A DNA stretch of 64,000 nucleotides from Actinokineospora inagensis DSM 44258. GTDB taxonomy: Bacteria > Actinomycetota > Actinomycetes > Mycobacteriales > Pseudonocardiaceae. The notes under the pieces are model-generated. The model ran no database searches. It was not told the origin of the DNA and saw only the letters and a list, made by a program, of their open reading frames with translations. Made by a program: the position numbers and the translations under genes. Positions 1 through 64,000 of the stretch are shown here, one piece after another. The stretch's first letter is position 1. Every line of letters begins with the position of its first letter. The DNA lies in assembly GCF_000482865.1 (NCBI RefSeq), contig NZ_AXWW01000051.1, forward strand, positions 1 through 64,000, in the 5' to 3' direction.

Positions 1-202
1 GGGGGAACAAGGTGGAATGGCGGGTGCGGAGGGTTAGTGGATGTGACCAGATAGTAGTTGTGTGGGGGAAATCATAACCCGGTTGAGCGAAGTGGGGGTT
101 TGCCGAGTACGTTTCCAACTCGGCAGTAACTTCGGGTGGTAACCCGGGTGGGGCTGGCTCGTTGCACGTGGGTGAACGGTCCGGGGTGGCGGGAGGTGGG
201 CG
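1..202 (+). promoter_or_regulatory. Upstream region of the mce operon with an inverted repeat
   Basis: This is noncoding sequence ahead of the mce operon. It contains an inverted repeat of 8-bp arms (TGCCGAGT at 101-108 and ACTCGGCA at 118-125) around a 9-nt centre, in the size range of a regulator operator or a leader hairpin. A purine-rich GGGAGG lies at 190-195 just before the GTG start at 203. I could not pick out a confident -35/-10 pair. Assigning the repeat to a TetR- or GntR-type mce regulator would be a guess. Confidence 0.35.
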
Positions 203-1261
203 GTGGGCGCCGAGGTGGTGATCGAGGGGCTGACCAAGAGCTTCGGCAACCAGGCCATCTGGCGGGACGTGTCGCTGAGCCTGCCGCCGGGGGAGGTGTC
301 GGTGATGCTCGGGCCGTCCGGGACCGGGAAGTCGGTGTTCCTCAAGTCCATGATCGGGCTGCTCAAGCCCGACCGGGGGCGGTGTGTGATCAACGGCGTT
401 GACATCGTCACCTGTTCCGAGGCGAAGCTCTACGAAGTCCGGAAACTGTTCGGCGTCTTGTTCCAGGATGGCGCGTTGTTCGGGTCGATGAACCTGTTCG
501 ACAACGTGGCCTTCCCGTTGCGGGAGCACACCCGCAAGTCCGAGGCGGAGATCAAGCGGATTGTGCTGGACAAGCTCGATCTGACCGGGTTGCAGGGCGC
601 GGAGCGGAAACTCCCCGGCGAGATCTCCGGTGGTATGCGCAAGCGGGCCGGGTTGGCGCGGGCGTTGGTGTTGGACCCGGAGATCATTCTTTGCGACGAG
701 CCGGATTCCGGGTTGGACCCGGTGCGGACCGCTTACCTGAGCCAGCTCCTGATCGACCTCAACGCGCAGATCGACGCGACCATCCTCATCGTCACGCACA
801 ACATCAACCTGGCGAGAACCGTTCCGGACAACCTGGGCATGTTGTTCCGCAAGGAACTCGTCATGTTCGGGCCGCGGGAAGTCCTGTTGACCAGTGACGA
901 GCCGGTGGTCGCCCAGTTCCTCAACGGGCGCAGGCTGGGGCCGATCGGGATGTCCGAGGAGAAGGACGCCGCGCAGATGGCCCAGGAGGAGGCGCACGCG
1001 GCGGCCGGGCACTCGGACGGGTCGTCCGATGAGGACCTGCGCGGGGTGGTCCCGCAATTGGAACCGACCCCGGGATTACCGGAGCGGCAGGCGGTGCGCA
1101 GGCGCAAGGACCGGGTCATGCGAATCCTGCACACCCTTCCCGACGCCGCCCGGCAGGGCATCGTCGACTCGCTGACCCAGGACGACAGAATCCGCTACGG
1201 GTTGACCGCGCCGACCCCTCGACCGCGTGTGGACGACACTCGGGAAACCGGTCGGGTATGA
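203..1261 (+). CDS. mceG: MceG/Mkl-type ABC transporter ATP-binding protein
   Basis: This is the cytoplasmic ATPase that powers Mce lipid import, related to MlaF/Mkl. The 352-residue protein has a Walker A motif GPSGTGKS at residues 37-44, the variant signature ISGGM, Walker B ending in CDEPDSGLDP, and the H-loop sequence IVTHN. After about residue 245 there is a charged extension of roughly 100 residues, as in Mkl-type ATPases and unlike short MlaF. The GTG start is preceded by GGGAGGTGGG. Its stop overlaps the next gene (ATGA), so it is coupled to the permeases. In Mycobacterium the ATPase gene is usually unlinked from the mce operons; here it leads one. Confidence 0.9.
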   Translation: MGAEVVIEGLTKSFGNQAIWRDVSLSLPPGEVSVMLGPSGTGKSVFLKSMIGLLKPDRGRCVINGVDIVTCSEAKLYEVRKLFGVLFQDGALFGSMNLFDNVAFPLREHTRKSEAEIKRIVLDKLDLTGLQGAERKLPGEISGGMRKRAGLARALVLDPEIILCDEPDSGLDPVRTAYLSQLLIDLNAQIDATILIVTHNINLARTVPDNLGMLFRKELVMFGPREVLLTSDEPVVAQFLNGRRLGPIGMSEEKDAAQMAQEEAHAAAGHSDGSSDEDLRGVVPQLEPTPGLPERQAVRRRKDRVMRILHTLPDAARQGIVDSLTQDDRIRYGLTAPTPRPRVDDTRETGRV

Positions 1262-2028
1262 AGGCGGCGACCGGGGCGTTGCGCGAAACAGGGCGGTTGT
1301 TCGCCCTGGCGCTCGACGTCGTGGTCAACGTTTTCCGGCGGCCGTTCCAGACCCGGGAGTTCATCCAGCAGTGCTGGTTCATCGCCAGCGTCACCATTCT
1401 GCCGACCGCGTTGGTGGCCATCCCGTTCGGCGCGATCGTGGCGCTGCAACTGGGCACGCTGATCGTGCAGTTGGGGGCGCAGTCGTTCACCGGGGCGGCG
1501 AGCGTGCTGGCGATCATCCAGCAGGCGGCGCCGCTGGTGACCGCGTTGCTGGTGGCGGGTGCGGGCGGGTCGGCGATCTGCGCGGACATCGGGTCGCGCA
1601 CCATCCGCGAGGAGATCGACGCCATGGAGGTCCTCGGCGTCTCCCCGGTGCAGCGGCTGGTGGTGCCCAGGGTGTTGGCCGCCATGCTGGTCGCCGTCCT
1701 GCTCAACGGGTTGGTCAGCGTGGTCGGCGTGATGGGCGGGTACTTCTTCAACGTCGTCCTGCAGGGCGGCACCCCCGGCGCGTACCTGGCCAGCTTCTCC
1801 GCGCTGGCGCAGTTGCCGGACCTGTGGATCAGCGAGGTCAAGGCGTTGATCTTCGGGTTCATCGCCGGGGTGGTGGCGGCCCACCGCGGGCTCAACCCCA
1901 AGGGCGGCCCGAAGGGCGTCGGGGACGCGGTGAACCAGTCCGTGGTGATCACCTTCCTGCTGCTGTTCTTCGTCAACTTCGTGCTGACCGCGGTGTACCT
2001 GCAGGTCGTACCGGCGAAGGGGAGCTGA
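1258..2028 (+). CDS. yrbEA: YrbEA/MlaE-family permease of the Mce transporter
   Basis: This 256-residue integral membrane protein is the first MlaE-family permease subunit, expected to form the membrane channel with the second YrbE protein. It has several hydrophobic segments and the conserved MlaE stretch with EEIDAMEVLGVSP, which forms the coupling helix towards the ATPase. It overlaps the ATPase gene by 4 bp and the next permease gene by 1 bp (TGATG), so the three are translationally coupled. Confidence 0.93.
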   Translation: MKAATGALRETGRLFALALDVVVNVFRRPFQTREFIQQCWFIASVTILPTALVAIPFGAIVALQLGTLIVQLGAQSFTGAASVLAIIQQAAPLVTALLVAGAGGSAICADIGSRTIREEIDAMEVLGVSPVQRLVVPRVLAAMLVAVLLNGLVSVVGVMGGYFFNVVLQGGTPGAYLASFSALAQLPDLWISEVKALIFGFIAGVVAAHRGLNPKGGPKGVGDAVNQSVVITFLLLFFVNFVLTAVYLQVVPAKGS

Positions 2029-2861
2029 TGATCATCGACTCCGCTCGCCGGATCGCCCGGCGCCCGCTGCGGGTGTTGGACCAGCTCGGCGACCAGCTCT
2101 CCTTCTACGTCCGGGCGCTGGCCTGGATCCCCCGCGCGCTGCGCCGCTACACCCGGGAGACGATGCGGCTGCTGGCCGAGGTCAGCTTCGGCAGCGGCGC
2201 GCTCGCGGTCATCGGCGGCACGGTGGGCGTGATGGTCGGCCTGACCGTGTTCACCGGGGTCGTGGTCGGCCTGCAGGGCTACGCCGCGCTCGACCAGATC
2301 GGCACGGCCGCGTTCTCCGGGTTCGCCTCCGCCTACATCAACACCCGGGAGATCGCGCCGCTGGTCGCCGGGCTGGCGTTGTCGGCGACGGTCGGGTCCG
2401 GGTTCACCGCCCAACTCGGCGCGATGCGGATCTCCGAGGAGATCGACGCGCTGGAGGTGATGGCGGTGCCGAGCCTGCCGTTCCTGGTCACCACCCGGAT
2501 CATCGCCGGGTTCATCGCCGTCATCCCGCTCTACATCGTCGGCCTGCTCACTTCCTACCTCGCGTCGCGGACGATCGTGGTCGAGTTCTACGGCCAGTCC
2601 GCGGGCACCTACGACCACTACTTCAACCTGTTCCTGCCACCGCAGGACGTGTTCTGGTCGTTCGGCAAGGTGCTGATCTTCGCCGTGATCATCATCCTGA
2701 CGCACTGCTACTACGGCTACACCGCCGGCGGCGGCCCGGCCGGGGTCGGCATCGCGGTCGGGCGGGCGGTGCGGACCACCATCGTCACCGTCGCGCTGGT
2801 GAACTTCTTCATCGGCTTCGCGATCTGGGGCACCACGACGACAGTGCGGATCGCGGGATGA
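2028..2861 (+). CDS. yrbEB: YrbEB/MlaE-family permease of the Mce transporter
   Basis: This is the second permease subunit, 277 residues. It carries the MlaE coupling motif SEEIDALEVMAVPSLPF and five to six hydrophobic segments. A cytoplasmic N-terminal region rich in arginine precedes the first membrane segment. The ATG start at 2028 overlaps the stop of the first permease by one base, and its own stop overlaps the mceA start (ATGA). The pair of YrbE genes followed by six Mce genes is the canonical actinobacterial mce order. Confidence 0.93.
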   Translation: MIIDSARRIARRPLRVLDQLGDQLSFYVRALAWIPRALRRYTRETMRLLAEVSFGSGALAVIGGTVGVMVGLTVFTGVVVGLQGYAALDQIGTAAFSGFASAYINTREIAPLVAGLALSATVGSGFTAQLGAMRISEEIDALEVMAVPSLPFLVTTRIIAGFIAVIPLYIVGLLTSYLASRTIVVEFYGQSAGTYDHYFNLFLPPQDVFWSFGKVLIFAVIIILTHCYYGYTAGGGPAGVGIAVGRAVRTTIVTVALVNFFIGFAIWGTTTTVRIAG

Positions 2862-4201
2862 AGACGATCCGGCGCAGGCTCAACGGTCTGCTGTTCATCG
2901 TGGTCATCGCCGGCCTGGTGGCGCTGAGCATCGCCTTGTACAACAAGGCTTTCACCCCGGTCGACAACGTCACGCTCACCACGGACAACGTGGGAAACCA
3001 GCTCGCGGTGCACTCGGACGTCAAGGTGCGCGGCCTGGTCGTGGGTGAGGTCCGCGGGATCACCCCGACCGGGGCGGGCGCCGAACTCGACCTCGCGCTG
3101 GAGCCGGACAAGATCGGGATGATCCCGAGCAACGTCTCCGCCCGGTTCCTGCCCAAGACCCTGTTCGGCGAGCGCTATGTCGCCCTGCAGATCCCCGACG
3201 ACGCCTCGGCCAAGCCGCTGGCCGCCGGGGACCGCATCCACCAGGACACCTCGGTGCAGGCCGTCGAGTTGGAGCAGGCGTTGCAAAGCCTCCTCCCGGT
3301 TCTGCAGGCCGTGCAGCCGCAGAAGCTGTCGAGCACGTTGACCGCGATCTCCACCGCGTTGCAGGGTCGCGGCAAGGACCTCGGCAAGACCCTGTCCGAC
3401 CTGGGCGATCTCGTCGGCGACCTGAACCCGCACCTGCCCCAGTTGCAGAAAGACCTGCGCACGCTGGCCACCGTCAGCGACACCTACGCCGATGCCGCCC
3501 CCGACCTGGTCCAGGCGCTGACCGACCTCACCGCGACGTCGAAGACCATCGCCGACCAGCGGTCCAACCTGGACGCCCTCTACGCGACGGCGACCACGGC
3601 GTCGCGGGACCTGGAGTCGTTCCTGCGGGTCAACCGGGGCAACCTGATCCAGCTCGCCGACACGTCCCGCCCGACGCTGGAGACGCTGGCCCGGTACGCG
3701 CCGGAGTACCCGTGCCTGCTGCAGTTGATGTCCGAGGACGTCGACGCGCTCGACAAGGCTTTCGGCAAGGGTACGAACAAGCCCGGTCTGCACGCGACGA
3801 TCGAGGTCACCGTGAACCGCGGCCCGTACAAGCCGGGCAAGGACGAGCCGCGCTACGAGGAGAACCGCGGTCCGCGTTGCTACGACTTCACCAAGTTCCC
3901 GTCGCCGTTCCCGCAGTCCCCGCCGGATGGCCCATTGCGTGACGGCGCGTCCAACCCGGCGCCCGCCCGGTCTGTCCAAGATGGACTGTTGCCGCCCGCG
4001 AACCCGGCGAACCCGGGCCAGACGAGCACGAACGCGGCGACCGACGGTGCCGACCTGGGTATCGCGAACTCGCCGCAGGAGCGGGCTTTCCTGGCCGAGC
4101 TCATCGCGCCGGACCTGGGTGTCCAGCCAGAGCAGGTGCCGGGCTGGTCGAGCCTGCTGCTCGGCCCGGCGTTCCGGGGTGCGGAGGTGAGCTTCAAGTG
4201 A
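2858..4201 (+). CDS. mceA: MceA, MlaD-domain substrate-binding protein
   Basis: This 447-residue protein is the first of six Mce subunits thought to form a periplasmic lipid channel. One transmembrane helix lies near residues 10-28, an MlaD/MCE domain near residues 37-110, then a long helical region with repeated leucine-rich coils. The C-terminal 100 residues are rich in proline, glycine and asparagine and probably disordered. It overlaps its neighbours by 4 bp at both ends. Calling it subunit A rests on position in the operon. Confidence 0.9.
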   Translation: MKTIRRRLNGLLFIVVIAGLVALSIALYNKAFTPVDNVTLTTDNVGNQLAVHSDVKVRGLVVGEVRGITPTGAGAELDLALEPDKIGMIPSNVSARFLPKTLFGERYVALQIPDDASAKPLAAGDRIHQDTSVQAVELEQALQSLLPVLQAVQPQKLSSTLTAISTALQGRGKDLGKTLSDLGDLVGDLNPHLPQLQKDLRTLATVSDTYADAAPDLVQALTDLTATSKTIADQRSNLDALYATATTASRDLESFLRVNRGNLIQLADTSRPTLETLARYAPEYPCLLQLMSEDVDALDKAFGKGTNKPGLHATIEVTVNRGPYKPGKDEPRYEENRGPRCYDFTKFPSPFPQSPPDGPLRDGASNPAPARSVQDGLLPPANPANPGQTSTNAATDGADLGIANSPQERAFLAELIAPDLGVQPEQVPGWSSLLLGPAFRGAEVSFK

Positions 4202-5232
4202 GGGGTCTCGCCGCGCCGCTGGTCAAGCTGGCCGTGTTCATGGTGGTCACCGTCGCCGCCACCGCCGTGCTCGCGATCAGCATCGCCAACGTCGACCTGG
4301 CCGACACGGACAGCTACGGCGCCCGGTTCACCGACGCCACCTCGCTGCTGCCCGGGGACGACGTGCGGATCGCCGGGGTGCGGGTCGGGCAGGTCGAGGA
4401 CGTCCAGGTCGCCGACCACAACCAGGCCCAGGTGACGTTCACCGTCGACGCGAACCGCAGGCTGCCCGCCTCGGTGGTCGCGCAGATCAAGTTCCGGAAC
4501 CTGGTCGGCCAGCGCTACATCGCGCTCAGCCAGGGCGCCGCGGACAACCCCAGTGCCGTGCTCAACCCGGGCGACACGATCCCGGTCAAGCAGACCAAAC
4601 CGGCGCTGGACCTGACCCAGTTGTTCAACGGGTTCAAGCCGTTGTTCCAGGCCCTGTCGCCGGACGACGTGAACAAGCTGTCCTACGAGGTCATCCAGGT
4701 CCTGCAGGGCGAGGGCGGCACGATCGACACGCTGCTGACCCACACGGCCTCGCTGACCAGCGCGCTCGCCGACCGGGACAAGGTCATCGGCGACGTGATC
4801 ACCAACCTGAACAGCGTGCTCACCACGGTCAACGCGCACGGCGAGCAGTTGTCCACCGTGATCGTCCAGGTGCAGCAGTTGGTCAGCGGTCTCGCCGAGG
4901 ACCGCAAGCCGATCGGCGACGCGATCGACGCCCTCGGCGGTCTGACCACAACGACGTCTGGCCTGCTCGGCCAGGCCAGGGAGCCGTTGAAGCAGGACAT
5001 CGCGAACCTGGGTGGGCTGGTGAAGACGTTGGACGACAACGAGTCCACCGTGGAGCACTTCATCCAGTTCCTGCCGACCAAGACGTCCGCCTTGACCCGC
5101 ACGGTCAGCTACGGCTCCTGGTTCAACTTCTTCCTGTGCGAGGCGTCCGGCGAGGTCGGGGTGCCGGGTCTGGTGACCACACCGCTGGAGATCCCGGTGC
5201 TGCCCGCCAACCAGGCCCGGTGTCTGCAATGA
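4198..5232 (+). CDS. mceB: MceB, MlaD-domain substrate-binding protein
   Basis: This is the second Mce subunit, 344 residues, starting with GTG inside the mceA stop (GTGA). It has one N-terminal transmembrane helix (residues about 8-28), an MlaD domain (about 38-112) with the typical DDVRIAGVRVGQV stretch, and a long coiled-coil-like helical body. Two cysteines lie near the C-terminus. It acts with the other Mce subunits in the cell envelope. Confidence 0.9.
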   Translation: MRGLAAPLVKLAVFMVVTVAATAVLAISIANVDLADTDSYGARFTDATSLLPGDDVRIAGVRVGQVEDVQVADHNQAQVTFTVDANRRLPASVVAQIKFRNLVGQRYIALSQGAADNPSAVLNPGDTIPVKQTKPALDLTQLFNGFKPLFQALSPDDVNKLSYEVIQVLQGEGGTIDTLLTHTASLTSALADRDKVIGDVITNLNSVLTTVNAHGEQLSTVIVQVQQLVSGLAEDRKPIGDAIDALGGLTTTTSGLLGQAREPLKQDIANLGGLVKTLDDNESTVEHFIQFLPTKTSALTRTVSYGSWFNFFLCEASGEVGVPGLVTTPLEIPVLPANQARCLQ

Positions 5233-5245
5233 GGGGGTGCCCGCG

Positions 5246-6238
5246 ATGAGGTCCTTCCGGTCCCGGAACCCGGTGCCGATCGGCCTGGTCAGCCTGTTGA
5301 CCATCGGTCTGGTGCTGCTGGCCGCGGTCTACTCCGACGACCTGCCGATCATCGGCGGCGGCACGACCTACAGCGCCGAGTTCGCCGAGGCCGCCGGGCT
5401 GCGGCCGGACGACGAGGTGCGGATCGCCGGGGTGAAGGTCGGGTCGGTCTCGGACGTGTCGCTGGACCGGGACCGGGTGGTCGTCCGGTTCAAGGTCAAG
5501 GACGCCTGGGTCGGCGACCAGTCCCGGGCCGAGATCAAGATCAAGACCTTGCTGGGCCAGAAGTTCCTGGCGCTGGACCCGGTGGGCACCAAGGTCCTCG
5601 ACCCGGGCACCCGCATCCCGCGGGACCGCACGACCGCCCCCTACGACGTGCTGGAGGCGTTCCGCGGTCTGGCCGACACGGCCAACGACATCGACACGAC
5701 CCAGTTGGCCAAGAGCTTCGAGGTGCTCTCACAAACGTTTGCCGACACCCCCGGCGACGTGCGCGGCGCGCTCAACGGCCTGCAGTCGCTCTCGCGCACC
5801 ATCTCCTCGCGGGACCGGGAACTCGCCCACCTGCTGGCCAACACCAAGCAGATCTCCACGACCCTGGCCGACCGGGACGCCGAGGTCACCACGCTGCTCT
5901 CCGACGGCAGCCTGCTGCTCAACGAGCTCAACAACCGCAAGAACGCGATCGCCGCGCTGCTCACCGGCACCAAGGACCTCTCGACCCAGTTGCAGGGCCT
6001 GGTGTCGGACAACACCGCGCAGCTCGGCCCGGTGCTGCAGAACCTCGACCAGTTGACCGCCATGTTGCAGCGCAACCAGGACGCGCTGGCCGAGGGCATC
6101 AAGAAGTTCGCCCCGTTCGTCCGCCAGTTCAACAACGCGATCGGCACCGGCCGCTGGTTCGACAACTACATCTGCGGGCTGCTGCCGCCGTCGATCGGCC
6201 CGGTCAACCAGCAAGGCTGTCTGGGGGCCGGGAAATGA
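5246..6238 (+). CDS. mceC: MceC, MlaD-domain substrate-binding protein
   Basis: This is the third Mce subunit, 330 residues from the chosen ATG. The ATG at 5246 is preferred over a GTG at 5237 because the Shine-Dalgarno-like GAGGGGG at 5231-5237 sits 8 nt before the ATG but touches the GTG. One N-terminal transmembrane helix is followed by an MlaD domain with DDEVRIAGVKVGSV and a helical region. The C-terminus has paired cysteines (YICGLL and QQGCLG) like those of MceB. Confidence 0.88.
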   Translation: MRSFRSRNPVPIGLVSLLTIGLVLLAAVYSDDLPIIGGGTTYSAEFAEAAGLRPDDEVRIAGVKVGSVSDVSLDRDRVVVRFKVKDAWVGDQSRAEIKIKTLLGQKFLALDPVGTKVLDPGTRIPRDRTTAPYDVLEAFRGLADTANDIDTTQLAKSFEVLSQTFADTPGDVRGALNGLQSLSRTISSRDRELAHLLANTKQISTTLADRDAEVTTLLSDGSLLLNELNNRKNAIAALLTGTKDLSTQLQGLVSDNTAQLGPVLQNLDQLTAMLQRNQDALAEGIKKFAPFVRQFNNAIGTGRWFDNYICGLLPPSIGPVNQQGCLGAGK

Positions 6239-6245
6239 GCGCGCG

Positions 6246-7442
6246 ATGAGCACCTTCAGCACCAAGGCCCGCCGTGACGCCGCCCGGCTGGTGACCGTCG
6301 CCTGCGTGCTCGGGCTGGTGGTCGCGGCCGTGTTGTGGTGGCTGTTCAGCGAACCGAACTCCAAGCGCTACACCGCCGTCTTCGCGGGCGTGGTCGGGCT
6401 CTACGAGGACAACGACGTCCGGGTGCTTGGTGTCCGGGTCGGCACCATCGACAAGATCACCCCGCGCGGGGACCGGGTCGAGGTGGAGATGTCCGTGGAC
6501 CGGACCGTGCAGATCCCGGCCGACGCGCAGGCCGTGATCGTCGCGCCGTCGCTGGTGTCCGACCGGTACGTGCAGCTCACCCCCGCCTTCACCGGCGGCG
6601 CCGAGCTGGCGACCGGCGCGGTCATCCCCAGGGACCGCACGGCCGCCCCGCTGGAGGTCGACGACCTCTACGCCAGCCTCGCCCGGGTCAGCGAGACCCT
6701 AGGCCCCAACGGGGCCAACAAGGACGGCGCCCTGGCCGACCTGCTGAACACGCTGGCCAAGAACCTGGACGGCAACGGGCAGGCGGTGCACGACACCGTC
6801 ACCCAGCTCGGGCAGCTCAGCAGCACCCTGTCCGGCAACTCCGACGACCTGTTCGGCACGATCACCCAACTGCAGAAGTTCACCAGCACGCTGGCCGCCG
6901 ACGACGACAACGTGCGGGAGTTCACCGGCGAGCTGGCCGAGGCGTCGAAGTTCCTCTCCGGTGAGCGCGGCAACCTGGCCGAGGCCGTCGACCAGCTCGG
7001 CATCGCGCTGACCTCGGTGCGGCAGTTCATCAACGACAACCGGGGCCGGATCAAGTCCAATGTGGACAAGCTGGCCTCGGTGACCAGGGTGCTGGTCGAC
7101 CAGCGGGCCGCGCTCGCCGAGACGCTGGACGTGGCCCCGCTGGCGCTGAGCAACGTGATCAACACCTACAACGCCTCGTCCGGGACGCTCGACGCGCGCG
7201 CCGACCTCAACGAGCTGACCCAGCCGCCGATCGTCACCGTGTGCAAGCTGGTCCGCCAGGGCACCGCGAAACCGCTGCCGACGACGCTGGCCGACCTGTG
7301 CGACCAACTGGCCCCCGTGGTCCAGGGCGCGGTCCCGCTGCCGTCGCCCGCCCAGGTCATCGAGTCCATGCGGAACGGGAAGCTCCCGATCCTGCCGCTG
7401 CCCGCCGCCGGTGACATCTACTCGCTCGGGGGTGGCACATGA
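6246..7442 (+). CDS. mceD: MceD, MlaD-domain substrate-binding protein
   Basis: This is the fourth Mce subunit, 398 residues. It has an N-terminal transmembrane helix near residues 17-35, then an MlaD domain (DNDVRVLGVRVGTIDKI) and a long helical, glutamine- and asparagine-containing body. The gap to mceC is only 7 bp. Its stop overlaps the mceE start (ATGA). The C-terminal part is proline-rich. Confidence 0.9.
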   Translation: MSTFSTKARRDAARLVTVACVLGLVVAAVLWWLFSEPNSKRYTAVFAGVVGLYEDNDVRVLGVRVGTIDKITPRGDRVEVEMSVDRTVQIPADAQAVIVAPSLVSDRYVQLTPAFTGGAELATGAVIPRDRTAAPLEVDDLYASLARVSETLGPNGANKDGALADLLNTLAKNLDGNGQAVHDTVTQLGQLSSTLSGNSDDLFGTITQLQKFTSTLAADDDNVREFTGELAEASKFLSGERGNLAEAVDQLGIALTSVRQFINDNRGRIKSNVDKLASVTRVLVDQRAALAETLDVAPLALSNVINTYNASSGTLDARADLNELTQPPIVTVCKLVRQGTAKPLPTTLADLCDQLAPVVQGAVPLPSPAQVIESMRNGKLPILPLPAAGDIYSLGGGT

Positions 7443-8629
7443 GGCGCCTGGCATTGGCCGCTGTGTTCGCCACCGCCGCGATGGCCTTGTCTAGCTGCGG
7501 TTTTACCGGGATCTACGACCTGCCGCTGCCCGGTGGCGCTGATCTCGGCGACCACCCGTACCGGGTCAGGGTGCAGTTCAAGGACGTGCTGGACCTCGTG
7601 CCGCAGTCGGGTGTGAAGGTCAACGAGGTCACCGTGGGTCGGGTCGACAGCATCGCGCTGGCCGCCGACGGGTGGACCGCCGAGGTCACCCTGCTGGTCA
7701 ACGGCGGCGTCGACCTGCCCGCGAACGCCCTCGCCCAACTGCGCCAGTCCAGCCTCCTCGGCGAGAAGTACGTCGAGCTCAGCCCGCCGCCCACCCAGGC
7801 CAGCGGCAAACTCGCCGACGGTGCGCTCATCCCGGTCGACCGCACCAACCGCAACACCGAGGTCGAAGAGGTCTTGGGCGCGCTGTCCATGCTGCTCAAC
7901 GGCGGCGGCGTCGAGCAGTTGCAGACCATCACCAAGGAGCTGAACGCGGCGACCGACGGCAACGAGACCGCGCTCCGCTCGTTGCTGGGCAACGTCAACA
8001 CCATGGTCACCACGCTCGACGCGGGCAAGGACGACATCGTGCGCGCCCTCGACGGCGTCAACCGGCTCGCCAGCACCCTCAACGCCCAGAAGGACCGGGT
8101 CGCCGACGTCGTCGACAACATCGGGCCCGGTCTGCAGGTCCTCGCCGACCAGCGCCACCAGTTGGTCACCATGCTGCAGAGCCTCGACTCGCTGTCCGGG
8201 GTCGCGGTCGACACGGTCAACAAGAGCCAGGCCGACCTGGTCGCCGACCTCAAAGCCCTCACCCCGACGCTGCAGAAGCTCGGCGAGGCGGGCACCAACC
8301 TGCCCAAGTCCCTGGAGCTGCTGCTCACCTTCCCGTTCACCGACCAGGCCGTGAAGGGCGTTCAGGGCGACTACTTCAACCTCTACGCCAAGATCGACCT
8401 GAACCTGCAGGACATCGTCGACAACCTCAGCCGTTCCCGGCAGAACCCGCTGCAGGACGTGCCGATCGTCGGGCAGTTGACCAACGGGCAGACCGGCGTC
8501 CCCGCCAACGCCCCACCACGACTGCCGTTGCCCGCCATGCCGTCGTTGCCGTCGTTGCCGGTGCCCAGTACCTCGGGCAACCAGCACCAACCCGGACTGT
8601 TCGACATCCTGCTGGGCGGTGGGGCCTGA
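7439..8629 (+). CDS. mceE: MceE, lipoprotein of the Mce complex (LprN-like)
   Basis: This is the fifth Mce subunit, 396 residues, and the lipid-anchored one. The N-terminus is a lipoprotein signal with the lipobox LSSC and the acylated cysteine at residue 20. An MlaD domain (about residues 40-115) and a helical body follow, and the last 60 residues are rich in proline, serine and asparagine. Position five with a lipobox matches LprK/LprN-type MceE proteins of mycobacteria. Confidence 0.92.
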   Translation: MRRLALAAVFATAAMALSSCGFTGIYDLPLPGGADLGDHPYRVRVQFKDVLDLVPQSGVKVNEVTVGRVDSIALAADGWTAEVTLLVNGGVDLPANALAQLRQSSLLGEKYVELSPPPTQASGKLADGALIPVDRTNRNTEVEEVLGALSMLLNGGGVEQLQTITKELNAATDGNETALRSLLGNVNTMVTTLDAGKDDIVRALDGVNRLASTLNAQKDRVADVVDNIGPGLQVLADQRHQLVTMLQSLDSLSGVAVDTVNKSQADLVADLKALTPTLQKLGEAGTNLPKSLELLLTFPFTDQAVKGVQGDYFNLYAKIDLNLQDIVDNLSRSRQNPLQDVPIVGQLTNGQTGVPANAPPRLPLPAMPSLPSLPVPSTSGNQHQPGLFDILLGGGA

Positions 8630-9891
8630 TGTTGACCGGGAAGGTCCGCCTGCAGTTGGTCGCGTTCCTGGTGATCTCGGTGCTCGCCGTTGGCTACGCG
8701 GCGTTCCGGTTCACCGACATCGGACGGGTGTTCGGCGCCAACGGCTACCGGGTCACCCTGCAGCTCGCCGACTCCGGGGGCATCTTCACCAACGCCGAGG
8801 TCACCTACCGGGGCGTCACCGTCGGCCGGGTCGGGGCGCTGCACCTGACCCACGACGGCATCGACGTCGACCTGGACATCGACCCCTCGGCGCCGGTGAT
8901 CCCGGCCGACCTGGACGCGGTCGTCGCCAACCGGTCGGCGGTGGGGGAGCAGTTCGTCGACCTGCGGCCGCGCACCGAGACCGGGGACGGGCTGCGGGAC
9001 GGGTCGGTGATCCCGGTCGGCCGGACCAAGACACCGGTCAGCACGGACACCGTCATCCGCGACCTGGACTCGCTGGCCACCTCGGTCCCGACCGACTCGC
9101 TGCGGACCGTCGTGGACGAACTGGACAAGGCGTTCAACGGGACCGGCCAGGACCTGCGCACGCTCATCGACACGACCGGCGAGTTCACCGAGGCGGCGAA
9201 GGTCAACCTGCCGCAGACGATCAAGCTGATCGACGACGGGTCGATCGTGCTGGCCACCCAGGCCGCCCAGTCCGGGAACATCAAGTCGTTCGCCTCGGAC
9301 CTGAAGGACCTCTCCGCGCAACTGCGCTCGTCCGACCCGGACATCCGGCGACTGATCGCGGCGACCCCGGGCGCGGCCGACGCGGTGTCCGGGCTGCTGC
9401 GGGAGTCCGGGCAGGGCATCGGGTACCTCACCGCGAACCTGCTGACCACGTCGAACATCCTGGTCACCCGGGTCAACGGGCTCGAACTGGCGCTGGTGGC
9501 CTACCCGGTCGTCGCGGTCGGACCGAAGACAGTCGCCCCGGACGGGACCGCCCACCTCGGGCTCGTGCTCAACCTGTTCGACCCGCCCGCCTGCACCCGC
9601 GGCTACGAGGGCACCCAGCGCCGCGCGGGCAACGACACCACGCCGGTCCCGGAGAACTCGCAGGCGTACTGCGCGGAACCGGTCGGCAGCCCGATCACCG
9701 TGCGCGGCTCGCAGAACGCGCCCTACGGCGGCAAACCCGTCGCCCCAACTCAGGGGCAGGTGGCCGCGAACAAGGACCGGTCCGCCCAGGAACTCGCGGA
9801 GCTGGCGCAGGACAGCGTCCCCGGCACAATCACCCAACCGGGAGTGCCGCGGCTCGCAGCCCTCGCCGACCTGCTCGGCCTCGGGGGATAG
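8629..9891 (+). CDS. mceF: MceF, MlaD-domain substrate-binding protein
   Basis: This is the sixth Mce subunit, 420 residues, whose ATG overlaps the mceE stop by one base (TGATG). It has one N-terminal transmembrane helix (residues 7-25), an MlaD domain (NAEVTYRGVTVGRVGAL) and a helical region. A C-terminal stretch contains three cysteines (PACTRGY, AYCAEP) and a proline- and glutamine-rich part. Confidence 0.9.
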   Translation: MLTGKVRLQLVAFLVISVLAVGYAAFRFTDIGRVFGANGYRVTLQLADSGGIFTNAEVTYRGVTVGRVGALHLTHDGIDVDLDIDPSAPVIPADLDAVVANRSAVGEQFVDLRPRTETGDGLRDGSVIPVGRTKTPVSTDTVIRDLDSLATSVPTDSLRTVVDELDKAFNGTGQDLRTLIDTTGEFTEAAKVNLPQTIKLIDDGSIVLATQAAQSGNIKSFASDLKDLSAQLRSSDPDIRRLIAATPGAADAVSGLLRESGQGIGYLTANLLTTSNILVTRVNGLELALVAYPVVAVGPKTVAPDGTAHLGLVLNLFDPPACTRGYEGTQRRAGNDTTPVPENSQAYCAEPVGSPITVRGSQNAPYGGKPVAPTQGQVAANKDRSAQELAELAQDSVPGTITQPGVPRLAALADLLGLGG

Positions 9892-9921
9892 CCTGCCCGT
9901 GCCGTGGACAAGAGGAGCCAG

Positions 9922-10509
9922 ATGACCGTCGACGTTGATGGTGGTGACACCGGGACCGCCGAGCCGACCGCCGAGGAACCGGAGCGGTCCCGGCGGCGCG
10001 TCCGGCACCCGGTCTATCTGGGGCTGCTGGTGCTGATGATGGTGTCAACCGTGTTCATGGCCTGGTTCGGGTTCGCGTGGCTGCGCGCGTACAACAACGA
10101 CGACCTCGACGTGGCCCGCACCCGCGACGAGGCCGCCCGGGTCGCCGGTGCCGCGTTGGTCACCGTCAGCACCCTGGACTACCGGCACGTCGACCAGGAC
10201 CTCGACCGCTGGATCAACGCCTCCACCGGCGCGTTGCACGACGACTTCGTCAACCGGCGGGCCACCAGCAAGACCACCCTCGAACAGGCGAAGACCACCA
10301 CCACCGCCAGCGTCCTCAAGATCGCGGTCACCGACCTGCGCGACCGCGAGGGCACCGCGACCGTCATCGCCGCGCTCAAGGTCGACGTGACCCCGGAGGG
10401 CAAGCAGGCCACCCCGAAGTACCTGCGCCTGCAGGCCACGGTGGTCCGCACCGACCAGGGCTGGAAGCTCAGCGACGTGACCCCCGTCCCGTTCACCCCC
10501 GCAGGCTGA
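9922..10509 (+). CDS. Mce-associated membrane protein
   Basis: This 195-residue protein has a charged N-terminus, one transmembrane helix at about residues 31-54 and an extracytoplasmic domain with a SnoaL/NTF2-like pattern. Such Mce-associated (Mam) proteins follow mceF in actinobacteria and are thought to stabilise the complex. The ATG at 9922 is chosen because GAGGAG precedes it; a GTG at 9904 without a good ribosome binding site would add six residues. Confidence 0.78.
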   Translation: MTVDVDGGDTGTAEPTAEEPERSRRRVRHPVYLGLLVLMMVSTVFMAWFGFAWLRAYNNDDLDVARTRDEAARVAGAALVTVSTLDYRHVDQDLDRWINASTGALHDDFVNRRATSKTTLEQAKTTTTASVLKIAVTDLRDREGTATVIAALKVDVTPEGKQATPKYLRLQATVVRTDQGWKLSDVTPVPFTPAG

Positions 10510-10522
10510 GAGGACCGCACCC

Positions 10523-11431
10523 GTGCCGACCCCACCCCGCCGCCGCGCAGGCGGTCCCGCCGCCCGCCGCCCCCGCGTAGCGGGCCTGCGCAAGCCGACC
10601 GCCCAGCCCCGCCAAGACCTCCCCGAGGACCCCGCCGACTCCCAGCCGGTTGAGCCACCCGAGCAGGTTCGGTCTGCCCGCCCGCGTCCCCGCCCCGCCG
10701 AGCCGGCCGCCGACCCGGACCCGGCCCAGGAGCCCGCCGACCAGGCCGTGACCAGCGGGGTCATCGGCGGCGCAGGCAAGCCGACCGGCAAGCGCCGGGA
10801 GACCGGTGCCCCGGTCGAGCCCCCTCGCCAGGTCACCACCACCACCGAGCAGCGCACCCCTGGGCGGATCGCCCGGTGGTTCGCCCCGAGTGTGTGGACC
10901 GGCGTCCAGGCGGGCGTGGTGATCGTGCTGTTCGTCGCCGCCGGGTTCTGGTTCAAGGGGGAGGCCGACGCGTTGACCAGCGGGGTTGACGGTGACAACA
11001 CCGCGTTGGTCGACTCGGCCGCGACCAGCGAGGTGCAGGGGAAGCTGACCGTGGCCGTCGAGCGGACGCTGTCCTACAGCTACACCGACCTCGACGCGAG
11101 CGCGAAGGCGGTCAAGGAGACGCTGGCGGGTACCGCCGTCTGCCAGTACGACAAGTTGTTCGCCCAACTGCGCACGCTCGCCCCCGAGCAGAAGCTGGTG
11201 GTGACCTCCAAGGTCCGCGACATGGGCATCCAGCGGCTGGAGGGGGCCAAGGCGGACGTGCTCGTGTTCGTCGACCAGTCGACCACCCGGGCCGACCAGG
11301 ACCAGACGACCGCCAGCGGGGCCCTGTTCGGCATCCGGGCGGAGAAGCTGGACGGCACCTGGAAGATCACCGACTTCGACCTGCTCGACCAGCCCGCCGC
11401 CGTCGCCCAGGCCCCCGGCGGCTGTGGCTAG
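10523..11431 (+). CDS. Mce-associated membrane protein with disordered Pro/Arg-rich N-terminus
   Basis: This 302-residue protein is the last gene of the mce operon. The first ~115 residues are rich in proline, arginine and alanine and probably disordered in the cytoplasm. One transmembrane helix (about residues 125-146) and an extracytoplasmic domain of about 150 residues follow, similar in layout to the preceding Mam protein. It starts with GTG 13 bp after that gene with GAGAGGA upstream. It probably acts as an accessory factor of the Mce complex. Confidence 0.75.
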   Translation: MPTPPRRRAGGPAARRPRVAGLRKPTAQPRQDLPEDPADSQPVEPPEQVRSARPRPRPAEPAADPDPAQEPADQAVTSGVIGGAGKPTGKRRETGAPVEPPRQVTTTTEQRTPGRIARWFAPSVWTGVQAGVVIVLFVAAGFWFKGEADALTSGVDGDNTALVDSAATSEVQGKLTVAVERTLSYSYTDLDASAKAVKETLAGTAVCQYDKLFAQLRTLAPEQKLVVTSKVRDMGIQRLEGAKADVLVFVDQSTTRADQDQTTASGALFGIRAEKLDGTWKITDFDLLDQPAAVAQAPGGCG

Positions 11432-11586
11432 CAGCAGTGTTTGCGCAGGTCAAGGGCCGATCGGTGAGCGGCGTCGCACTGCTGCAAAAGTGGTCTGGTT
11501 AGCGTGGCATCTTGACTCGGGGACCGCTCGGGGTCAGTCTGTTACCCAGCACGTACTGAGCGGGAGGACCGATTGAGCGGCGGGCC

Positions 11587-11615
11587 TCGACAGTCGCCTC
11601 TATAGTGGCTAGACT
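11587..11615 (+). promoter_or_regulatory. Candidate rpoB promoter, TCGACA-17-TAGACT
   Basis: A -35 hexamer TCGACA (11587-11592) lies 17 nt before a -10 hexamer TAGACT (11610-11615). This fits the housekeeping actinobacterial sigma factor (TTGACA / TANNNT) with one mismatch in the -35 box. Transcription would start near 11622 and give a leader of about 128 nt before the rpoB start. Confidence 0.55.
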
Positions 11616-11635
11616 GCCCCTTTGCGCTGCCCACT

Positions 11636-11665
11636 TTCCGCACGCCCTTTGCCAAGAGCTAGGAT
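11636..11665 (+). promoter_or_regulatory. Candidate second rpoB promoter with -10 TAGGAT
   Basis: TAGGAT at 11660-11665 is a consensus-like actinobacterial -10 box. The best -35 at 18-nt spacing is TTCCGC (11636-11641), which is weak. It lies downstream of the TAGACT candidate, so the two could be tandem promoters. Confidence 0.35.
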
Positions 11666-11749
11666 GTTGGGCACCACGGCACCCTTGACAGGCGCGTTAT
11701 CTGTTGCTAGCGCGGCTGTCAACCGCTCATAGTCCTGGAAGGACGCATC

Positions 11750-15253
<3,504 letters not shown>

Positions 15254-15261
15254 CCTAGCCG

Positions 15262-15299
15262 CCGCCGCTGGGAACGGCTCGGAAAACCGTTCCCGGCGG
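15262..15299 (+). other. Hairpin between rpoB and rpoC
   Basis: GGGAACGG (15270-15277) pairs with CCGTTCCC (15287-15294). The stem is extended by CCGCC/GGCGG (15262-15266 and 15295-15299) across a 3-nt bulge. No T-tract follows, so it is unlikely to be a full terminator. It could be an attenuator or an mRNA-processing site. Confidence 0.4.
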
Positions 15300-15356
15300 G
15301 CCAGGCACTGATCCCCCCATTTTCGTGCTGTAACCAAGAAGGGGAGAAGAACAGAC

Positions 15357-18300
15357 GTGCTGGACGTCAACTTCTTCGACGAATTGCGCATCGGCCTTGC
15401 TACCGCGGACGACATTCGGCAGTGGTCGTTTGGTGAGGTCAAGAAGCCGGAGACCATCAACTACCGGACGTTGAAGCCGGAGAAGGATGGGCTGTTCTGC
15501 GAGAAGATCTTCGGTCCCACCCGGGACTGGGAGTGCTACTGCGGCAAGTACAAGCGCGTGCGCTTCAAGGGCATCATCTGTGAGCGCTGTGGCGTCGAGG
15601 TCACCCGCGCCAAGGTGCGCCGCGAGCGGATGGGCCACATCGAGCTGGCCGCGCCGGTCACCCACATCTGGTACTTCAAGGGCGTGCCGTCCCGGTTGGG
15701 CTACCTGCTCGACCTGGCCCCCAAGGACCTCGAGAAGATCATCTACTTCGCGGCGTACGTGATCACCTCGGTGAACACCGAGCTGCGGCACAACGACCTG
15801 CCCACCCTCGAGTCCGAGATGGGCGTCGAGCGCAAGCAGGTCGAGAACAAGCGCGACGCCGACATCGAGGGCCGCGCGCAGAAGCTCGAAGCCGACCTGG
15901 CCCAGCTCGAGGCCGAGGGCGCCAAGAGCGACATCCGGCGCAAGGTCAAGGAGGGCGGCGAGCGGGAGATGCGCCAGCTCCGCGACCGCGCCCAGCGCGA
16001 GCTGGACCGGCTCGACGAGATCTGGACCACCTTCACCAAGCTCGACTCCAAGCAGCTCATCGCCGACGAGATGCTCTACCGCGAGCTGATCGACCGCTAC
16101 GGCGACTACTTCACCGGGTCGATGGGCGCCGAGGCCATCCAGACCCTGGCCCGCGACTTCGACGTGGACGCCGAGGCCGACATCCTGCGCGAGACCATCC
16201 GCAGCGGCAAGGGCCAGAAGAAGCTGCGCGCGCTCAAGCGGCTCAAGGTCGTCGCCGCGTTCCAGGCGACCCGCAACTCGCCGATGGGCATGGTGCTCGA
16301 CTGCGTCCCGGTGATCCCGCCGGACCTGCGGCCGATGGTGCAGCTCGACGGTGGCCGGTTCGCCACCTCCGACCTGAACGACCTCTACCGCCGGGTCATC
16401 AACCGGAACAACCGGTTGAAGCGGCTGATCGACCTCGGCGCGCCCGAGATCATCGTCAACAACGAGAAGCGGATGCTGCAGGAGGCCGTCGACGCGCTGT
16501 TCGACAACGGCCGCCGCGGCCGTCCGGTCACCGGTCCGGGCAACCGGCCGCTGAAGTCGCTGTCCGACCTGCTCAAGGGCAAGCAGGGCCGGTTCCGGCA
16601 GAACCTGCTCGGCAAGCGGGTTGACTACTCCGGCCGTTCGGTCATCGTGGTGGGCCCGCAGCTCAAGCTGCACCAGTGCGGCCTGCCCAAGGCGATGGCG
16701 CTGGAGCTGTTCAAGCCGTTCGTGATGAAGCGGCTGGTCGACCTGAACCACGCGCAGAACATCAAGTCCGCCAAGCGGATGGTCGAGCGGGCCCGCCCGG
16801 CCGTGTGGGACGTGCTGGAAGAGGTCATCACCGAGCACCCGGTGATGCTCAACCGCGCGCCCACCCTGCACCGCCTGGGCATCCAGGCCTTCGAGCCGCA
16901 GTTGGTCGAGGGCAAGGCGATCCAGTTGCACCCGCTGGTCTGCGAGGCGTTCAACGCCGACTTCGACGGTGACCAGATGGCGGTCCACCTGCCGCTGTCC
17001 GCCGAGGCGCAGGCCGAGGCGCGGATCCTGATGCTGTCGTCGAACAACATCCTGTCCCCGGCGTCGGGTCGCCCGCTGGCGATGCCGCGTCTGGACATGG
17101 TCACCGGCATCTACCACCTGACCCGCCCGAAGGCGGGCGGCGTCGGCGAGGGCCTGGCGTTCTCCTCGCCTGCCGAGGCCATCATGGCCTTCGACCGCGG
17201 CGTGATCGGCCTGCAGTCCGCGGTGAAGATCCGCATCTCGGACCGGTACCCCGGTGCGGGCATGCAGCCGGAGGGCTGGACCCCCGGTCAGCCGTGGCTG
17301 GCCGAGACCACCCTGGGCCGGGTGCTGTTCAACGAGCTGCTCCCGCCGGACTACCCGTTCATGAACGAGCCGATGCCGAAGAAGCGGCAGGCCGCGATCG
17401 TCAACGACCTCGCCGAGCGGTACCCGATGGTCACCGTGGCGCGGACGCTGGACAAGCTCAAGGACGCGGGCTTCTACTGGGCCACCCGCTCGGGTGTCAC
17501 CATCGCCATCTCGGACGTCGTCGTACCGCCCGCCAAGAAGGGCATCCTCGACGAGTACGAGAAGAAGGCCGACACGGTCGAGAAGCGCTACCAGCGCGGT
17601 CAGCTCTCCGCGTCGGAGCGCAACAACGAGCTGGTCAAGGTCTGGTCGAACGCGACCGAGGACGTGGCCCGCGCGATGGAGGAGAACTTCCCGGAGGAGA
17701 ACCCGATCCCGACGATCGTGAAGTCGGGCGCGGCGGGCAACATGACCCAGATCCGCCAGTTGGCGGGCATGAACGGTCTGGTGACCAACCCCCGGGGCGA
17801 GTTCATCCCGCGGCCGATCAAGGCGAACTTCCGCGAGGGCCTGTCGGTGCTGGAGTACTTCATCGCCACGCACGGTGCCCGCAAGGGTCTCGCCGACACC
17901 GCACTGCGCACCGCCGACTCGGGTTACCTGACCCGGCGTCTGGTGGACGTGTCGCAGGACGTCATCGTCCGCGAGGTCGACTGCGGCACCACCCGCGGCA
18001 TCATGATGAAGCTCGGCGAGCCCGCGGGCGACAGGGCCGTGCGCGCCCAGCACGTGGAGACCGGCGTCTACGCGCGCTGCGTCGCCGACGAGGTCAAGGC
18101 GCCCAACGGCGAGGTCCTGCTCAACCGGGCCGACGACCTGGGCGACCCGGCCATCGAGAAGCTGCTGTCCTACGGCGTCACCAAGGTCAAGGTGCGCTCC
18201 GTGCTCACCTGCGAGGCCCAGGTCGGCGTGTGCGCGACCTGCTACGGCCGCTCGATGGCGACCGGCCAGTTGGTCGACATCGGTGAGGCCGTCGGCATCG

Positions 18301-19253
18301 TCGCCGCGCAGTCCATCGGTGAGCCCGGCACCCAGTTGACCATGCGCACGTTCCAGCAGGGCGGCGTCGTCAACGACGACATCACCACCGGTCTGCCCCG
18401 TGTGCAGGAGCTGTTCGAGGCCCGCGTCCCCAAGGGCAAGGCCCCGATCGCCGATGTCGACGGCCGGGTCCGGATCGAAGACGGCGACCGGTTCTGGAAG
18501 ATCACCCTGATCCCGGACGACGGCAGCGAGGAGATCATCTTCGAGAAGCTGTCCAAGCGCCAGCGGCTCGCGGCCACCCCGGACGGCCCGCTGTCCGACG
18601 GTGACCACGTGGCGGTCGGCCAGCAGTTGCTCGAAGGCACCCGGGACCCGCACGAGGTGCTGCGCGTGATGGGTCCCCGCGAGGCGCAGTTGCACCTGGT
18701 GGACGAGGTCCAGAAGGTGTACCGGGCGCAGGGTGTGTCCATCCACGACAAGCACATCGAGGTCATCGTCCGGCAGATGCTGCGCCGGGTGACCATCCTG
18801 GACAGCGGTTCCGCCGAGTTCCTGCCCGGCGCGTTGATCGAACGCGCCGAGTTCGAGTCGGAGAACCGCCGCGTCGTGGCCTCCGGTGGCGAGCCCGCCT
18901 CCGGTCGCCCGGTCCTGATGGGCATCACCAAGGCGTCGCTGGCCACCGACTCGTGGCTCTCGGCGGCCTCCTTCCAGGAAACCACCCGCGTGCTGACCGA
19001 CGCCGCCATCAACGGCCGCTCGGACAAGCTCGTCGGCCTGAAGGAGAACGTGATCATCGGCAAGCTGATCCCGGCCGGTACCGGCATCAACAAGTACCGC
19101 AACATCCAGGTCCAGCCGACCGAAGAGGCCCGGGTCGCCGCCTACGCGATCCCGTCCTACGACGACGGCTACTACACGCCGGACGTGTTCGGCACCGGCA
19201 CCGGCGCGGCGGTCCCGCTGGACGACTACGACTTCGGTCGTGACTACCGGTAG
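15357..19253 (+). CDS. rpoC: DNA-directed RNA polymerase subunit beta'
   Basis: This 1298-residue protein is the beta' subunit carrying the catalytic magnesium site. The motif NADFDGD is at residues 533-539, with Asp535, 537 and 539 binding magnesium. The N-terminal zinc ribbon cysteines are C60, C62, C75 and C78, and part of the second zinc site is C952, C959 and C962. The length and lack of large insertions fit actinobacteria. GTG start with GGGGAG about 10 nt upstream. It ends 18 bp before a strong hairpin terminator. Confidence 0.98.
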
Positions 19254-19271
19254 TACCCCGCTCTGAGCGAA

Positions 19272-19305
19272 GACAACACCCCCGGCCACGGCCGGGGGTG
19301 TTGTC
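19272..19305 (+). terminator. Strong terminator hairpin after rpoC
   Basis: A perfect 15-bp stem (19272-19286 with 19291-19305) closes a CACG loop and is followed by GTTTCC. It lies 18 bp after the rpoC stop, so it probably ends the rpoBC transcript, although the T-tract is short. Confidence 0.85.
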
Positions 19306-19456
19306 GTTTCCGCGTGCTTTCCCGCCGGTGACCACTTTCACCGGCAATTTCACAGAACTTCCTTGTGCCGGACCGCGTTCCGCCGTTCTGCTGGGCGTAG
19401 TTGATCTACGCCTGGGGTTCCGGCGTGGCTGGATCCCCTGATGCCGAGGGAAGTTC

Positions 19457-20602
19457 GTGAACGCGCGCGCAGTGGTGCTCACCGTCGTGGGCGGGGGCCT
19501 CGCCCTCGTGGTGCTGGGGTTGGCGGTGCGCGCCGACGCCATCGACCTGGCGGTCTACCGGGGTGGCGCGGAGGTGGTGCGCTCCGGCGGCCACCTGTAC
19601 CGCGGCCCGGTCTGGAACGGGTTGTTGTTCACCTACCCGCCGTTCTCGGCCCTGCTGTTCACGCCGCTGGCCGTCATGTCCGGGACCGCGGCGAAAGTCC
19701 TTGCGGTGGTGGGGAACGGCGCGCTGCTGGTGTTCGTGGTCCGCCGATCCTGGCTGTCGCTGGGGGTTCGCGCGATCGCGCCGGTCGTCGGGGTCGTCGC
19801 CGCCCTGCTGCTGACCGAGACCGTGCACGCGAGTGTCTACGTTGGACAGATCAACTTGCTGCTCGTCGCGCTGGTGCTCGGAGATCTGACCGGGCGCGAC
19901 GGGGTGTGGTGGCGCGGCGTCGGAGTCGGTCTCGCCGCTGGGCTCAAGCTCACGCCGCTGATCTTCATCGGCTACCTGCTCGTGGTTCGCCGGTTCCGCG
20001 AGGCCGCCGTCGCCGCGACGACGGCGGCGGGCACGGTCATCCTCGGGTTCATCGTGCTGCCACTGGACTCCGCCGACTACTGGTTCGGCGGCATGTTCGC
20101 CGACACAGGTCGCATCTACGCCGACCTGACCTCGCCGCACAACCAGTCGATCCGCGGATTGTTGCTGCGCGGCGGTTTCCCGCCGTGGGTGTGGGCCGTC
20201 GCCGCGGTGGTCGTGTGCGCCGCCACCCTCGTCGTCGCGACCCAGCTCACCCGACGCGGTGATCGGCTGCTCGCGATCACGGTGGTGGGCTTGGGCGCGG
20301 CGGCGATCTCCCCGTGGTCGTGGGGGCACCACTGGGTGTGGGTGGCGCCCCTCGTCGTGGTCGTGGCCGATCGCCTGTGGCACAGGCGGTTCTGGTGGTG
20401 TGTACCGGCGGTGCTGGTTCTCGGCACCTTGCCGCTGGTCTTGGCGCTCGCCGACCCGCCAGACGGCTCGGGTCCCGCGGTCGTGACCGGCTTGCTCCAG
20501 TTCGTCGTCGGGAACCTCTACCTGTTGGTGTTCCTGGCCGTCTTGGCGGTGTCGGCGCGGGATCAGCCCCCCGTCGGCACGACGATCGGCGTGACCTCGT
20601 AG
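19457..20602 (+). CDS. GT87/DUF2029-family polyprenol-phosphate-dependent glycosyltransferase
   Basis: This 381-residue polytopic membrane protein resembles GT-C glycosyltransferases of family 87 (mannosyltransferases such as PimE). It has about nine to ten hydrophobic segments and an early extracytoplasmic loop with DLAVYRGGAEVVRSGGHLY, matching the family pattern of an acidic residue followed by GxxLY. It would transfer a sugar from a polyprenyl phosphate to an envelope glycolipid; the substrate cannot be told. GTG start with GAGGGAAG upstream. Its last 40 bp overlap the end of the convergent gene on the minus strand. Confidence 0.75.
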   Translation: MNARAVVLTVVGGGLALVVLGLAVRADAIDLAVYRGGAEVVRSGGHLYRGPVWNGLLFTYPPFSALLFTPLAVMSGTAAKVLAVVGNGALLVFVVRRSWLSLGVRAIAPVVGVVAALLLTETVHASVYVGQINLLLVALVLGDLTGRDGVWWRGVGVGLAAGLKLTPLIFIGYLLVVRRFREAAVAATTAAGTVILGFIVLPLDSADYWFGGMFADTGRIYADLTSPHNQSIRGLLLRGGFPPWVWAVAAVVVCAATLVVATQLTRRGDRLLAITVVGLGAAAISPWSWGHHWVWVAPLVVVVADRLWHRRFWWCVPAVLVLGTLPLVLALADPPDGSGPAVVTGLLQFVVGNLYLLVFLAVLAVSARDQPPVGTTIGVTS

Positions 20603-21441
20603 CTGGTCACGTTGTAGGTGGCGCGCGGGTACTGGCCGCCGTTGCCGTACACGCCGGGGCCTTCGCCGTAGCCGTAGGCGTACGGGTTGCCGATGGCGGT
20701 GATCGGGCCTGAGGTTCGGGGGACGTCGCTGGTGAAGAAGCCGGGGCTGGCGGCGTAGAGGCCGTTGGTGGTGGTGTAGGCGGCCACGTAGGTCGCGTAG
20801 GGCTTCAGGGCGACCGGGGTGTCGAAGGTGAAGTGGAAGGGGTCCGGGGACGATGTCGTCGTGGCGACGAGTGTGCCGTCGGTGGACCACAGGTGCCCGA
20901 CCGTGCCGCCGGTCGACGGGGCGGCGCCGTAGTAGGTGATTCCGGTGATGGTGCTGGGGCGGTCGACGAAGAACTTGAGGCCCAGCTCCATCGGGTGGTG
21001 CTCGTCGTACACCCCGGAGCTCTTGCTCGCGGGTAGGTAGCTGCACGGGCAGGTCACCGGGTCTGTGCGCGGGTAGCCGACCCGGATGTGGGCGAGCGGG
21101 AGGGCGACCGTGCGGAAGCTGTCGAGCACCACGCGGCCCCAGATGGTCAGCGGGCCGACCTGCCAGTCGTTCGGGGTGAGCGTGTACGTCCAGTCGGTCT
21201 GGCCTGCGCCCGCGATGACGAGGTAGTGGTTGGGGTCGCCGTCGGCGAGTTCGGTGTACTTCACGCCGTCGCCGGGGACACCCGCCGAGTGGCCGTGCAG
21301 GGTGATCGGTTGACCGGCGGTGACCAGCGTGTCGTCGGGCAGTCCGTCCAGCCACGCGGTGGGCGGTTCGGCGGCGTGGGCGGGGAGCTGGCCCAACAGC
21401 AGCAGCGGCAAGGCGAAGACAAGCGCGGCCAGGCGACGCAC
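20563..21441 (-). CDS. Secreted protein with DUF4082-like domain
   Basis: This 292-residue protein has a signal peptide (residues 1-23, ending in AHA). The middle part, about residues 135-250, follows the DUF4082 pattern (GLKFFVDRPSTITGITYY, then GHLWSTDGTLVA, then a TYVAAYTTTNGLYA stretch), a beta-sandwich domain in secreted actinobacterial proteins. The GTG start is set by AAGGAGG six bases upstream; the open frame continues further but lacks such a site. The 3' end overlaps the convergent glycosyltransferase gene by 40 bp. Its function is unknown; surface binding is a guess. Confidence 0.72.
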   Translation of the reverse strand: MRRLAALVFALPLLLLGQLPAHAAEPPTAWLDGLPDDTLVTAGQPITLHGHSAGVPGDGVKYTELADGDPNHYLVIAGAGQTDWTYTLTPNDWQVGPLTIWGRVVLDSFRTVALPLAHIRVGYPRTDPVTCPCSYLPASKSSGVYDEHHPMELGLKFFVDRPSTITGITYYGAAPSTGGTVGHLWSTDGTLVATTTSSPDPFHFTFDTPVALKPYATYVAAYTTTNGLYAASPGFFTSDVPRTSGPITAIGNPYAYGYGEGPGVYGNGGQYPRATYNVTSYEVTPIVVPTGG

Positions 21442-21752
21442 GGCACCCTCCTTGGCGGAAACCGGCCTTGGCGAAAACCGGTGCGCGACAAGGTAATCGA
21501 GTGCGTCGGACGGCGGAGCGGCCAGTCGGGTGACTAGTGGCGCGTGGCCCAGTGGGGCTTGCGCCGAGCGGCAGGCGCCCGGACGGGTGAGCCGGGGCCG
21601 GATATCCGTCCCCGCAACGGGATGAAGGTGTTCAACCGCCACCCGCGTGGCAGCGCGGTGCTCCCGGCGGGCACCATGGATCCCGGGCGGCCGTTGGTTG
21701 TCCACAAAGGATGTGGCCCCTGGCTGTCGTGAGCAGCCAGGGACCACGTCCG
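21442..21752. other. Noncoding region between two minus-strand genes
   Basis: No gene is supported in these 311 bases. It holds the ribosome binding site of the downstream secreted-protein gene, presumably its promoter, a TTGTCCACA nonamer matching the DnaA-box consensus at 21698-21706, and the terminator hairpin of the small gene at 21753-21944. Confidence 0.5.
21718..21742 (-). terminator. Hairpin terminator after the small minus-strand gene
   Basis: CCCTGGCTG (21718-21726) and CAGCCAGGG (21734-21742) form a perfect 9-bp stem around a 7-nt loop, 10 nt past the stop of the gene at 21753-21944. No long T-tract follows on the minus strand. Confidence 0.6.
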
Positions 21753-21944
21753 CTACTTGGCGAGCGCCGCGCTGGCCACCGTGACCAGCCGTTCCAGGCT
21801 CTCCGGTGCGCACACCATCTCGACCCCGTCGCGGCCCTCGCCGAACACGATGGCGATGGCCTTGTCGCCACACGGGTACGAGCGGATCGCGCAGTCGCTC
21901 GCCACCTCCAGGCCCGCACTGACCCGGATCTCTGTCGCGTTCAT
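21753..21944 (-). CDS. Small hypothetical protein, divergent to XRE regulator
   Basis: This 63-residue acidic protein has no recognised domain. It contains two cysteines (SDCAIRSYPCGD) and a C-terminal helix. A clear CAGGAGGG lies 4 nt upstream of the ATG and a hairpin follows the stop, so it looks like a real single-gene unit. It is transcribed away from the XRE/DUF5753 regulator and shares an AT-richer intergenic region with it, suggesting related control. Small genes near XRE/DUF5753-DUF397 sets are common in actinomycetes, but no function can be given. Confidence 0.6.
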   Translation of the reverse strand: MNATEIRVSAGLEVASDCAIRSYPCGDKAIAIVFGEGRDGVEMVCAPESLERLVTVASAALAK

Positions 21945-22085
21945 CCGACCCTCCTGTTTCGTCGACCAGTGCGTTCAACGTATAGCTATCAACCCAGCTC
22001 GATCTATAACACCATCGGGTGATATTGCTCAGGGTCACCGATGCGGCACACTGTGCAGCCTCAACGAGCACGGGAGAATCTGATC
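21945..22085. promoter_or_regulatory. Shared divergent promoter region of the XRE/DUF397 locus
   Basis: This 141-bp region lies between the divergent small gene and the XRE regulator and is AT-richer than its surroundings (for example TATAGCTATCAA near 21981). GGTGA and TCACC half-sites around 22019-22040 form a dyad that could be an XRE operator. A GGGAGA at 22072-22077 precedes the chosen GTG start of the regulator. Confidence 0.35.
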
Positions 22086-22955
22086 GTGGAACGCGTGGAC
22101 CCCTCGGCGCTGCGGTGGCTGATCGGTGTGGAGCTGACCAACTACCGCAAGCAGGCAGGCGTCTCCCAGGCGGAGGTCGGCAAGGCGCTCAAGATATCCG
22201 GCGGGATGGTCGCACACTTCGAGGTCGGCAGGCATTTGCCCTCACCGCAACAGATCGACGTGATGCTGACCCGCTACGGCGCCCCCACCTACGACGTCGA
22301 CCGCCTCACCTACCTCGCAGGCCGCGCCGACAAGTCAAGCTGGCTCGGCCGGTGGAACGACGTGATACCGGACTGGCTGCGCACCTACATCGGGTTGGAG
22401 GGCTTGGCTTCCCACGTCGTCACCTACGCGCCGCTGGTCCTGCACGCCCTGACCCAAACCCGCGACTATTCCGCAGGCGTGACCGCACCGAGTTCGCGCG
22501 TCCGGCCGGACCAGGAGGAGCGTTTGGTCGGCCTGCGGATGGAACGCCAGCAACGGGTCTTCAGCGACAAGAACCCATTGCACGTAACGATGATCGTCGA
22601 AGAGTCGGTACTCGATAGGCCAATCGGCGGCTCGGCCGAGGTAATGCGCGGCCAACTGGAGCACCTGCTTGCCCTGGGAGAACGAAGCAACGTCGCGATC
22701 CAGGTGCTGCCTACTTCGGTCGGTCGCCATGATGGGCTGGAGGGCAAGTTCACCCTGCTCCACTTCCTCGATGAGGATAGTCAGCAGCAGGCCAGGCCGG
22801 TGGTTTACGTGGAGATTCCGGATGACGCGATATACATCCAGGAACAGCGCCAAGTCGCGCAGTACACTCGGAATGCGGACCAGCTACGCACGGTGGCCCT
22901 GTCACCGGCAGAGTCCGCCGCCGCGATCCAGACCCGGCTGGCCGCCTTCACGTGA
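22086..22955 (+). CDS. XRE-family helix-turn-helix regulator with DUF5753 domain
   Basis: This 289-residue protein has an N-terminal XRE DNA-binding domain (about residues 10-68, with SQAEVGKALKISGGMVAHFEVGR as the helix-turn-helix) and a C-terminal DUF5753 domain (about 105-280, including QVLPTSVGRHDGLEGKFTLL). It belongs to the WhiJ-like regulators of actinomycetes, which act with small DUF397 proteins. The GTG at 22086 is preferred over an ATG at 22041 because GGGAGA lies 8 nt before it and the protein then starts close to the HTH. Five DUF397 genes follow directly. Confidence 0.88.
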   Translation: MERVDPSALRWLIGVELTNYRKQAGVSQAEVGKALKISGGMVAHFEVGRHLPSPQQIDVMLTRYGAPTYDVDRLTYLAGRADKSSWLGRWNDVIPDWLRTYIGLEGLASHVVTYAPLVLHALTQTRDYSAGVTAPSSRVRPDQEERLVGLRMERQQRVFSDKNPLHVTMIVEESVLDRPIGGSAEVMRGQLEHLLALGERSNVAIQVLPTSVGRHDGLEGKFTLLHFLDEDSQQQARPVVYVEIPDDAIYIQEQRQVAQYTRNADQLRTVALSPAESAAAIQTRLAAFT

Positions 22956-22969
22956 TCCCGGAGGGCACC

Positions 22970-23125
22970 ATGACCAGCACTTGGCGCAAGTCCACCCGCA
23001 GCAGCAACGGCAGCGACTGCGTGGAAGTCCGCAACGACCTGTCCGCCATCCGGGACTCCAAGAACCCCACCGGCCCAAGCCTCGCGGTCGACCTCCGTGC
23101 CTTGTCCCGTCACTTGAAGGGCTGA
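22970..23125 (+). CDS. DUF397 protein, copy 1 of 5
   Basis: This 51-residue protein has the DUF397 pattern: WRKSTRSSNGSDCVEVR followed by RDSKNPTGPSL. It starts 14 bp after the regulator with GGAGGG upstream. DUF397 proteins pair with XRE/DUF5753 regulators in actinomycete development and metabolism loci, and some pairs are proposed to act like toxin-antitoxin modules; the role here is not known. The C-terminal codons for LKG contain GAAGGG, which sits where the next gene needs a ribosome binding site. Confidence 0.82.
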   Translation: MTSTWRKSTRSSNGSDCVEVRNDLSAIRDSKNPTGPSLAVDLRALSRHLKG

Positions 23126-23128
23126 CCC

Positions 23129-23281
23129 ATGGTCACTTGGCGTAAGTCCACCCGCAGCAGCAACGGCACCGACTGCGTGGAGGTCCGCAACGACCTGTCC
23201 GCCATCCGGGATTCGAAGAACCCGGCTGGCCGGAGCATCGCGGTCGACCTTCGTGCCCTGTCGCGCCACCTGAGGGGCTGA
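23129..23281 (+). CDS. DUF397 protein, copy 2 of 5
   Basis: This 50-residue DUF397 paralogue starts MVTWRKSTRSSNGTDCVEV and differs from copy 1 mainly in an AGRSI segment in place of TGPSL. It begins 3 bp after copy 1. Its C-terminal LRG codons include GAGGGG, positioned as the ribosome binding site of copy 3. Confidence 0.82.
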   Translation: MVTWRKSTRSSNGTDCVEVRNDLSAIRDSKNPAGRSIAVDLRALSRHLRG

Positions 23282-23284
23282 CCG

Positions 23285-23437
23285 ATGGCCACCTGGCGCA
23301 AGTCCACCCGCAGCAACAACGGCAGCAACTGCGTGGAGGTCCGCAGCGACTTGTCTGCCGTCCGGGATTCGAAGAACCCCACCGGCCCGAGCCTCGCGGT
23401 CGACCTCCGCGCCCTGGCTCGTCACTTGAGGGGCTGA
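23285..23437 (+). CDS. DUF397 protein, copy 3 of 5
   Basis: This 50-residue DUF397 paralogue starts MATWRKSTRSNNGSNCVEV. It begins 3 bp after copy 2. From the middle onward its DNA is nearly the same as copies 4 and 5, marking the start of the 157-bp repeat period. The GAGGGG in its last codons precedes the start of copy 4. Confidence 0.82.
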   Translation: MATWRKSTRSNNGSNCVEVRSDLSAVRDSKNPTGPSLAVDLRALARHLRG

Positions 23438-23441
23438 TCCC

Positions 23442-23594
23442 ATGGTCACCTGGCGTAAGTCCAGCCGCAGCAACAACGGCATGGACTGCGTGGAGGTCCG
23501 CAGCGACTTGTCTGCCGTCCGGGATTCGAAGAACCCCACCGGCCCGAGCCTCGCGGTCGACCTCCGCGCCCTGGCTCGTCACTTGAGGGGCTGA
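23442..23594 (+). CDS. DUF397 protein, copy 4 of 5
   Basis: This 50-residue DUF397 paralogue starts MVTWRKSSRSNNGMDCVEV. Its DNA is identical to copy 5 over about the first 130 bases, so the two arose by a very recent tandem duplication. It begins 4 bp after copy 3 and again ends in LRG codons that supply GAGGGG for the next gene. Confidence 0.82.
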   Translation: MVTWRKSSRSNNGMDCVEVRSDLSAVRDSKNPTGPSLAVDLRALARHLRG

Positions 23595-23598
23595 TCCC

Positions 23599-23751
23599 AT
23601 GGTCACCTGGCGTAAGTCCAGCCGCAGCAACAACGGCATGGACTGCGTGGAGGTCCGCAGCGACTTGTCTGCCGTCCGGGATTCGAAGAACCCCACCGGC
23701 CCGAGCCTCGCGGTCGACCTCCGCGCCCTCGCCCGCCACCTCGCCCGCTGA
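23599..23751 (+). CDS. DUF397 protein, copy 5 of 5
   Basis: This 50-residue paralogue matches copy 4 except at its end, where ARHLRG is replaced by ARHLAR. With that change the GAGGGG seen at the end of copies 2-4 is lost; no gene follows within the array. A perfect 16-bp terminator stem starts 10 bp after its stop. Confidence 0.82.
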   Translation: MVTWRKSSRSNNGMDCVEVRSDLSAVRDSKNPTGPSLAVDLRALARHLAR

Positions 23752-23761
23752 CAACCCCCCA

Positions 23762-23800
23762 ATGACGGCCCCTGATCCCAACCTGATCAGGGGCCGTCAT
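23762..23800 (+). terminator. Perfect hairpin terminator after the DUF397 array
   Basis: A perfect 16-bp inverted repeat (23762-23777 with 23785-23800) encloses a 7-nt loop (CCAACCT) and lies 10 bp after the last DUF397 stop. It is followed by CCGTCTTCCC, a weak T-containing tail. It separates the DUF397 array from the deaminase cassette. Confidence 0.85.
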
Positions 23801-23841
23801 CCGTCTTCCCCTCCCTGCCCGCCGTCACAACCCTGGACCCC

Positions 23842-24538
23842 GTGTCCATCGCCGAGCACCTCGCTCAGCTCCGACGAACACTCACCGCCCTCACGCACCT
23901 CAAGTCCGCCGCTCAATCCCTCACCGACACCCTCACCCGCGGTGCACCACTGCGTCGACACCATCCTCACCGGCGCCGCCGGTCACACCCACGCCACCGA
24001 ACCCCTCCTCGCCGCCCGCTCCGCCGCCACTGCCCTCCTCACCACCCTCGCAGCGATCGAGCACCACCTCACCGCTTACCTCGGCCCCACCGCCCCGGAG
24101 ATCAGCCTCCCCAGGTCGACTGCTTCGCTCGACGCCGACCAGGTAGCCGCACTTCGCCGGGACATGCCGCCCGACTTGGTGAGGTGGCGCCAGCGGCCAC
24201 CCGGGTCGCCACGCCCCAAGACCCACGGTCGCTGGGTCGGTTCGGACGGAATGATCCACTCGGAGGTCAGCGGCCGCGACGAGAAGTACGAACACGCGGT
24301 GAAGTGGTACCAAGCCCGGTCCACCCAGATCCCGACTCGAACTTCTGATGTGGAAATCACACTCGCGGTGCACATGAGACTGTCGGAGATACGGTCGGTC
24401 ACCCTGGTGATCAACAATATGCCCTGCCCTGGCGAGTATGGTTGCGACGGGCAGATTCCCAAGATCCTGCCTAAAGGCTACTCCATGACCGTTCACGGTG
24501 CGCGTGGATTTCTCAAAACATATCGAGGAGAATCGTGA
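23842..24538 (+). CDS. DddA/SCP1.201-like deaminase, apparent +1 frameshift
   Basis: The C-terminal ~115 residues match the SCP1.201/DddA-like deaminase toxin family: HGRWVGSDG, a DVE triplet (24347-24355) where HxE is expected, VTLVINNMPC, GC at 24440-24445, then LPKGYSMTVHG. Such toxins deaminate cytosine in DNA. The N-terminal helix (SIAEHLAQLRRTLTALTHLK) reads from a GTG at 23842 in one frame, and the rest reads one base over from about 23941, so one inserted base near 23941 seems to break the gene. An internal GTG at 23942 would give a shorter intact product. No good ribosome binding site is seen. Its stop overlaps the first Imm1 gene (GTGA). Confidence 0.6.
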
Positions 24539-24915
24539 GCCCGATCAAGGCCTACTACGACTACGGCGACAAGGATGTCGCACTGCTCCCGGACTTGGCC
24601 GCCGTCCGGTTCCTCCTGGCCGAGATGCACCGGGACTCCCGCGACCACGACATCCCCTTGCTCGCCCAGTTGTACATCGACGGCGATGCCGCCACCCCGG
24701 AACTCGCCCTCGGCGTCCACGGTGATGTCGGCGTGCTTTCCTACACCGGTCGTTCCTGGCCCGGCCTGTGGCTCAGCGACAACGGCACCCCGGACAACGG
24801 CGAAACCGTCGACTACGAGTACCTGGGCAGCCCCACCGAGTTCCGCGTCAACAACCAGATCCCATACCCCCGAAATCCTCGCCGCCGCCGAGTTCTTCTT
24901 CGTATCCGGCGGTGA
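24535..24915 (+). CDS. Imm1-like immunity protein A1, 3' end frameshifted
   Basis: The first of five Imm1-type immunity genes after the deaminase, subtype A (KAYYDYGDKDVALLPDLAAV, then GDVGVLSYTGRSWPGLW). As it stands the 126-residue product ends in an arginine-rich tail. Compared with copy A2 there is one extra C in the CCCCC run at 24867-24871; removing it restores the ending EFFFVSGGDRPSSVAWQE and extends the gene to 24961, where its stop would overlap the next gene (ATGA). It begins with GTG preceded by CGAGGAG and overlaps the deaminase stop. Confidence 0.65.
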   Translation: MSPIKAYYDYGDKDVALLPDLAAVRFLLAEMHRDSRDHDIPLLAQLYIDGDAATPELALGVHGDVGVLSYTGRSWPGLWLSDNGTPDNGETVDYEYLGSPTEFRVNNQIPYPRNPRRRRVLLRIRR

Positions 24916-24957
24916 CCGACCTTCGTCAGTCGCGTGGCAGGAAGAGAGATGGGATAC

Positions 24958-25365
24958 ATGACTTTCGCGACTGCCTACTATTCCCGCGCCCACGCGCGGA
25001 CAGGAGTCCCGCTCGCCAGTGCCGAGGAGTTGGACGCTCTCCTGCTCCACCTGAGTACCCAGACCCGCCGGATCTTCGTGCAGGTCTATTTCGAGGACGA
25101 CCCCGACATGCCCGAGTTCGCCATCGGCATCGACGGTGACCACGGCGCCCTCTACTACTCCGGCCGCAACCACATCGGTGTCTGGTACACCCACAACCCC
25201 GCCATCACGTCGATCGGCCTCACCGACTACGAGAACTCGGACACCGCGATCGAGATGCCCGACAATGCCCGCCTCCCGCTCACCCAAATCCGCGCGGCCG
25301 CCGCCGAGTTCTTTCACTCTCACGGCGACCGCCCCACTTCGGTCGCCTGGCGCGAACAGGCGTGA
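24958..25365 (+). CDS. Imm1-like immunity protein B1
   Basis: This 135-residue protein is subtype B of the Imm1 array (MTFATAYYSRAHARTG, then FAIGIDGDHGALYYSGR, ending EFFHSHGDRPTSVAWRE). The Imm1 family features are the central glycine-aspartate strand region and the C-terminal GDRP. The ATG at 24958 is chosen by comparison with B2; ATGs upstream would add a few residues. GGAAGAG lies upstream. It overlaps the A2 start by 4 bp (GTGA). Confidence 0.7.
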   Translation: MTFATAYYSRAHARTGVPLASAEELDALLLHLSTQTRRIFVQVYFEDDPDMPEFAIGIDGDHGALYYSGRNHIGVWYTHNPAITSIGLTDYENSDTAIEMPDNARLPLTQIRAAAAEFFHSHGDRPTSVAWREQA

Positions 25366-25778
25366 ACGCTGTCTGTGCGTTCTACAGGTACGAAGATCGG
25401 GATGGTTTGCTCCTCGCGGACCTGGCCGCCGTACGTGCCCTGGTTGACCGAGTCCGGCAAGACTCCGTCCGCTACGACGCCCCCCTGTTCACCCAGTGGT
25501 GCGTCGACGGCGACGCCGATTCCCCGGAGTTCTGCGTCGGCGTCGACGGCGACGTTGGCGTGTTGTCCTACACGGGTCGTGCTTGGCCGGGCTTGTGGTC
25601 GAGCCACAACGGCACCCCGGACACCGGCGAAGTCGTCACCTACAGCTACATGTCGAACGCCACCGAGTTCTCGACCAACAATCAAATCCCCTACCCCGAA
25701 GTCCTCGCCGCCGCCGAGTTCTTCTTCGTATCCGGTGGTGACCGACCTTCGTCAGTCGCGTGGCAGGAAGAGAAATGA
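25362..25778 (+). CDS. Imm1-like immunity protein A2
   Basis: This 138-residue intact subtype A protein (VCAFYRYEDRDGLLLADLAAV, GDVGVLSYTGRAWPGLW, ending EFFFVSGGDRPSSVAWQEEK) serves as the reference showing the frameshift in A1. It starts with GTG inside the B1 stop and has no clear ribosome binding site, so it probably depends on coupled translation. Its 3' end is nearly identical in DNA to that of A1. Its stop overlaps B2 (ATGA). Confidence 0.72.
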   Translation: MNAVCAFYRYEDRDGLLLADLAAVRALVDRVRQDSVRYDAPLFTQWCVDGDADSPEFCVGVDGDVGVLSYTGRAWPGLWSSHNGTPDTGEVVTYSYMSNATEFSTNNQIPYPEVLAAAEFFFVSGGDRPSSVAWQEEK

Positions 25779-26182
25779 CCTTCGCGACTGCCTACTATTC
25801 CCGCGTCCACGAGTCGGTGGGAATACCGCTCGCCAGTGCCGAGGAGTTGGACGCCCTGCTGGTCGATCTCAGCACTCAGCCGTACCCGATCGCCGTCCAG
25901 GTCTATTTCGAGGATGACCCCACCACCCCCGAGTTCGCCATCGGCGTCGACCGCGATCACGGTGTCCTCTACCACTCCGGTCGCAGCCACCACGGTATCT
26001 GGTATTCCCACGACCCCACCACGTCGACCGCCGGTGTCACCGAATACGAGAACATGGACACCCCGGTCGAGATGCCCGACAGCGCCCGCCTCCCCCTCAC
26101 CCAGATCCGCGCCGCCGCGGCCGAGTTCTTCCACTCCCGAGGCGATCGCCCCACCTCGATCGCCTGGCGCGAACAGACGTGA
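25775..26182 (+). CDS. Imm1-like immunity protein B2
   Basis: This 135-residue subtype B protein is closely similar to B1 (MTFATAYYSRVHESVGIPLASAEELDALL). It has an ATG start with GGAAGAGA directly upstream and overlaps A2 and A3 by 4 bp on either side. It belongs to the second A-B unit of the array. Confidence 0.7.
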   Translation: MTFATAYYSRVHESVGIPLASAEELDALLVDLSTQPYPIAVQVYFEDDPTTPEFAIGVDRDHGVLYHSGRSHHGIWYSHDPTTSTAGVTEYENMDTPVEMPDSARLPLTQIRAAAAEFFHSRGDRPTSIAWREQT

Positions 26183-26592
26183 AAGCGATCCGGGCTTTCT
26201 ATCGCTACGAAGACGAGGACGGCCACCTTCTCGCCGACCTGGCTGCGGTTCGGGCCATGGTGGAGCGGGTGCGTGCGGACTCCGTGGCGTACGACGCCCC
26301 GTTGCTCAGCCTCTGGTACATCGACGGCGATGACGACACCCCGGAGTTCGGGGTCGGGGTTCACGGTGACGTCGGTGTGTTGTCCTATACCGGCCCGGGT
26401 CTGTGGTCCAGCCACAACGGCGATCTTGCCGCCGGTGAGCCGATCATCTACAGCTACATGAGCAACGCGTCCGAGTTCCCCGCTTGCGCCCAGATCCCCT
26501 ACGCCGACGTCCTCGCCGCCGCCGAAGCGTTCTTCACCTCGGGGGGTGACCGGCCCGGGATGGTGGTCTGGCGGGAGGAAGGGGCCGGGTAG
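26179..26592 (+). CDS. Imm1-like immunity protein A3
   Basis: This 137-residue subtype A protein closes the array (IRAFYRYEDEDGHLLADLAAV). It lacks the RSW residues before PGLW and ends GGDRPGMVVWREEGAG, so it is the most divergent A copy. It starts with GTG inside the B2 stop without an obvious ribosome binding site. No B partner follows. Confidence 0.7.
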   Translation: MKAIRAFYRYEDEDGHLLADLAAVRAMVERVRADSVAYDAPLLSLWYIDGDDDTPEFGVGVHGDVGVLSYTGPGLWSSHNGDLAAGEPIIYSYMSNASEFPACAQIPYADVLAAAEAFFTSGGDRPGMVVWREEGAG

Positions 26593-26995
26593 GCTGGGGT
26601 GGGCGGGTCACGGAGAGCGACGTCACACGACGGCATGATGGTTGCCACGCGTTCGGGTGGACCAACCGGAGCGCACCCGGGGTACCCCCGTTTTGACCTC
26701 CCCGTCACGACCAAGGTATCTTTGCTACTCGTGCCCGACCCATGTCGGGTCGGTCCGTGTGCCTGTGCCGCGCGGTCCGCTTGGCAGGCGTTCGCTCGAA
26801 TGTCGCCGGGCGGACTCCTGCCAGTCACGCCGGAGTTCCTCCCGAACCCCGTTGGGATGATTTTCTTCCCGTGCGGGTGCCGCGAGCGAGGGCGACACGC
26901 CCGACCTCGGGGGGCGGGCGGAAGAGCAGGAACGCAAGTACACAGTGCCTTCGGCGCCCCGCGCGGGTGTCGGGAGTCAAAGAGAAAGCCGGTCT
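26593..26995 (+). promoter_or_regulatory. Upstream region and long leader of the str operon
   Basis: This 403-nt stretch precedes rpsL. It carries the promoter candidate at 26693-26722 and would give a leader of about 265 nt. GTGTCGGGAGTC and AGAGAAAG lie shortly before the rpsL ATG. GC-rich dyads are present but I cannot define one clear regulatory hairpin. Short open frames here have no support. Confidence 0.5.
26693..26722 (+). promoter_or_regulatory. Candidate str operon promoter, TTGACC-18-TATCTT
   Basis: TTGACC (26693-26698) is separated by 18 nt from TATCTT (26717-26722), a good match to the housekeeping actinobacterial promoter. Transcription would begin near 26729. Confidence 0.6.
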
Positions 26996-27370
26996 ATGCC
27001 CACGATCCAGCAGCTCGTCCGCAAGGGCCGCCAGGACAAGGTCGCCAAGCAGAAGACTGCGGCTCTCAAGGGGAGCCCGCAGCGCCGTGGCGTGTGCACC
27101 CGCGTGTACACCACCACCCCGAAGAAGCCGAACTCCGCGCTGCGCAAGGTCGCCCGCGTTCGGCTGACCAGTGGCATCGAGGTCACGGCATACATCCCGG
27201 GTGAGGGGCACAACCTGCAGGAGCACTCGATGGTGCTCGTGCGCGGCGGCCGTGTTAAGGACCTCCCCGGTGTCCGCTACAAGATCATTCGGGGCTCGCT
27301 GGACACGCAGGGCGTGAAGAACCGCAAGCAGGCCCGCAGCCTCTACGGCGCGAAGAAGGAGAAGAGCTGA
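26996..27370 (+). CDS. rpsL: 30S ribosomal protein S12
   Basis: This 124-residue protein is uS12 of the ribosomal decoding site. The usual length and start [12 protein letters not shown] fix the ATG; in-frame upstream starts are not supported. Lys43 (TPKKPNS) and Lys88 (GGRVKDLPG), where streptomycin-resistance changes occur, are both the sensitive lysines. First gene of the str operon, with rpsG one base after its stop. Confidence 0.97.
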
Positions 27371-27371
27371 C

Positions 27372-27842
27372 ATGCCCCGCAAGGGACCGGCCCCGAAGCG
27401 GCCGCTGATCTCCGACCCGGTGTACAGCTCGCCGCTGGTCACCCAGCTCATCAACAAGGTCCTCAAGGACGGCAAGCGCTCGGTGGCCGAGCGCATCGTC
27501 TACGGGGCCCTCGAAGGTGCCCGCGACAAGACCGGCACCGACCCGGTCGTCACCCTCAAGCGCGCGCTGGACAACGTGAAGCCCACCCTGGAGGTGAAGT
27601 CCCGCCGCGTCGGTGGTGCCACCTACCAGGTGCCGATCGAGGTCAAGCCGGGCCGCTCCACCACGCTCGCGCTGCGCTGGCTGGTGTCCTTCTCGCAGGC
27701 CCGCCGGGAGAAGACCATGATCGAGCGGTTGATGAACGAGCTGCTCGACGCCTCCAACGGCCTCGGCGCCAGCGTCAAGCGCCGCGAGGACACGCACAAG
27801 ATGGCCGAGTCCAACAAGGCATTCGCCCACTACCGCTGGTGA
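27372..27842 (+). CDS. rpsG: 30S ribosomal protein S7
   Basis: This 156-residue protein is uS7, which organises the 3' major domain of 16S rRNA. It is full length, starting [12 protein letters not shown] and ending [13 protein letters not shown], both typical. It follows rpsL by one base and is separated from fusA by 67 bp that contain a short hairpin. Confidence 0.97.
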
Positions 27843-27849
27843 GACAAGG

Positions 27850-27871
27850 GGTTCGGCCGCCTGGCCGGACC
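27850..27871 (+). other. Hairpin between rpsG and fusA
   Basis: GGTTCGGCC (27850-27858) pairs with GGCCGGACC (27863-27871) over 9 bp with one G-U pair and a 4-nt loop. There is no T-tract. It may be an mRNA-processing or stability element. Confidence 0.35.
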
Positions 27872-27909
27872 CTCAGCGGCGCCGCAGCTCAAGGACAGGG
27901 GAAGAACCC

Positions 27910-30015
27910 GTGGCACTCGACGTGCTGACCGACCTGGCCAAGGTCCGCAACATCGGGATCATGGCCCACATCGACGCGGGCAAGACCACGACGACCGAGC
28001 GGATCCTCTTCTACACGGGGATCAGCTACAAGATCGGCGAGGTGCACGACGGCGCCGCGGTCATGGACTGGATGGAGCAGGAGCAGGAGCGGGGGATCAC
28101 CATCACCTCCGCGGCGACCACCTGCTACTGGAAAGACCACCAGATCAACATCATCGACACCCCGGGCCACGTCGACTTCACCGTCGAGGTGGAGCGCAAC
28201 CTGCGGGTGCTCGACGGCGCGGTCGCGGTCTTCGACGGCAAGGAAGGCGTCGAGCCCCAGTCCGAGCAGGTGTGGCGCCAGGCCACCAAGTACGACGTGC
28301 CCCGCATCTGCTTCGTCAACAAGATGGACAAGCTGGGCGCGGACTTCTACTTCACCATCAAGACCATCTCCGAGCGGCTCGGCGCCAAGCCGCTGCCGAT
28401 CCAGATCCCGATCGGGTCCGAGTCGGACTTCATCGGTGTCGTCGACCTGGTCGAGATGCGGGCGCTGACCTGGCGCGGTGAGGTCAAGAAGGGCGAGGAC
28501 TACACCATCGAGGACATCCCGGCCGACCTCCAGGAGAAGGCCGAGGAGTTCCGCGACGCGCTGTTGGAGGCGGTCGCCGAGACCGACGACGCGCTGATGG
28601 AGCTCTACCTCGGTGGCGAGGAACTGACCGTCGAGCAGATCAAGACGGGCATCCGCAAGATCGTCAACGACGGTTCGGCGTACCCGGTGCTCTGCGGTTC
28701 GGCGTTCAAGAACAAGGGCGTGCAGCCCATGCTGGACGCGGTGATCGACTACCTGCCGTCGCCGCTGGACCTGCCCCCGGTCGAGGGCACGCTGCAGGAC
28801 GGTGAGACCCCGCAGTTCCGCAAGCCGGAGCTGGCGGAGCCGTTCTCGGCGCTCGCCTTCAAGATCGCCACCCACCCGTTCTTCGGCAAGCTCACCTACG
28901 TCCGGGTCTACTCGGGCCGGGTACCCAGCGGCACCCAGGTCATCAACTCGACCAAGGACCGCAAGGAGCGCATCGGGAAGATCTTCCAGATGCACGCCAA
29001 CAAGGAGAACCCGGTCGAGGAGGCCATCGCCGGGCACATCTACGCGGTGATCGGGCTCAAGGACACCACCACCGGTGAGACCCTGTGCGACCCGGCCCAC
29101 CCGATCGTGCTCGAGTCGATGACCTTCCCGGACCCGGTCATCCAGGTCGCCATCGAGCCCAAGACGAAGGCCGACCAGGAGAAGCTGGGCACCGCGATCC
29201 AGAAGCTGGCCGAGGAAGACCCCACCTTCAAGGTCAGCCTGGACGACGAGACCGGCCAGACGATCATCGCGGGCATGGGCGAGCTGCACCTGGACATCCT
29301 GGTCGACCGGATGCGCCGCGAGTTCAAGGTCGAGGCGAACATCGGCAAGCCGCAGGTGGCCTACCGCGAGACCATCCGCAAGACGGTCGAGAAGCTGGAC
29401 TACACCCACAAGAAGCAGACCGGTGGGTCGGGCCAGTTCGCGAAGGTCGTCATCAAGCTGGAGCCGCTGGACACCACCCAGAGCGACGGCGCGCTCTACG
29501 AGTTCGCCAACGGGGTCACCGGTGGCCGCGTGCCGCGCGAGTACATCCCGTCGGTCGACGCCGGTGCGCAGGACGCCATGCAGTACGGTGTTCTCGCCGG
29601 TTACCCGCTCGTCGGGTTGAAGCTGACCCTGCTGGACGGCGCCTACCACGAGGTTGACTCCTCCGAGATGGCGTTCAAGGTCGCGGGTTCCATGGCGCTC
29701 AAGGAAGCCGCCCGCAAGGCGGGTCCGGTGCTGCTGGAGCCGATGATGGCCGTCGAGGTCACCTCGCCCGAGGACTACATGGGCGATGTCATCGGCGACC
29801 TGAACTCCCGCCGTGGCCAGATCCAGGCCATGGAGGAGCGCAGCGGGGCACGGGTCGTCAAGGCCCTGGTGCCGCTGTCGGAGATGTTCGGGTACGTGGG
29901 CGACCTGCGGTCCAAGACCCAGGGTCGGGCCAACTACTCGATGGTGTTCGACTCCTACGCCGAGGTTCCCGCGAACGTCGCGAAGGAGATCATCGCAAAG
30001 GCGACGGGGGAGTAG
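27910..30015 (+). CDS. fusA: Elongation factor G
   Basis: This 701-residue GTPase drives ribosomal translocation. The G domain has AHIDAGKTT (residues 19-27), DTPGHVDF and NKMDK; domains II-V follow at full length. The GTG start is preceded by ACAGGGGAAG. The gene lies in the usual str order before tuf. Confidence 0.98.
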
Positions 30016-30022
30016 CCCCTCA

Positions 30023-30068
30023 CCGGAGCACCGCACATTACGTGCGGGCTCTCCGGGGAACTCCCCGG
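30023..30068 (+). other. Two-tier hairpin between fusA and tuf
   Basis: An outer stem CCGGAG (30023-30028) with CTCCGG (30051-30056) encloses an inner stem CCGCAC (30031-30036) with GTGCGG (30042-30047). An overlapping alternative stem, CCGGGG with CCCCGG at 30053-30068, competes with the outer one. There is no T-tract, so a partial terminator or RNA-processing site is more likely than a full terminator. Confidence 0.45.
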
Positions 30069-30149
30069 GGTCCGCACATTCGACCCTGAAGCCGCCATCC
30101 GAATAAGACTTTCGGTCAGGCGGAACGTACAAGTCCAGGAGGACATCAA

Positions 30150-31343
30150 GTGGCGAAGGCGAAGTTCGAGCGGACCAAGCCGCACGTCAACATCGGGACC
30201 ATCGGTCACATCGACCACGGAAAGACCACGCTGACCGCGGCGATCTCGAAGGTCCTGCACGACAAGTACCCCGACCTGAACCCCTTCACGCCGTTCGACG
30301 AGATCGACAAGGCGCCGGAGGAGAAGCAGCGCGGTATCACCATCTCCATCGCGCACATCGAGTACCAGACCGAGAAGCGGCACTACGCGCACGTCGACTG
30401 CCCCGGTCACGCGGACTACGTCAAGAACATGATCACCGGTGCGGCGCAGATGGACGGCGCCATCCTGGTGGTCGCCGCGACCGACGGCCCGATGCCGCAG
30501 ACCCGCGAGCACGTGCTGCTCGCCCGCCAGGTCGGTGTGCCCTACATCGTCGTCGCCCTGAACAAGGCCGACATGGTCGACGACGAGGAGATCCTCGAAC
30601 TGGTCGAGCTGGAGGTCCGCGAGCTGCTCTCGGCTCAGGACTTCCCGGGTGACGACCTCCCGGTCGTCCGCGTCTCCGCGCTCAAGGCGCTGGAGGGCGA
30701 CGCCGAGTGGGGCGCCCGCCTGATCGAGCTGATGGACGCGGTCGACGAGTCGATCCCGGAGCCCGAGCGCGATGTCGTCAAGCCGTTCCTCATGCCCGTC
30801 GAGGACGTCTTCACGATCACCGGTCGTGGCACCGTGGCGACCGGTCGCATCGAGCGCGGCATCATCAACGTCAACGAGGAAGTCGAGATCGTCGGCATCC
30901 GCGAGAAGGCGCAGAAGACCACCGTCACCGGGGTCGAGATGTTCCGCAAGCTGCTCGACCAGGGCCAGGCTGGCGACAACGTCGGCCTCCTGCTCCGCGG
31001 CATCAAGCGCGAGGACATCGAGCGCGGTCAGGTCATCGTGAAGCCGGGCACCACGACCCCGCACACCGAGTTCGAGGCCCAGGTCGTCATCCTGAGCAAG
31101 GACGAGGGCGGTCGGCACACCCCGTTCTTCAACAACTACCGCCCGCAGTTCTACTTCCGCACCACCGACGTGACCGGCGTGGTGACCCTCCCCGAGGGCA
31201 CCGAGATGGTGATGCCCGGTGACAACACCGGCATGACCGTCGCGCTGATCCAGCCGATCGCGATGGACGAGGGTCTGCGCTTCGCCATCCGCGAGGGTGG
31301 CCGGACCGTCGGCGCGGGCCGGGTCGTCAAGATCCTGAAGTAG
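30150..31343 (+). CDS. tuf: Elongation factor Tu
   Basis: This 397-residue GTPase delivers aminoacyl-tRNA to the ribosome. It has [10 protein letters not shown] (residues 19-28), [13 protein letters not shown] and the usual domains II and III. GTG start with CCAGGAGG upstream. A strong terminator hairpin follows its stop, closing the str operon. Confidence 0.98.
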
Positions 31344-31349
31344 TTCCGG

Positions 31350-31384
31350 TCGGGGGGTTGGCGTCACTTCCAACCCCCCGATTT
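31350..31384 (+). terminator. Terminator hairpin after tuf
   Basis: A perfect 12-bp stem (31350-31361 with 31370-31381) around an 8-nt loop is followed by TTT. It starts 6 bp after the tuf stop and separates the str and S10 operons. Confidence 0.85.
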
Positions 31385-31681
31385 GGATCGTCACACCTGG
31401 GTGTGGCATCCTTTACGGGTTGCTCGTCGCGGGGCGGCCGGGTTCGTTTCGAACCGGCCGCCTCCGCGTGAGAGCCGGGGTTCGCCTCATCGGACCCCTA
31501 TAGACGAAGATGTTCGGCTTGCCCGCGGAGTTCGTCCAAGGGACCGCCATGCGAAGCGGGCGCGACACGCCCGACCGCGTGGACCGGGAGCCGGGGATCG
31601 CAGCATGTGAACAGGGAAGCGGCGCGGTTCGGCCTGACAGGTCTGCCGACATCGCAACGAGAAGAGGAACGGCAAGCCACC
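31385..31681 (+). promoter_or_regulatory. Leader region of the S10 operon
   Basis: About 300 nt without a gene precede rpsJ. A weak promoter candidate is TTGGAT (31383-31388) with CATCCT (31407-31412). A stem of 11 bp with one bulged G (31435-31446 with 31450-31460, TTT loop) lies in the would-be leader and could take part in ribosomal-protein feedback. GAGGA at 31663-31667 is the nearest ribosome binding site to the rpsJ ATG, at a long spacing of 14 nt. Confidence 0.45.
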
Positions 31682-31987
31682 ATGGCGGGACAGAAGATCC
31701 GCATCCGGCTCAAGGCCTACGACCACGAGGCGATCGACGCGTCCGCGCGCAAGATCGTGGAGACCGTGACGCGCACCGGCGCGCGGGTCGTGGGGCCAGT
31801 GCCGCTGCCCACGGAGAAGAACGTCTACTGCGTCATCCGCTCGCCGCACAAGTACAAGGACTCGCGCGAGCACTTCGAGATGCGCACGCACAAGCGTCTG
31901 ATCGACATCCTCGACCCGACCCCGAAGACGGTGGACGCGCTCATGCGCATCGACCTGCCTGCGAGTGTCGACGTCAACATCCAGTAA
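31682..31987 (+). CDS. rpsJ: 30S ribosomal protein S10
   Basis: This 101-residue protein is uS10, first gene of the S10 operon. It begins [19 protein letters not shown] and has the usual length; in-frame upstream GTG starts would add residues that S10 proteins lack. It is followed by rplC after 34 bp. Confidence 0.97.
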
Positions 31988-32021
31988 GTGCGGCGCAGAG
32001 CGGCGGAGAGAACACACAGTC

Positions 32022-32672
32022 ATGTCTGACAGGCAGATGAAGGGGATCCTGGGTACCAAGCTCGGGATGACCCAGGTCTTCGACGAGAACAACCGGGTCG
32101 TCCCGGTGACCGTCGTCAAAGCGGGACCCAACGTGGTCACGCAGGTGCGCACCCAGGCGACCGACGGCTACGTCGCCGTCCAGTTGGCGTACGGCGCCAT
32201 CGACCCGCGCAAGGTGAACAAGCCCGAGGCCGGGCACTTCGCCAAGGCCGGTGTCACCCCGCGCCGCTTCCTGATCGAGCTGCGCACCGCCGACGCCGAG
32301 ACCTACGAGATCGGCCAGGAGATCACCGCCGAGGTGTTCGAGGCCGGGCAGGTCATCGACGCGACCGGCACCTCCAAGGGCAAGGGCTACGCCGGTGTCA
32401 TGAAGCGGCACGGTTTCCGCGGTCTGGGCGCCTCGCACGGCACCCAGCGCAAGCACCGTTCGCCTGGCTCCATCGGCGGTTGCGCCACCCCGGGTCGCGT
32501 CTTCAAGGGCCTGCGCATGGCGGGCCGGATGGGTCACGTGCGCGTGACCACCCAGAACCTCACGGTGCACCAGGTGGACGCCGAGTCCGGCCTGATCCTG
32601 CTCAAGGGCGCCGTCCCCGGCCCCAAGGGCGGTCTGGTGTTCCTCAAGACGGCCGCGAAGGGCGGTGCCTGA
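32022..32672 (+). CDS. rplC: 50S ribosomal protein L3
   Basis: This 216-residue protein is uL3, which reaches the peptidyl-transferase centre. The ATG at 32022 gives the typical N-terminus ([17 protein letters not shown]) with GGAGAG upstream. The loop region with [22 protein letters not shown], normally close to 23S rRNA, is intact. Its stop overlaps the rplD start by one base. Confidence 0.96.
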
Positions 32673-33361
32673 TGAGCAGCGTTGACATCAAGGCCCCGGG
32701 CGGCAAGACCGACGGCAGCGTCGAGCTGCCCGCCGAGGTCTTCGACGTCCAGGCCAACGTGCCGCTGATGCACCAGGTCGTGGTGGCCCAGCTCGCCGCG
32801 GCCCGCCAGGGCACGCACTCCACCAAGACCCGCGGCGAGGTCGCGGGCGGTGGCCGCAAGCCGTACCGGCAGAAGGGCACCGGTCGCGCCCGCCAGGGTT
32901 CGACCCGCGCGCCCCAGTTCGTCGGCGGCGGCGTCGTGCACGGCCCCCAGCCGCGCGACTACTCGCAGCGGACCCCGAAGAAGATGAAGGCCGCCGCCCT
33001 GCGCGGTGCCCTCTCCGACCGGGCGCGCGCGGGCCAGGTGCACGTGGTCACCGGCCTGGTGGACGGCGACAAGCCGTCGACCAAGACCGCCCGGCTGCTG
33101 CTGGAGTCGATCACCAGCGCGAAGCGCGTGCTGGTCGTGCTGACCCGGGACGAGGACGTCTCGTGGGTGTCGGTGCGCAACCTCGCGCACGTGCACGTGA
33201 TCGCCCCCGACCAGCTCAACACCTACGACGTGCTGGTCAACGACGACGTGGTGTTCACCAAGGCCGCTTACGACGACTTCCTGTCGCGGCCGGTCAAGGT
33301 CGGCAAGGCGCGCGCCACCGCGAGCGAGGCCGCCGCACAGACCTCGGAGGAGGACAAGTGA
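32672..33361 (+). CDS. rplD: 50S ribosomal protein L4
   Basis: This 229-residue protein is uL4 of the exit tunnel. The tunnel loop with [23 protein letters not shown] is conserved. A short acidic C-terminal tail ([11 protein letters not shown]) is typical of actinobacteria. The stop overlaps rplW by 4 bp (GTGA). Confidence 0.96.
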
Positions 33362-33657
33362 TCCCCGACCCCCGAGACATCCTTCTCGCGCCGGTGATCT
33401 CCGAGAAGTCCTACGGGCTGCTCGAGGAGAACAAGTACACCTTCGTGGTGCACCCGGACGCCAACAAGACCGCCATCAAGATCGCGGTGGAGAAGGTGTT
33501 CGGCGTGAAGGTCGTCAGCGTCAACACGCTGAACCGCAACGGCAAGCGCAAGCGCACCCGCACCGGGTACGGCAAGCGCAAGGACACCAAGCGGGCAATC
33601 GTGACGCTGTCCGCCGAGAGCAAGCCGATCGAGATCTTCGGCGGCCCGGCCGCGTAA
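33358..33657 (+). CDS. rplW: 50S ribosomal protein L23
   Basis: This 99-residue protein is uL23 at the tunnel exit, the docking site for trigger factor and SRP. It shows [13 protein letters not shown] and the basic [15 protein letters not shown] loop. It starts with GTG inside the rplD stop. Confidence 0.96.
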
Positions 33658-33671
33658 GGGACTGAGCAGAC

Positions 33672-34505
33672 ATGGGTATCCGCAAGTACAAGCCGACGAC
33701 CCCCGGTCGTCGCGGCGCCAGTGTCTCGGACTTCGCCGAGATCACCCGGTCGACCCCGGAGAAGTCGCTGATCCGCCCGCTGCACGGGCGCGGCGGCCGC
33801 AACGCGCACGGCAAGATCACCACCCGGCACAAGGGCGGTGGCCACAAGCGCGCGTACCGGCTGATCGACTTCCGGCGCAACGACAAGGACGGCGTGCCCG
33901 CCAAGGTCGCGCACATCGAGTACGACCCGAACCGCACCGCGCGCATCGCGCTGCTGCACTACGCCGACGGCGAGAAGCGCTACATCATCGCGCCGAACAA
34001 GCTGCAGCAGGGCGACCCGATTGAGAACGGCCCCCGCGCCGACATCAAGCCGGGCAACAACCTGCCGCTGCGCAACATCCCGGTCGGCACCGTGATCCAC
34101 GCGATCGAGCTCCGCCCCGGCGGCGGCGCCAAGATCGCCCGGTCCGCGGGCGCCAGCGTGCAGTTGGTGGCCAAGGACGGCCCGTACGCCCAGTTGCGGA
34201 TGCCCTCGGGCGAGATCCGCAACGTGGACGTGCGCTGCCGCGCCACGGTCGGCGAGGTCGGCAACGCCGAGCACGCCAACATCAACTGGGGCAAGGCGGG
34301 CCGGATGCGCTGGAAGGGCAAGCGCCCGACCGTCCGCGGTGTCGCGATGAACCCGGTCGACCACCCGCACGGTGGTGGTGAGGGCAAGACCTCCGGTGGT
34401 CGCCACCCGGTCAACCCCGCCGGTAAGCCCGAGGGTCGCACCCGGCGCCGCAAGGCCAGCGACCGAATGATCGTCCGCCGCCGCCGTACCGGCAAGAAGC
34501 GCTGA
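33672..34505 (+). CDS. rplB: 50S ribosomal protein L2
   Basis: This 277-residue protein is uL2, needed for subunit association and peptidyl-transferase assembly. It has the conserved C-terminal stretch [18 protein letters not shown] including the key histidine. It lies 14 bp after rplW. Confidence 0.97.
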
Positions 34506-34523
34506 GCAGGGAGGTAGAAGACA

Positions 34524-34805
34524 ATGCCACGCAGCCTGAAGAAGGGCCCGTTCGTGGACGACCACCTGCTCAAGAAGGTGGACGCGCTCAACGAGTCGGG
34601 CAAGAAGACCGTCATCAAGACCTGGTCCCGTCGGTCCACGATCATCCCGGACATGCTGGGTCACACCATCGCGGTGCACGACGGCCGCAAGCACGTCCCG
34701 GTGTTCGTCTCCGAGGCCATGGTGGGGCACAAGCTGGGCGAGTTCGCCCCGACCCGCACCTTCAAGGGCCACATCAAGGACGACCGCAAGGCCCGCCGCC
34801 GCTAG
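34524..34805 (+). CDS. rpsS: 30S ribosomal protein S19
   Basis: This 93-residue protein is uS19 of the 30S head ([19 protein letters not shown], ending [13 protein letters not shown]). It has full length and sits in the normal S10 order after rplB. Confidence 0.97.
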
Positions 34806-34850
34806 TCGGCCGAATCAAGAGCAACGCAGAAGAGAGCAAGGGAAGCAGCG

Positions 34851-35272
34851 ATGAACGCCCGCAATGAGGCCGAGGTGGCGGAGTACCCGCGCGCCATGGC
34901 TCGGGCTCGCTACGTTCGCGCCACGCCGATGAAGGTGCGCCGCGTCGTCGAGCTCATCAGGGGACGTAGCGCCAGCGAGGCCCTGGCCGTGCTCCGGTTC
35001 GCGCCGCAGGCAGCCAGCGAGCCGGTCGCCAAGGTGCTGGCCAGCGCCGTCGCCAACGCCGAGAACAACTTCAACCTGGACCCGGAGACCCTCTGGGTCG
35101 CCGTCGCCTACGTCGACGAGGGTCCGACGCTGAAGCGGTTCCGGCCGCGCGCGCAGGGCCGGGCCTACCGGATCCGCAAGCGCACCAGCCACATCACGGT
35201 CGAGGTCGAGTCCCGCCCCGCGGCCAAGCAGGCGCCCAAGCGCCGGACGAGCACGAAGGGTGGTGCCCGGTA

Positions 35273-35273
<1 letters not shown>
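34851..35273 (+). CDS. rplV: 50S ribosomal protein L22
   Basis: This 140-residue protein is uL22 lining the exit tunnel. The core runs from [20 protein letters not shown] to [10 protein letters not shown], with a C-terminal extension of basic residues as in many actinobacteria. Its stop overlaps the rpsC start (TAATG). Confidence 0.96.
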
Positions 35274-36094
<821 letters not shown>

Positions 36095-36097
36095 CCC

Positions 36098-36517
36098 ATG
36101 CTGATCCCCCGCAGGGTCAAGCACCGCAAGCAGCACCACCCGAAGCGCTCGGGTGCGGCCAAGGGCGGAACCAGGGTCACCTTCGGCGAGTTCGGCATCC
36201 AGGCGCTCGAGCCCGCGTACGTGACCAACCGGCAGATCGAGTCCGCCCGTATCGCCATCAACCGGCACATCCGCCGTGGCGGCAAGGTGTGGATCAACAT
36301 CTTCCCGGACCGCCCGCTGACCAAGAAGCCCGCCGAGACCCGGATGGGTTCCGGTAAGGGTTCCCCGGAGTACTGGGTGGCCAACGTCAAGCCGGGTCGG
36401 GTCATGTTCGAGATGTCCTTCCCGAACGAGCAGGTCGCGCGCGAGGCGCTGCGCCGCGCCATCCACAAGCTCCCGATGAAGTGCCGGATCGTCACGCGTG
36501 AGGGTGGTGACTTCTGA
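36098..36517 (+). CDS. rplP: 50S ribosomal protein L16
   Basis: This 139-residue protein is uL16 near the A site ([19 protein letters not shown], with [12 protein letters not shown]). It has full length and its stop overlaps the rpmC start by one base (TGATG). Confidence 0.97.
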
Positions 36518-36762
36518 TGGCGGCTGGGACCACCGCTGGTGACCTGCGCGAGCTGACCGACGAGGAGCTGGTGCTGCGGCTGCGCGAGGCCAAGGAGGAG
36601 CTGTTCAACCTCCGCTTCCAGATGGCCACCGGCCAGTTGGACAACAACCGCAGGCTGCGCACCGTTCGGCACGACATCGCCCGGGTCTACACCGTGATGC
36701 GTGAGCGCGAGCTCGGCCTCTCGGCGTCCCCGGACGCGACCAGCAATGAAGGTGCCGCATGA
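36517..36762 (+). CDS. rpmC: 50S ribosomal protein L29
   Basis: This 81-residue protein is uL29 beside the tunnel exit. The two-helix core ([28 protein letters not shown]) is followed by a short alanine- and serine-rich tail. It overlaps rpsQ by 4 bp (ATGA). Confidence 0.95.
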
Positions 36763-37055
36763 GCGAGAACGAGACCGTGAGCCAGACGACCGCCGAGGTC
36801 GAGGCGCGCAACAACCGCAAGGTCCGCGAGGGCCTGGTCGTGTCCGACAAGATGGACAAGACCATCGTGGTCGCGCTGGAAGACCGCAAGAAGCACCCGC
36901 GCTACGCCAAGGTCCTGCGCTCCACCACCAAGGTGAAGGCGCACGACGAGGAGAACACCGCGGGTGTCGGCGACCGGGTCCTGCTGATGGAGACCCGTCC
37001 GCTGTCGGCGACCAAGCGCTGGCGGCTGGTGGAGATCCTCGAGAAGGCCAAGTAA
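36759..37055 (+). CDS. rpsQ: 30S ribosomal protein S17
   Basis: This 98-residue protein is uS17, a primary 16S rRNA binder ([17 protein letters not shown]). An N-terminal extension of about 20 residues rich in glutamate and threonine is typical of this group. It ends the S10 operon proper; a hairpin lies before rplN. Confidence 0.95.
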
Positions 37056-37079
37056 GCAGACTCACCAAGGCAAGGCCGA

Positions 37080-37106
37080 GCCCGTCGGGTCGGAAATCCG
37101 GCGGGC
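37080..37106 (+). other. Hairpin between rpsQ and rplN
   Basis: GCCCGTCGG (37080-37088) pairs with CCGGCGGGC (37098-37106), 9 bp with one G-U pair and a 9-nt loop. It marks the boundary of the S10 and spc operons, but without a T-tract it need not stop transcription. Confidence 0.4.
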
Positions 37107-37128
37107 CAAGAATGGTCAGGAGCAAGCA

Positions 37129-37497
37129 GTGATCCAGCAGGAGTCGCGACTGCGGGTCGCCGACAACACCGGTGCGAAGGAAATCCTTTGCATCCGTGTT
37201 CTCGGTGGTTCCGGTCGCCGCTACGCGGGCATCGGCGACATCATCGTCGCCACCGTGAAGGACGCGATCCCCGGTGCCGGTGTGAAGAAGGGTGACGTCG
37301 TCAAGGCGGTCATCGTGCGCACCGTCAAGGAGCGCCGCCGCCCGGACGGCTCGTACATCCGTTTCGACGAGAACGCCGCCGTCCTCATCAAGGCCGAGGG
37401 CGAGCCGCGCGGTACCCGCATCTTCGGCCCGGTGGGCCGCGAGCTGCGCGACAAGAAGTTCATGAAGATCATCTCGCTGGCGCCGGAGGTGCTCTGA
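37129..37497 (+). CDS. rplN: 50S ribosomal protein L14
   Basis: This 122-residue protein is uL14 ([19 protein letters not shown]). It has a GTG start with TCAGGAG upstream and is the first gene of the spc operon, 1 bp before rplX. Confidence 0.97.
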
Positions 37498-37498
37498 C

Positions 37499-37816
37499 AT
37501 GAAGATCAAAAAGGGCGACACGGTCGTCGTCATCTCGGGCAAGGACAAGGGCGCCAAGGGCAAGGTCATCCACGCCTACCCGGAGACGAGCAAGGTCCTG
37601 GTCGAGGGTGTGAACCGGATCAAGAAGCACACCCGGATCACCCAGACCCAGCGCGGCGCGCAGTCCGGCGGGATCGTGACCCAGGAGGCCCCGATCCACG
37701 TCAGCAACGTGATGCTGGTGCAGGACGGCAAGGCCGTCCGGGTCGGCTACCAGGTCAACGATGACGGCCGCAAGGTCCGCGTGGCCCGCGGCAAGGGCAA
37801 CGGGAAGGAGATCTGA
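37499..37816 (+). CDS. rplX: 50S ribosomal protein L24
   Basis: This 105-residue protein is uL24, an assembly initiator with an N-terminal KOW motif ([20 protein letters not shown]). It is placed between rplN and rplE as usual. Confidence 0.96.
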
Positions 37817-37818
37817 TC

Positions 37819-38415
37819 ATGACTACTGGACAGATTCTCGACCCTGCGAGCAGGTCTTCGGAAGAGAAGGTCATCCCGCGCCTCAAGACGCGCTACCGCG
37901 AAGAGATCGTCTCGTCCCTCAAGGGCGAGTTCGACTACGCGAACGTCATGCAGATCCCGGGCGTGGTCAAGGTCGTCGTCAACATGGGCGTCGGCGAGGC
38001 GGCCCGCGACGGCAAGATGATCGAGGGCGCGGTCCGCGACCTCGCCACCATCACCGGCCAGAAGCCCGAGGTCCGCAAGGCCCGCAAGTCCATCGCCCAG
38101 TTCAAGCTGCGCGAGGGCATGCCGATCGGTGCGCGCGTGACGCTGCGCGGCGACCGGATGTGGGAGTTCCTCGACCGGCTGCTGACCATCGCGCTGCCCC
38201 GTATCCGCGACTTCCGCGGCCTGTCCGGCAAGCAGTTCGACGGCAACGGCAACTACACCTTCGGTCTCAACGAGCAGTCGATGTTCCACGAGATCGACCC
38301 CGACTCGATCGACCGGCAGCGCGGCATGGACATCACCGTCGTGACCACCGCGACCAACGACGAGGAGGGCCGGGCGCTGCTCAAGCACCTGGGCTTCCCC
38401 TTCAAGGAGCAGTGA
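37819..38415 (+). CDS. rplE: 50S ribosomal protein L5
   Basis: This 198-residue protein is uL5, which binds 5S rRNA in the central protuberance. An N-terminal extension of about 18 residues precedes the core ([13 protein letters not shown]). AAGGAG lies 8 nt before the ATG. Confidence 0.96.
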
Positions 38416-38418
38416 GAG

Positions 38419-38604
38419 ATGGCCAAGAAGGCGCTGGTTTCCAAGGCCGCCCGCAAGCCCAAGTTCGCGGTGCGCGCGTACACCCGGTGCAACCGGTGCG
38501 GTCGCCCGCACTCGGTGTTCCGCAAGTTCGGCCTGTGCCGGATCTGCCTGCGGCAGATGGCACACCGCGGCGAACTGCCCGGCGTGAGCAAGTCAAGCTG
38601 GTAG
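38419..38604 (+). CDS. rpsZ: 30S ribosomal protein S14 type Z, zinc-binding
   Basis: This 61-residue protein is the short zinc form of uS14, with four cysteines at residues 24, 27, 40 and 43. Many actinobacteria also keep a zinc-free copy elsewhere for zinc-limited growth. It follows rplE by 3 bp. Confidence 0.96.
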
Positions 38605-38613
38605 TCGTGGACC

Positions 38614-38644
38614 CCGCCCACCCCGGGTTTCCCGGGGTGGGCGG
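38614..38644 (+). other. Perfect 14-bp hairpin between rpsZ and rpsH
   Basis: CCGCCCACCCCGGG (38614-38627) pairs perfectly with 38631-38644 around a TTT loop. It sits inside the spc operon with no T-tract. Further weaker pairing (CCGGGG/CCCCGG) occurs at 38688-38701. It is terminator-strength but lies between genes normally co-transcribed. Confidence 0.6.
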
Positions 38645-38723
38645 ACCGGCCACCGGCTCGTAAACCCCCCAGTTCGCCGTAGGCCCCCCGGGGAACCCCG
38701 GCGAGAAAGGTTGACAGGTCACC

Positions 38724-39122
38724 ATGACGATGACCGACCCGATCGCAGACTTCTTGACCCGTCTGCGCAACGCCAACTCGGCGTACCACGACGCGGTCGT
38801 GCTGCCGCACAGCAAGCTCAAGGCGAGCATCGCGGAGATCCTCAAGCGCGAGGGCTACATCGCGGGCTACCGCGACGAAGACGGCGAGAAGGGCAAGAAC
38901 CTCGTCGTCGAGTTGAAGTACGGCCCCAACCGCGAGCGCAGCATCGCCGGTCTGCGCCGGGTGTCCAAGCCCGGCCTGCGGGTGTACGCGAAGTCGACCA
39001 ACCTGCCCAAGGTGCTCGGCGGCCTCGGCGTGGCGATCATCTCCACGTCCGGTGGCCTGCTGACCGACCGCCAGGCGGGCAAGCAGGGCGTGGGCGGCGA
39101 AGTCCTCGCCTACGTCTGGTAA
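38724..39122 (+). CDS. rpsH: 30S ribosomal protein S8
   Basis: This 132-residue protein is uS8, the spc-operon translational repressor in E. coli ([19 protein letters not shown], ending [11 protein letters not shown]). It starts 119 bp after rpsZ, an unusually long intra-operon gap filled by hairpins. Confidence 0.96.
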
Positions 39123-39134
39123 GGGGGAAAGCAG

Positions 39135-39674
39135 ATGTCTCGCATCGGAAGGCTTCCGATCCCCGTTCCGTCCGGGGTCGACGTCACCATCGAGGGTCAG
39201 AGCGTCAGCGTGAAGGGCCCCAAGGGCGCCCTGTCGCTGACCGTGGCCGAGCCGATCACCGTCGAGCGCGCCGAGGACGGCACGCTCCAGGTCACCCGGC
39301 CCAACGACGAGCGGCAGAACCGGGCCCTGCACGGCCTGACCCGCTCGCTGGTCAACAACATCGTCGTCGGCGTCACCGCGGGCTACGAGAAGAAGATGGA
39401 GATCCACGGCGTCGGTTACCGCGTCGTGGCCAAGGGTTCGGACCTGGAGTTCGCGCTCGGCTACTCGCACTCGGTGAAGGTCGCCGCCCCGCAGGGCATC
39501 ACCTTCGCCGTGGAGAGTCCCACCAAGTTCTCCGTCTCCGGCATCGACAAGCAGCAGGTCGGCGAGGTCGCCGCCAACATCCGGAAGCTGCGCAAGCCCG
39601 ACCCGTACAAGGGCAAGGGCGTCCGGTACGCGGGCGAGAAGATCCGCCGCAAGGTCGGAAAGACGGGTAAGTGA
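39135..39674 (+). CDS. rplF: 50S ribosomal protein L6
   Basis: This 179-residue protein is uL6, with two tandem L6 folds ([19 protein letters not shown], ending [24 protein letters not shown]). It has the normal length and position. Confidence 0.97.
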
Positions 39675-39676
39675 TC

Positions 39677-40081
39677 ATGAGCGACACAACCACCGCCACC
39701 AAGCGCAAGCCGGTTGGCAAGGACATCTCCACGCGCCGCCGCGTCGCCAAGGGCCGCAGGCACTTCCGGCTCCGCAAGAAGGTCGCGGGCACCTCGGAGC
39801 GCCCCCGCCTGGTCGTGCACCGGTCCGCCCGGCACATCACCGCGCAGATCGTCGACGACCTGGCCGGGCACACCCTGGTCAGCGCGACCAGCCTCGAGGC
39901 CGACGTGCGCGCCGTCGACGGCGACAAGAAGGCCCGCGCGGCCAAGGTGGGCGCACTGCTCGCCGACCGCGCCAAGGCCGCGGGCGTCGCCAAGGTCGTC
40001 TTCGACCGCGGCGGCAACAAGTACACCGGCCGCATCGCGTCGCTGGCCGACTCGGCCCGCGAAGCGGGGCTGGAGTTCTGA
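39677..40081 (+). CDS. rplR: 50S ribosomal protein L18
   Basis: This 134-residue protein is uL18, a 5S rRNA binder. The ATG at 39677 is chosen; a GTG at 39671 overlapping the rplF stop would add two residues. The conserved C-terminus [28 protein letters not shown] is split here only for length and is intact. Confidence 0.94.
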
Positions 40082-40112
40082 TGATGGATCTGCACAAGGG
40101 AAGGAACGCCTG

Positions 40113-40775
40113 ATGCCGGGACGTACGCGGCAGTTCGGCGGCCAGGGCGGCCCCGGCGGCGGTCAGGGCGGGAACGAGCGCGGTGAGCGCCGGGACCGTC
40201 GGGACCGGCGTGACGGTGGCGGCCGCGGCGGCGCCGCGGCCGAGAAGACCCCGCATCTTGAGCGGGTCGTCGCCATCAACCGGGTCGCCAAGGTTGTGAA
40301 GGGTGGTCGTCGCTTCAGCTTCACCGCCCTGGTCGTCGTCGGTGACGGCGACGGCATGGTCGGTGTCGGCTACGGCAAGGCCAAGGAGGTGCCCGCCGCC
40401 ATCGCCAAGGGCGTGGAGGAGGCGAAGAAGAACTTCTTCCGCGTCCCCCGCATCGGCGGCACCATCCCGCACCCCATCCAGGGTGAGAAGGCCGCCGGTG
40501 TCGTGCTGCTGCGCCCGGCCAGCGCCGGTACCGGCGTCATCGCCGGTGGCCCGGTCCGCGCCGTGCTGGAGTGCGCGGGCATCCACGACGTGCTCTCGAA
40601 GTCGCTCGGCAGCGACAACGCGATCAACATCGTGCACGCCACCATGGCCGCCCTGCGCGGCCTGCAGCGCCCCGAGGAGGTCGCGGCCCGCCGCGGCCTG
40701 CCGCTGGAAGACGTGGCCCCCGCGGGCATGCTCCGCGCCCGCGCCGCCGCGGCCACCGCCGGTACGGGGGCGTGA
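40113..40775 (+). CDS. rpsE: 30S ribosomal protein S5
   Basis: This 220-residue protein is uS5, involved in decoding fidelity. The first ~45 residues are a disordered glycine- and arginine-rich extension typical of actinobacteria; the core begins [19 protein letters not shown]. The ATG at 40113 follows AAGGGAAGGA. Confidence 0.95.
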
Positions 40776-40777
40776 CC

Positions 40778-40960
40778 ATGACCAAGCTCAAGGTCACCCA
40801 GGTGAAGAGCGGCATCGGCACCAAGCGCAACCACCGCGAGTCGCTGCGCACGCTCGGTCTGCGCAAGATCCGCCAGTTCACCGTGCGCGAGGACACCCCC
40901 GAGGTGCGCGGCCTCATCCACACCGTCCGCCACCTCGTCACCGTCGAGGAGGTCGACTGA
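40778..40960 (+). CDS. rpmD: 50S ribosomal protein L30
   Basis: This 60-residue protein is uL30 ([19 protein letters not shown]). It starts 2 bp after rpsE and its stop overlaps the rplO start by one base. Confidence 0.95.
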
Positions 40961-41412
40961 TGGCCATCAAGATCCACCACCTGCGGCCCGCCGCGGGCGC
41001 CAACACCGCCAAGACCCGCGTCGGTCGCGGTGAGGGCTCCAAGGGCAAGACCGCCGGTCGCGGCACCAAGGGCACCAAGGCGCGCAAGAACGTCCCCGCG
41101 CGCTTCGAGGGCGGCCAGATGCCGCTCCAGATGCGGCTGCCGAAGCTCAAGGGCTTCAAGAACCGCTTCCGGGTCGAGTACCAGGTCGTCAACGTCGGCG
41201 ACGTGGCCACCGCGTTCCCCGACGGCGGCAAGGTCGGCATCGCCGACCTGATCGCCGCAGGCCTGGTCCGCAAGGGCAACCTGGTCAAGGTCCTCGGCGA
41301 CGGCGACCTGAACGGCGTCAAACTCGACGTCACGGCCGACAAGTTCTCCACCAGCGCCACGGAGAAGCTCACCGCCGCCGGTGGCACCGCCACCCTGGTG
41401 ACGGCCGCCTGA
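40960..41412 (+). CDS. rplO: 50S ribosomal protein L15
   Basis: This 150-residue protein is uL15 ([20 protein letters not shown]), with the glycine- and lysine-rich N-terminal arm [21 protein letters not shown]. It is the last gene before a strong terminator and a 1-kb noncoding gap that separates it from secY. Confidence 0.96.
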
Positions 41413-41429
41413 GCACCACCACGCCCCAC

Positions 41430-41470
41430 CTGAGGCCCGGACACGCTCCCCGTGTCCGGGCCTCAGTCTT
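41430..41470 (+). terminator. Terminator hairpin after rplO
   Basis: A perfect 15-bp stem (41430-41444 with 41452-41466) with a 7-nt loop GCTCCCC is followed by TCTT. It probably ends the spc transcript. Its 3' arm and tail resemble the 17-bp repeats that follow. Confidence 0.85.
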
Positions 41471-41565
41471 GTCCGGACCCCAGTCTTGTCCGGACCCCAG
41501 TCTTGTCCGGACCCCAGTCTTGTCCGGACCCCAGTCTTGTCCGGACCCCAGTCTTGTCCGGACCC
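41464..41565 (+). repeat. Six perfect tandem copies of a 17-bp repeat
   Basis: The unit CAGTCTTGTCCGGACCC is repeated six times without mismatch at 41464, 41481, 41498, 41515, 41532 and 41549. Each unit contains the 8-bp palindrome GTCCGGAC. The first unit overlaps the terminator 3' arm by three bases. There are no spacers, so it is a tandem repeat, not a CRISPR array. Confidence 0.97.
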
Positions 41566-42418
41566 AGCCCGTTGTGCCGACCTGCGCTGTCATGAGCACG
41601 CTGCCCCGGCTGAGCAGCAGGCACCGGCGACCGGCCCGGCAATCGCCGTCATGGCTGGGTTGGCTGCGTCGGGTCGGGTCGCGGACCCGGTGGCCGCGCG
41701 GGTTGCCGCACAGTAACGGCCGGTGCCGCCCACTCATTCGGCTGCCGCCACGCCCACCTGGCTGCCATCCCGCTCATCCAGCCGCGGTGCCGCTCATCCC
41801 ACTGCCGCCTCCCGCGTCCGGCGGCCGTGCCGTTTATGCGGCTGTGCGGTTCATCCGGTCGTGCGCCTTGACGTTCGCCGCCGCCGGGTCCAGGCCGGAC
41901 CCCTCCCACCCGGGGGCCGGGGGCCCATTCCTGACGGTAGCGCGACCGCCGCCTTGTCAAGGGGGTGTGGCGCCGTCCTGTGGACAGCTCAGGTCATTGT
42001 GGACAACCGTCGGGAATCCCGTTCCAACACTGGTGATTTCCCGTATTAACCGCCCGGTCACCCGCTGGCCCACCGCGGGCGCAGGCAGGTTCGGCCGGGT
42101 CGAGGTGTCGGCCACACCGGCCGATCAGCAAGATCCAATCGAGCGTTGTCGCAGGTCACCGGCTTCAAGATCGAGCACGAGCCGGACCGGTGTTAGCCAC
42201 ATCACCCCCGCTGTCACCGGTAGCGGGCAGGTTGTCCGGACCTCGGGGTGCTGGAGCAACCCCGCGTGCTGTTAGAGTCGTGAGCACGCTCTGGGGTTGC
42301 TTGCCCTGGGGCGCTCCTGGTTTGCCAACACCTGGCGGCCGGGCCCTGTACCCGCCGGCGACAGCCGGTCAGCCGTTCACCGGTAATGAGCTGCCGGTGA
42401 CGCCGAGGAGGTTCTTGC
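41566..42418 (+). promoter_or_regulatory. Long noncoding region upstream of secY
   Basis: With the preceding array this gap is about 1 kb and holds no supported gene. It contains the degenerate 20-bp array (41725-41860), two DnaA-box-like nonamers on the minus strand (TGTGGACAG 41979-41987 and TGTGGACAA 41998-42006) and a TAGAGT -10-like hexamer at 42273-42278 that could serve secY, although its -35 is weak. GAGGAGG at 42405-42411 is the secY ribosome binding site. Confidence 0.5.
41725..41860 (+). repeat. Degenerate 20-bp tandem repeat, about seven units
   Basis: Units beginning at 41725, 41744, 41764, 41784, 41804, 41824 and 41844 keep a near-exact 20-bp period. A representative unit is GCCGTGCCGTTTATGCGGCT, with a shared centre like CGCTCATCC. 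Unit-to-unit identity is partial, so this is an old array. Confidence 0.6.
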
Positions 42419-43723
42419 GTGTTCAGCGCCTTCCGCTCGGCTCTCGCGACGCCGGACTTGCGCCGCAAGATCCTTTTCACGATCGGGATCATCGTCGTCT
42501 ACCGGGTCGGCGCGCTGCTGCCGTCTCCGGGTGTGTCGTACCCGAACGTGCAGAAGTGTCTGAACTCGGTCGACGCCAACGGTGTCTACGGCCTGCTGAA
42601 CCTGTTCAGCGGCGGTGCCCTGCTGCAGCTCTCCGTGTTCGCGCTCGGCATCATGCCGTACATCACCGCGAGCATCATCATCCAGTTGTTGACCGTGGTC
42701 ATCCCGCGCTTCGAGCAGTTGAAGAAGGAAGGCCAGGCGGGGCAGAACAAGCTCACCCAGTACACCCGGTACCTGACCGTCGCGCTGGCGGTGCTGCAGG
42801 CGACCGGCATCGTGGCGATGGCCGACCGCAAGCAGTTGTTCGGCAACTGCCCGGACGACATCATCCCGAACAGCAACGTGTTCACCCTGGCCGTCGTGGT
42901 CATCACGATGACCGCGGGCACCGCGCTGATCATGTGGTTCGGCGAGCTGATCACCGAGCGCGGCATCGGCAACGGCATGTCGCTGCTGATGTTCGTCAAC
43001 ATCGCGGCCCGCATCCCGGCCGAGGGCGGCAACATCCTGCGCCAGGGCGGTGGCCTGGTCTTCACCGTGGTCTGCGCGTTCGGCCTGCTGATCATCGCCA
43101 GCGTCGTGTTCGTCGAGCAGGGCCAGCGCCGGATCCCGGTGCAGTACGCCAAGCGCATGATCGGCCGCCGGATGTACGGCGGTACCTCGACCTACCTGCC
43201 GCTGAAGGTCAACCAGGCCGGTGTCATCCCGGTCATCTTCGCCTCGTCGCTGCTGTACCTGCCGGACCTGATCTCCCGGCTGGTCGGCCAGGACAACTCG
43301 GCCTGGCAGCGGTTCATCGCGAACCACATCGTCAAGCAGTCCGACTGGGTGCACATCGCGGTCTACTTCGCGCTGATCATCTTCTTCACGTACTTCTACA
43401 TCACCATCACGTTCAACGTGAACGAGCGCGCCGAGGAGATGCGGAAGTTCGGTGGCTTCATCCCCGGCATCCGCCCCGGTCGCCCCACCTCGGAGTACCT
43501 GAACTTCGTGTTGGGCCGGATCACCCTGCCCGGCTCCATCTACCTCGGCATCATCGCGGTGCTGCCGAACTTCTTCCTCGACCTCACCGGTGGTCAGGGC
43601 GCCAACCAGAACTTCCCGTTCGGTGGCACCGCGGTACTGATCATGGTCGGTGTCGGCCTCGACACCGTGAAGCAGATCGAGAGCCAGTTGATGCAGCGCA
43701 ACTACGAAGGGTTCCTCAGGTGA
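42419..43723 (+). CDS. secY: Protein translocase subunit SecY
   Basis: This 434-residue protein is the channel of the Sec translocon with ten transmembrane helices. It begins with GTG ([20 protein letters not shown]) seven bases after CGAGGAGG. The conserved loops [15 protein letters not shown] and [14 protein letters not shown] are present. It overlaps adk by 4 bp (GTGA) but is separated from rplO by 1 kb, so it probably has its own promoter. Confidence 0.96.
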
Positions 43724-44274
43724 CGCGTGTTGTTCTCGTTGGTCCGCCCGGCGCGGGGAAGGGTACCCAGGCCACGGCGTTGAGCCGGGAGTTCGGGGTC
43801 CCGCACATCTCGACCGGCGACCTCTTCCGGGCGCACATCGCGAACAACACCGAGCTGGGGCAGGACGTCAAGCGCTACCTCGACTCCGGGCAGTTGGTGC
43901 CGGACGAGGTGACCAACGAGATGGTGCGCGAGCGGCTGGACGAGCCGGACGCGCGCGGCGGGTTCCTGCTCGACGGGTTCCCGCGCAACGTCGGCCAGGC
44001 CGAGGTGCTCGGCAAGATCCTCGGCGACGCGGGCACCTCGGTCGACGCGGTGGTCGAGTTCAAGATCGACGAGGACGTGGTGGTCGAGCGGCTGCTCGCC
44101 CGCGGCCGCGACGACGACAACGAGGAAGTCATCCGCCGCCGCCAGCAGATCTACCGCTCGGAGACCGAGCCGCTGCTGGACTACTACGGCACCGCGGTCA
44201 TCACCGTGGACGCGGTCGGCGACGTCGACGAGATCACCCAGCGCGTGCTCTCGGCGCTGCGCGACCGGACGTGA
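43720..44274 (+). CDS. adk: Adenylate kinase
   Basis: This 184-residue enzyme interconverts ATP + AMP and 2 ADP. It has the P-loop [10 protein letters not shown] (residues 8-17), the AMP-binding STGDLFR, and DGFPRN. The LID is short, as in mycobacterial Adk, with no zinc cysteines. It starts with GTG inside the secY stop. Confidence 0.96.
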
Positions 44275-45098
44275 CCGGTGGTCTGTTCGGCGGGTTCCGG
44301 CTGGCGCTGGCTTCCTGGCGGTCGCGGATGATCGAGATCAAGACCCCGGCCCAGTTGGACGCCATGCGCGCGGCCGGGCTGGTGGTGGCGCGGGCGCTGG
44401 CCACCGTGGCCGCCGCGGCGAAAGCCGGGGTGTCCACCGCGGAGCTCGACGAGTTGGCCGAGCAGACCATCCGCGACGCGGGTGCCGTCCCGTCGTTCAA
44501 GGGCTACCACGGGTTCCCGGCGAGCATCTGCGCGTCGGTGAACGAGCAGATCGTGCACGGCATCCCCTCCCGGGAGCAGGTGCTGGCCGACGGCGACCTC
44601 ATCTCGGTCGACTGCGGCGCCATCCTGGACGACTGGCACGGCGACTCGGCGGTGACGCTGTTCGTCGGGTCGATCACCGACGAGCAGCAGGCGTTGTCCG
44701 CGGCCACCAAGGCGTCGATGGAGGCGGGCATCGCCGCCGTCGCCCCGGGTGCCCGGCTCACCGACATCTCTCACGCGATCGAGAGCTCGGTGCACTCGTC
44801 CGAGCGAAGCCACGGTCGCACCTACGGCATCGTCCGCGAGTACGGCGGCCACGGCATCGGCAGCGCCATGCACATGGACCCGTTCCTGCCGAACTACGGC
44901 AAGCCCGGCAAGGGCCCCCGGCTGCGCACCGGCATGGCCATCGCCATCGAGCCGATGCTGACCCTGGGCACCGAGGAGACCGTGGAACTGGCGGACGGCT
45001 GGACCGTCGTCACGGCCGACGGGTCCCGGGCCGCCCACTGGGAGCACACCGTCGCGGTGACCGACGACGGCCCCTGGGTGCTGACCGCCCCGGAGTAG
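44271..45098 (+). CDS. map: Methionine aminopeptidase, type I
   Basis: This 275-residue enzyme removes the initiator methionine. Metal ligands are seen in [15 protein letters not shown] (two aspartates), [10 protein letters not shown] (histidine), AIEPMLTLG and WEHTVAVTD (glutamates). The GTG at 44271 overlaps the adk stop and is chosen for coupling; an ATG at 44328 ([10 protein letters not shown]) would give a 256-residue enzyme and cannot be excluded. Confidence 0.93.
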
Positions 45099-45107
45099 CC
45101 GACCCGG

Positions 45108-45149
45108 ACCGACCGGCCACCACCCGGTCGGTACCCCCCGATTTGGGGG
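45108..45149 (+). terminator. Hairpins after map
   Basis: ACCGACCGG (45108-45116) pairs with CCGGTCGGT (45124-45132) around a 7-nt loop. A second small stem, CCCCC with GGGGG around GATTT, follows at 45135-45149. The second stem overlaps the -35 region of the infA promoter candidate. Confidence 0.5.
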
Positions 45150-45171
45150 CTTCACCGCACGCGCGTACACT
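45143..45171 (+). promoter_or_regulatory. Candidate infA promoter, TTGGGG-17-TACACT
   Basis: TTGGGG (45143-45148) lies 17 nt before TACACT (45166-45171), a TANNNT -10 box. Transcription would start near 45178 and leave a leader of about 127 nt before infA. The 45099-45304 gap holds no gene. Confidence 0.55.
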
Positions 45172-45304
45172 TGACCGCTGGTGCTGTATAGCGCCGATTC
45201 CGTCGTGCGTGTCACCCGGTGGGGTTCAGTGGGTTCACTGTGCCGCGCCCGTGCGTCCGGCGGGCAAGCCGAAGCAACACCCACCGTCACGAAACGCGGA
45301 GGAC

Positions 45305-45526
45305 ATGGGCAAGAAGGACGGGGCCATCGAGGTCGAAGGCCGCGTGGTCGAGCCACTCCCCAACGCGATGTTCCGCGTCGAGTTGGAGAACGGCCACAAG
45401 GTGCTGGCACACATCAGCGGCAAGATGCGGCAGCACTACATCCGCATCCTGCCCGAGGACCGGGTCGTCGTAGAGCTGTCGCCCTACGACCTGTCCCGCG
45501 GTCGCATCGTCTACCGCTACAAGTGA
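45305..45526 (+). CDS. infA: Translation initiation factor IF-1
   Basis: This 73-residue OB-fold protein binds the ribosomal A site during initiation ([20 protein letters not shown], ending RGRIVYRYK). The length is normal. GCGGAGGA lies directly before the ATG with short spacing. First gene of the alpha-type operon. Confidence 0.96.
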
Positions 45527-45605
45527 CGGGTCCGGCGCGAGCCGGACAGCCACTACTTGGTGCTCCCGCTCGGGGAGCACGCGGCCGAAGCAGGAGAAGA
45601 CAGAC

Positions 45606-45719
45606 GTGAAGGTCAACCCGAGCGTCAAGAAGATCTGCGACAAGTGCAAGGTGATCCGCCGCCACGGCCGGGTCATGGTGATCTGCGAGAACCTGCGCCA
45701 CAAGCAGCGCCAGGGCTGA
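45606..45719 (+). CDS. rpmJ: 50S ribosomal protein L36, zinc form
   Basis: This 37-residue protein is bL36 ([19 protein letters not shown]). The zinc ligands C11, C14, C27 and H32 are all present. It starts with GTG between infA and rpsM in the usual order; GGAGAAGA lies upstream. Confidence 0.95.
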
Positions 45720-45896
45720 GCAGTCCCACCGCCTAGCAGTTCGCCGAGCTACGCGACAGCAAGGTAAGAGGACCTCCCGCCACCTGTCGGGTCATTCGGA
45801 CCCGACTCACCCCCGGACCCAGGCCGGGGCCCGGAGCACATCTCCGGGGCGGTGCGGGAGCAGACCTGGGGAGAGCAAAGAGGAGATACCGCCGCA

Positions 45897-46277
45897 ATGG
45901 CACGTGTCGCAGGCGTCGACCTCCCCCGCGAAAAGCGGATGGAGATCGCGCTGACCTACATCTTCGGTATCGGCCGGACCCGCTCCAAGGAGCTGCTGGC
46001 CGCCACCGGGATCAGCCCGGACCTGCGGGCAAAGGACCTGACCGACGACGACGTGGTTCGTCTGCGCGACCACATCGAGAACAACTACAAGGTCGAGGGT
46101 GACCTCCGCCGCGAGGTGCAGGCCGACATTCGACGCAAGATCGAGATCGGCTGCTACGAGGGCCTGCGGTGGCGCCGCGGTCTGCCCGTCCGCGGTCAGC
46201 GGACCAAGACCAACGCCCGCACCCGCAAGGGCCCGAAGAAGACCGTCGCCGGCAAGAAGAAGGCCGGCAAGAAGTGA
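45897..46277 (+). CDS. rpsM: 30S ribosomal protein S13
   Basis: This 126-residue protein is uS13 of the 30S head ([21 protein letters not shown], ending in a lysine-rich tail). AGAGGAGA upstream fixes the ATG. It is followed by an unusually long 194-bp gap before rpsK. Confidence 0.97.
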
Positions 46278-46471
46278 GCAAGAGCTGCGAGACCGTGGTC
46301 GCCGTCGTCCCGCAACGACGCCGGAACCGGGCCTTCATGGCCCTCACCGTCGCGCCGAGGTGTGCCCGCCCGGCCGCCCTGCGCGAGCTCTACACGGACG
46401 CTGGATCAATCATCCGCAACGCAGCTCCCGAGTTCACCACCTCGCGCACCAAGTAGGAGAAACCCGCAGAC

Positions 46472-46879
46472 ATGCCACCCAAGAGCCGTACCGGCGCCGG
46501 GGTCAAGAAAGTCCGGCGCAAGGAAAAGAAGAACATCTCGCACGGGCACGCCCACATCAAGAGCACGTTCAACAACACGATCGTCTCGATCACCGACCCG
46601 ACCGGCGCGGTGATCGCCTGGGCGTCCTCCGGCCACGTCGGCTTCAAGGGCTCCCGCAAGTCCACCCCGTTCGCCGCGCAGATGGCGGCGGAGAACGCGG
46701 CCCGCAAGGCCGCCGAGCACGGCATGAAGAAGGTCGACGTGTTCGTCAAGGGCCCCGGCTCCGGCCGGGAGACCGCGATCCGCTCGCTGCAGGCGGCGGG
46801 CCTCGAGGTCGGCACCATCCAGGACGTGACCCCGCAGCCGCACAACGGTTGCCGCCCGCCCAAGCGGCGCCGGGTCTGA
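46472..46879 (+). CDS. rpsK: 30S ribosomal protein S11
   Basis: This 135-residue protein is uS11 of the 30S platform ([20 protein letters not shown], ending [13 protein letters not shown]). Normal length. AGGAGAAA is upstream. Confidence 0.97.
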
Positions 46880-46902
46880 GGAACGGGGAGGACTAACCAG
46901 AC

Positions 46903-47508
46903 ATGGCACGCTACACCGGTCCGGCCACCCGGATCTCCCGTCGGCTCAAGGTCGACCTCGTCGGCGGCGACCAGGCTTTCGAGCGCCGTCCGTACCCGCC
47001 CGGCCAGCACGGCCGCGGCCGCAGCAAGGACACCGAGTACCTGCAGCAGTTGCAGGAGAAGCAGAAGGCGCGCTACACCTACGGCATCCTCGAGCGGCAG
47101 TTCCGCCGCTACTACGAGACCGCCGTGCGCCGCAAGGGCAAGACCGGTGAGGTCCTGCTCCAGCTCCTCGAGTCCCGGCTGGACAATGTGGTCTACCGCG
47201 CGGGCCTGGCCCGCACCCGCCGCCAGGCGCGGCAGTTGGTCAGCCACGGCCACTTCATCGTGAACGGCCACAAGGTCAACATCCCCAGCTTCCAGGTGTC
47301 GCGGTTCGACATCATCGATGTGAAGCCGAAGTCGTTGCCGACGCTGCCGTTCGTCGCCGCCAAGGAGTCCTACGGCGACCGCCCGATCCCGGGCTGGCTG
47401 CAGGTGGTCCCGTCGACCCTGCGCATCCTCGTGCACCAGTTGCCCGAGCGCGCGCAGATCGACGTCCCGGTCCAGGAGCAGTTGATCGTCGAGTTCTACT
47501 CGAAGTAG
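46903..47508 (+). CDS. rpsD: 30S ribosomal protein S4
   Basis: This 201-residue protein is uS4, which starts 16S 5' domain assembly (MARYTGPATRISRRLKVDL). It is the form without the zinc cysteine cluster. The S4 RNA-binding domain (LESRLDNVVYRAGLARTRRQ) is intact. Confidence 0.97.
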   Translation: MARYTGPATRISRRLKVDLVGGDQAFERRPYPPGQHGRGRSKDTEYLQQLQEKQKARYTYGILERQFRRYYETAVRRKGKTGEVLLQLLESRLDNVVYRAGLARTRRQARQLVSHGHFIVNGHKVNIPSFQVSRFDIIDVKPKSLPTLPFVAAKESYGDRPIPGWLQVVPSTLRILVHQLPERAQIDVPVQEQLIVEFYSK

Positions 47509-47516
47509 TCGTTTCG

Positions 47517-47574
47517 GGGGCGGCGGTGCCGACTGCCGCCGCCCCGACCGCCCACCGCGCCGCAGTGGGCGGTC
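47517..47574 (+). other. Two adjacent strong hairpins between rpsD and rpoA
   Basis: The first stem pairs GGGGCGGCGG (47517-47526) with CCGCCGCCCC (47536-47545). The second pairs GACCGCCCAC (47546-47555) with GTGGGCGGTC (47565-47574). Both are perfect 10-bp stems with 9-nt loops placed back to back. There is no T-tract. They may tune rpoA expression relative to the ribosomal genes. Confidence 0.6.
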
Positions 47575-47631
47575 GTCCCAATCACCACCGGCGTCAAATA
47601 GCGGGCGCCATCGGGAAGGAAGAACCAAGAA

Positions 47632-48681
47632 GTGCTCATCTCACAGCGTCCCGGCCTCGCCGAGGAGCCGGTCAACGAGACCCGCTCCCGCTTCGTCATC
47701 GAGCCGCTCGAGCCCGGTTTCGGCTACACCCTGGGCAACTCGCTGCGGCGGACCCTGCTGTCCTCGATCCCCGGCGCCTCCGTGACCAGCATCCGCATCG
47801 ACGGCGTGCTGCACGAGTTCACCACCGTGCCCGGGGTCAAGGAGGACGTCACCGACATCATCCTCAACCTCAAGGAGCTGGTCGTCTCCTCCGAGGAGGA
47901 CGAGCCGGTGACGATGTACCTGCGCAAGCAGGGCCCCGGTGAGGTGACCGCCGGTGACATCGTGCCGCCCGCGGGTGTCACGGTGCACAACCCGGACCTG
48001 CACATCGCCACCCTGAACGGCAAGGGGAAGCTGGAGATCGAGCTCGTCGTCGAGCGCGGTCGCGGCTACGTCCCGGCCGTGCAGAACAAGCAGGCGGGCG
48101 CCGAGATCGGCCGCATCCCGGTCGACTCGATCTACTCGCCGGTGCTCAAGGTCACCTACAAGGTCGAGGCGACCCGCGTCGAGCAGCGCACCGACTTCGA
48201 CAAGCTCATCCTCGACGTCGAGACCAAGCCGTCGATCACGCCGCGGGACGCGGTCGCGTCGGCGGGCAAGACGCTGGTCGAGCTGTTCGGTCTGGCGCGC
48301 GAGCTCAACGTGGACGCCGAGGGCATCGAGATCGGCCCCTCGCCGCAGGAGGCGGACACCATCGCCGCCTACGCGATGCCGATCGAAGACCTCGACCTCA
48401 CCGTGCGGTCGTACAACTGCCTCAAGCGCGAGGGCATCCACACGGTGGGCGAACTGGTGTCGCGCAGCGAGGCGGACCTGCTCGACATCCGCAACTTCGG
48501 CGCCAAGTCGATCGACGAGGTCAAGATGAAGCTGGTCGGCCTCGGCCTGGCGCTCAAGGACAGCCCGCCCGGGTTCGACCCGACCGCCGCCGCGACCGAC
48601 TTCGCCGCCGACACGTGGAGCGACAGCCCGGACCCCGGCACCGACGACGGCCAGGACTACGCAGAGACCGAGCAGCTCTAG
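47632..48681 (+). CDS. rpoA: DNA-directed RNA polymerase subunit alpha
   Basis: This 349-residue protein has the N-terminal dimerisation and assembly domain ([20 protein letters not shown]) and the C-terminal DNA- and activator-binding domain ([22 protein letters not shown]). A short acidic tail follows. GTG start with GGAAGGAA upstream. Confidence 0.98.
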
Positions 48682-48721
48682 TCCGTGTAAGGACTCCTGA
48701 GCTTTCCCCAAGGAGCAAGAC

Positions 48722-49261
48722 ATGCCCACCCCAACCAAGGGCGCCCGACTCGGCGGCGGTCCGGCCCACGAGCGGCTGCTGCTGGCCAACCTGGCCACCG
48801 CGCTGTTCGAGCACGGCCGCATCCACACGACCGAGGCCAAGGCGAAGCGGTTGCGGCCGTACGCCGAGAAGCTGATCACCAAGGCCAAGGTCGGCGACCT
48901 GCACAACCGCCGCGAGATCATGAAGGTGATCCGCGACAAGGACGTCGTGCAGCGCCTGTGCACCGAGATCGGCCCGTTCTTCTCCGACCGCACCGGCGGT
49001 TACACCCGGATCACCAAGACGCTGCCGCGCAAGGGCGACAACGCCCCGATGGCCGTGATCGAGCTGATCCAGGAGAAGACGGTCACCGCCGAGGCCGAGG
49101 CCGCGCGCAAGACCAAGTTCGCCAAGGACGCCAAGGTCGAGGCGCCCAAGACCGAGGACCCCAAGGTCGAGGACACGACCGAGGAGCCCGCGGCCGAGGT
49201 CGTCGAGCCCACCGAGTCCACTGAGGACACCGCTTCGGCGTCCACTGAGGACAAGTCCTGA
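48722..49261 (+). CDS. rplQ: 50S ribosomal protein L17
   Basis: This 179-residue protein is bL17. The core (about residues 1-118) is conserved ([20 protein letters not shown]). The remaining 60 residues are an acidic, threonine- and alanine-rich tail, as in other actinobacteria. CAAGGAG precedes the ATG. Its stop overlaps the proposed truA CTG start. Confidence 0.96.
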
Positions 49262-50103
49262 CAGCTCAGCACCACCCGGACGAGCCCGCCGCCCCCGCAG
49301 AGGACGGCGGGCTCGTCCGCGTCCGGCTCGACATCGCCTACGACGGCACCGACTTCTCCGGCTGGGCCGTGCAGCCCAATCGTCGCACCGTGTGCGGGAT
49401 CATCGAGGAGTTCCTCTTCCAGATCCTCCGCCGCCGCGTCCGCCTGACCGTCGCGGGCCGCACCGACGCAGGGGTCCACGCCACCGGTCAGGTCGCCCAC
49501 ATGGACATCCCCCCGTCCGTGGACCTGAACACGTTGCTGCACCGCCTCTCCCGCGCCCTACCCGCCGACGTCCGCGTCACCGCGCTCACCGAGGCATCCC
49601 CCGACTTCGACGCCCGCTTCACCGCCCTACGCCGCCACTACGCCTACCGCGTCTGCGACACCCAATGGCGCGCGAACCCCCTCAACCGGGGCCACGTCGT
49701 CACCTGGCCCCGCCCCCTGGACGTCCCCTCCCTCAACGCCGCCTCGGAGTTGCTGCTCGGCGAACACGACTTCGTCGCCTTCTGCAAACGCCGTGAAGGC
49801 GCCACAACCATCCGGGAACTCCAGCAGTTGGCGTGGACCCGCGAGGGCGACATCCTCACAGCACGGGTAGCCGCCGACGCCTTCTGCCACTCCATGGTCC
49901 GCAGCCTCGTCGGTGCCCTCCTCGCCGTCGGCGAAGGCCGCAAACCAGTCACCTGGCCGTCCTCCATGCTCTCCGCCGCCGAACGCCCCAGCGCCATCAC
50001 AGTCGCCCCGGCCCACGGCCTCACCCTCACCCAGGTCGACTACCCCGCCACCGCCGACTTGGCCGCCCGCGCAACCCAAACCCGCCGCATCCGCACCCGT
50101 TGA
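49258..50103 (+). CDS. truA: tRNA pseudouridine synthase A, probable CTG start
   Basis: This enzyme makes pseudouridine at positions 38-40 of tRNA anticodon stems. The catalytic aspartate is in GRTDAGVHA. The conserved N-terminal strand [15 protein letters not shown] reads in frame from 49312 onward, but the frame has no ATG, GTG or TTG between a stop at 49246 and a GTG at 49369. Starting at that GTG would remove this strand. A CTG at 49258 overlaps the rplQ stop (CTGA), has GAGGA upstream and gives 281 residues with the catalytic Asp at position 70, a normal place. I chose CTG. Confidence 0.8.
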
Positions 50104-50313
50104 CACTTCCGGCGGGCTTGTCGGTCCTGTCGATAACCGCATGTGATCTCGGCGTGGGAGATCTTGTCGGTGCTTCGGGCTAGGCTTTGTATTCAGGGGC
50201 TCAAGTTTGGGTTGATCTTGGTGTGAGGGGTCTCTGGGCCTCGCTGTGCTTCGGGGTTCGGCCTGGTCGCCTGGCGGCGACGCCGGCCTGGGGCGCCAGA
50301 TTTTGCGGGCTGT

Positions 50314-50463
50314 GCCCGCTGGGGTGAAGTTGTTGTGTTCGGGGCCCCTACGGCAACCGCGGGGCAAGGCTAAAAGGCGGGGCCACTGGAAAGCGTGGCC
50401 TTACCCGCCTGTCAGCTTTGCGGTTGCCGTCCCCCCAAACACAACAACTTCACCCCAGCGGGC
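50314..50463. repeat. 150-nt imperfect palindrome
   Basis: The outer arms 50314-50339 and 50438-50463 are perfect inverted repeats of 26 bp. After one mismatch four more pairs follow (50341-50344 with 50433-50436), then an 11-bp stem (50350-50360 with 50420-50430), then AGGCGG/CCGCCT (50375-50380 with 50405-50410) and GGCCAC/GTGGCC (50381-50386 with 50395-50400) closing an 8-nt loop. It could be a miniature mobile element, a bidirectional terminator or a structured RNA. Confidence 0.85.
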
Positions 50464-50585
50464 GGTTGGTATCGGCGGCTTTCGAGGCGCGCGGTGCGAG
50501 TGTGGAGCTTCGTCGATATGGGTGGGCTTTTCGAGGCGCGTGGGGTGGTGAGGGGAGTGGACAACTCCATCCCATGTGGACAAAG

Positions 50586-50629
50586 GTCGAGTGCCCCCGG
50601 GAGACATCCGTGTCTCCCGGGGGCTCGAC
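50586..50629 (-). terminator. Terminator hairpin after the subtilisin-like protease gene
   Basis: A perfect 14-bp stem (50593-50606 with 50611-50624) with a TCCG loop is extended by GTCGA/TCGAC across a 2-nt bulge. On the minus strand it starts 28 bp past the stop of the protease gene and is followed by CTTTGTCC. Confidence 0.8.
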
Positions 50630-50657
50630 TGTTCACTTGTCAGTGGTGATCTGGCTG

Positions 50658-52286
<1,629 letters not shown>

Positions 52287-52549
52287 TGTGTTGGTCTCCT
52301 TCACCAGGGGACACACACGGGTCTGGTCGGCCGGTTCGGACGGTGGCCACCGCGAGGGGGAAGGCGCGCGGAAACGACGTCTTCCCTACCCCAGCGGTCG
52401 CCGTGCCCGACTCGAGCGACGACACCCGGTTGTGTGGCTGAAACGTGAACAGTCACGGAGCGCACCGGGCGAAGAGTCCGGCGTGACCCGCTTGGGTCTG
52501 TCAGTTCGGCCGATCGGGTGTTTTCTTGAGGGCTCGTGAGCGGGTTGGT

Positions 52550-52573
52550 CGCGGTGACCCGGCGGTCACCGCG
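52550..52573. promoter_or_regulatory. Perfect 10-bp dyad upstream of the protease gene
   Basis: CGCGGTGACC and GGTCACCGCG flank a 4-nt centre. It lies about 260 bp upstream of the protease start. It could be a regulator operator or a hairpin; there is no T-tract. Confidence 0.35.
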
Positions 52574-52683
52574 CTCGACAATCACACCGGGTGCTCGTTT
52601 TCGCTTCCGGTGCGCGCCAGGTGCGGGATGGTTGTGGCTTCAACCAGCCAAAAAGGGGCGGGCCCGGCACGGCGGGCCGATCG

Positions 52684-52704
52684 TTCGCGGTCACCCACCG
52701 CGAA
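52684..52704 (-). terminator. Hairpin after the ESX-linked hypothetical gene
   Basis: TTCGCGGT (52684-52691) pairs with ACCGCGAA (52697-52704) around CACCC, 14 bp past the minus-strand stop at 52719. No T-tract follows, so confidence is moderate. Confidence 0.5.
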
Positions 52705-52718
52705 CGGGTGGTGTGACG

Positions 52719-53450
52719 CTAATCTCCCCGGCGGACCGGGCCGAGGATCTGCTGTTCCTTCTGGGTGGTGACCAGCCGCAACGGCCGCCACAGGTTCCGG
52801 CCGAGCGCCACCACCTGGTCATCGGCCAGCGTGGTCAACTGCTGCACCATCGGCGGCGGCAGCCGCCAGACCCTGGCCGCGAGCTGGGCCTGACCGACCG
52901 GCAGCCGCTGCAGCAGCACCAGGTCGGCGGCGTTCGCGGTCGCCCCGGCCTGCGGGTGCATGTACGGCAGCACGTAGACCGTGGTCTGCCACGGCGAGCG
53001 CGGCGGGAACAGCTCCTGCGGAGTCGGGCCACCGTCGTGCACCACCAACAGGGGACCGTCCTCCGACGGTCGTGGCAGCTCCACCGGGCTGAGCCTGCGG
53101 ATCTGCACCAGCGGCGCCGGACGCCCGTCCGGGCTGGTCCCGGCGGCCTTCTGCAGCACCTGCCACGCCGCCGGTCGGCCGGTGGCCACGACGACCCACG
53201 CGCCGACCGCCATCGCCCGCAGCGCCACCTGCCGGGCCAGGTACAGCCCGCCGACCAGCACGATCCTGGTCGGCGCAGGCCGCAGCGCGGAGATCGTCAG
53301 CGGCTCGCCCTGCAGCCCGGAGCCGAGCACCATGCCGCCGCGGTCGCCGGACGGGCTCACCGCGTCCAGCATGTCCGGCGAGACCAGGAACTCCGGCGCG
53401 ATGCCCGCGGTGCCGCCCTTGGTGTCCAGCAGCCTGCTCGACGAACTCAT
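52719..53450 (-). CDS. Hypothetical protein linked to ESX secretion genes
   Basis: This 243-residue soluble protein has no domain I recognise. The central part (PTRIVLVGGLYLARQVALRAMAVGAWVVVATGR) reads like a beta-alpha-beta nucleotide-binding-like fold without a Walker motif, and the C-terminal half is rich in leucine and glutamine. There is no signal peptide or membrane helix. It lies 31 bp downstream of eccE in the same direction with AAGGAG before its ATG, so it is probably co-transcribed and may have an accessory role in type VII secretion. Confidence 0.7.
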   Translation of the reverse strand: MSSSSRLLDTKGGTAGIAPEFLVSPDMLDAVSPSGDRGGMVLGSGLQGEPLTISALRPAPTRIVLVGGLYLARQVALRAMAVGAWVVVATGRPAAWQVLQKAAGTSPDGRPAPLVQIRRLSPVELPRPSEDGPLLVVHDGGPTPQELFPPRSPWQTTVYVLPYMHPQAGATANAADLVLLQRLPVGQAQLAARVWRLPPPMVQQLTTLADDQVVALGRNLWRPLRLVTTQKEQQILGPVRRGD

Positions 53451-53481
53451 GCCCGTACTCCTTGCCTGAGCTGCCTGGATC

Positions 53482-54939
53482 TCATGCCTGCCCGCCCAGC
53501 GGCAGCGTCGCGGCCAGACCGGCGATCTGCAGGCCGCGCAGCGGGGTCAGCGTGACGCCGAGCCGGTCGGAGATGGCGCCCAGCCGCTCGTCGGCGTGGT
53601 TGAGCTCCTCCGGCGTGCGGGCGCTGACCCGCACCAGGCCGCGCAGACCGACCTGGCCGTCGTCGCTGCCCGGCGAGATCGACATGGCGACCGTCGCCGA
53701 CAGGGCGCGCACGCCGGTGAGGGCGTTGATGCTGGTGGCGGGCTTGCCCTGGGGCCATCCGGTGATCGCGTAGCTCGCGTGGCCGATGCCCGCCGCGGTC
53801 ACGCCGGTCCAGCGCTCGCGCAGGCTCACCGGCTCGGTCGACCCGGCCACCCCGGTCAGCTCGGCGGACGAGATCCCCGCCTTGAGCAGTTCGTCGGGGT
53901 CCAGCGGCCGGGTGGGCACACCGCGCGACTCCAGTGCGTTGCGCACCCGGGACAAGGCACCGATAAGAGCCCGGTGCGAGCCGACGACACCGCCGCCGCG
54001 TTCGCGTACCGCAGCGGGACAACGCCGGGGATCCAACCGCACCGCGACCCACGTCGTACGGCGGGCAGCGGCGGAAAGCGGGCCGAGCACTTCGAGGTAA
54101 GAGGCCAGAGCAGGGGAGTTCGGCGGTAAGGCGGCACTACCGGGATAGCAGTGCCAGATCACCTGGATCGCGTCGAGCACCACACCGCGGTCTTCCAGGC
54201 ACGGCGCCAGCGCGCCCAACGGCAGGCTCGGCGTCGACCCGACCTGGCTGACCAGCGCGGGCGCCGGGTCGACCAGCAGCACCGCGGTCCAGGTGCCCTC
54301 GTGCCAGGCCATGCCCAGCGGCCTGCGCTCGTGGTCCACGCCGTGCGCGACCACCAGGTCCGGCACGGCCAGCCGGAGCAGGCTGACCCGCGGGTCGTCC
54401 GGCCCGGTCACCGTCGACCCGTCGGCGGCCGCCAGGTTCTCGATCGACACCGGATTGGCGGGCTTGCTGATCCGCGCGTGTGAGCGGAACGTGTAGCGCA
54501 CGGTGAGCCCGATCCACTGGGTGAACCAGCGGCCGCGCCAGCGCAGGAACGCTCCCACCAGCGCCACGACGACGACGCCGATCGCCACGTACAGCAGGTC
54601 CAGGTCGACCGCGAGCAGCACCAGGCCGATCGCGACGCCGACCTCCAGCACCACCAGGTTCGCCACCGGCAGCGCGCCCAGGCTCGCGCCCCGGTTGCGC
54701 CTGCGCGCGGCCACCCGGGTGGTCGGCCGCGGCGGCGGACCGGCCTGACCGGCGGGTCCGGGACCACCGGGGCCCGCGGGCGGTCCCGGCGGTCGACCCG
54801 CGCCGCCAGGTCCACCGGGTCCGCCAGGTCCGCCGGGCCCACTGGGGCCGCCAGGTCCGCCGGGCCCACCCGGGCCCGGCCGCGGTGGCTGGCCGGGAGG
54901 AGGCGTGCGGCCCTGCCGTGGGGGTGTGGTCACCGACAT
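53482..54939 (-). CDS. eccE: EccE-like type VII secretion membrane component
   Basis: This 485-residue protein fits EccE: two transmembrane helices (about residues 90-135) followed by a large soluble domain (about 150-480). EccE sits at the rim of the ESX membrane complex. The N-terminal 75 residues are an unusual collagen-like tract of GlyProGly and GlyGlyPro repeats. It is divergent from eccB across a 135-bp region. Confidence 0.82.
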   Translation of the reverse strand: MSVTTPPRQGRTPPPGQPPRPGPGGPGGPGGPSGPGGPGGPGGPGGAGRPPGPPAGPGGPGPAGQAGPPPRPTTRVAARRRNRGASLGALPVANLVVLEVGVAIGLVLLAVDLDLLYVAIGVVVVALVGAFLRWRGRWFTQWIGLTVRYTFRSHARISKPANPVSIENLAAADGSTVTGPDDPRVSLLRLAVPDLVVAHGVDHERRPLGMAWHEGTWTAVLLVDPAPALVSQVGSTPSLPLGALAPCLEDRGVVLDAIQVIWHCYPGSAALPPNSPALASYLEVLGPLSAAARRTTWVAVRLDPRRCPAAVRERGGGVVGSHRALIGALSRVRNALESRGVPTRPLDPDELLKAGISSAELTGVAGSTEPVSLRERWTGVTAAGIGHASYAITGWPQGKPATSINALTGVRALSATVAMSISPGSDDGQVGLRGLVRVSARTPEELNHADERLGAISDRLGVTLTPLRGLQIAGLAATLPLGGQA

Positions 54940-55074
54940 CCGCTCGTTCTCTTCCCCTCGTCATCGGTTCGGCCGCGGGAGTTGTCCACAGGTTTGGTGG
55001 AGACCCGCGTCCGGCCGACACCGTACGGCTATCCTGCGGAACCGTACCGCGACGGGGAGAGCAGCAGGCCGAGA
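54940..55074. promoter_or_regulatory. Divergent promoter region eccE/eccB
   Basis: This 135-bp region separates divergent ESX genes. It holds a TTGTCCACA nonamer at 54982-54990 and a TATCCT -10-like hexamer at 55030-55035 facing eccB, whose -35 is weak. If this is the eccB promoter, the transcript starts near 55042 and the ATG at 55075 is the first good start. Confidence 0.45.
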
Positions 55075-56703
55075 ATGCCATCAACACCGACCACCAAGTC
55101 CCAGGTCCAGGCGTACCGCTTCGTGCTCAGGCGGATGCAGTCGGCGCTGGTCCGCAAGGACGCCGTCATGCTGCACGACCCGATGCGCACGCACTCGAGG
55201 GCCACCATCGTCGGCGTCTGCGTCGCGGCCGTCGGCATGGTCGGCTTCCTGGTGTACGGGCTGCTCAGCCCGGCGCCGTCGTTGCCGAAGGACTCCGGCA
55301 TCGTCATCGGCCAGCCGTCCGGCGCCGTCTACGTGCTGCTCGCCAACACCGAGCGCGGCCGGGTGCTGGTGCCGACGTTCAACCTGGCGTCCGCGCGGCT
55401 GCTGCTGCTCGCCCGCTCCGGCGGTCAGCAGAGCCAGAACCAGCAGCAGGGCGGCCAGACCGACGGGGGCGGCGCGGCCACCGGGCCCGCCGACGCCGAG
55501 ATCGTCCCGGACGACAAGCTGGTCGACATCCCGCGCGACCGGCTCACCGGCATCCAGGACGGCCCGCAACTGCTGCCCGCCGCGGGCCAGCGGGTCGCGG
55601 GCGACTGGGCCGTGTGCGACCAGTACCAGCTCGACCAGAGCCTGAACGACCCGGCGGGCCAGAACAAGATCCAGACCACCGTGGCGGCCGGGGTCAAGGA
55701 CCTGGGTCCGGAGCTGGCCGAGAACGAGGCGCTGCTGGTCCAGTCGGACACGAAGAAGGTCTACCTGGTGTACCGCACCCCGGCGTCGGCGAACATCAAG
55801 AACGCCAACACGGTGCGCGCCGAGGTCGACATGAGCAAGGGCAACATCCGCTCCGCGCTGAACCTGGCCGAGAACTCGGTCCGGCACATCACCACCGGCC
55901 TGCTCAACGCCATCCCCGAGGCGCCGAAGCTGGCCCCGCCGGACATCCCCGGCCGCGGCGGCCGCAGCCAGGCGGACAGCATGAACGCCCTGCCGGTCGG
56001 CTCGGTGGTCCAGGTGGAGCGCGCGGGCGAGACCGACTACTACGTGCTGCTCGCCGACGGCGTCCAGCAGATCAAGAAGACCACCGCCGACCTGATCCGG
56101 TTCACCACCACCGAGGGCGGCGCGGAGATCACCAAGGTCCGCCCGGACCAGATCCCGACCGCGATCTCCAAGACCCCGGTCGACGACCGCACCTTCCCGC
56201 AGGTGGTGCCCGAGGTGCTCAGCCCGGCCAACTACCCGGTCGCCTGCCTCGGCTGGGACGTGGTCGGCGCGGGCTCCAACGCCGACCAGCACACCGAGGT
56301 GCACGTCGGCAAGGACCTGCCGCTGCCGCACGACGCCGCGGGCAAGGCGGCGTCCATCCCGATCAGCACCCCCAGCGCGGACGGCCAGCGGCTGGACTTC
56401 TTCTACATGCCGCCGGGCCGGGCCGCCGTGGTCCGCGGCGCGACCTCCGCGCAGGACTTCTCGACCGGCCCGATCTACCTGATCTCCGACCGGGGCGTGA
56501 AGTTCGGCGTCCCGGACAAGCGCACCGCGGTCGCGCTCGGTCTGGACAACCAATTACCCGCCCCGGACGCGATCGTGCGACTGCTGCCGAACGGGGCATC
56601 GCTGAACACCCGCGACGTGCTGCAGACTTACGACGTGGTGCCCGCCGCGCCCGGCCAGTTCCCGTCGACGACTCCGCAGCCCGCGCCCAACGGCGGCGGC
56701 TGA
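55075..56703 (+). CDS. eccB: EccB, type VII secretion membrane ATPase/core protein
   Basis: This 542-residue protein has the EccB layout: a cytoplasmic N-terminal helix (SQVQAYRFVLRRMQSALVRKD), one transmembrane helix (about residues 43-64) and a long extracytoplasmic domain with repeated beta segments and the paired cysteines WAVCDQ and VACLGWD. A glutamine- and glycine-rich insert lies near residues 119-145. The ATG at 55075 is chosen because it gives the conserved N-terminus; open frame continues upstream to 54982 through the promoter region. Confidence 0.92.
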   Translation: MPSTPTTKSQVQAYRFVLRRMQSALVRKDAVMLHDPMRTHSRATIVGVCVAAVGMVGFLVYGLLSPAPSLPKDSGIVIGQPSGAVYVLLANTERGRVLVPTFNLASARLLLLARSGGQQSQNQQQGGQTDGGGAATGPADAEIVPDDKLVDIPRDRLTGIQDGPQLLPAAGQRVAGDWAVCDQYQLDQSLNDPAGQNKIQTTVAAGVKDLGPELAENEALLVQSDTKKVYLVYRTPASANIKNANTVRAEVDMSKGNIRSALNLAENSVRHITTGLLNAIPEAPKLAPPDIPGRGGRSQADSMNALPVGSVVQVERAGETDYYVLLADGVQQIKKTTADLIRFTTTEGGAEITKVRPDQIPTAISKTPVDDRTFPQVVPEVLSPANYPVACLGWDVVGAGSNADQHTEVHVGKDLPLPHDAAGKAASIPISTPSADGQRLDFFYMPPGRAAVVRGATSAQDFSTGPIYLISDRGVKFGVPDKRTAVALGLDNQLPAPDAIVRLLPNGASLNTRDVLQTYDVVPAAPGQFPSTTPQPAPNGGG

Positions 56704-56780
56704 GTCGGAACCGGTCGGCCCCGGCCCGCGTCCAAGGCCCGCGTCCACCCCGCACCGGAAGCGACGACCGGGAGGTCGGC

Positions 56781-57095
56781 ATGGCTGCCATCGAGGTAGA
56801 TCCCGCCTGGATCGGCGGGTACGCCACCACCGTCGCCACCGCGGCCGAGGAGTTGGGCAACGGCGCCGACGTCCTGCGCACGGCCCCGCTGACCCCGGAG
56901 GCGTTCGGCTCGCTCGGCCGCACCACCCGGGTCACCGAGTCGTACACGCGCGCGTCGGAGCTGTTGCGCGGCCAGCTCGCCCGGGGTGTCGAGGCGCTGC
57001 ACGCGGCGTCCGCCGCGTTGACCCAGATCGCCGACAAGCACCGGGTCTCCGACGACGACGGGGCCCAGTCCATCACGCGCAGCGGGCAGGGGTGA
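56781..57095 (+). CDS. EspC-like (DUF2580) type VII secretion-associated protein
   Basis: This 104-residue helical protein has the pattern of small ESX-associated proteins of the EspC/DUF2580 type (EVDPAWIGGYATTVATAAEEL, then a second helix near HAASAALTQIADKHRVSD). No signal peptide or cysteine is present. GGGAGG precedes the ATG and the next gene follows after 3 bp, so it is coupled with the WXG100-like gene. It is probably a substrate or partner of the ESX system. Confidence 0.72.
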   Translation: MAAIEVDPAWIGGYATTVATAAEELGNGADVLRTAPLTPEAFGSLGRTTRVTESYTRASELLRGQLARGVEALHAASAALTQIADKHRVSDDDGAQSITRSGQG

Positions 57096-57098
57096 GCC

Positions 57099-58346
57099 AT
57101 GCCGACCGATGAGGACTGGGATTGGAACCCGGTCGTCACCACCACCGACGACTGGCAGCCGACACCGCGGGAGCCCGCGCTGGCCACCGCGTCCGGCGAC
57201 GCGGCCGCCACCGCCGCCCCGGACGGCGACGGCGCCGGGTGGGGTCAGCCGGAACTGGCCCAGGCGGCGCCCGCGTTGTCCCCGCACGGCGGCCTGGACG
57301 GCACGGACATCCAGTCGAACGTGGCCACCTACCTGGACTACCTGAGCAAGCTGTGCCGCCAGTTGGGCGTGCCCGACCCGGTCGAGGAGTACTTCGCGCC
57401 GGTGGTCGGCCGGTGGAGCGAACTGCACGCCGAGGCGGGCCGCTGGCGTTCGGTCGGCGCCGTCACCGAGGTCATGGTGGGTGAGCTGACCAAGCCGCTC
57501 GGCGGCCTCGACGCCGCCTGGAAGGGCGCCGACGCCGACTCGTTCATCGACTACATGAGCCGGGTCGGCCTGGCGGGCAACGACATGTCCGACGCGATGA
57601 TCGGCATGGGCGAGGTGCTCGACACGACAGCGGACGGCCTGCGCGAGATCGTCACCGAGATGGCCGGGCTGCTCGCCGAGGTCGCGCACAACACCTCGCA
57701 GGCGATGGCCCAGCCGGGCCGCGGCGAGGACCGCACCCGCCAGTACCTGGGCACCATGACCGGCCCCACCCGCGACCTGTTCGAGTCGGTCCGGCAGATC
57801 ATGGACGCCCTGGTCAAGCTCTGCGACGGCATCGACGGCAGCAAGGTCTTCGAGCCGATCACGATGGCGCACACCTTCCCCACCGACAACTGGACCGCCG
57901 CGATCCCGGACGTCCCCGCGGTCACCGCCCCACCCGGCGCCTCCATCCCGTCCTCCGCCATCCCCTCGACCGCGGACCTCGGCGGCTCGCCCTCCGGCGG
58001 CGCCGACTTCTCCAGCGGCTACTCGGGCGCAGGCATCGGTGGCGCCTCGGCGGGCAGTGCGGGCGCCGCGGGCACATCCCAACAACCCGGCGAGGGCGCC
58101 TACGTCTCCGTCGGCGAGGCGGCCCCCAGCAAACCGGCGGGCATGCCGCCCGCTGCCGCGCCTGCCGCCGCTTCCTCCTCCGGCGGCCCCGGCGGCGGCA
58201 TGATGGGCGGCATGCCGATGGGCATGGGCGGCATGGGCCAGTCCGGCGGTTCCGAACACAAACGCCGCACCCGCGTCACCGGCGACCCCCAGGAGATCTT
58301 CGGCAAACCCACCAAATCCTCACCCCCAGTCATCGGCGAGGATTGA
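57099..58346 (+). CDS. WXG100/PPE-like type VII secretion substrate
   Basis: This 415-residue protein contains a helical hairpin with a WxG turn (Trp141-Lys-Gly143, in LDAAWKGADADSF), the mark of WXG100-like ESX substrates. The second half (after about residue 270) is rich in glycine, serine, alanine, methionine and proline and probably disordered. The C-terminus has GDPQEIFGKP and PPVIGED, a conserved ending I associate with actinomycete ESX-linked proteins. It converges on mycP with only 16 bp between the stops. Confidence 0.78.
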   Translation: MPTDEDWDWNPVVTTTDDWQPTPREPALATASGDAAATAAPDGDGAGWGQPELAQAAPALSPHGGLDGTDIQSNVATYLDYLSKLCRQLGVPDPVEEYFAPVVGRWSELHAEAGRWRSVGAVTEVMVGELTKPLGGLDAAWKGADADSFIDYMSRVGLAGNDMSDAMIGMGEVLDTTADGLREIVTEMAGLLAEVAHNTSQAMAQPGRGEDRTRQYLGTMTGPTRDLFESVRQIMDALVKLCDGIDGSKVFEPITMAHTFPTDNWTAAIPDVPAVTAPPGASIPSSAIPSTADLGGSPSGGADFSSGYSGAGIGGASAGSAGAAGTSQQPGEGAYVSVGEAAPSKPAGMPPAAAPAAASSSGGPGGGMMGGMPMGMGGMGQSGGSEHKRRTRVTGDPQEIFGKPTKSSPPVIGED

Positions 58347-58362
58347 GTCATCCCGTTGGTGT

Positions 58363-59796
58363 TCAAGCCATGCCGCGGATGTCGGTTTTGGCGCCGGGGC
58401 GGTTGCGGCGGATCGTGTGCATGACGAACAGGGTGATGAGCAGGAGGAGCACGCCGCCGCCCGCGCCGATGAGGGCGACCTGCATCGGGACCCAGTTCTT
58501 GGCCTCCGGTGCGGGCAGGGTGGCTTTCACGTCGAGCGCGGTGTCCGGCTGGACGCCCTGTTCGCTCGGGATGAGTGTGGTGAGCGCGCCGATGGGGTTG
58601 ATCATTCCGAAGCCGACGGCGTTGTCCCGGCCGCCGGGGGCGGCGGGGTGCGACGCGGACAGCTTGATCCGGTCCATCACCTGCTTCGCGGTCAGGTTCG
58701 GGAACCGTTCGCGGATCAGCGCGGCCAGGCCGGAGACGTAGGGCGCGGCGAAGCTGGTGCCCTGGATGGACACCTGCTTGCCGTCCTGCAGCACCTGCAT
58801 GTTCGCCAGGCCGTTGGTGGCGGGGTCGAGCGAGATGATGTCCGTGCCGGGCGCGGCGACGGTCACCCAGGGGCCTTGCACGGAGAAGTCCGCCGGGTCG
58901 CCGGTGCGGGACATGGCGGCCACGGAGATCACGTAGTCGGAGAACCACGGCGGCGTCACGATGTACGTGGGCTTGTTCGGGTCTACGCCGTTTCGTTGGT
59001 CCGGACAGCCGTGCTCGCCGGTGTTACCGGCGGAGGCCACGAGTACGACGTCCTTCTGCTCGAACGCGTACCGCAGCGCGGCTTGTAGTTGCTGCTCGGC
59101 GGGCGTGATCGACCCCTGGGACACCGGTCGGCAGTTGTCCACCGACATGTTGATCACACGGGCGCCCTCGTTGGCGGCCAGCACGACCGCCTTCGCCAGT
59201 GTCTCCAGGGTGCCTGCCGTGTCCTCTTTGCCGTCCTGGCCGCGCTTGCCCTTGTAGTTCCCGCTGGACTGGCGGATGGACAGGATCGTCGCGTCCGGCG
59301 CGATGCCGCGGAAGCCGATGTCGCCGCCCGCCGGCGGGTTCGCCGCGATGATGCCCGCCACCTCGGTGCCGTGCCCGTCGCAGTCCTCCAGGCCCTGCTT
59401 GTCCTTGATGACGAAGTCGCCGCCCGGCTGGACCCGGCCGCCGAGGTACGGGTGCTGCTTGACCCCGGTGTCGATCACGCCGACGGTGACGCCCTTGCCG
59501 GTGGCGAACTGGTGCAGGTCGTCGAAGCGCAACTGCAACTGGCCCCACGGCTTGTTCTTCAGGTCGACGCCCTGGTTCAGCGAGCCGATGCAGTTGTTGA
59601 CCAACGTGTAGGTCGTGTCCGGGTCGTTGCCGGTCGGGACGGCCACGGTCGCGGGCAGCGGCGGCGGTTTCGCCATCGACGCCACCGGGTCTGGCGTCGA
59701 TGGTGTGGACGGTTGCTGTGCGGACGCCGGGCCGGGCAGCGCGACGGCTAACGCGGCCGCCCCCACGGCGGCGGCGAGCCGTACCGGTGCCCTCAT
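58363..59796 (-). CDS. mycP: Mycosin, type VII secretion subtilisin-like protease
   Basis: This 477-residue membrane-anchored protease has a signal peptide (residues 1-26), the S8 triad Asp109 (VIDTG), His142 (CDGHGTEVAGI) and Ser348 (GTSFAAPYVSG), Asn258, and a C-terminal transmembrane helix near residues 443-465 with a basic tail. Mycosins stabilise the ESX membrane complex. The ATG overlaps the eccD stop (ATGA), so the two are coupled, on the strand opposite to eccB. Confidence 0.93.
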   Translation of the reverse strand: MRAPVRLAAAVGAAALAVALPGPASAQQPSTPSTPDPVASMAKPPPLPATVAVPTGNDPDTTYTLVNNCIGSLNQGVDLKNKPWGQLQLRFDDLHQFATGKGVTVGVIDTGVKQHPYLGGRVQPGGDFVIKDKQGLEDCDGHGTEVAGIIAANPPAGGDIGFRGIAPDATILSIRQSSGNYKGKRGQDGKEDTAGTLETLAKAVVLAANEGARVINMSVDNCRPVSQGSITPAEQQLQAALRYAFEQKDVVLVASAGNTGEHGCPDQRNGVDPNKPTYIVTPPWFSDYVISVAAMSRTGDPADFSVQGPWVTVAAPGTDIISLDPATNGLANMQVLQDGKQVSIQGTSFAAPYVSGLAALIRERFPNLTAKQVMDRIKLSASHPAAPGGRDNAVGFGMINPIGALTTLIPSEQGVQPDTALDVKATLPAPEAKNWVPMQVALIGAGGGVLLLLITLFVMHTIRRNRPGAKTDIRGMA

Positions 59797-61190
59797 GAGT
59801 GGAACGTCACGTGTCGCAGCACGGAGTACAGGTCCATCACCGCGAGCGCCAACGGCAACACCGCGGTGATGCACGCCGCCTCGAAGATCTCCACCGTGCG
59901 CCGCAACGGCGGTGAGAACCGTTGCTCCGGGAACACCACGCCGAGCACCAACGCGCCCGCGGCCAGCAGGACCAGCGCGCCGAACACCCACAGCAGCCGG
60001 GAGAACGTGTCCGCGGTGAACAGCCAGCCGAGCACGATCCCCGCCGTGCCAAGCATCCCGGTCGCCAGCAGCGCGATCGCCTGACTGCCGTTGGCGTACG
60101 TACGGGCGCGCAGCAGCAGCACCAGCACCGCCACCGCGCCCAGCACGACGCCCCACGCGCCGGGCGCCGCCGCGGACACGATCGCGCCGATCGCGGTCAC
60201 CGCGCCACAGCCGATGATCATGCCGGTCATGTACTCGTGCGCGAGACCCGCGCGCCGCTCGATCGACCGGTAGTCCGGGAACCCGGTGTCCTCCTTGAGG
60301 TCCTCCGCGCTGCCCGGCACGTTCGGCAGCGGCAACCGGGCCAACTGGATGGTCAACCGGGGCAGCACCGACAGCGCGCCCAGCGCCACCGCCACCGCGC
60401 CCGCCGCGATCCCCGCCGCCGGGTGGTCGATCAGCGTCGCCACCGCGAACGCGATCACCCCCAGCGCCGCCGCCGACCCGGCCGCGACGAACGTGGTCAC
60501 CCCGGCCCCGATCAACATGATCGACGCCGACGCCACGATCAGCACCAGCGCCGAGGCCAGCAGCAGGCTCGGCCGACCCGGCTCGCCCGGCACGATGGAG
60601 AACCCGCTGACGAACGCCAGCGGCAACCCGCCCGCCGCCGCCACCAGCACCCCGGTCGTGCGGGCCTGGTAGCCGCGGGCGAGCACCGCGCCCAGCGCCA
60701 CCGCGATCACCGCGCCCGCGCCCGCCGCGATCGCCGGACCCAGGTTCGACCCGCCCCACAGTGGACCGGCCATCAGCACCGCGAACGCCCCGGCCAGCAA
60801 CGCGAGCGCGCCCGCGATGTGCCCGATCCGGTTCGCCGTCTCCTTCGTCCACGGCCGGTAGCTGTCCGGCGTGGACTCGGCGATGGCGTCGACCACGTCG
60901 TCGTACAGCGGTGGCGGCGGGTTCTCCGCGCGCTTGCGCAACTGCAGCATGTCGCCGTCGACGACACCGAGCGACCCGAGCGTCCGGCTCGGGTCCAGCG
61001 GGCTGTCGCCCAGCTTGGCCAGGCACCACCCGCCGTGCCGCGCGCCACCGTCCGGGGTGGTCTCGTTGGCCATCTCCAGCAGCATCGGCAGCAGGTCGGC
61101 CACCGAGACGTCGGCTGGCAGGGCCACATCGATGCGGGTCCTCGGCGCCACCACGGTCACCCGGCTGAAGACGGTCGTCCCGGCTGCCAC
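59793..61190 (-). CDS. eccD: EccD, type VII secretion integral membrane protein
   Basis: This 465-residue protein has an N-terminal ubiquitin-like domain (about residues 1-85, VFSRVTVVAPRTRIDVALP and GSLGVVDGDMLQL) and eleven hydrophobic segments, as in EccD, which forms the central membrane channel of ESX. The GTG at 61190 is preferred over a GTG at 61217 because GAGGGGG lies 8 nt upstream. Its stop overlaps the mycP start. Confidence 0.92.
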   Translation of the reverse strand: MAAGTTVFSRVTVVAPRTRIDVALPADVSVADLLPMLLEMANETTPDGGARHGGWCLAKLGDSPLDPSRTLGSLGVVDGDMLQLRKRAENPPPPLYDDVVDAIAESTPDSYRPWTKETANRIGHIAGALALLAGAFAVLMAGPLWGGSNLGPAIAAGAGAVIAVALGAVLARGYQARTTGVLVAAAGGLPLAFVSGFSIVPGEPGRPSLLLASALVLIVASASIMLIGAGVTTFVAAGSAAALGVIAFAVATLIDHPAAGIAAGAVAVALGALSVLPRLTIQLARLPLPNVPGSAEDLKEDTGFPDYRSIERRAGLAHEYMTGMIIGCGAVTAIGAIVSAAAPGAWGVVLGAVAVLVLLLRARTYANGSQAIALLATGMLGTAGIVLGWLFTADTFSRLLWVFGALVLLAAGALVLGVVFPEQRFSPPLRRTVEIFEAACITAVLPLALAVMDLYSVLRHVTFHS

Positions 61191-61326
61191 TTGCCAGCCC
61201 CCTCGTGAGTTGTCCACAGGCCTGCACGGACCGACCCCGGTCGACCCGGGATCGGTCCTAGTATGGCCGCACCGATATCACGGGACGCGCCGGTTCCGTG
61301 GAACTCGGTGACGAAGGGGGTCGGCC
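61191..61326. promoter_or_regulatory. Divergent promoter region eccD / membrane-protein gene
   Basis: This 136-bp region separates eccD from the plus-strand gene at 61327. It carries a TTGTCCACA nonamer at 61210-61218, close to the eccD start, as does the eccE/eccB region. A GAAGGGGG before 61327 is the ribosome binding site of the small membrane protein. No clear -10 box was identified. Confidence 0.4.
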
Positions 61327-61701
61327 GTGGTCGAGAAGGACGTCCGCGCGGTGCTCGCCGGGCTGTTGCCCGGCGCGCTGGTCGTGCTGGCGCTCGCGAT
61401 CACCGCCGCGCCGTTCGCCGCCGGAACCGGGTCCACCCGCCGGGTCGTCCTCGGTGGCCTGTACCTGGTGCAGGCCGTGGTGTTCCTGGTCAGCGGCCGG
61501 GCGAGTGGGCCGGGCCGGTTCGCCGGGGGCGTGCTCGTGGTGGCCGTCGCGGTGGGGTTGACCTACCTGCAGGCGATCACCGGCGCGGGCGCGCTCGCCG
61601 TCGTGCTGGGCGCGGTGTTCGCGGTCGCCGCCATCGCCGGGATCTCGTTATCCGGTGCGCGCCCCGGTCAACCGGCCGGGAACCGGCGAGCGGTCCGGTA
61701 G
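61327..61701 (+). CDS. Small membrane protein of the ESX locus
   Basis: This 124-residue protein is almost entirely hydrophobic, with four predicted membrane helices and a short basic tail (PGQPAGNRRAVR). It has no recognised domain. It begins with GTG six bases after GAAGGGGG and lies 59 bp before eccC in the same direction, so it is probably in one transcript with eccC. It could be an accessory membrane component, but nothing shows this directly. Confidence 0.65.
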   Translation: MVEKDVRAVLAGLLPGALVVLALAITAAPFAAGTGSTRRVVLGGLYLVQAVVFLVSGRASGPGRFAGGVLVVAVAVGLTYLQAITGAGALAVVLGAVFAVAAIAGISLSGARPGQPAGNRRAVR

Positions 61702-61760
61702 CTTGCCGTGCGGGTCAATCCGCGTCGAACGTCAGAACTACTCGGAGAGGTGTCCACCCG

Positions 61761-64000
61761 GTGAGCACGCTGCAGTTCAAGCGGTCGCCCCGACTCGCCG
61801 CGCCGCGCCAGCCCGGCGGCGAGGTCCACCTCGAACCACCGCCCGAGGTGCCCAGGGTCATCCCCGGCAACATCGTGATGAAGCTGCTGCCCGGCGTCAT
61901 GATCGTCGCCTCGGTCGGCATGATGGTGTTCATGTTCATGGTGGGCGGCAAGAACCCCACCTCGCTCCTGTTCGGCGGCATGTTCCTGATGTCGACCGTC
62001 GGCATGATGGCGGGCGGCATGGGCGGGCGCGGCGGCGGCCAGAAGAAGGCCGAGATGAACGAGGACCGCAAGGACTACCTGCGCTACCTCGGCCAGATGC
62101 GCGACCGGGCCCGCGAGGCCGCGCTCGACCAGCGCGCCTCCCTGGAGTGGACGCACCCGGACCCGCAGGCGCTGTGGTCGATCGCCACCAGCAGGCGGAT
62201 GTGGGAGCGCCGCCAGGCCGACTCGGACTTCTGCCACCTGCGCGTCGGCCGCGGCTCGCAGCGGCTGGCCACCCGGCTCGTCCCGCCGCAGACCGGCCCG
62301 GTCGACGAGCTGGAGCCGATCGCCACGCTGGCGCTGCGCCGGTTCGTCCGCGCCCACTCGATCGTGCCGGACCTGCCCATCCAGGTCGCCGTGCGCGGGT
62401 TCGCCGCCGTCGGCCTCGCGGGCGACAAGGCGCTCACCCGCGGCCTCACCCGTGCCCTGCTGGCCCAGTTGGTCACCTTCCACACCCCGGACGACGTGCT
62501 CATCGCCGTGGTCACCTCGGGCAAGGCCAAGGCCGAGTGGGAATGGGCGAAGTGGCTGCCGCACGTCCAGCACCCCACCCTGGTCGACGGCATCGGCCAG
62601 TTGCGGATGATGGCCGGTTCGCTGGCCCAGATCGAGTCCTGGCTGGACGAGGAGCTGCGCGACCGGCAGCGGTTCACCCGCAACGCCCCGCCGCAGCCCG
62701 ACCAGCCGCACGTGGTCATCGTCATCGACGACGGCGAGGTCACCCGCGAGGAACAGATCATCCTGGAGGAGGGCCTGGTCGGGGTCACCCTGCTCGACCT
62801 GTCCGAGTGCCTCGGCAACCTCACCGCCCGGCGCGGCCTGCGCCTGGTGGTCGAGGCCGACCGGCTCGGCGCCCGCAGCGCCTCCGGAGTGGAGTGGTTC
62901 GCCGCGCCGGACACGCTCACCGTCGCCGAGGCGGAGGCGTTGGCGCGCAAGCTGTCCCCGTACCGGCTCAGCGCCACCGCCGCCGACTCCGGCGACGAGG
63001 AACCGCTGCTGTCCAACCCGACGCTGCTCGAACTGCTCGGCATCCCGGGCGACCCGATGACCTTCGACGTGCAGCAGGCGTGGCGGCCCCGGCCGGTGCG
63101 CGACCGCTACCGGGTCCCGTTCGGCGTCGGCGAGTTCGGCCAGGCCGTCGAGCTGGACATCAAAGAGGCCGCCATGGAGGGCATGGGCCCGCACGGCCTG
63201 TGCATCGGCGCCACCGGGTCCGGCAAGTCCGAGTTCCTGCGCACCCTGGTGCTGGGCATGCTGTCCACGCACTCGTCGTCCACGTTGAACTTCGTGCTGG
63301 TCGACTTCAAGGGCGGCGCGACCTTCCTCGGTCTGGACAGCGCCCCGCACGTCGCCGCGGTCATCACCAACCTGCAGGGCGACCTCACCCTGGTCGACCG
63401 GATGAAGGACGCGCTGGCGGGCGAGATGAACCGCCGCCAGGAGGCGCTGAAGAACGGCGGCAACTTCAAGAACGTCTGGGAGTACGAGAAAGCGCGCGAG
63501 AACGGCGCCGACCTCGACCCGCTGCCCGCGCTGTTCATCGTGGTCGACGAGTTCTCCGAACTGCTCTCGGCCAAGCCGGACTTCATCGACCTGTTCGTCG
63601 CCATCGGTCGGCTCGGCCGGTCGCTGCAGATGCACATGTTGCTCGCGTCGCAGCGGTTGGAGGAGGGCAAGCTGCGCGGCCTCGACTCGCACCTGTCCTA
63701 CCGGATCGGCCTGAAGACGTTCTCCGCGGCCGAGTCCCGCGCCGCCATCGGCGTGCCGGACGCGTTCGAACTGCCGTCGATCCCCGGCTCCGGCTACCTG
63801 AAGTTCGACACGAGCACCATGGTGCGGTTCAAGGCCGCGTACGTGTCCGGTCCGTACCGCCCCGCCGGGATGCAGGCCGCCGGTCCGGCCATCGCGGTCA
63901 GCGGGGACCGCCGGGCCAAGCTGTTCGTGCCGGACTACGTGGAGATCCCGAAGGAACCGGAGACGCCGCTGGAGCCGGTCCGGGAGGAGAAGAAACCCGA
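61761..64000 (+). CDS. eccC: EccC, FtsK/SpoIIIE-type ATPase of type VII secretion (partial, cut by window end)
   Basis: This is the motor ATPase of ESX. Two transmembrane helices lie at about residues 45-85, followed by the DUF region and the first FtsK-like ATPase domain with Walker A GATGSGKS (residues 483-490) and Walker B-like LFIVVDEFSELL. The frame is open to the window edge (about 746 residues), so the second and third ATPase domains lie outside. GTG start with GGAGAGG 10 nt upstream. The gene follows the small membrane protein. Confidence 0.94.
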   Translation, partial: MSTLQFKRSPRLAAPRQPGGEVHLEPPPEVPRVIPGNIVMKLLPGVMIVASVGMMVFMFMVGGKNPTSLLFGGMFLMSTVGMMAGGMGGRGGGQKKAEMNEDRKDYLRYLGQMRDRAREAALDQRASLEWTHPDPQALWSIATSRRMWERRQADSDFCHLRVGRGSQRLATRLVPPQTGPVDELEPIATLALRRFVRAHSIVPDLPIQVAVRGFAAVGLAGDKALTRGLTRALLAQLVTFHTPDDVLIAVVTSGKAKAEWEWAKWLPHVQHPTLVDGIGQLRMMAGSLAQIESWLDEELRDRQRFTRNAPPQPDQPHVVIVIDDGEVTREEQIILEEGLVGVTLLDLSECLGNLTARRGLRLVVEADRLGARSASGVEWFAAPDTLTVAEAEALARKLSPYRLSATAADSGDEEPLLSNPTLLELLGIPGDPMTFDVQQAWRPRPVRDRYRVPFGVGEFGQAVELDIKEAAMEGMGPHGLCIGATGSGKSEFLRTLVLGMLSTHSSSTLNFVLVDFKGGATFLGLDSAPHVAAVITNLQGDLTLVDRMKDALAGEMNRRQEALKNGGNFKNVWEYEKARENGADLDPLPALFIVVDEFSELLSAKPDFIDLFVAIGRLGRSLQMHMLLASQRLEEGKLRGLDSHLSYRIGLKTFSAAESRAAIGVPDAFELPSIPGSGYLKFDTSTMVRFKAAYVSGPYRPAGMQAAGPAIAVSGDRRAKLFVPDYVEIPKEPETPLEPVREEKKP

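What the first reader, a model, noticed from the sequence alone, without database searches (positions are those of the whole stretch)
24535..26592. Alternating A-B-A-B-A array of Imm1-like immunity genes behind a deaminase gene
Five Imm1-type genes follow a DddA/SCP1.201-like deaminase gene and alternate between two clearly different subtypes (A: 24535, 25362, 26179; B: 24958, 25775). Seen directly: two near-identical A-B units in tandem (about 0.82 kb) plus a third A copy, all joined by 4-bp ATGA/GTGA overlaps. B genes have their own ribosome binding sites, A2 and A3 do not. Known: Imm1 proteins are immunity factors next to polymorphic and deaminase toxins. Inference: A and B may act as a pair, or the array may be an immunity bank against related toxins of competitors.
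Basis: partly seen in the sequence, partly recalled or inferred. Interest (0 to 1): 0.72.

Follow-up and report, generated by a model that had tools for sequence, protein, structure and literature searches.

The report
Two-type immunity gene array behind deaminase
A soil bacterium carries five neighbouring genes for antidotes to a DNA-damaging toxin, in two alternating types, next to a toxin gene that now looks broken; it is an unusual arrangement of a known kind of defence.

The parts
22041..22955 (+). XRE/DUF5753 regulator upstream of the module; 89% identical to the one at the same place in G003
   Evidence: Pfam HTH_31 and DUF5753; tblastn
22970..23751 (+). five tandem small genes, copies 156-157 bases apart; the first three, the only ones submitted, are DUF397
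   Evidence: repeats; Pfam DUF397 for 3 of 5 copies
23762..23800 (+). strong hairpin between the DUF397 genes and the deaminase gene; a hairpin of other sequence follows the DUF397 genes in G003
   Evidence: -31.9 kcal/mol, z -7.9; L033 stretch -37.7 kcal/mol, z -5.3. No T run; the terminator scan did not list it
23842..24538 (+). DddA-like (SCP1.201-type) deaminase gene, frame-disrupted: a start at GTG 23842 in one frame, the catalytic domain (Pfam match 24164-24502) in another, ending at 24538; D-V-E in place of H-V-E at the zinc site
   Evidence: ORFs; PF14428; intact relative in L033; motif counts
24535..24915 (+). A1: Imm1 type A, truncated in its own frame; the region matching the type A C-terminus runs on to 24961 in another frame
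24949..25365 (+). B1: Imm1 type B, intact (alternative start 24958)
25362..25778 (+). A2: Imm1 type A, intact; predicted fold matches DddI
25775..26182 (+). B2: Imm1 type B, intact; predicted fold matches DddI
26179..26592 (+). A3: Imm1 type A, intact, older copy by third-position identity
24865..24988 (+). stretch across the A1/B1 junction, 96.5% identical over 114 aligned sites to 25692-25805; likely recombination or gene conversion tract
25692..25805 (+). partner stretch across the A2/B2 junction

Best explanation
This is a homogeneous polyimmunity locus made of DddI-like (Imm1) inhibitors. It probably began as an ordinary DddA-like toxin plus one type A immunity gene, the state seen at the same place in relative G003 (comparison shown; direction inferred). 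A second Imm1 type, B, and another A copy were added; then an A-B unit was duplicated (supported by third codon positions), and recombination later evened out the A/B junction of the two units (inferred from the identity tract). The toxin gene and A1 are now frame-disrupted, while B1, A2, B2 and A3 are intact. Inferred mechanism: the small acidic A and B proteins bind the active-site face of incoming DddA-like deaminases and block it by mimicking DNA, as DddI does. A and B cover two variants of the D-x-E branch of these toxins, made by kin or competitors, so the array protects without a working toxin of its own. A2 and A3 are made by translational coupling to the B gene before them (inferred from GTGA overlaps and absent ribosome-binding sites).
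Against: No binding, toxicity or protection was tested. Both frame breaks could be sequencing errors in a 97-contig draft; I had no second record of this locus. B1/B2 show only weak constraint (43:32, p 0.088). The protein tree groups A1-A3 without resolving their order and has A2 and A3 closest by path, which alone would favour another order of duplication. Type B's place on the tree rests on a long branch (1.06) without firm support. At mismatch penalty 3 the best-scoring fragment is not the short tract but 640 sites at 82%. The A2 fold rests on a 7-sequence alignment, with other models as low as pLDDT 60.9. Cluster counts include contig ends and fragments. The label shuffles do not correct fully for kinship.
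Confidence: 0.62

Rival explanations
1. A and B are two parts of one defence against the same toxin: either a heteromer or two inhibitors binding different faces, kept and duplicated together as a unit.
For: Alternation, unit duplication, B-to-A overlap without a ribosome-binding site. Two unlike immunity proteins bind one toxin at separate surfaces in Tde5/Tdi5a/Tdi5b (PMC13392607, abstract). Two unlike Imm1 genes also stand side by side in L243 (30% identical).
Against: Type B was not found elsewhere, so this pair is not a conserved unit. 46 of 106 clusters have a near-complete catalytic domain with one Imm1 hit. A2 and B2 have the same predicted fold and would be expected to use the same face.
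Confidence: 0.13
2. The array is a by-product of local tandem amplification and decay, with no added specificity: extra copies are redundant and on their way out.
For: A1 changes at a neutral-like ratio and is truncated; the toxin gene is broken; the neighbouring DUF397-like genes are also amplified, five copies against two that I read by eye in the G003 sequence.
Against: A2/A3 are clearly constrained and four of five genes are intact; types A and B are only 27-38% identical, too far apart for simple redundant copies.
Confidence: 0.2
3. It is an ordinary working toxin-immunity pair with spare antidotes: the frame breaks are sequencing errors. (Partly overlaps with the best explanation; the odds given are not exclusive.)
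For: Draft genome of 97 contigs; the catalytic domain is well conserved (92.9 bits).
Against: The long frames around it that I take for rpoC, rpsL, rpsG, fusA and tuf (names recalled from sequence, no family search) read through without breaks. Broken or partial DddA-like genes are common in the genus, 16 of 106 clusters, so decay is natural here.
Confidence: 0.2

Closest known systems
DddI (DddAI), immunity protein of Burkholderia cenocepacia DddA (PDB 6U08)
   Same: Same fold and, by profile, same family; acidic; partner toxin of the same deaminase family
   Different: One immunity determinant for one toxin as written in PMC7901873 (passages); here five tandem genes of two types; partner carries D-x-E in place of H-x-E
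Imm1 as partner of SCP1.201 deaminases, and homogeneous polyimmunity loci (Zhang et al. 2012, PMC3482391, passages and section 39)
   Same: Imm1 is tabled there with SCP1.201 deaminases in Actinobacteria; tandem same-strand immunity genes of one family, no toxin inside, four or more genes
   Different: Imm1 is not in that section's list of prominent homogeneous families; a toxin gene stands directly before this array; two types alternate
esaG and tipC tandem immunity genes of Firmicutes T7SS (PMC9484751, abstract and passages)
   Same: Strings of non-identical immunity genes; recombination through short blocks of high similarity changes copy number
   Different: Not Imm1; here the block spans the junction of two gene types, so a whole A-B unit is the copied piece
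Tde5 with Tdi5a and Tdi5b (PMC13392607, abstract)
   Same: Two immunity proteins for one toxin gene locus
   Different: Those two are structurally distinct; A and B share one fold

Membership tests
Imm1 / DddI immunity family | Match to PF14430 over its curated cut-off | tested here: met
   All five genes, 36.2-70.4 bits against 22.4; A1 only for profile positions 12-100 of 125
Imm1 / DddI immunity family | Fold of DddI | tested here: met
Imm1 / DddI immunity family | Binds and inhibits a cognate deaminase | not testable with these tools
   Needs co-expression or binding assays
Polyimmunity locus | Several tandem immunity genes, same strand, short gaps, no toxin between them | tested here: met
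   Five genes on one strand; three of four array junctions overlap by 4 bases, A1 in its own frame leaves a gap before B1
Polyimmunity locus | Number and type of genes vary between near relatives | tested here: met
   Of the 15 other genus genomes, one, G003, shows the DddA-like plus Imm1 module in the stretch read before rpsL, with one Imm1 gene; in G014 the stretch did not reach rpoC. These are other species; no second strain was seen
Polyimmunity locus | Protects against toxins other than its own | not testable with these tools
   Needs protection assays
DddA-like (SCP1.201) deaminase toxin | PF14428 domain | tested here: met
   91.3 bits against 25
DddA-like (SCP1.201) deaminase toxin | Zinc-site H-x-E and two cysteines | tested here: inconclusive
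   D-V-E plus both cysteines; D-x-E in 15 of 73 genus rows. PMC3482391 writes [HCD]xE for deaminase toxins, but H1345C abolished DddA activity (PMC10442228)
DddA-like (SCP1.201) deaminase toxin | One open frame from start to end | tested here: not met
   Start region and catalytic domain in different frames; whole in relative L033

The most novel reading that the evidence does not exclude
A and B are a matched pair of same-fold inhibitors that act on one D-x-E type DddA-like deaminase together, on different faces or as a heteromer, and the A-B operon unit itself is the thing being amplified and homogenised: a modular two-key immunity cassette.
Probability: 0.12. Interest if true: 0.65.

Novelty: new variant of a known kind. 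Interest (0 to 1): 0.4.

Why it matters
It would show how an immunity bank against DNA deaminase toxins grows: duplication of a two-type unit, recombination at the gene junction, decay of the toxin and of the copy nearest to it. It also gives natural material to ask what sets the specificity of DddI-like inhibitors, and whether the D-x-E branch of DddA-like deaminases is active. DddA-derived enzymes are used as base editors (PMC10442228, passages), so inhibitors with other specificities could be useful.

Tried and rejected
Type B elsewhere: best hit outside the window 40% (the A-type gene of G003) in 390 family genomes with B2 (at most 10 candidates per genome scored, long list cut); 33-39% in 397 order genomes with B1 at E 1e-12 (the two sets overlap); 3 loci at 34-37% in the genome-contig scan, which used one peptide pattern; one plasmid at 28.7%; no phage. 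Absence elsewhere is only as good as these searches, and records near the window's own genome may be left out of some.

My first wording, that all other tandem Imm1 loci are of one type, did not hold on checking. In seven (L138, L146, L167, L237-L240) copies are 56-89% identical, but L243 has two unlike Imm1 genes on one strand behind a partial DddA-like gene (30%), and L184 has two unlike ones about 1.3 kb apart (27%); L241 and L242 pairs (49%, 44%) are 1.2 kb or more apart. What stays special among those seen is five genes and alternation.

Loss of the active site as the reason for D-x-E was rejected: whole genes carry it, L033 and L117 among them.

T7SS delivery: the genome has three EccC matches over cut-off, but the N-terminus of the L033 toxin matches WXG100 only at E 0.058, far below cut-off; undecided. 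A programmed frameshift at A1 or the toxin was considered and left as very unlikely; nothing tests it. No A-B or toxin complex could be modelled.

Literature: searches (open-licence library only) listed no paper on a tandem Imm1 array in this genus. PMC6262351 was seen in a listing only; PMC11699363 as abstract.

Full report
What is there. The window is contig C44 of a 7.28 Mb draft genome in 97 contigs. The array lies between what I take for rpoC and rpsL (names recalled from sequence). This gap is 1.6 to 9.4 kb long in the 15 of 16 genus genomes in which both ends fell inside the stretch read (in L032 rpoC was not reached), so it is a place of variable cargo.

The five genes. Pfam Imm1 fits all five. 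B1, A2, B2 and A3 are whole. A1 in its own frame ends at 24915, and the part that matches the end of type A lies in another frame and runs to 24961. On the A2 model that part holds the last helix, 111-124, and the last strand, 134-136. The deaminase gene has the same trouble: a start at GTG 23842 in one frame resembles the start of the intact relative, while the DddA-like domain lies in another frame. Both may be sequencing errors, though neighbouring long genes read through.

How alike the copies are. The A-B units share 78.1% of 817 aligned bases, not near-identity. One tract, 24865-24988 against 25692-25805, is 96.5% identical over 114 sites; at mismatch penalties 5 and 8, 0 or 1 of 5000 site or triplet shuffles reached its score, while at penalty 3 the best fragment is a longer one, 640 sites at 82%. 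In the 60-base windows over the tract's type A part A2 and A3 share 0.52-0.75, so plain constraint does not explain it. Third codon positions agree for A1/A2 (0.69, 95% range 0.61-0.77) and B1/B2 (0.76, 0.69-0.83) but are lower for A2/A3 (0.54, 0.44-0.63). That fits one duplication of an A-B unit, with A3 older. On the protein tree A2 and A3 are closest by path, because A1 has changed fast: 18 against 7 unique changes relative to A2 (p 0.043) and 21 against 7 relative to A3 (p 0.013); B1 and B2 do not differ in rate. Mismatches at first and second against third positions are 67:34 for A1/A2, the 2:1 expected without constraint, 43:32 for B1/B2 (p 0.088) and 41:50 for A2/A3 (p 2.9e-5).

Relatives. 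In 16 genomes Pfam matches were listed for Imm1 and DddA-like, and stretches around the Imm1 matches were fetched. In these an iterated profile gave 116 Imm1 and 73 DddA-like hits. They form 106 clusters with Imm1 (same strand, gaps up to 600 bases): 46 with one DddA-like hit over 90 or more of 109 positions and one Imm1 hit, 3 of that kind with two Imm1 hits, this window with five, 16 with a broken or partial DddA-like gene, and 40 with no DddA-like hit within reach, one of these with two Imm1 genes. Contig ends and fragments are included. For the tree 97 of the 116 hits were kept, the shorter dropped. The three A genes and the single Imm1 of G003, which stands at the same place behind an intact deaminase, form a clade (100/95); B1 and B2 form another (100/100) on a long branch.

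Other tandem loci. Twenty stretches of family genomes, chosen by me from the better or paired B2 matches, held one locus with three tandem Imm1 genes, L240. In seven tandem loci copies within a locus are 56-89% identical; A and B here share 27-38%. Two unlike Imm1 genes do stand together elsewhere: in L243 (30% identical, some 290 bases apart, behind a partial DddA-like gene) and, looser, in L184 (27%, about 1.3 kb apart). So neither tandem Imm1 nor two types is unique; a five-gene alternating array was seen only here.

The toxin branch. The deaminase has D-V-E where DddA has H-x-E, with both cysteines kept. This is not decay: 15 of 73 genus rows show D-x-E, 45 H-x-E, one H-x-K and 12 do not cover the site; whole genes are among the D-x-E ones. 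On the Imm1 tree the partner's motif clusters, 5 changes against a shuffled mean of 15.8 with window rows and 11.9 without, 0 of 500 shuffles as low each time. Type B lies in the same large clade, nearest by path, after its own sister, to L155 and L174, whose partners are D-x-E, but that placing has no firm support.

Surroundings. The module starts with an XRE/DUF5753 regulator and DUF397 genes; the regulator has matches in the gap of G003 (89%) and of four other genus genomes (64-84%). A strong hairpin follows the DUF397 genes here and, with other sequence, in G003, so regulator part and toxin part are probably separate transcripts; in G003 another stretch of DNA lies between hairpin and toxin. 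XRE-DUF397 pairs have been proposed as toxin-antitoxin systems, and one was shown to activate antibiotic production in Streptomyces (PMC10364602, passages).

Against known kinds. The locus meets the anatomical marks of a homogeneous polyimmunity locus as set out by Zhang et al. 2012 (section 39), which does not name Imm1 among the prominent families, and its recombination pattern resembles esaG and tipC arrays (PMC9484751). I file it as a new variant: Imm1, two types in alternation, unit duplication, toxin apparently lost. The claim that it protects against foreign deaminases is inference.

Noticed in passing
22970-23751: Five tandem DUF397-like genes behind one XRE regulator (copies 85-96% identical to a reference copy), where I read two in the G003 sequence; the same locus has amplified two unrelated gene families.
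   Followed up: partly
19254-26995: The rpoC-rpsL gap is a variable cargo site in the genus, 1.6-9.4 kb in the 15 genomes measured.
   Followed up: partly
23762-23800: Long perfect hairpin without a T run between DUF397 and the toxin gene; a hairpin of other sequence after the DUF397 genes in G003.
   Followed up: partly
61830-63857: T7SS EccC match over cut-off inside the window, one of three in the genome.
   Followed up: no
L240 5913-7247: In another genus (G377) a DddA-like gene is followed by three tandem Imm1 genes of one type, 60-64% identical.
   Followed up: partly
L243 5121-6516: Two unlike Imm1 genes (30% identical) in a row behind a partial DddA-like gene, in another genus.
   Followed up: partly
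genus-wide, 15 of 73 DddA-like rows: A D-x-E branch of DddA-like deaminases that travels with one part of the Imm1 tree; activity unknown.
   Followed up: partly
20566-22071 (-): Long minus-strand frame with a DUF4082 domain; true start unclear.
   Followed up: no
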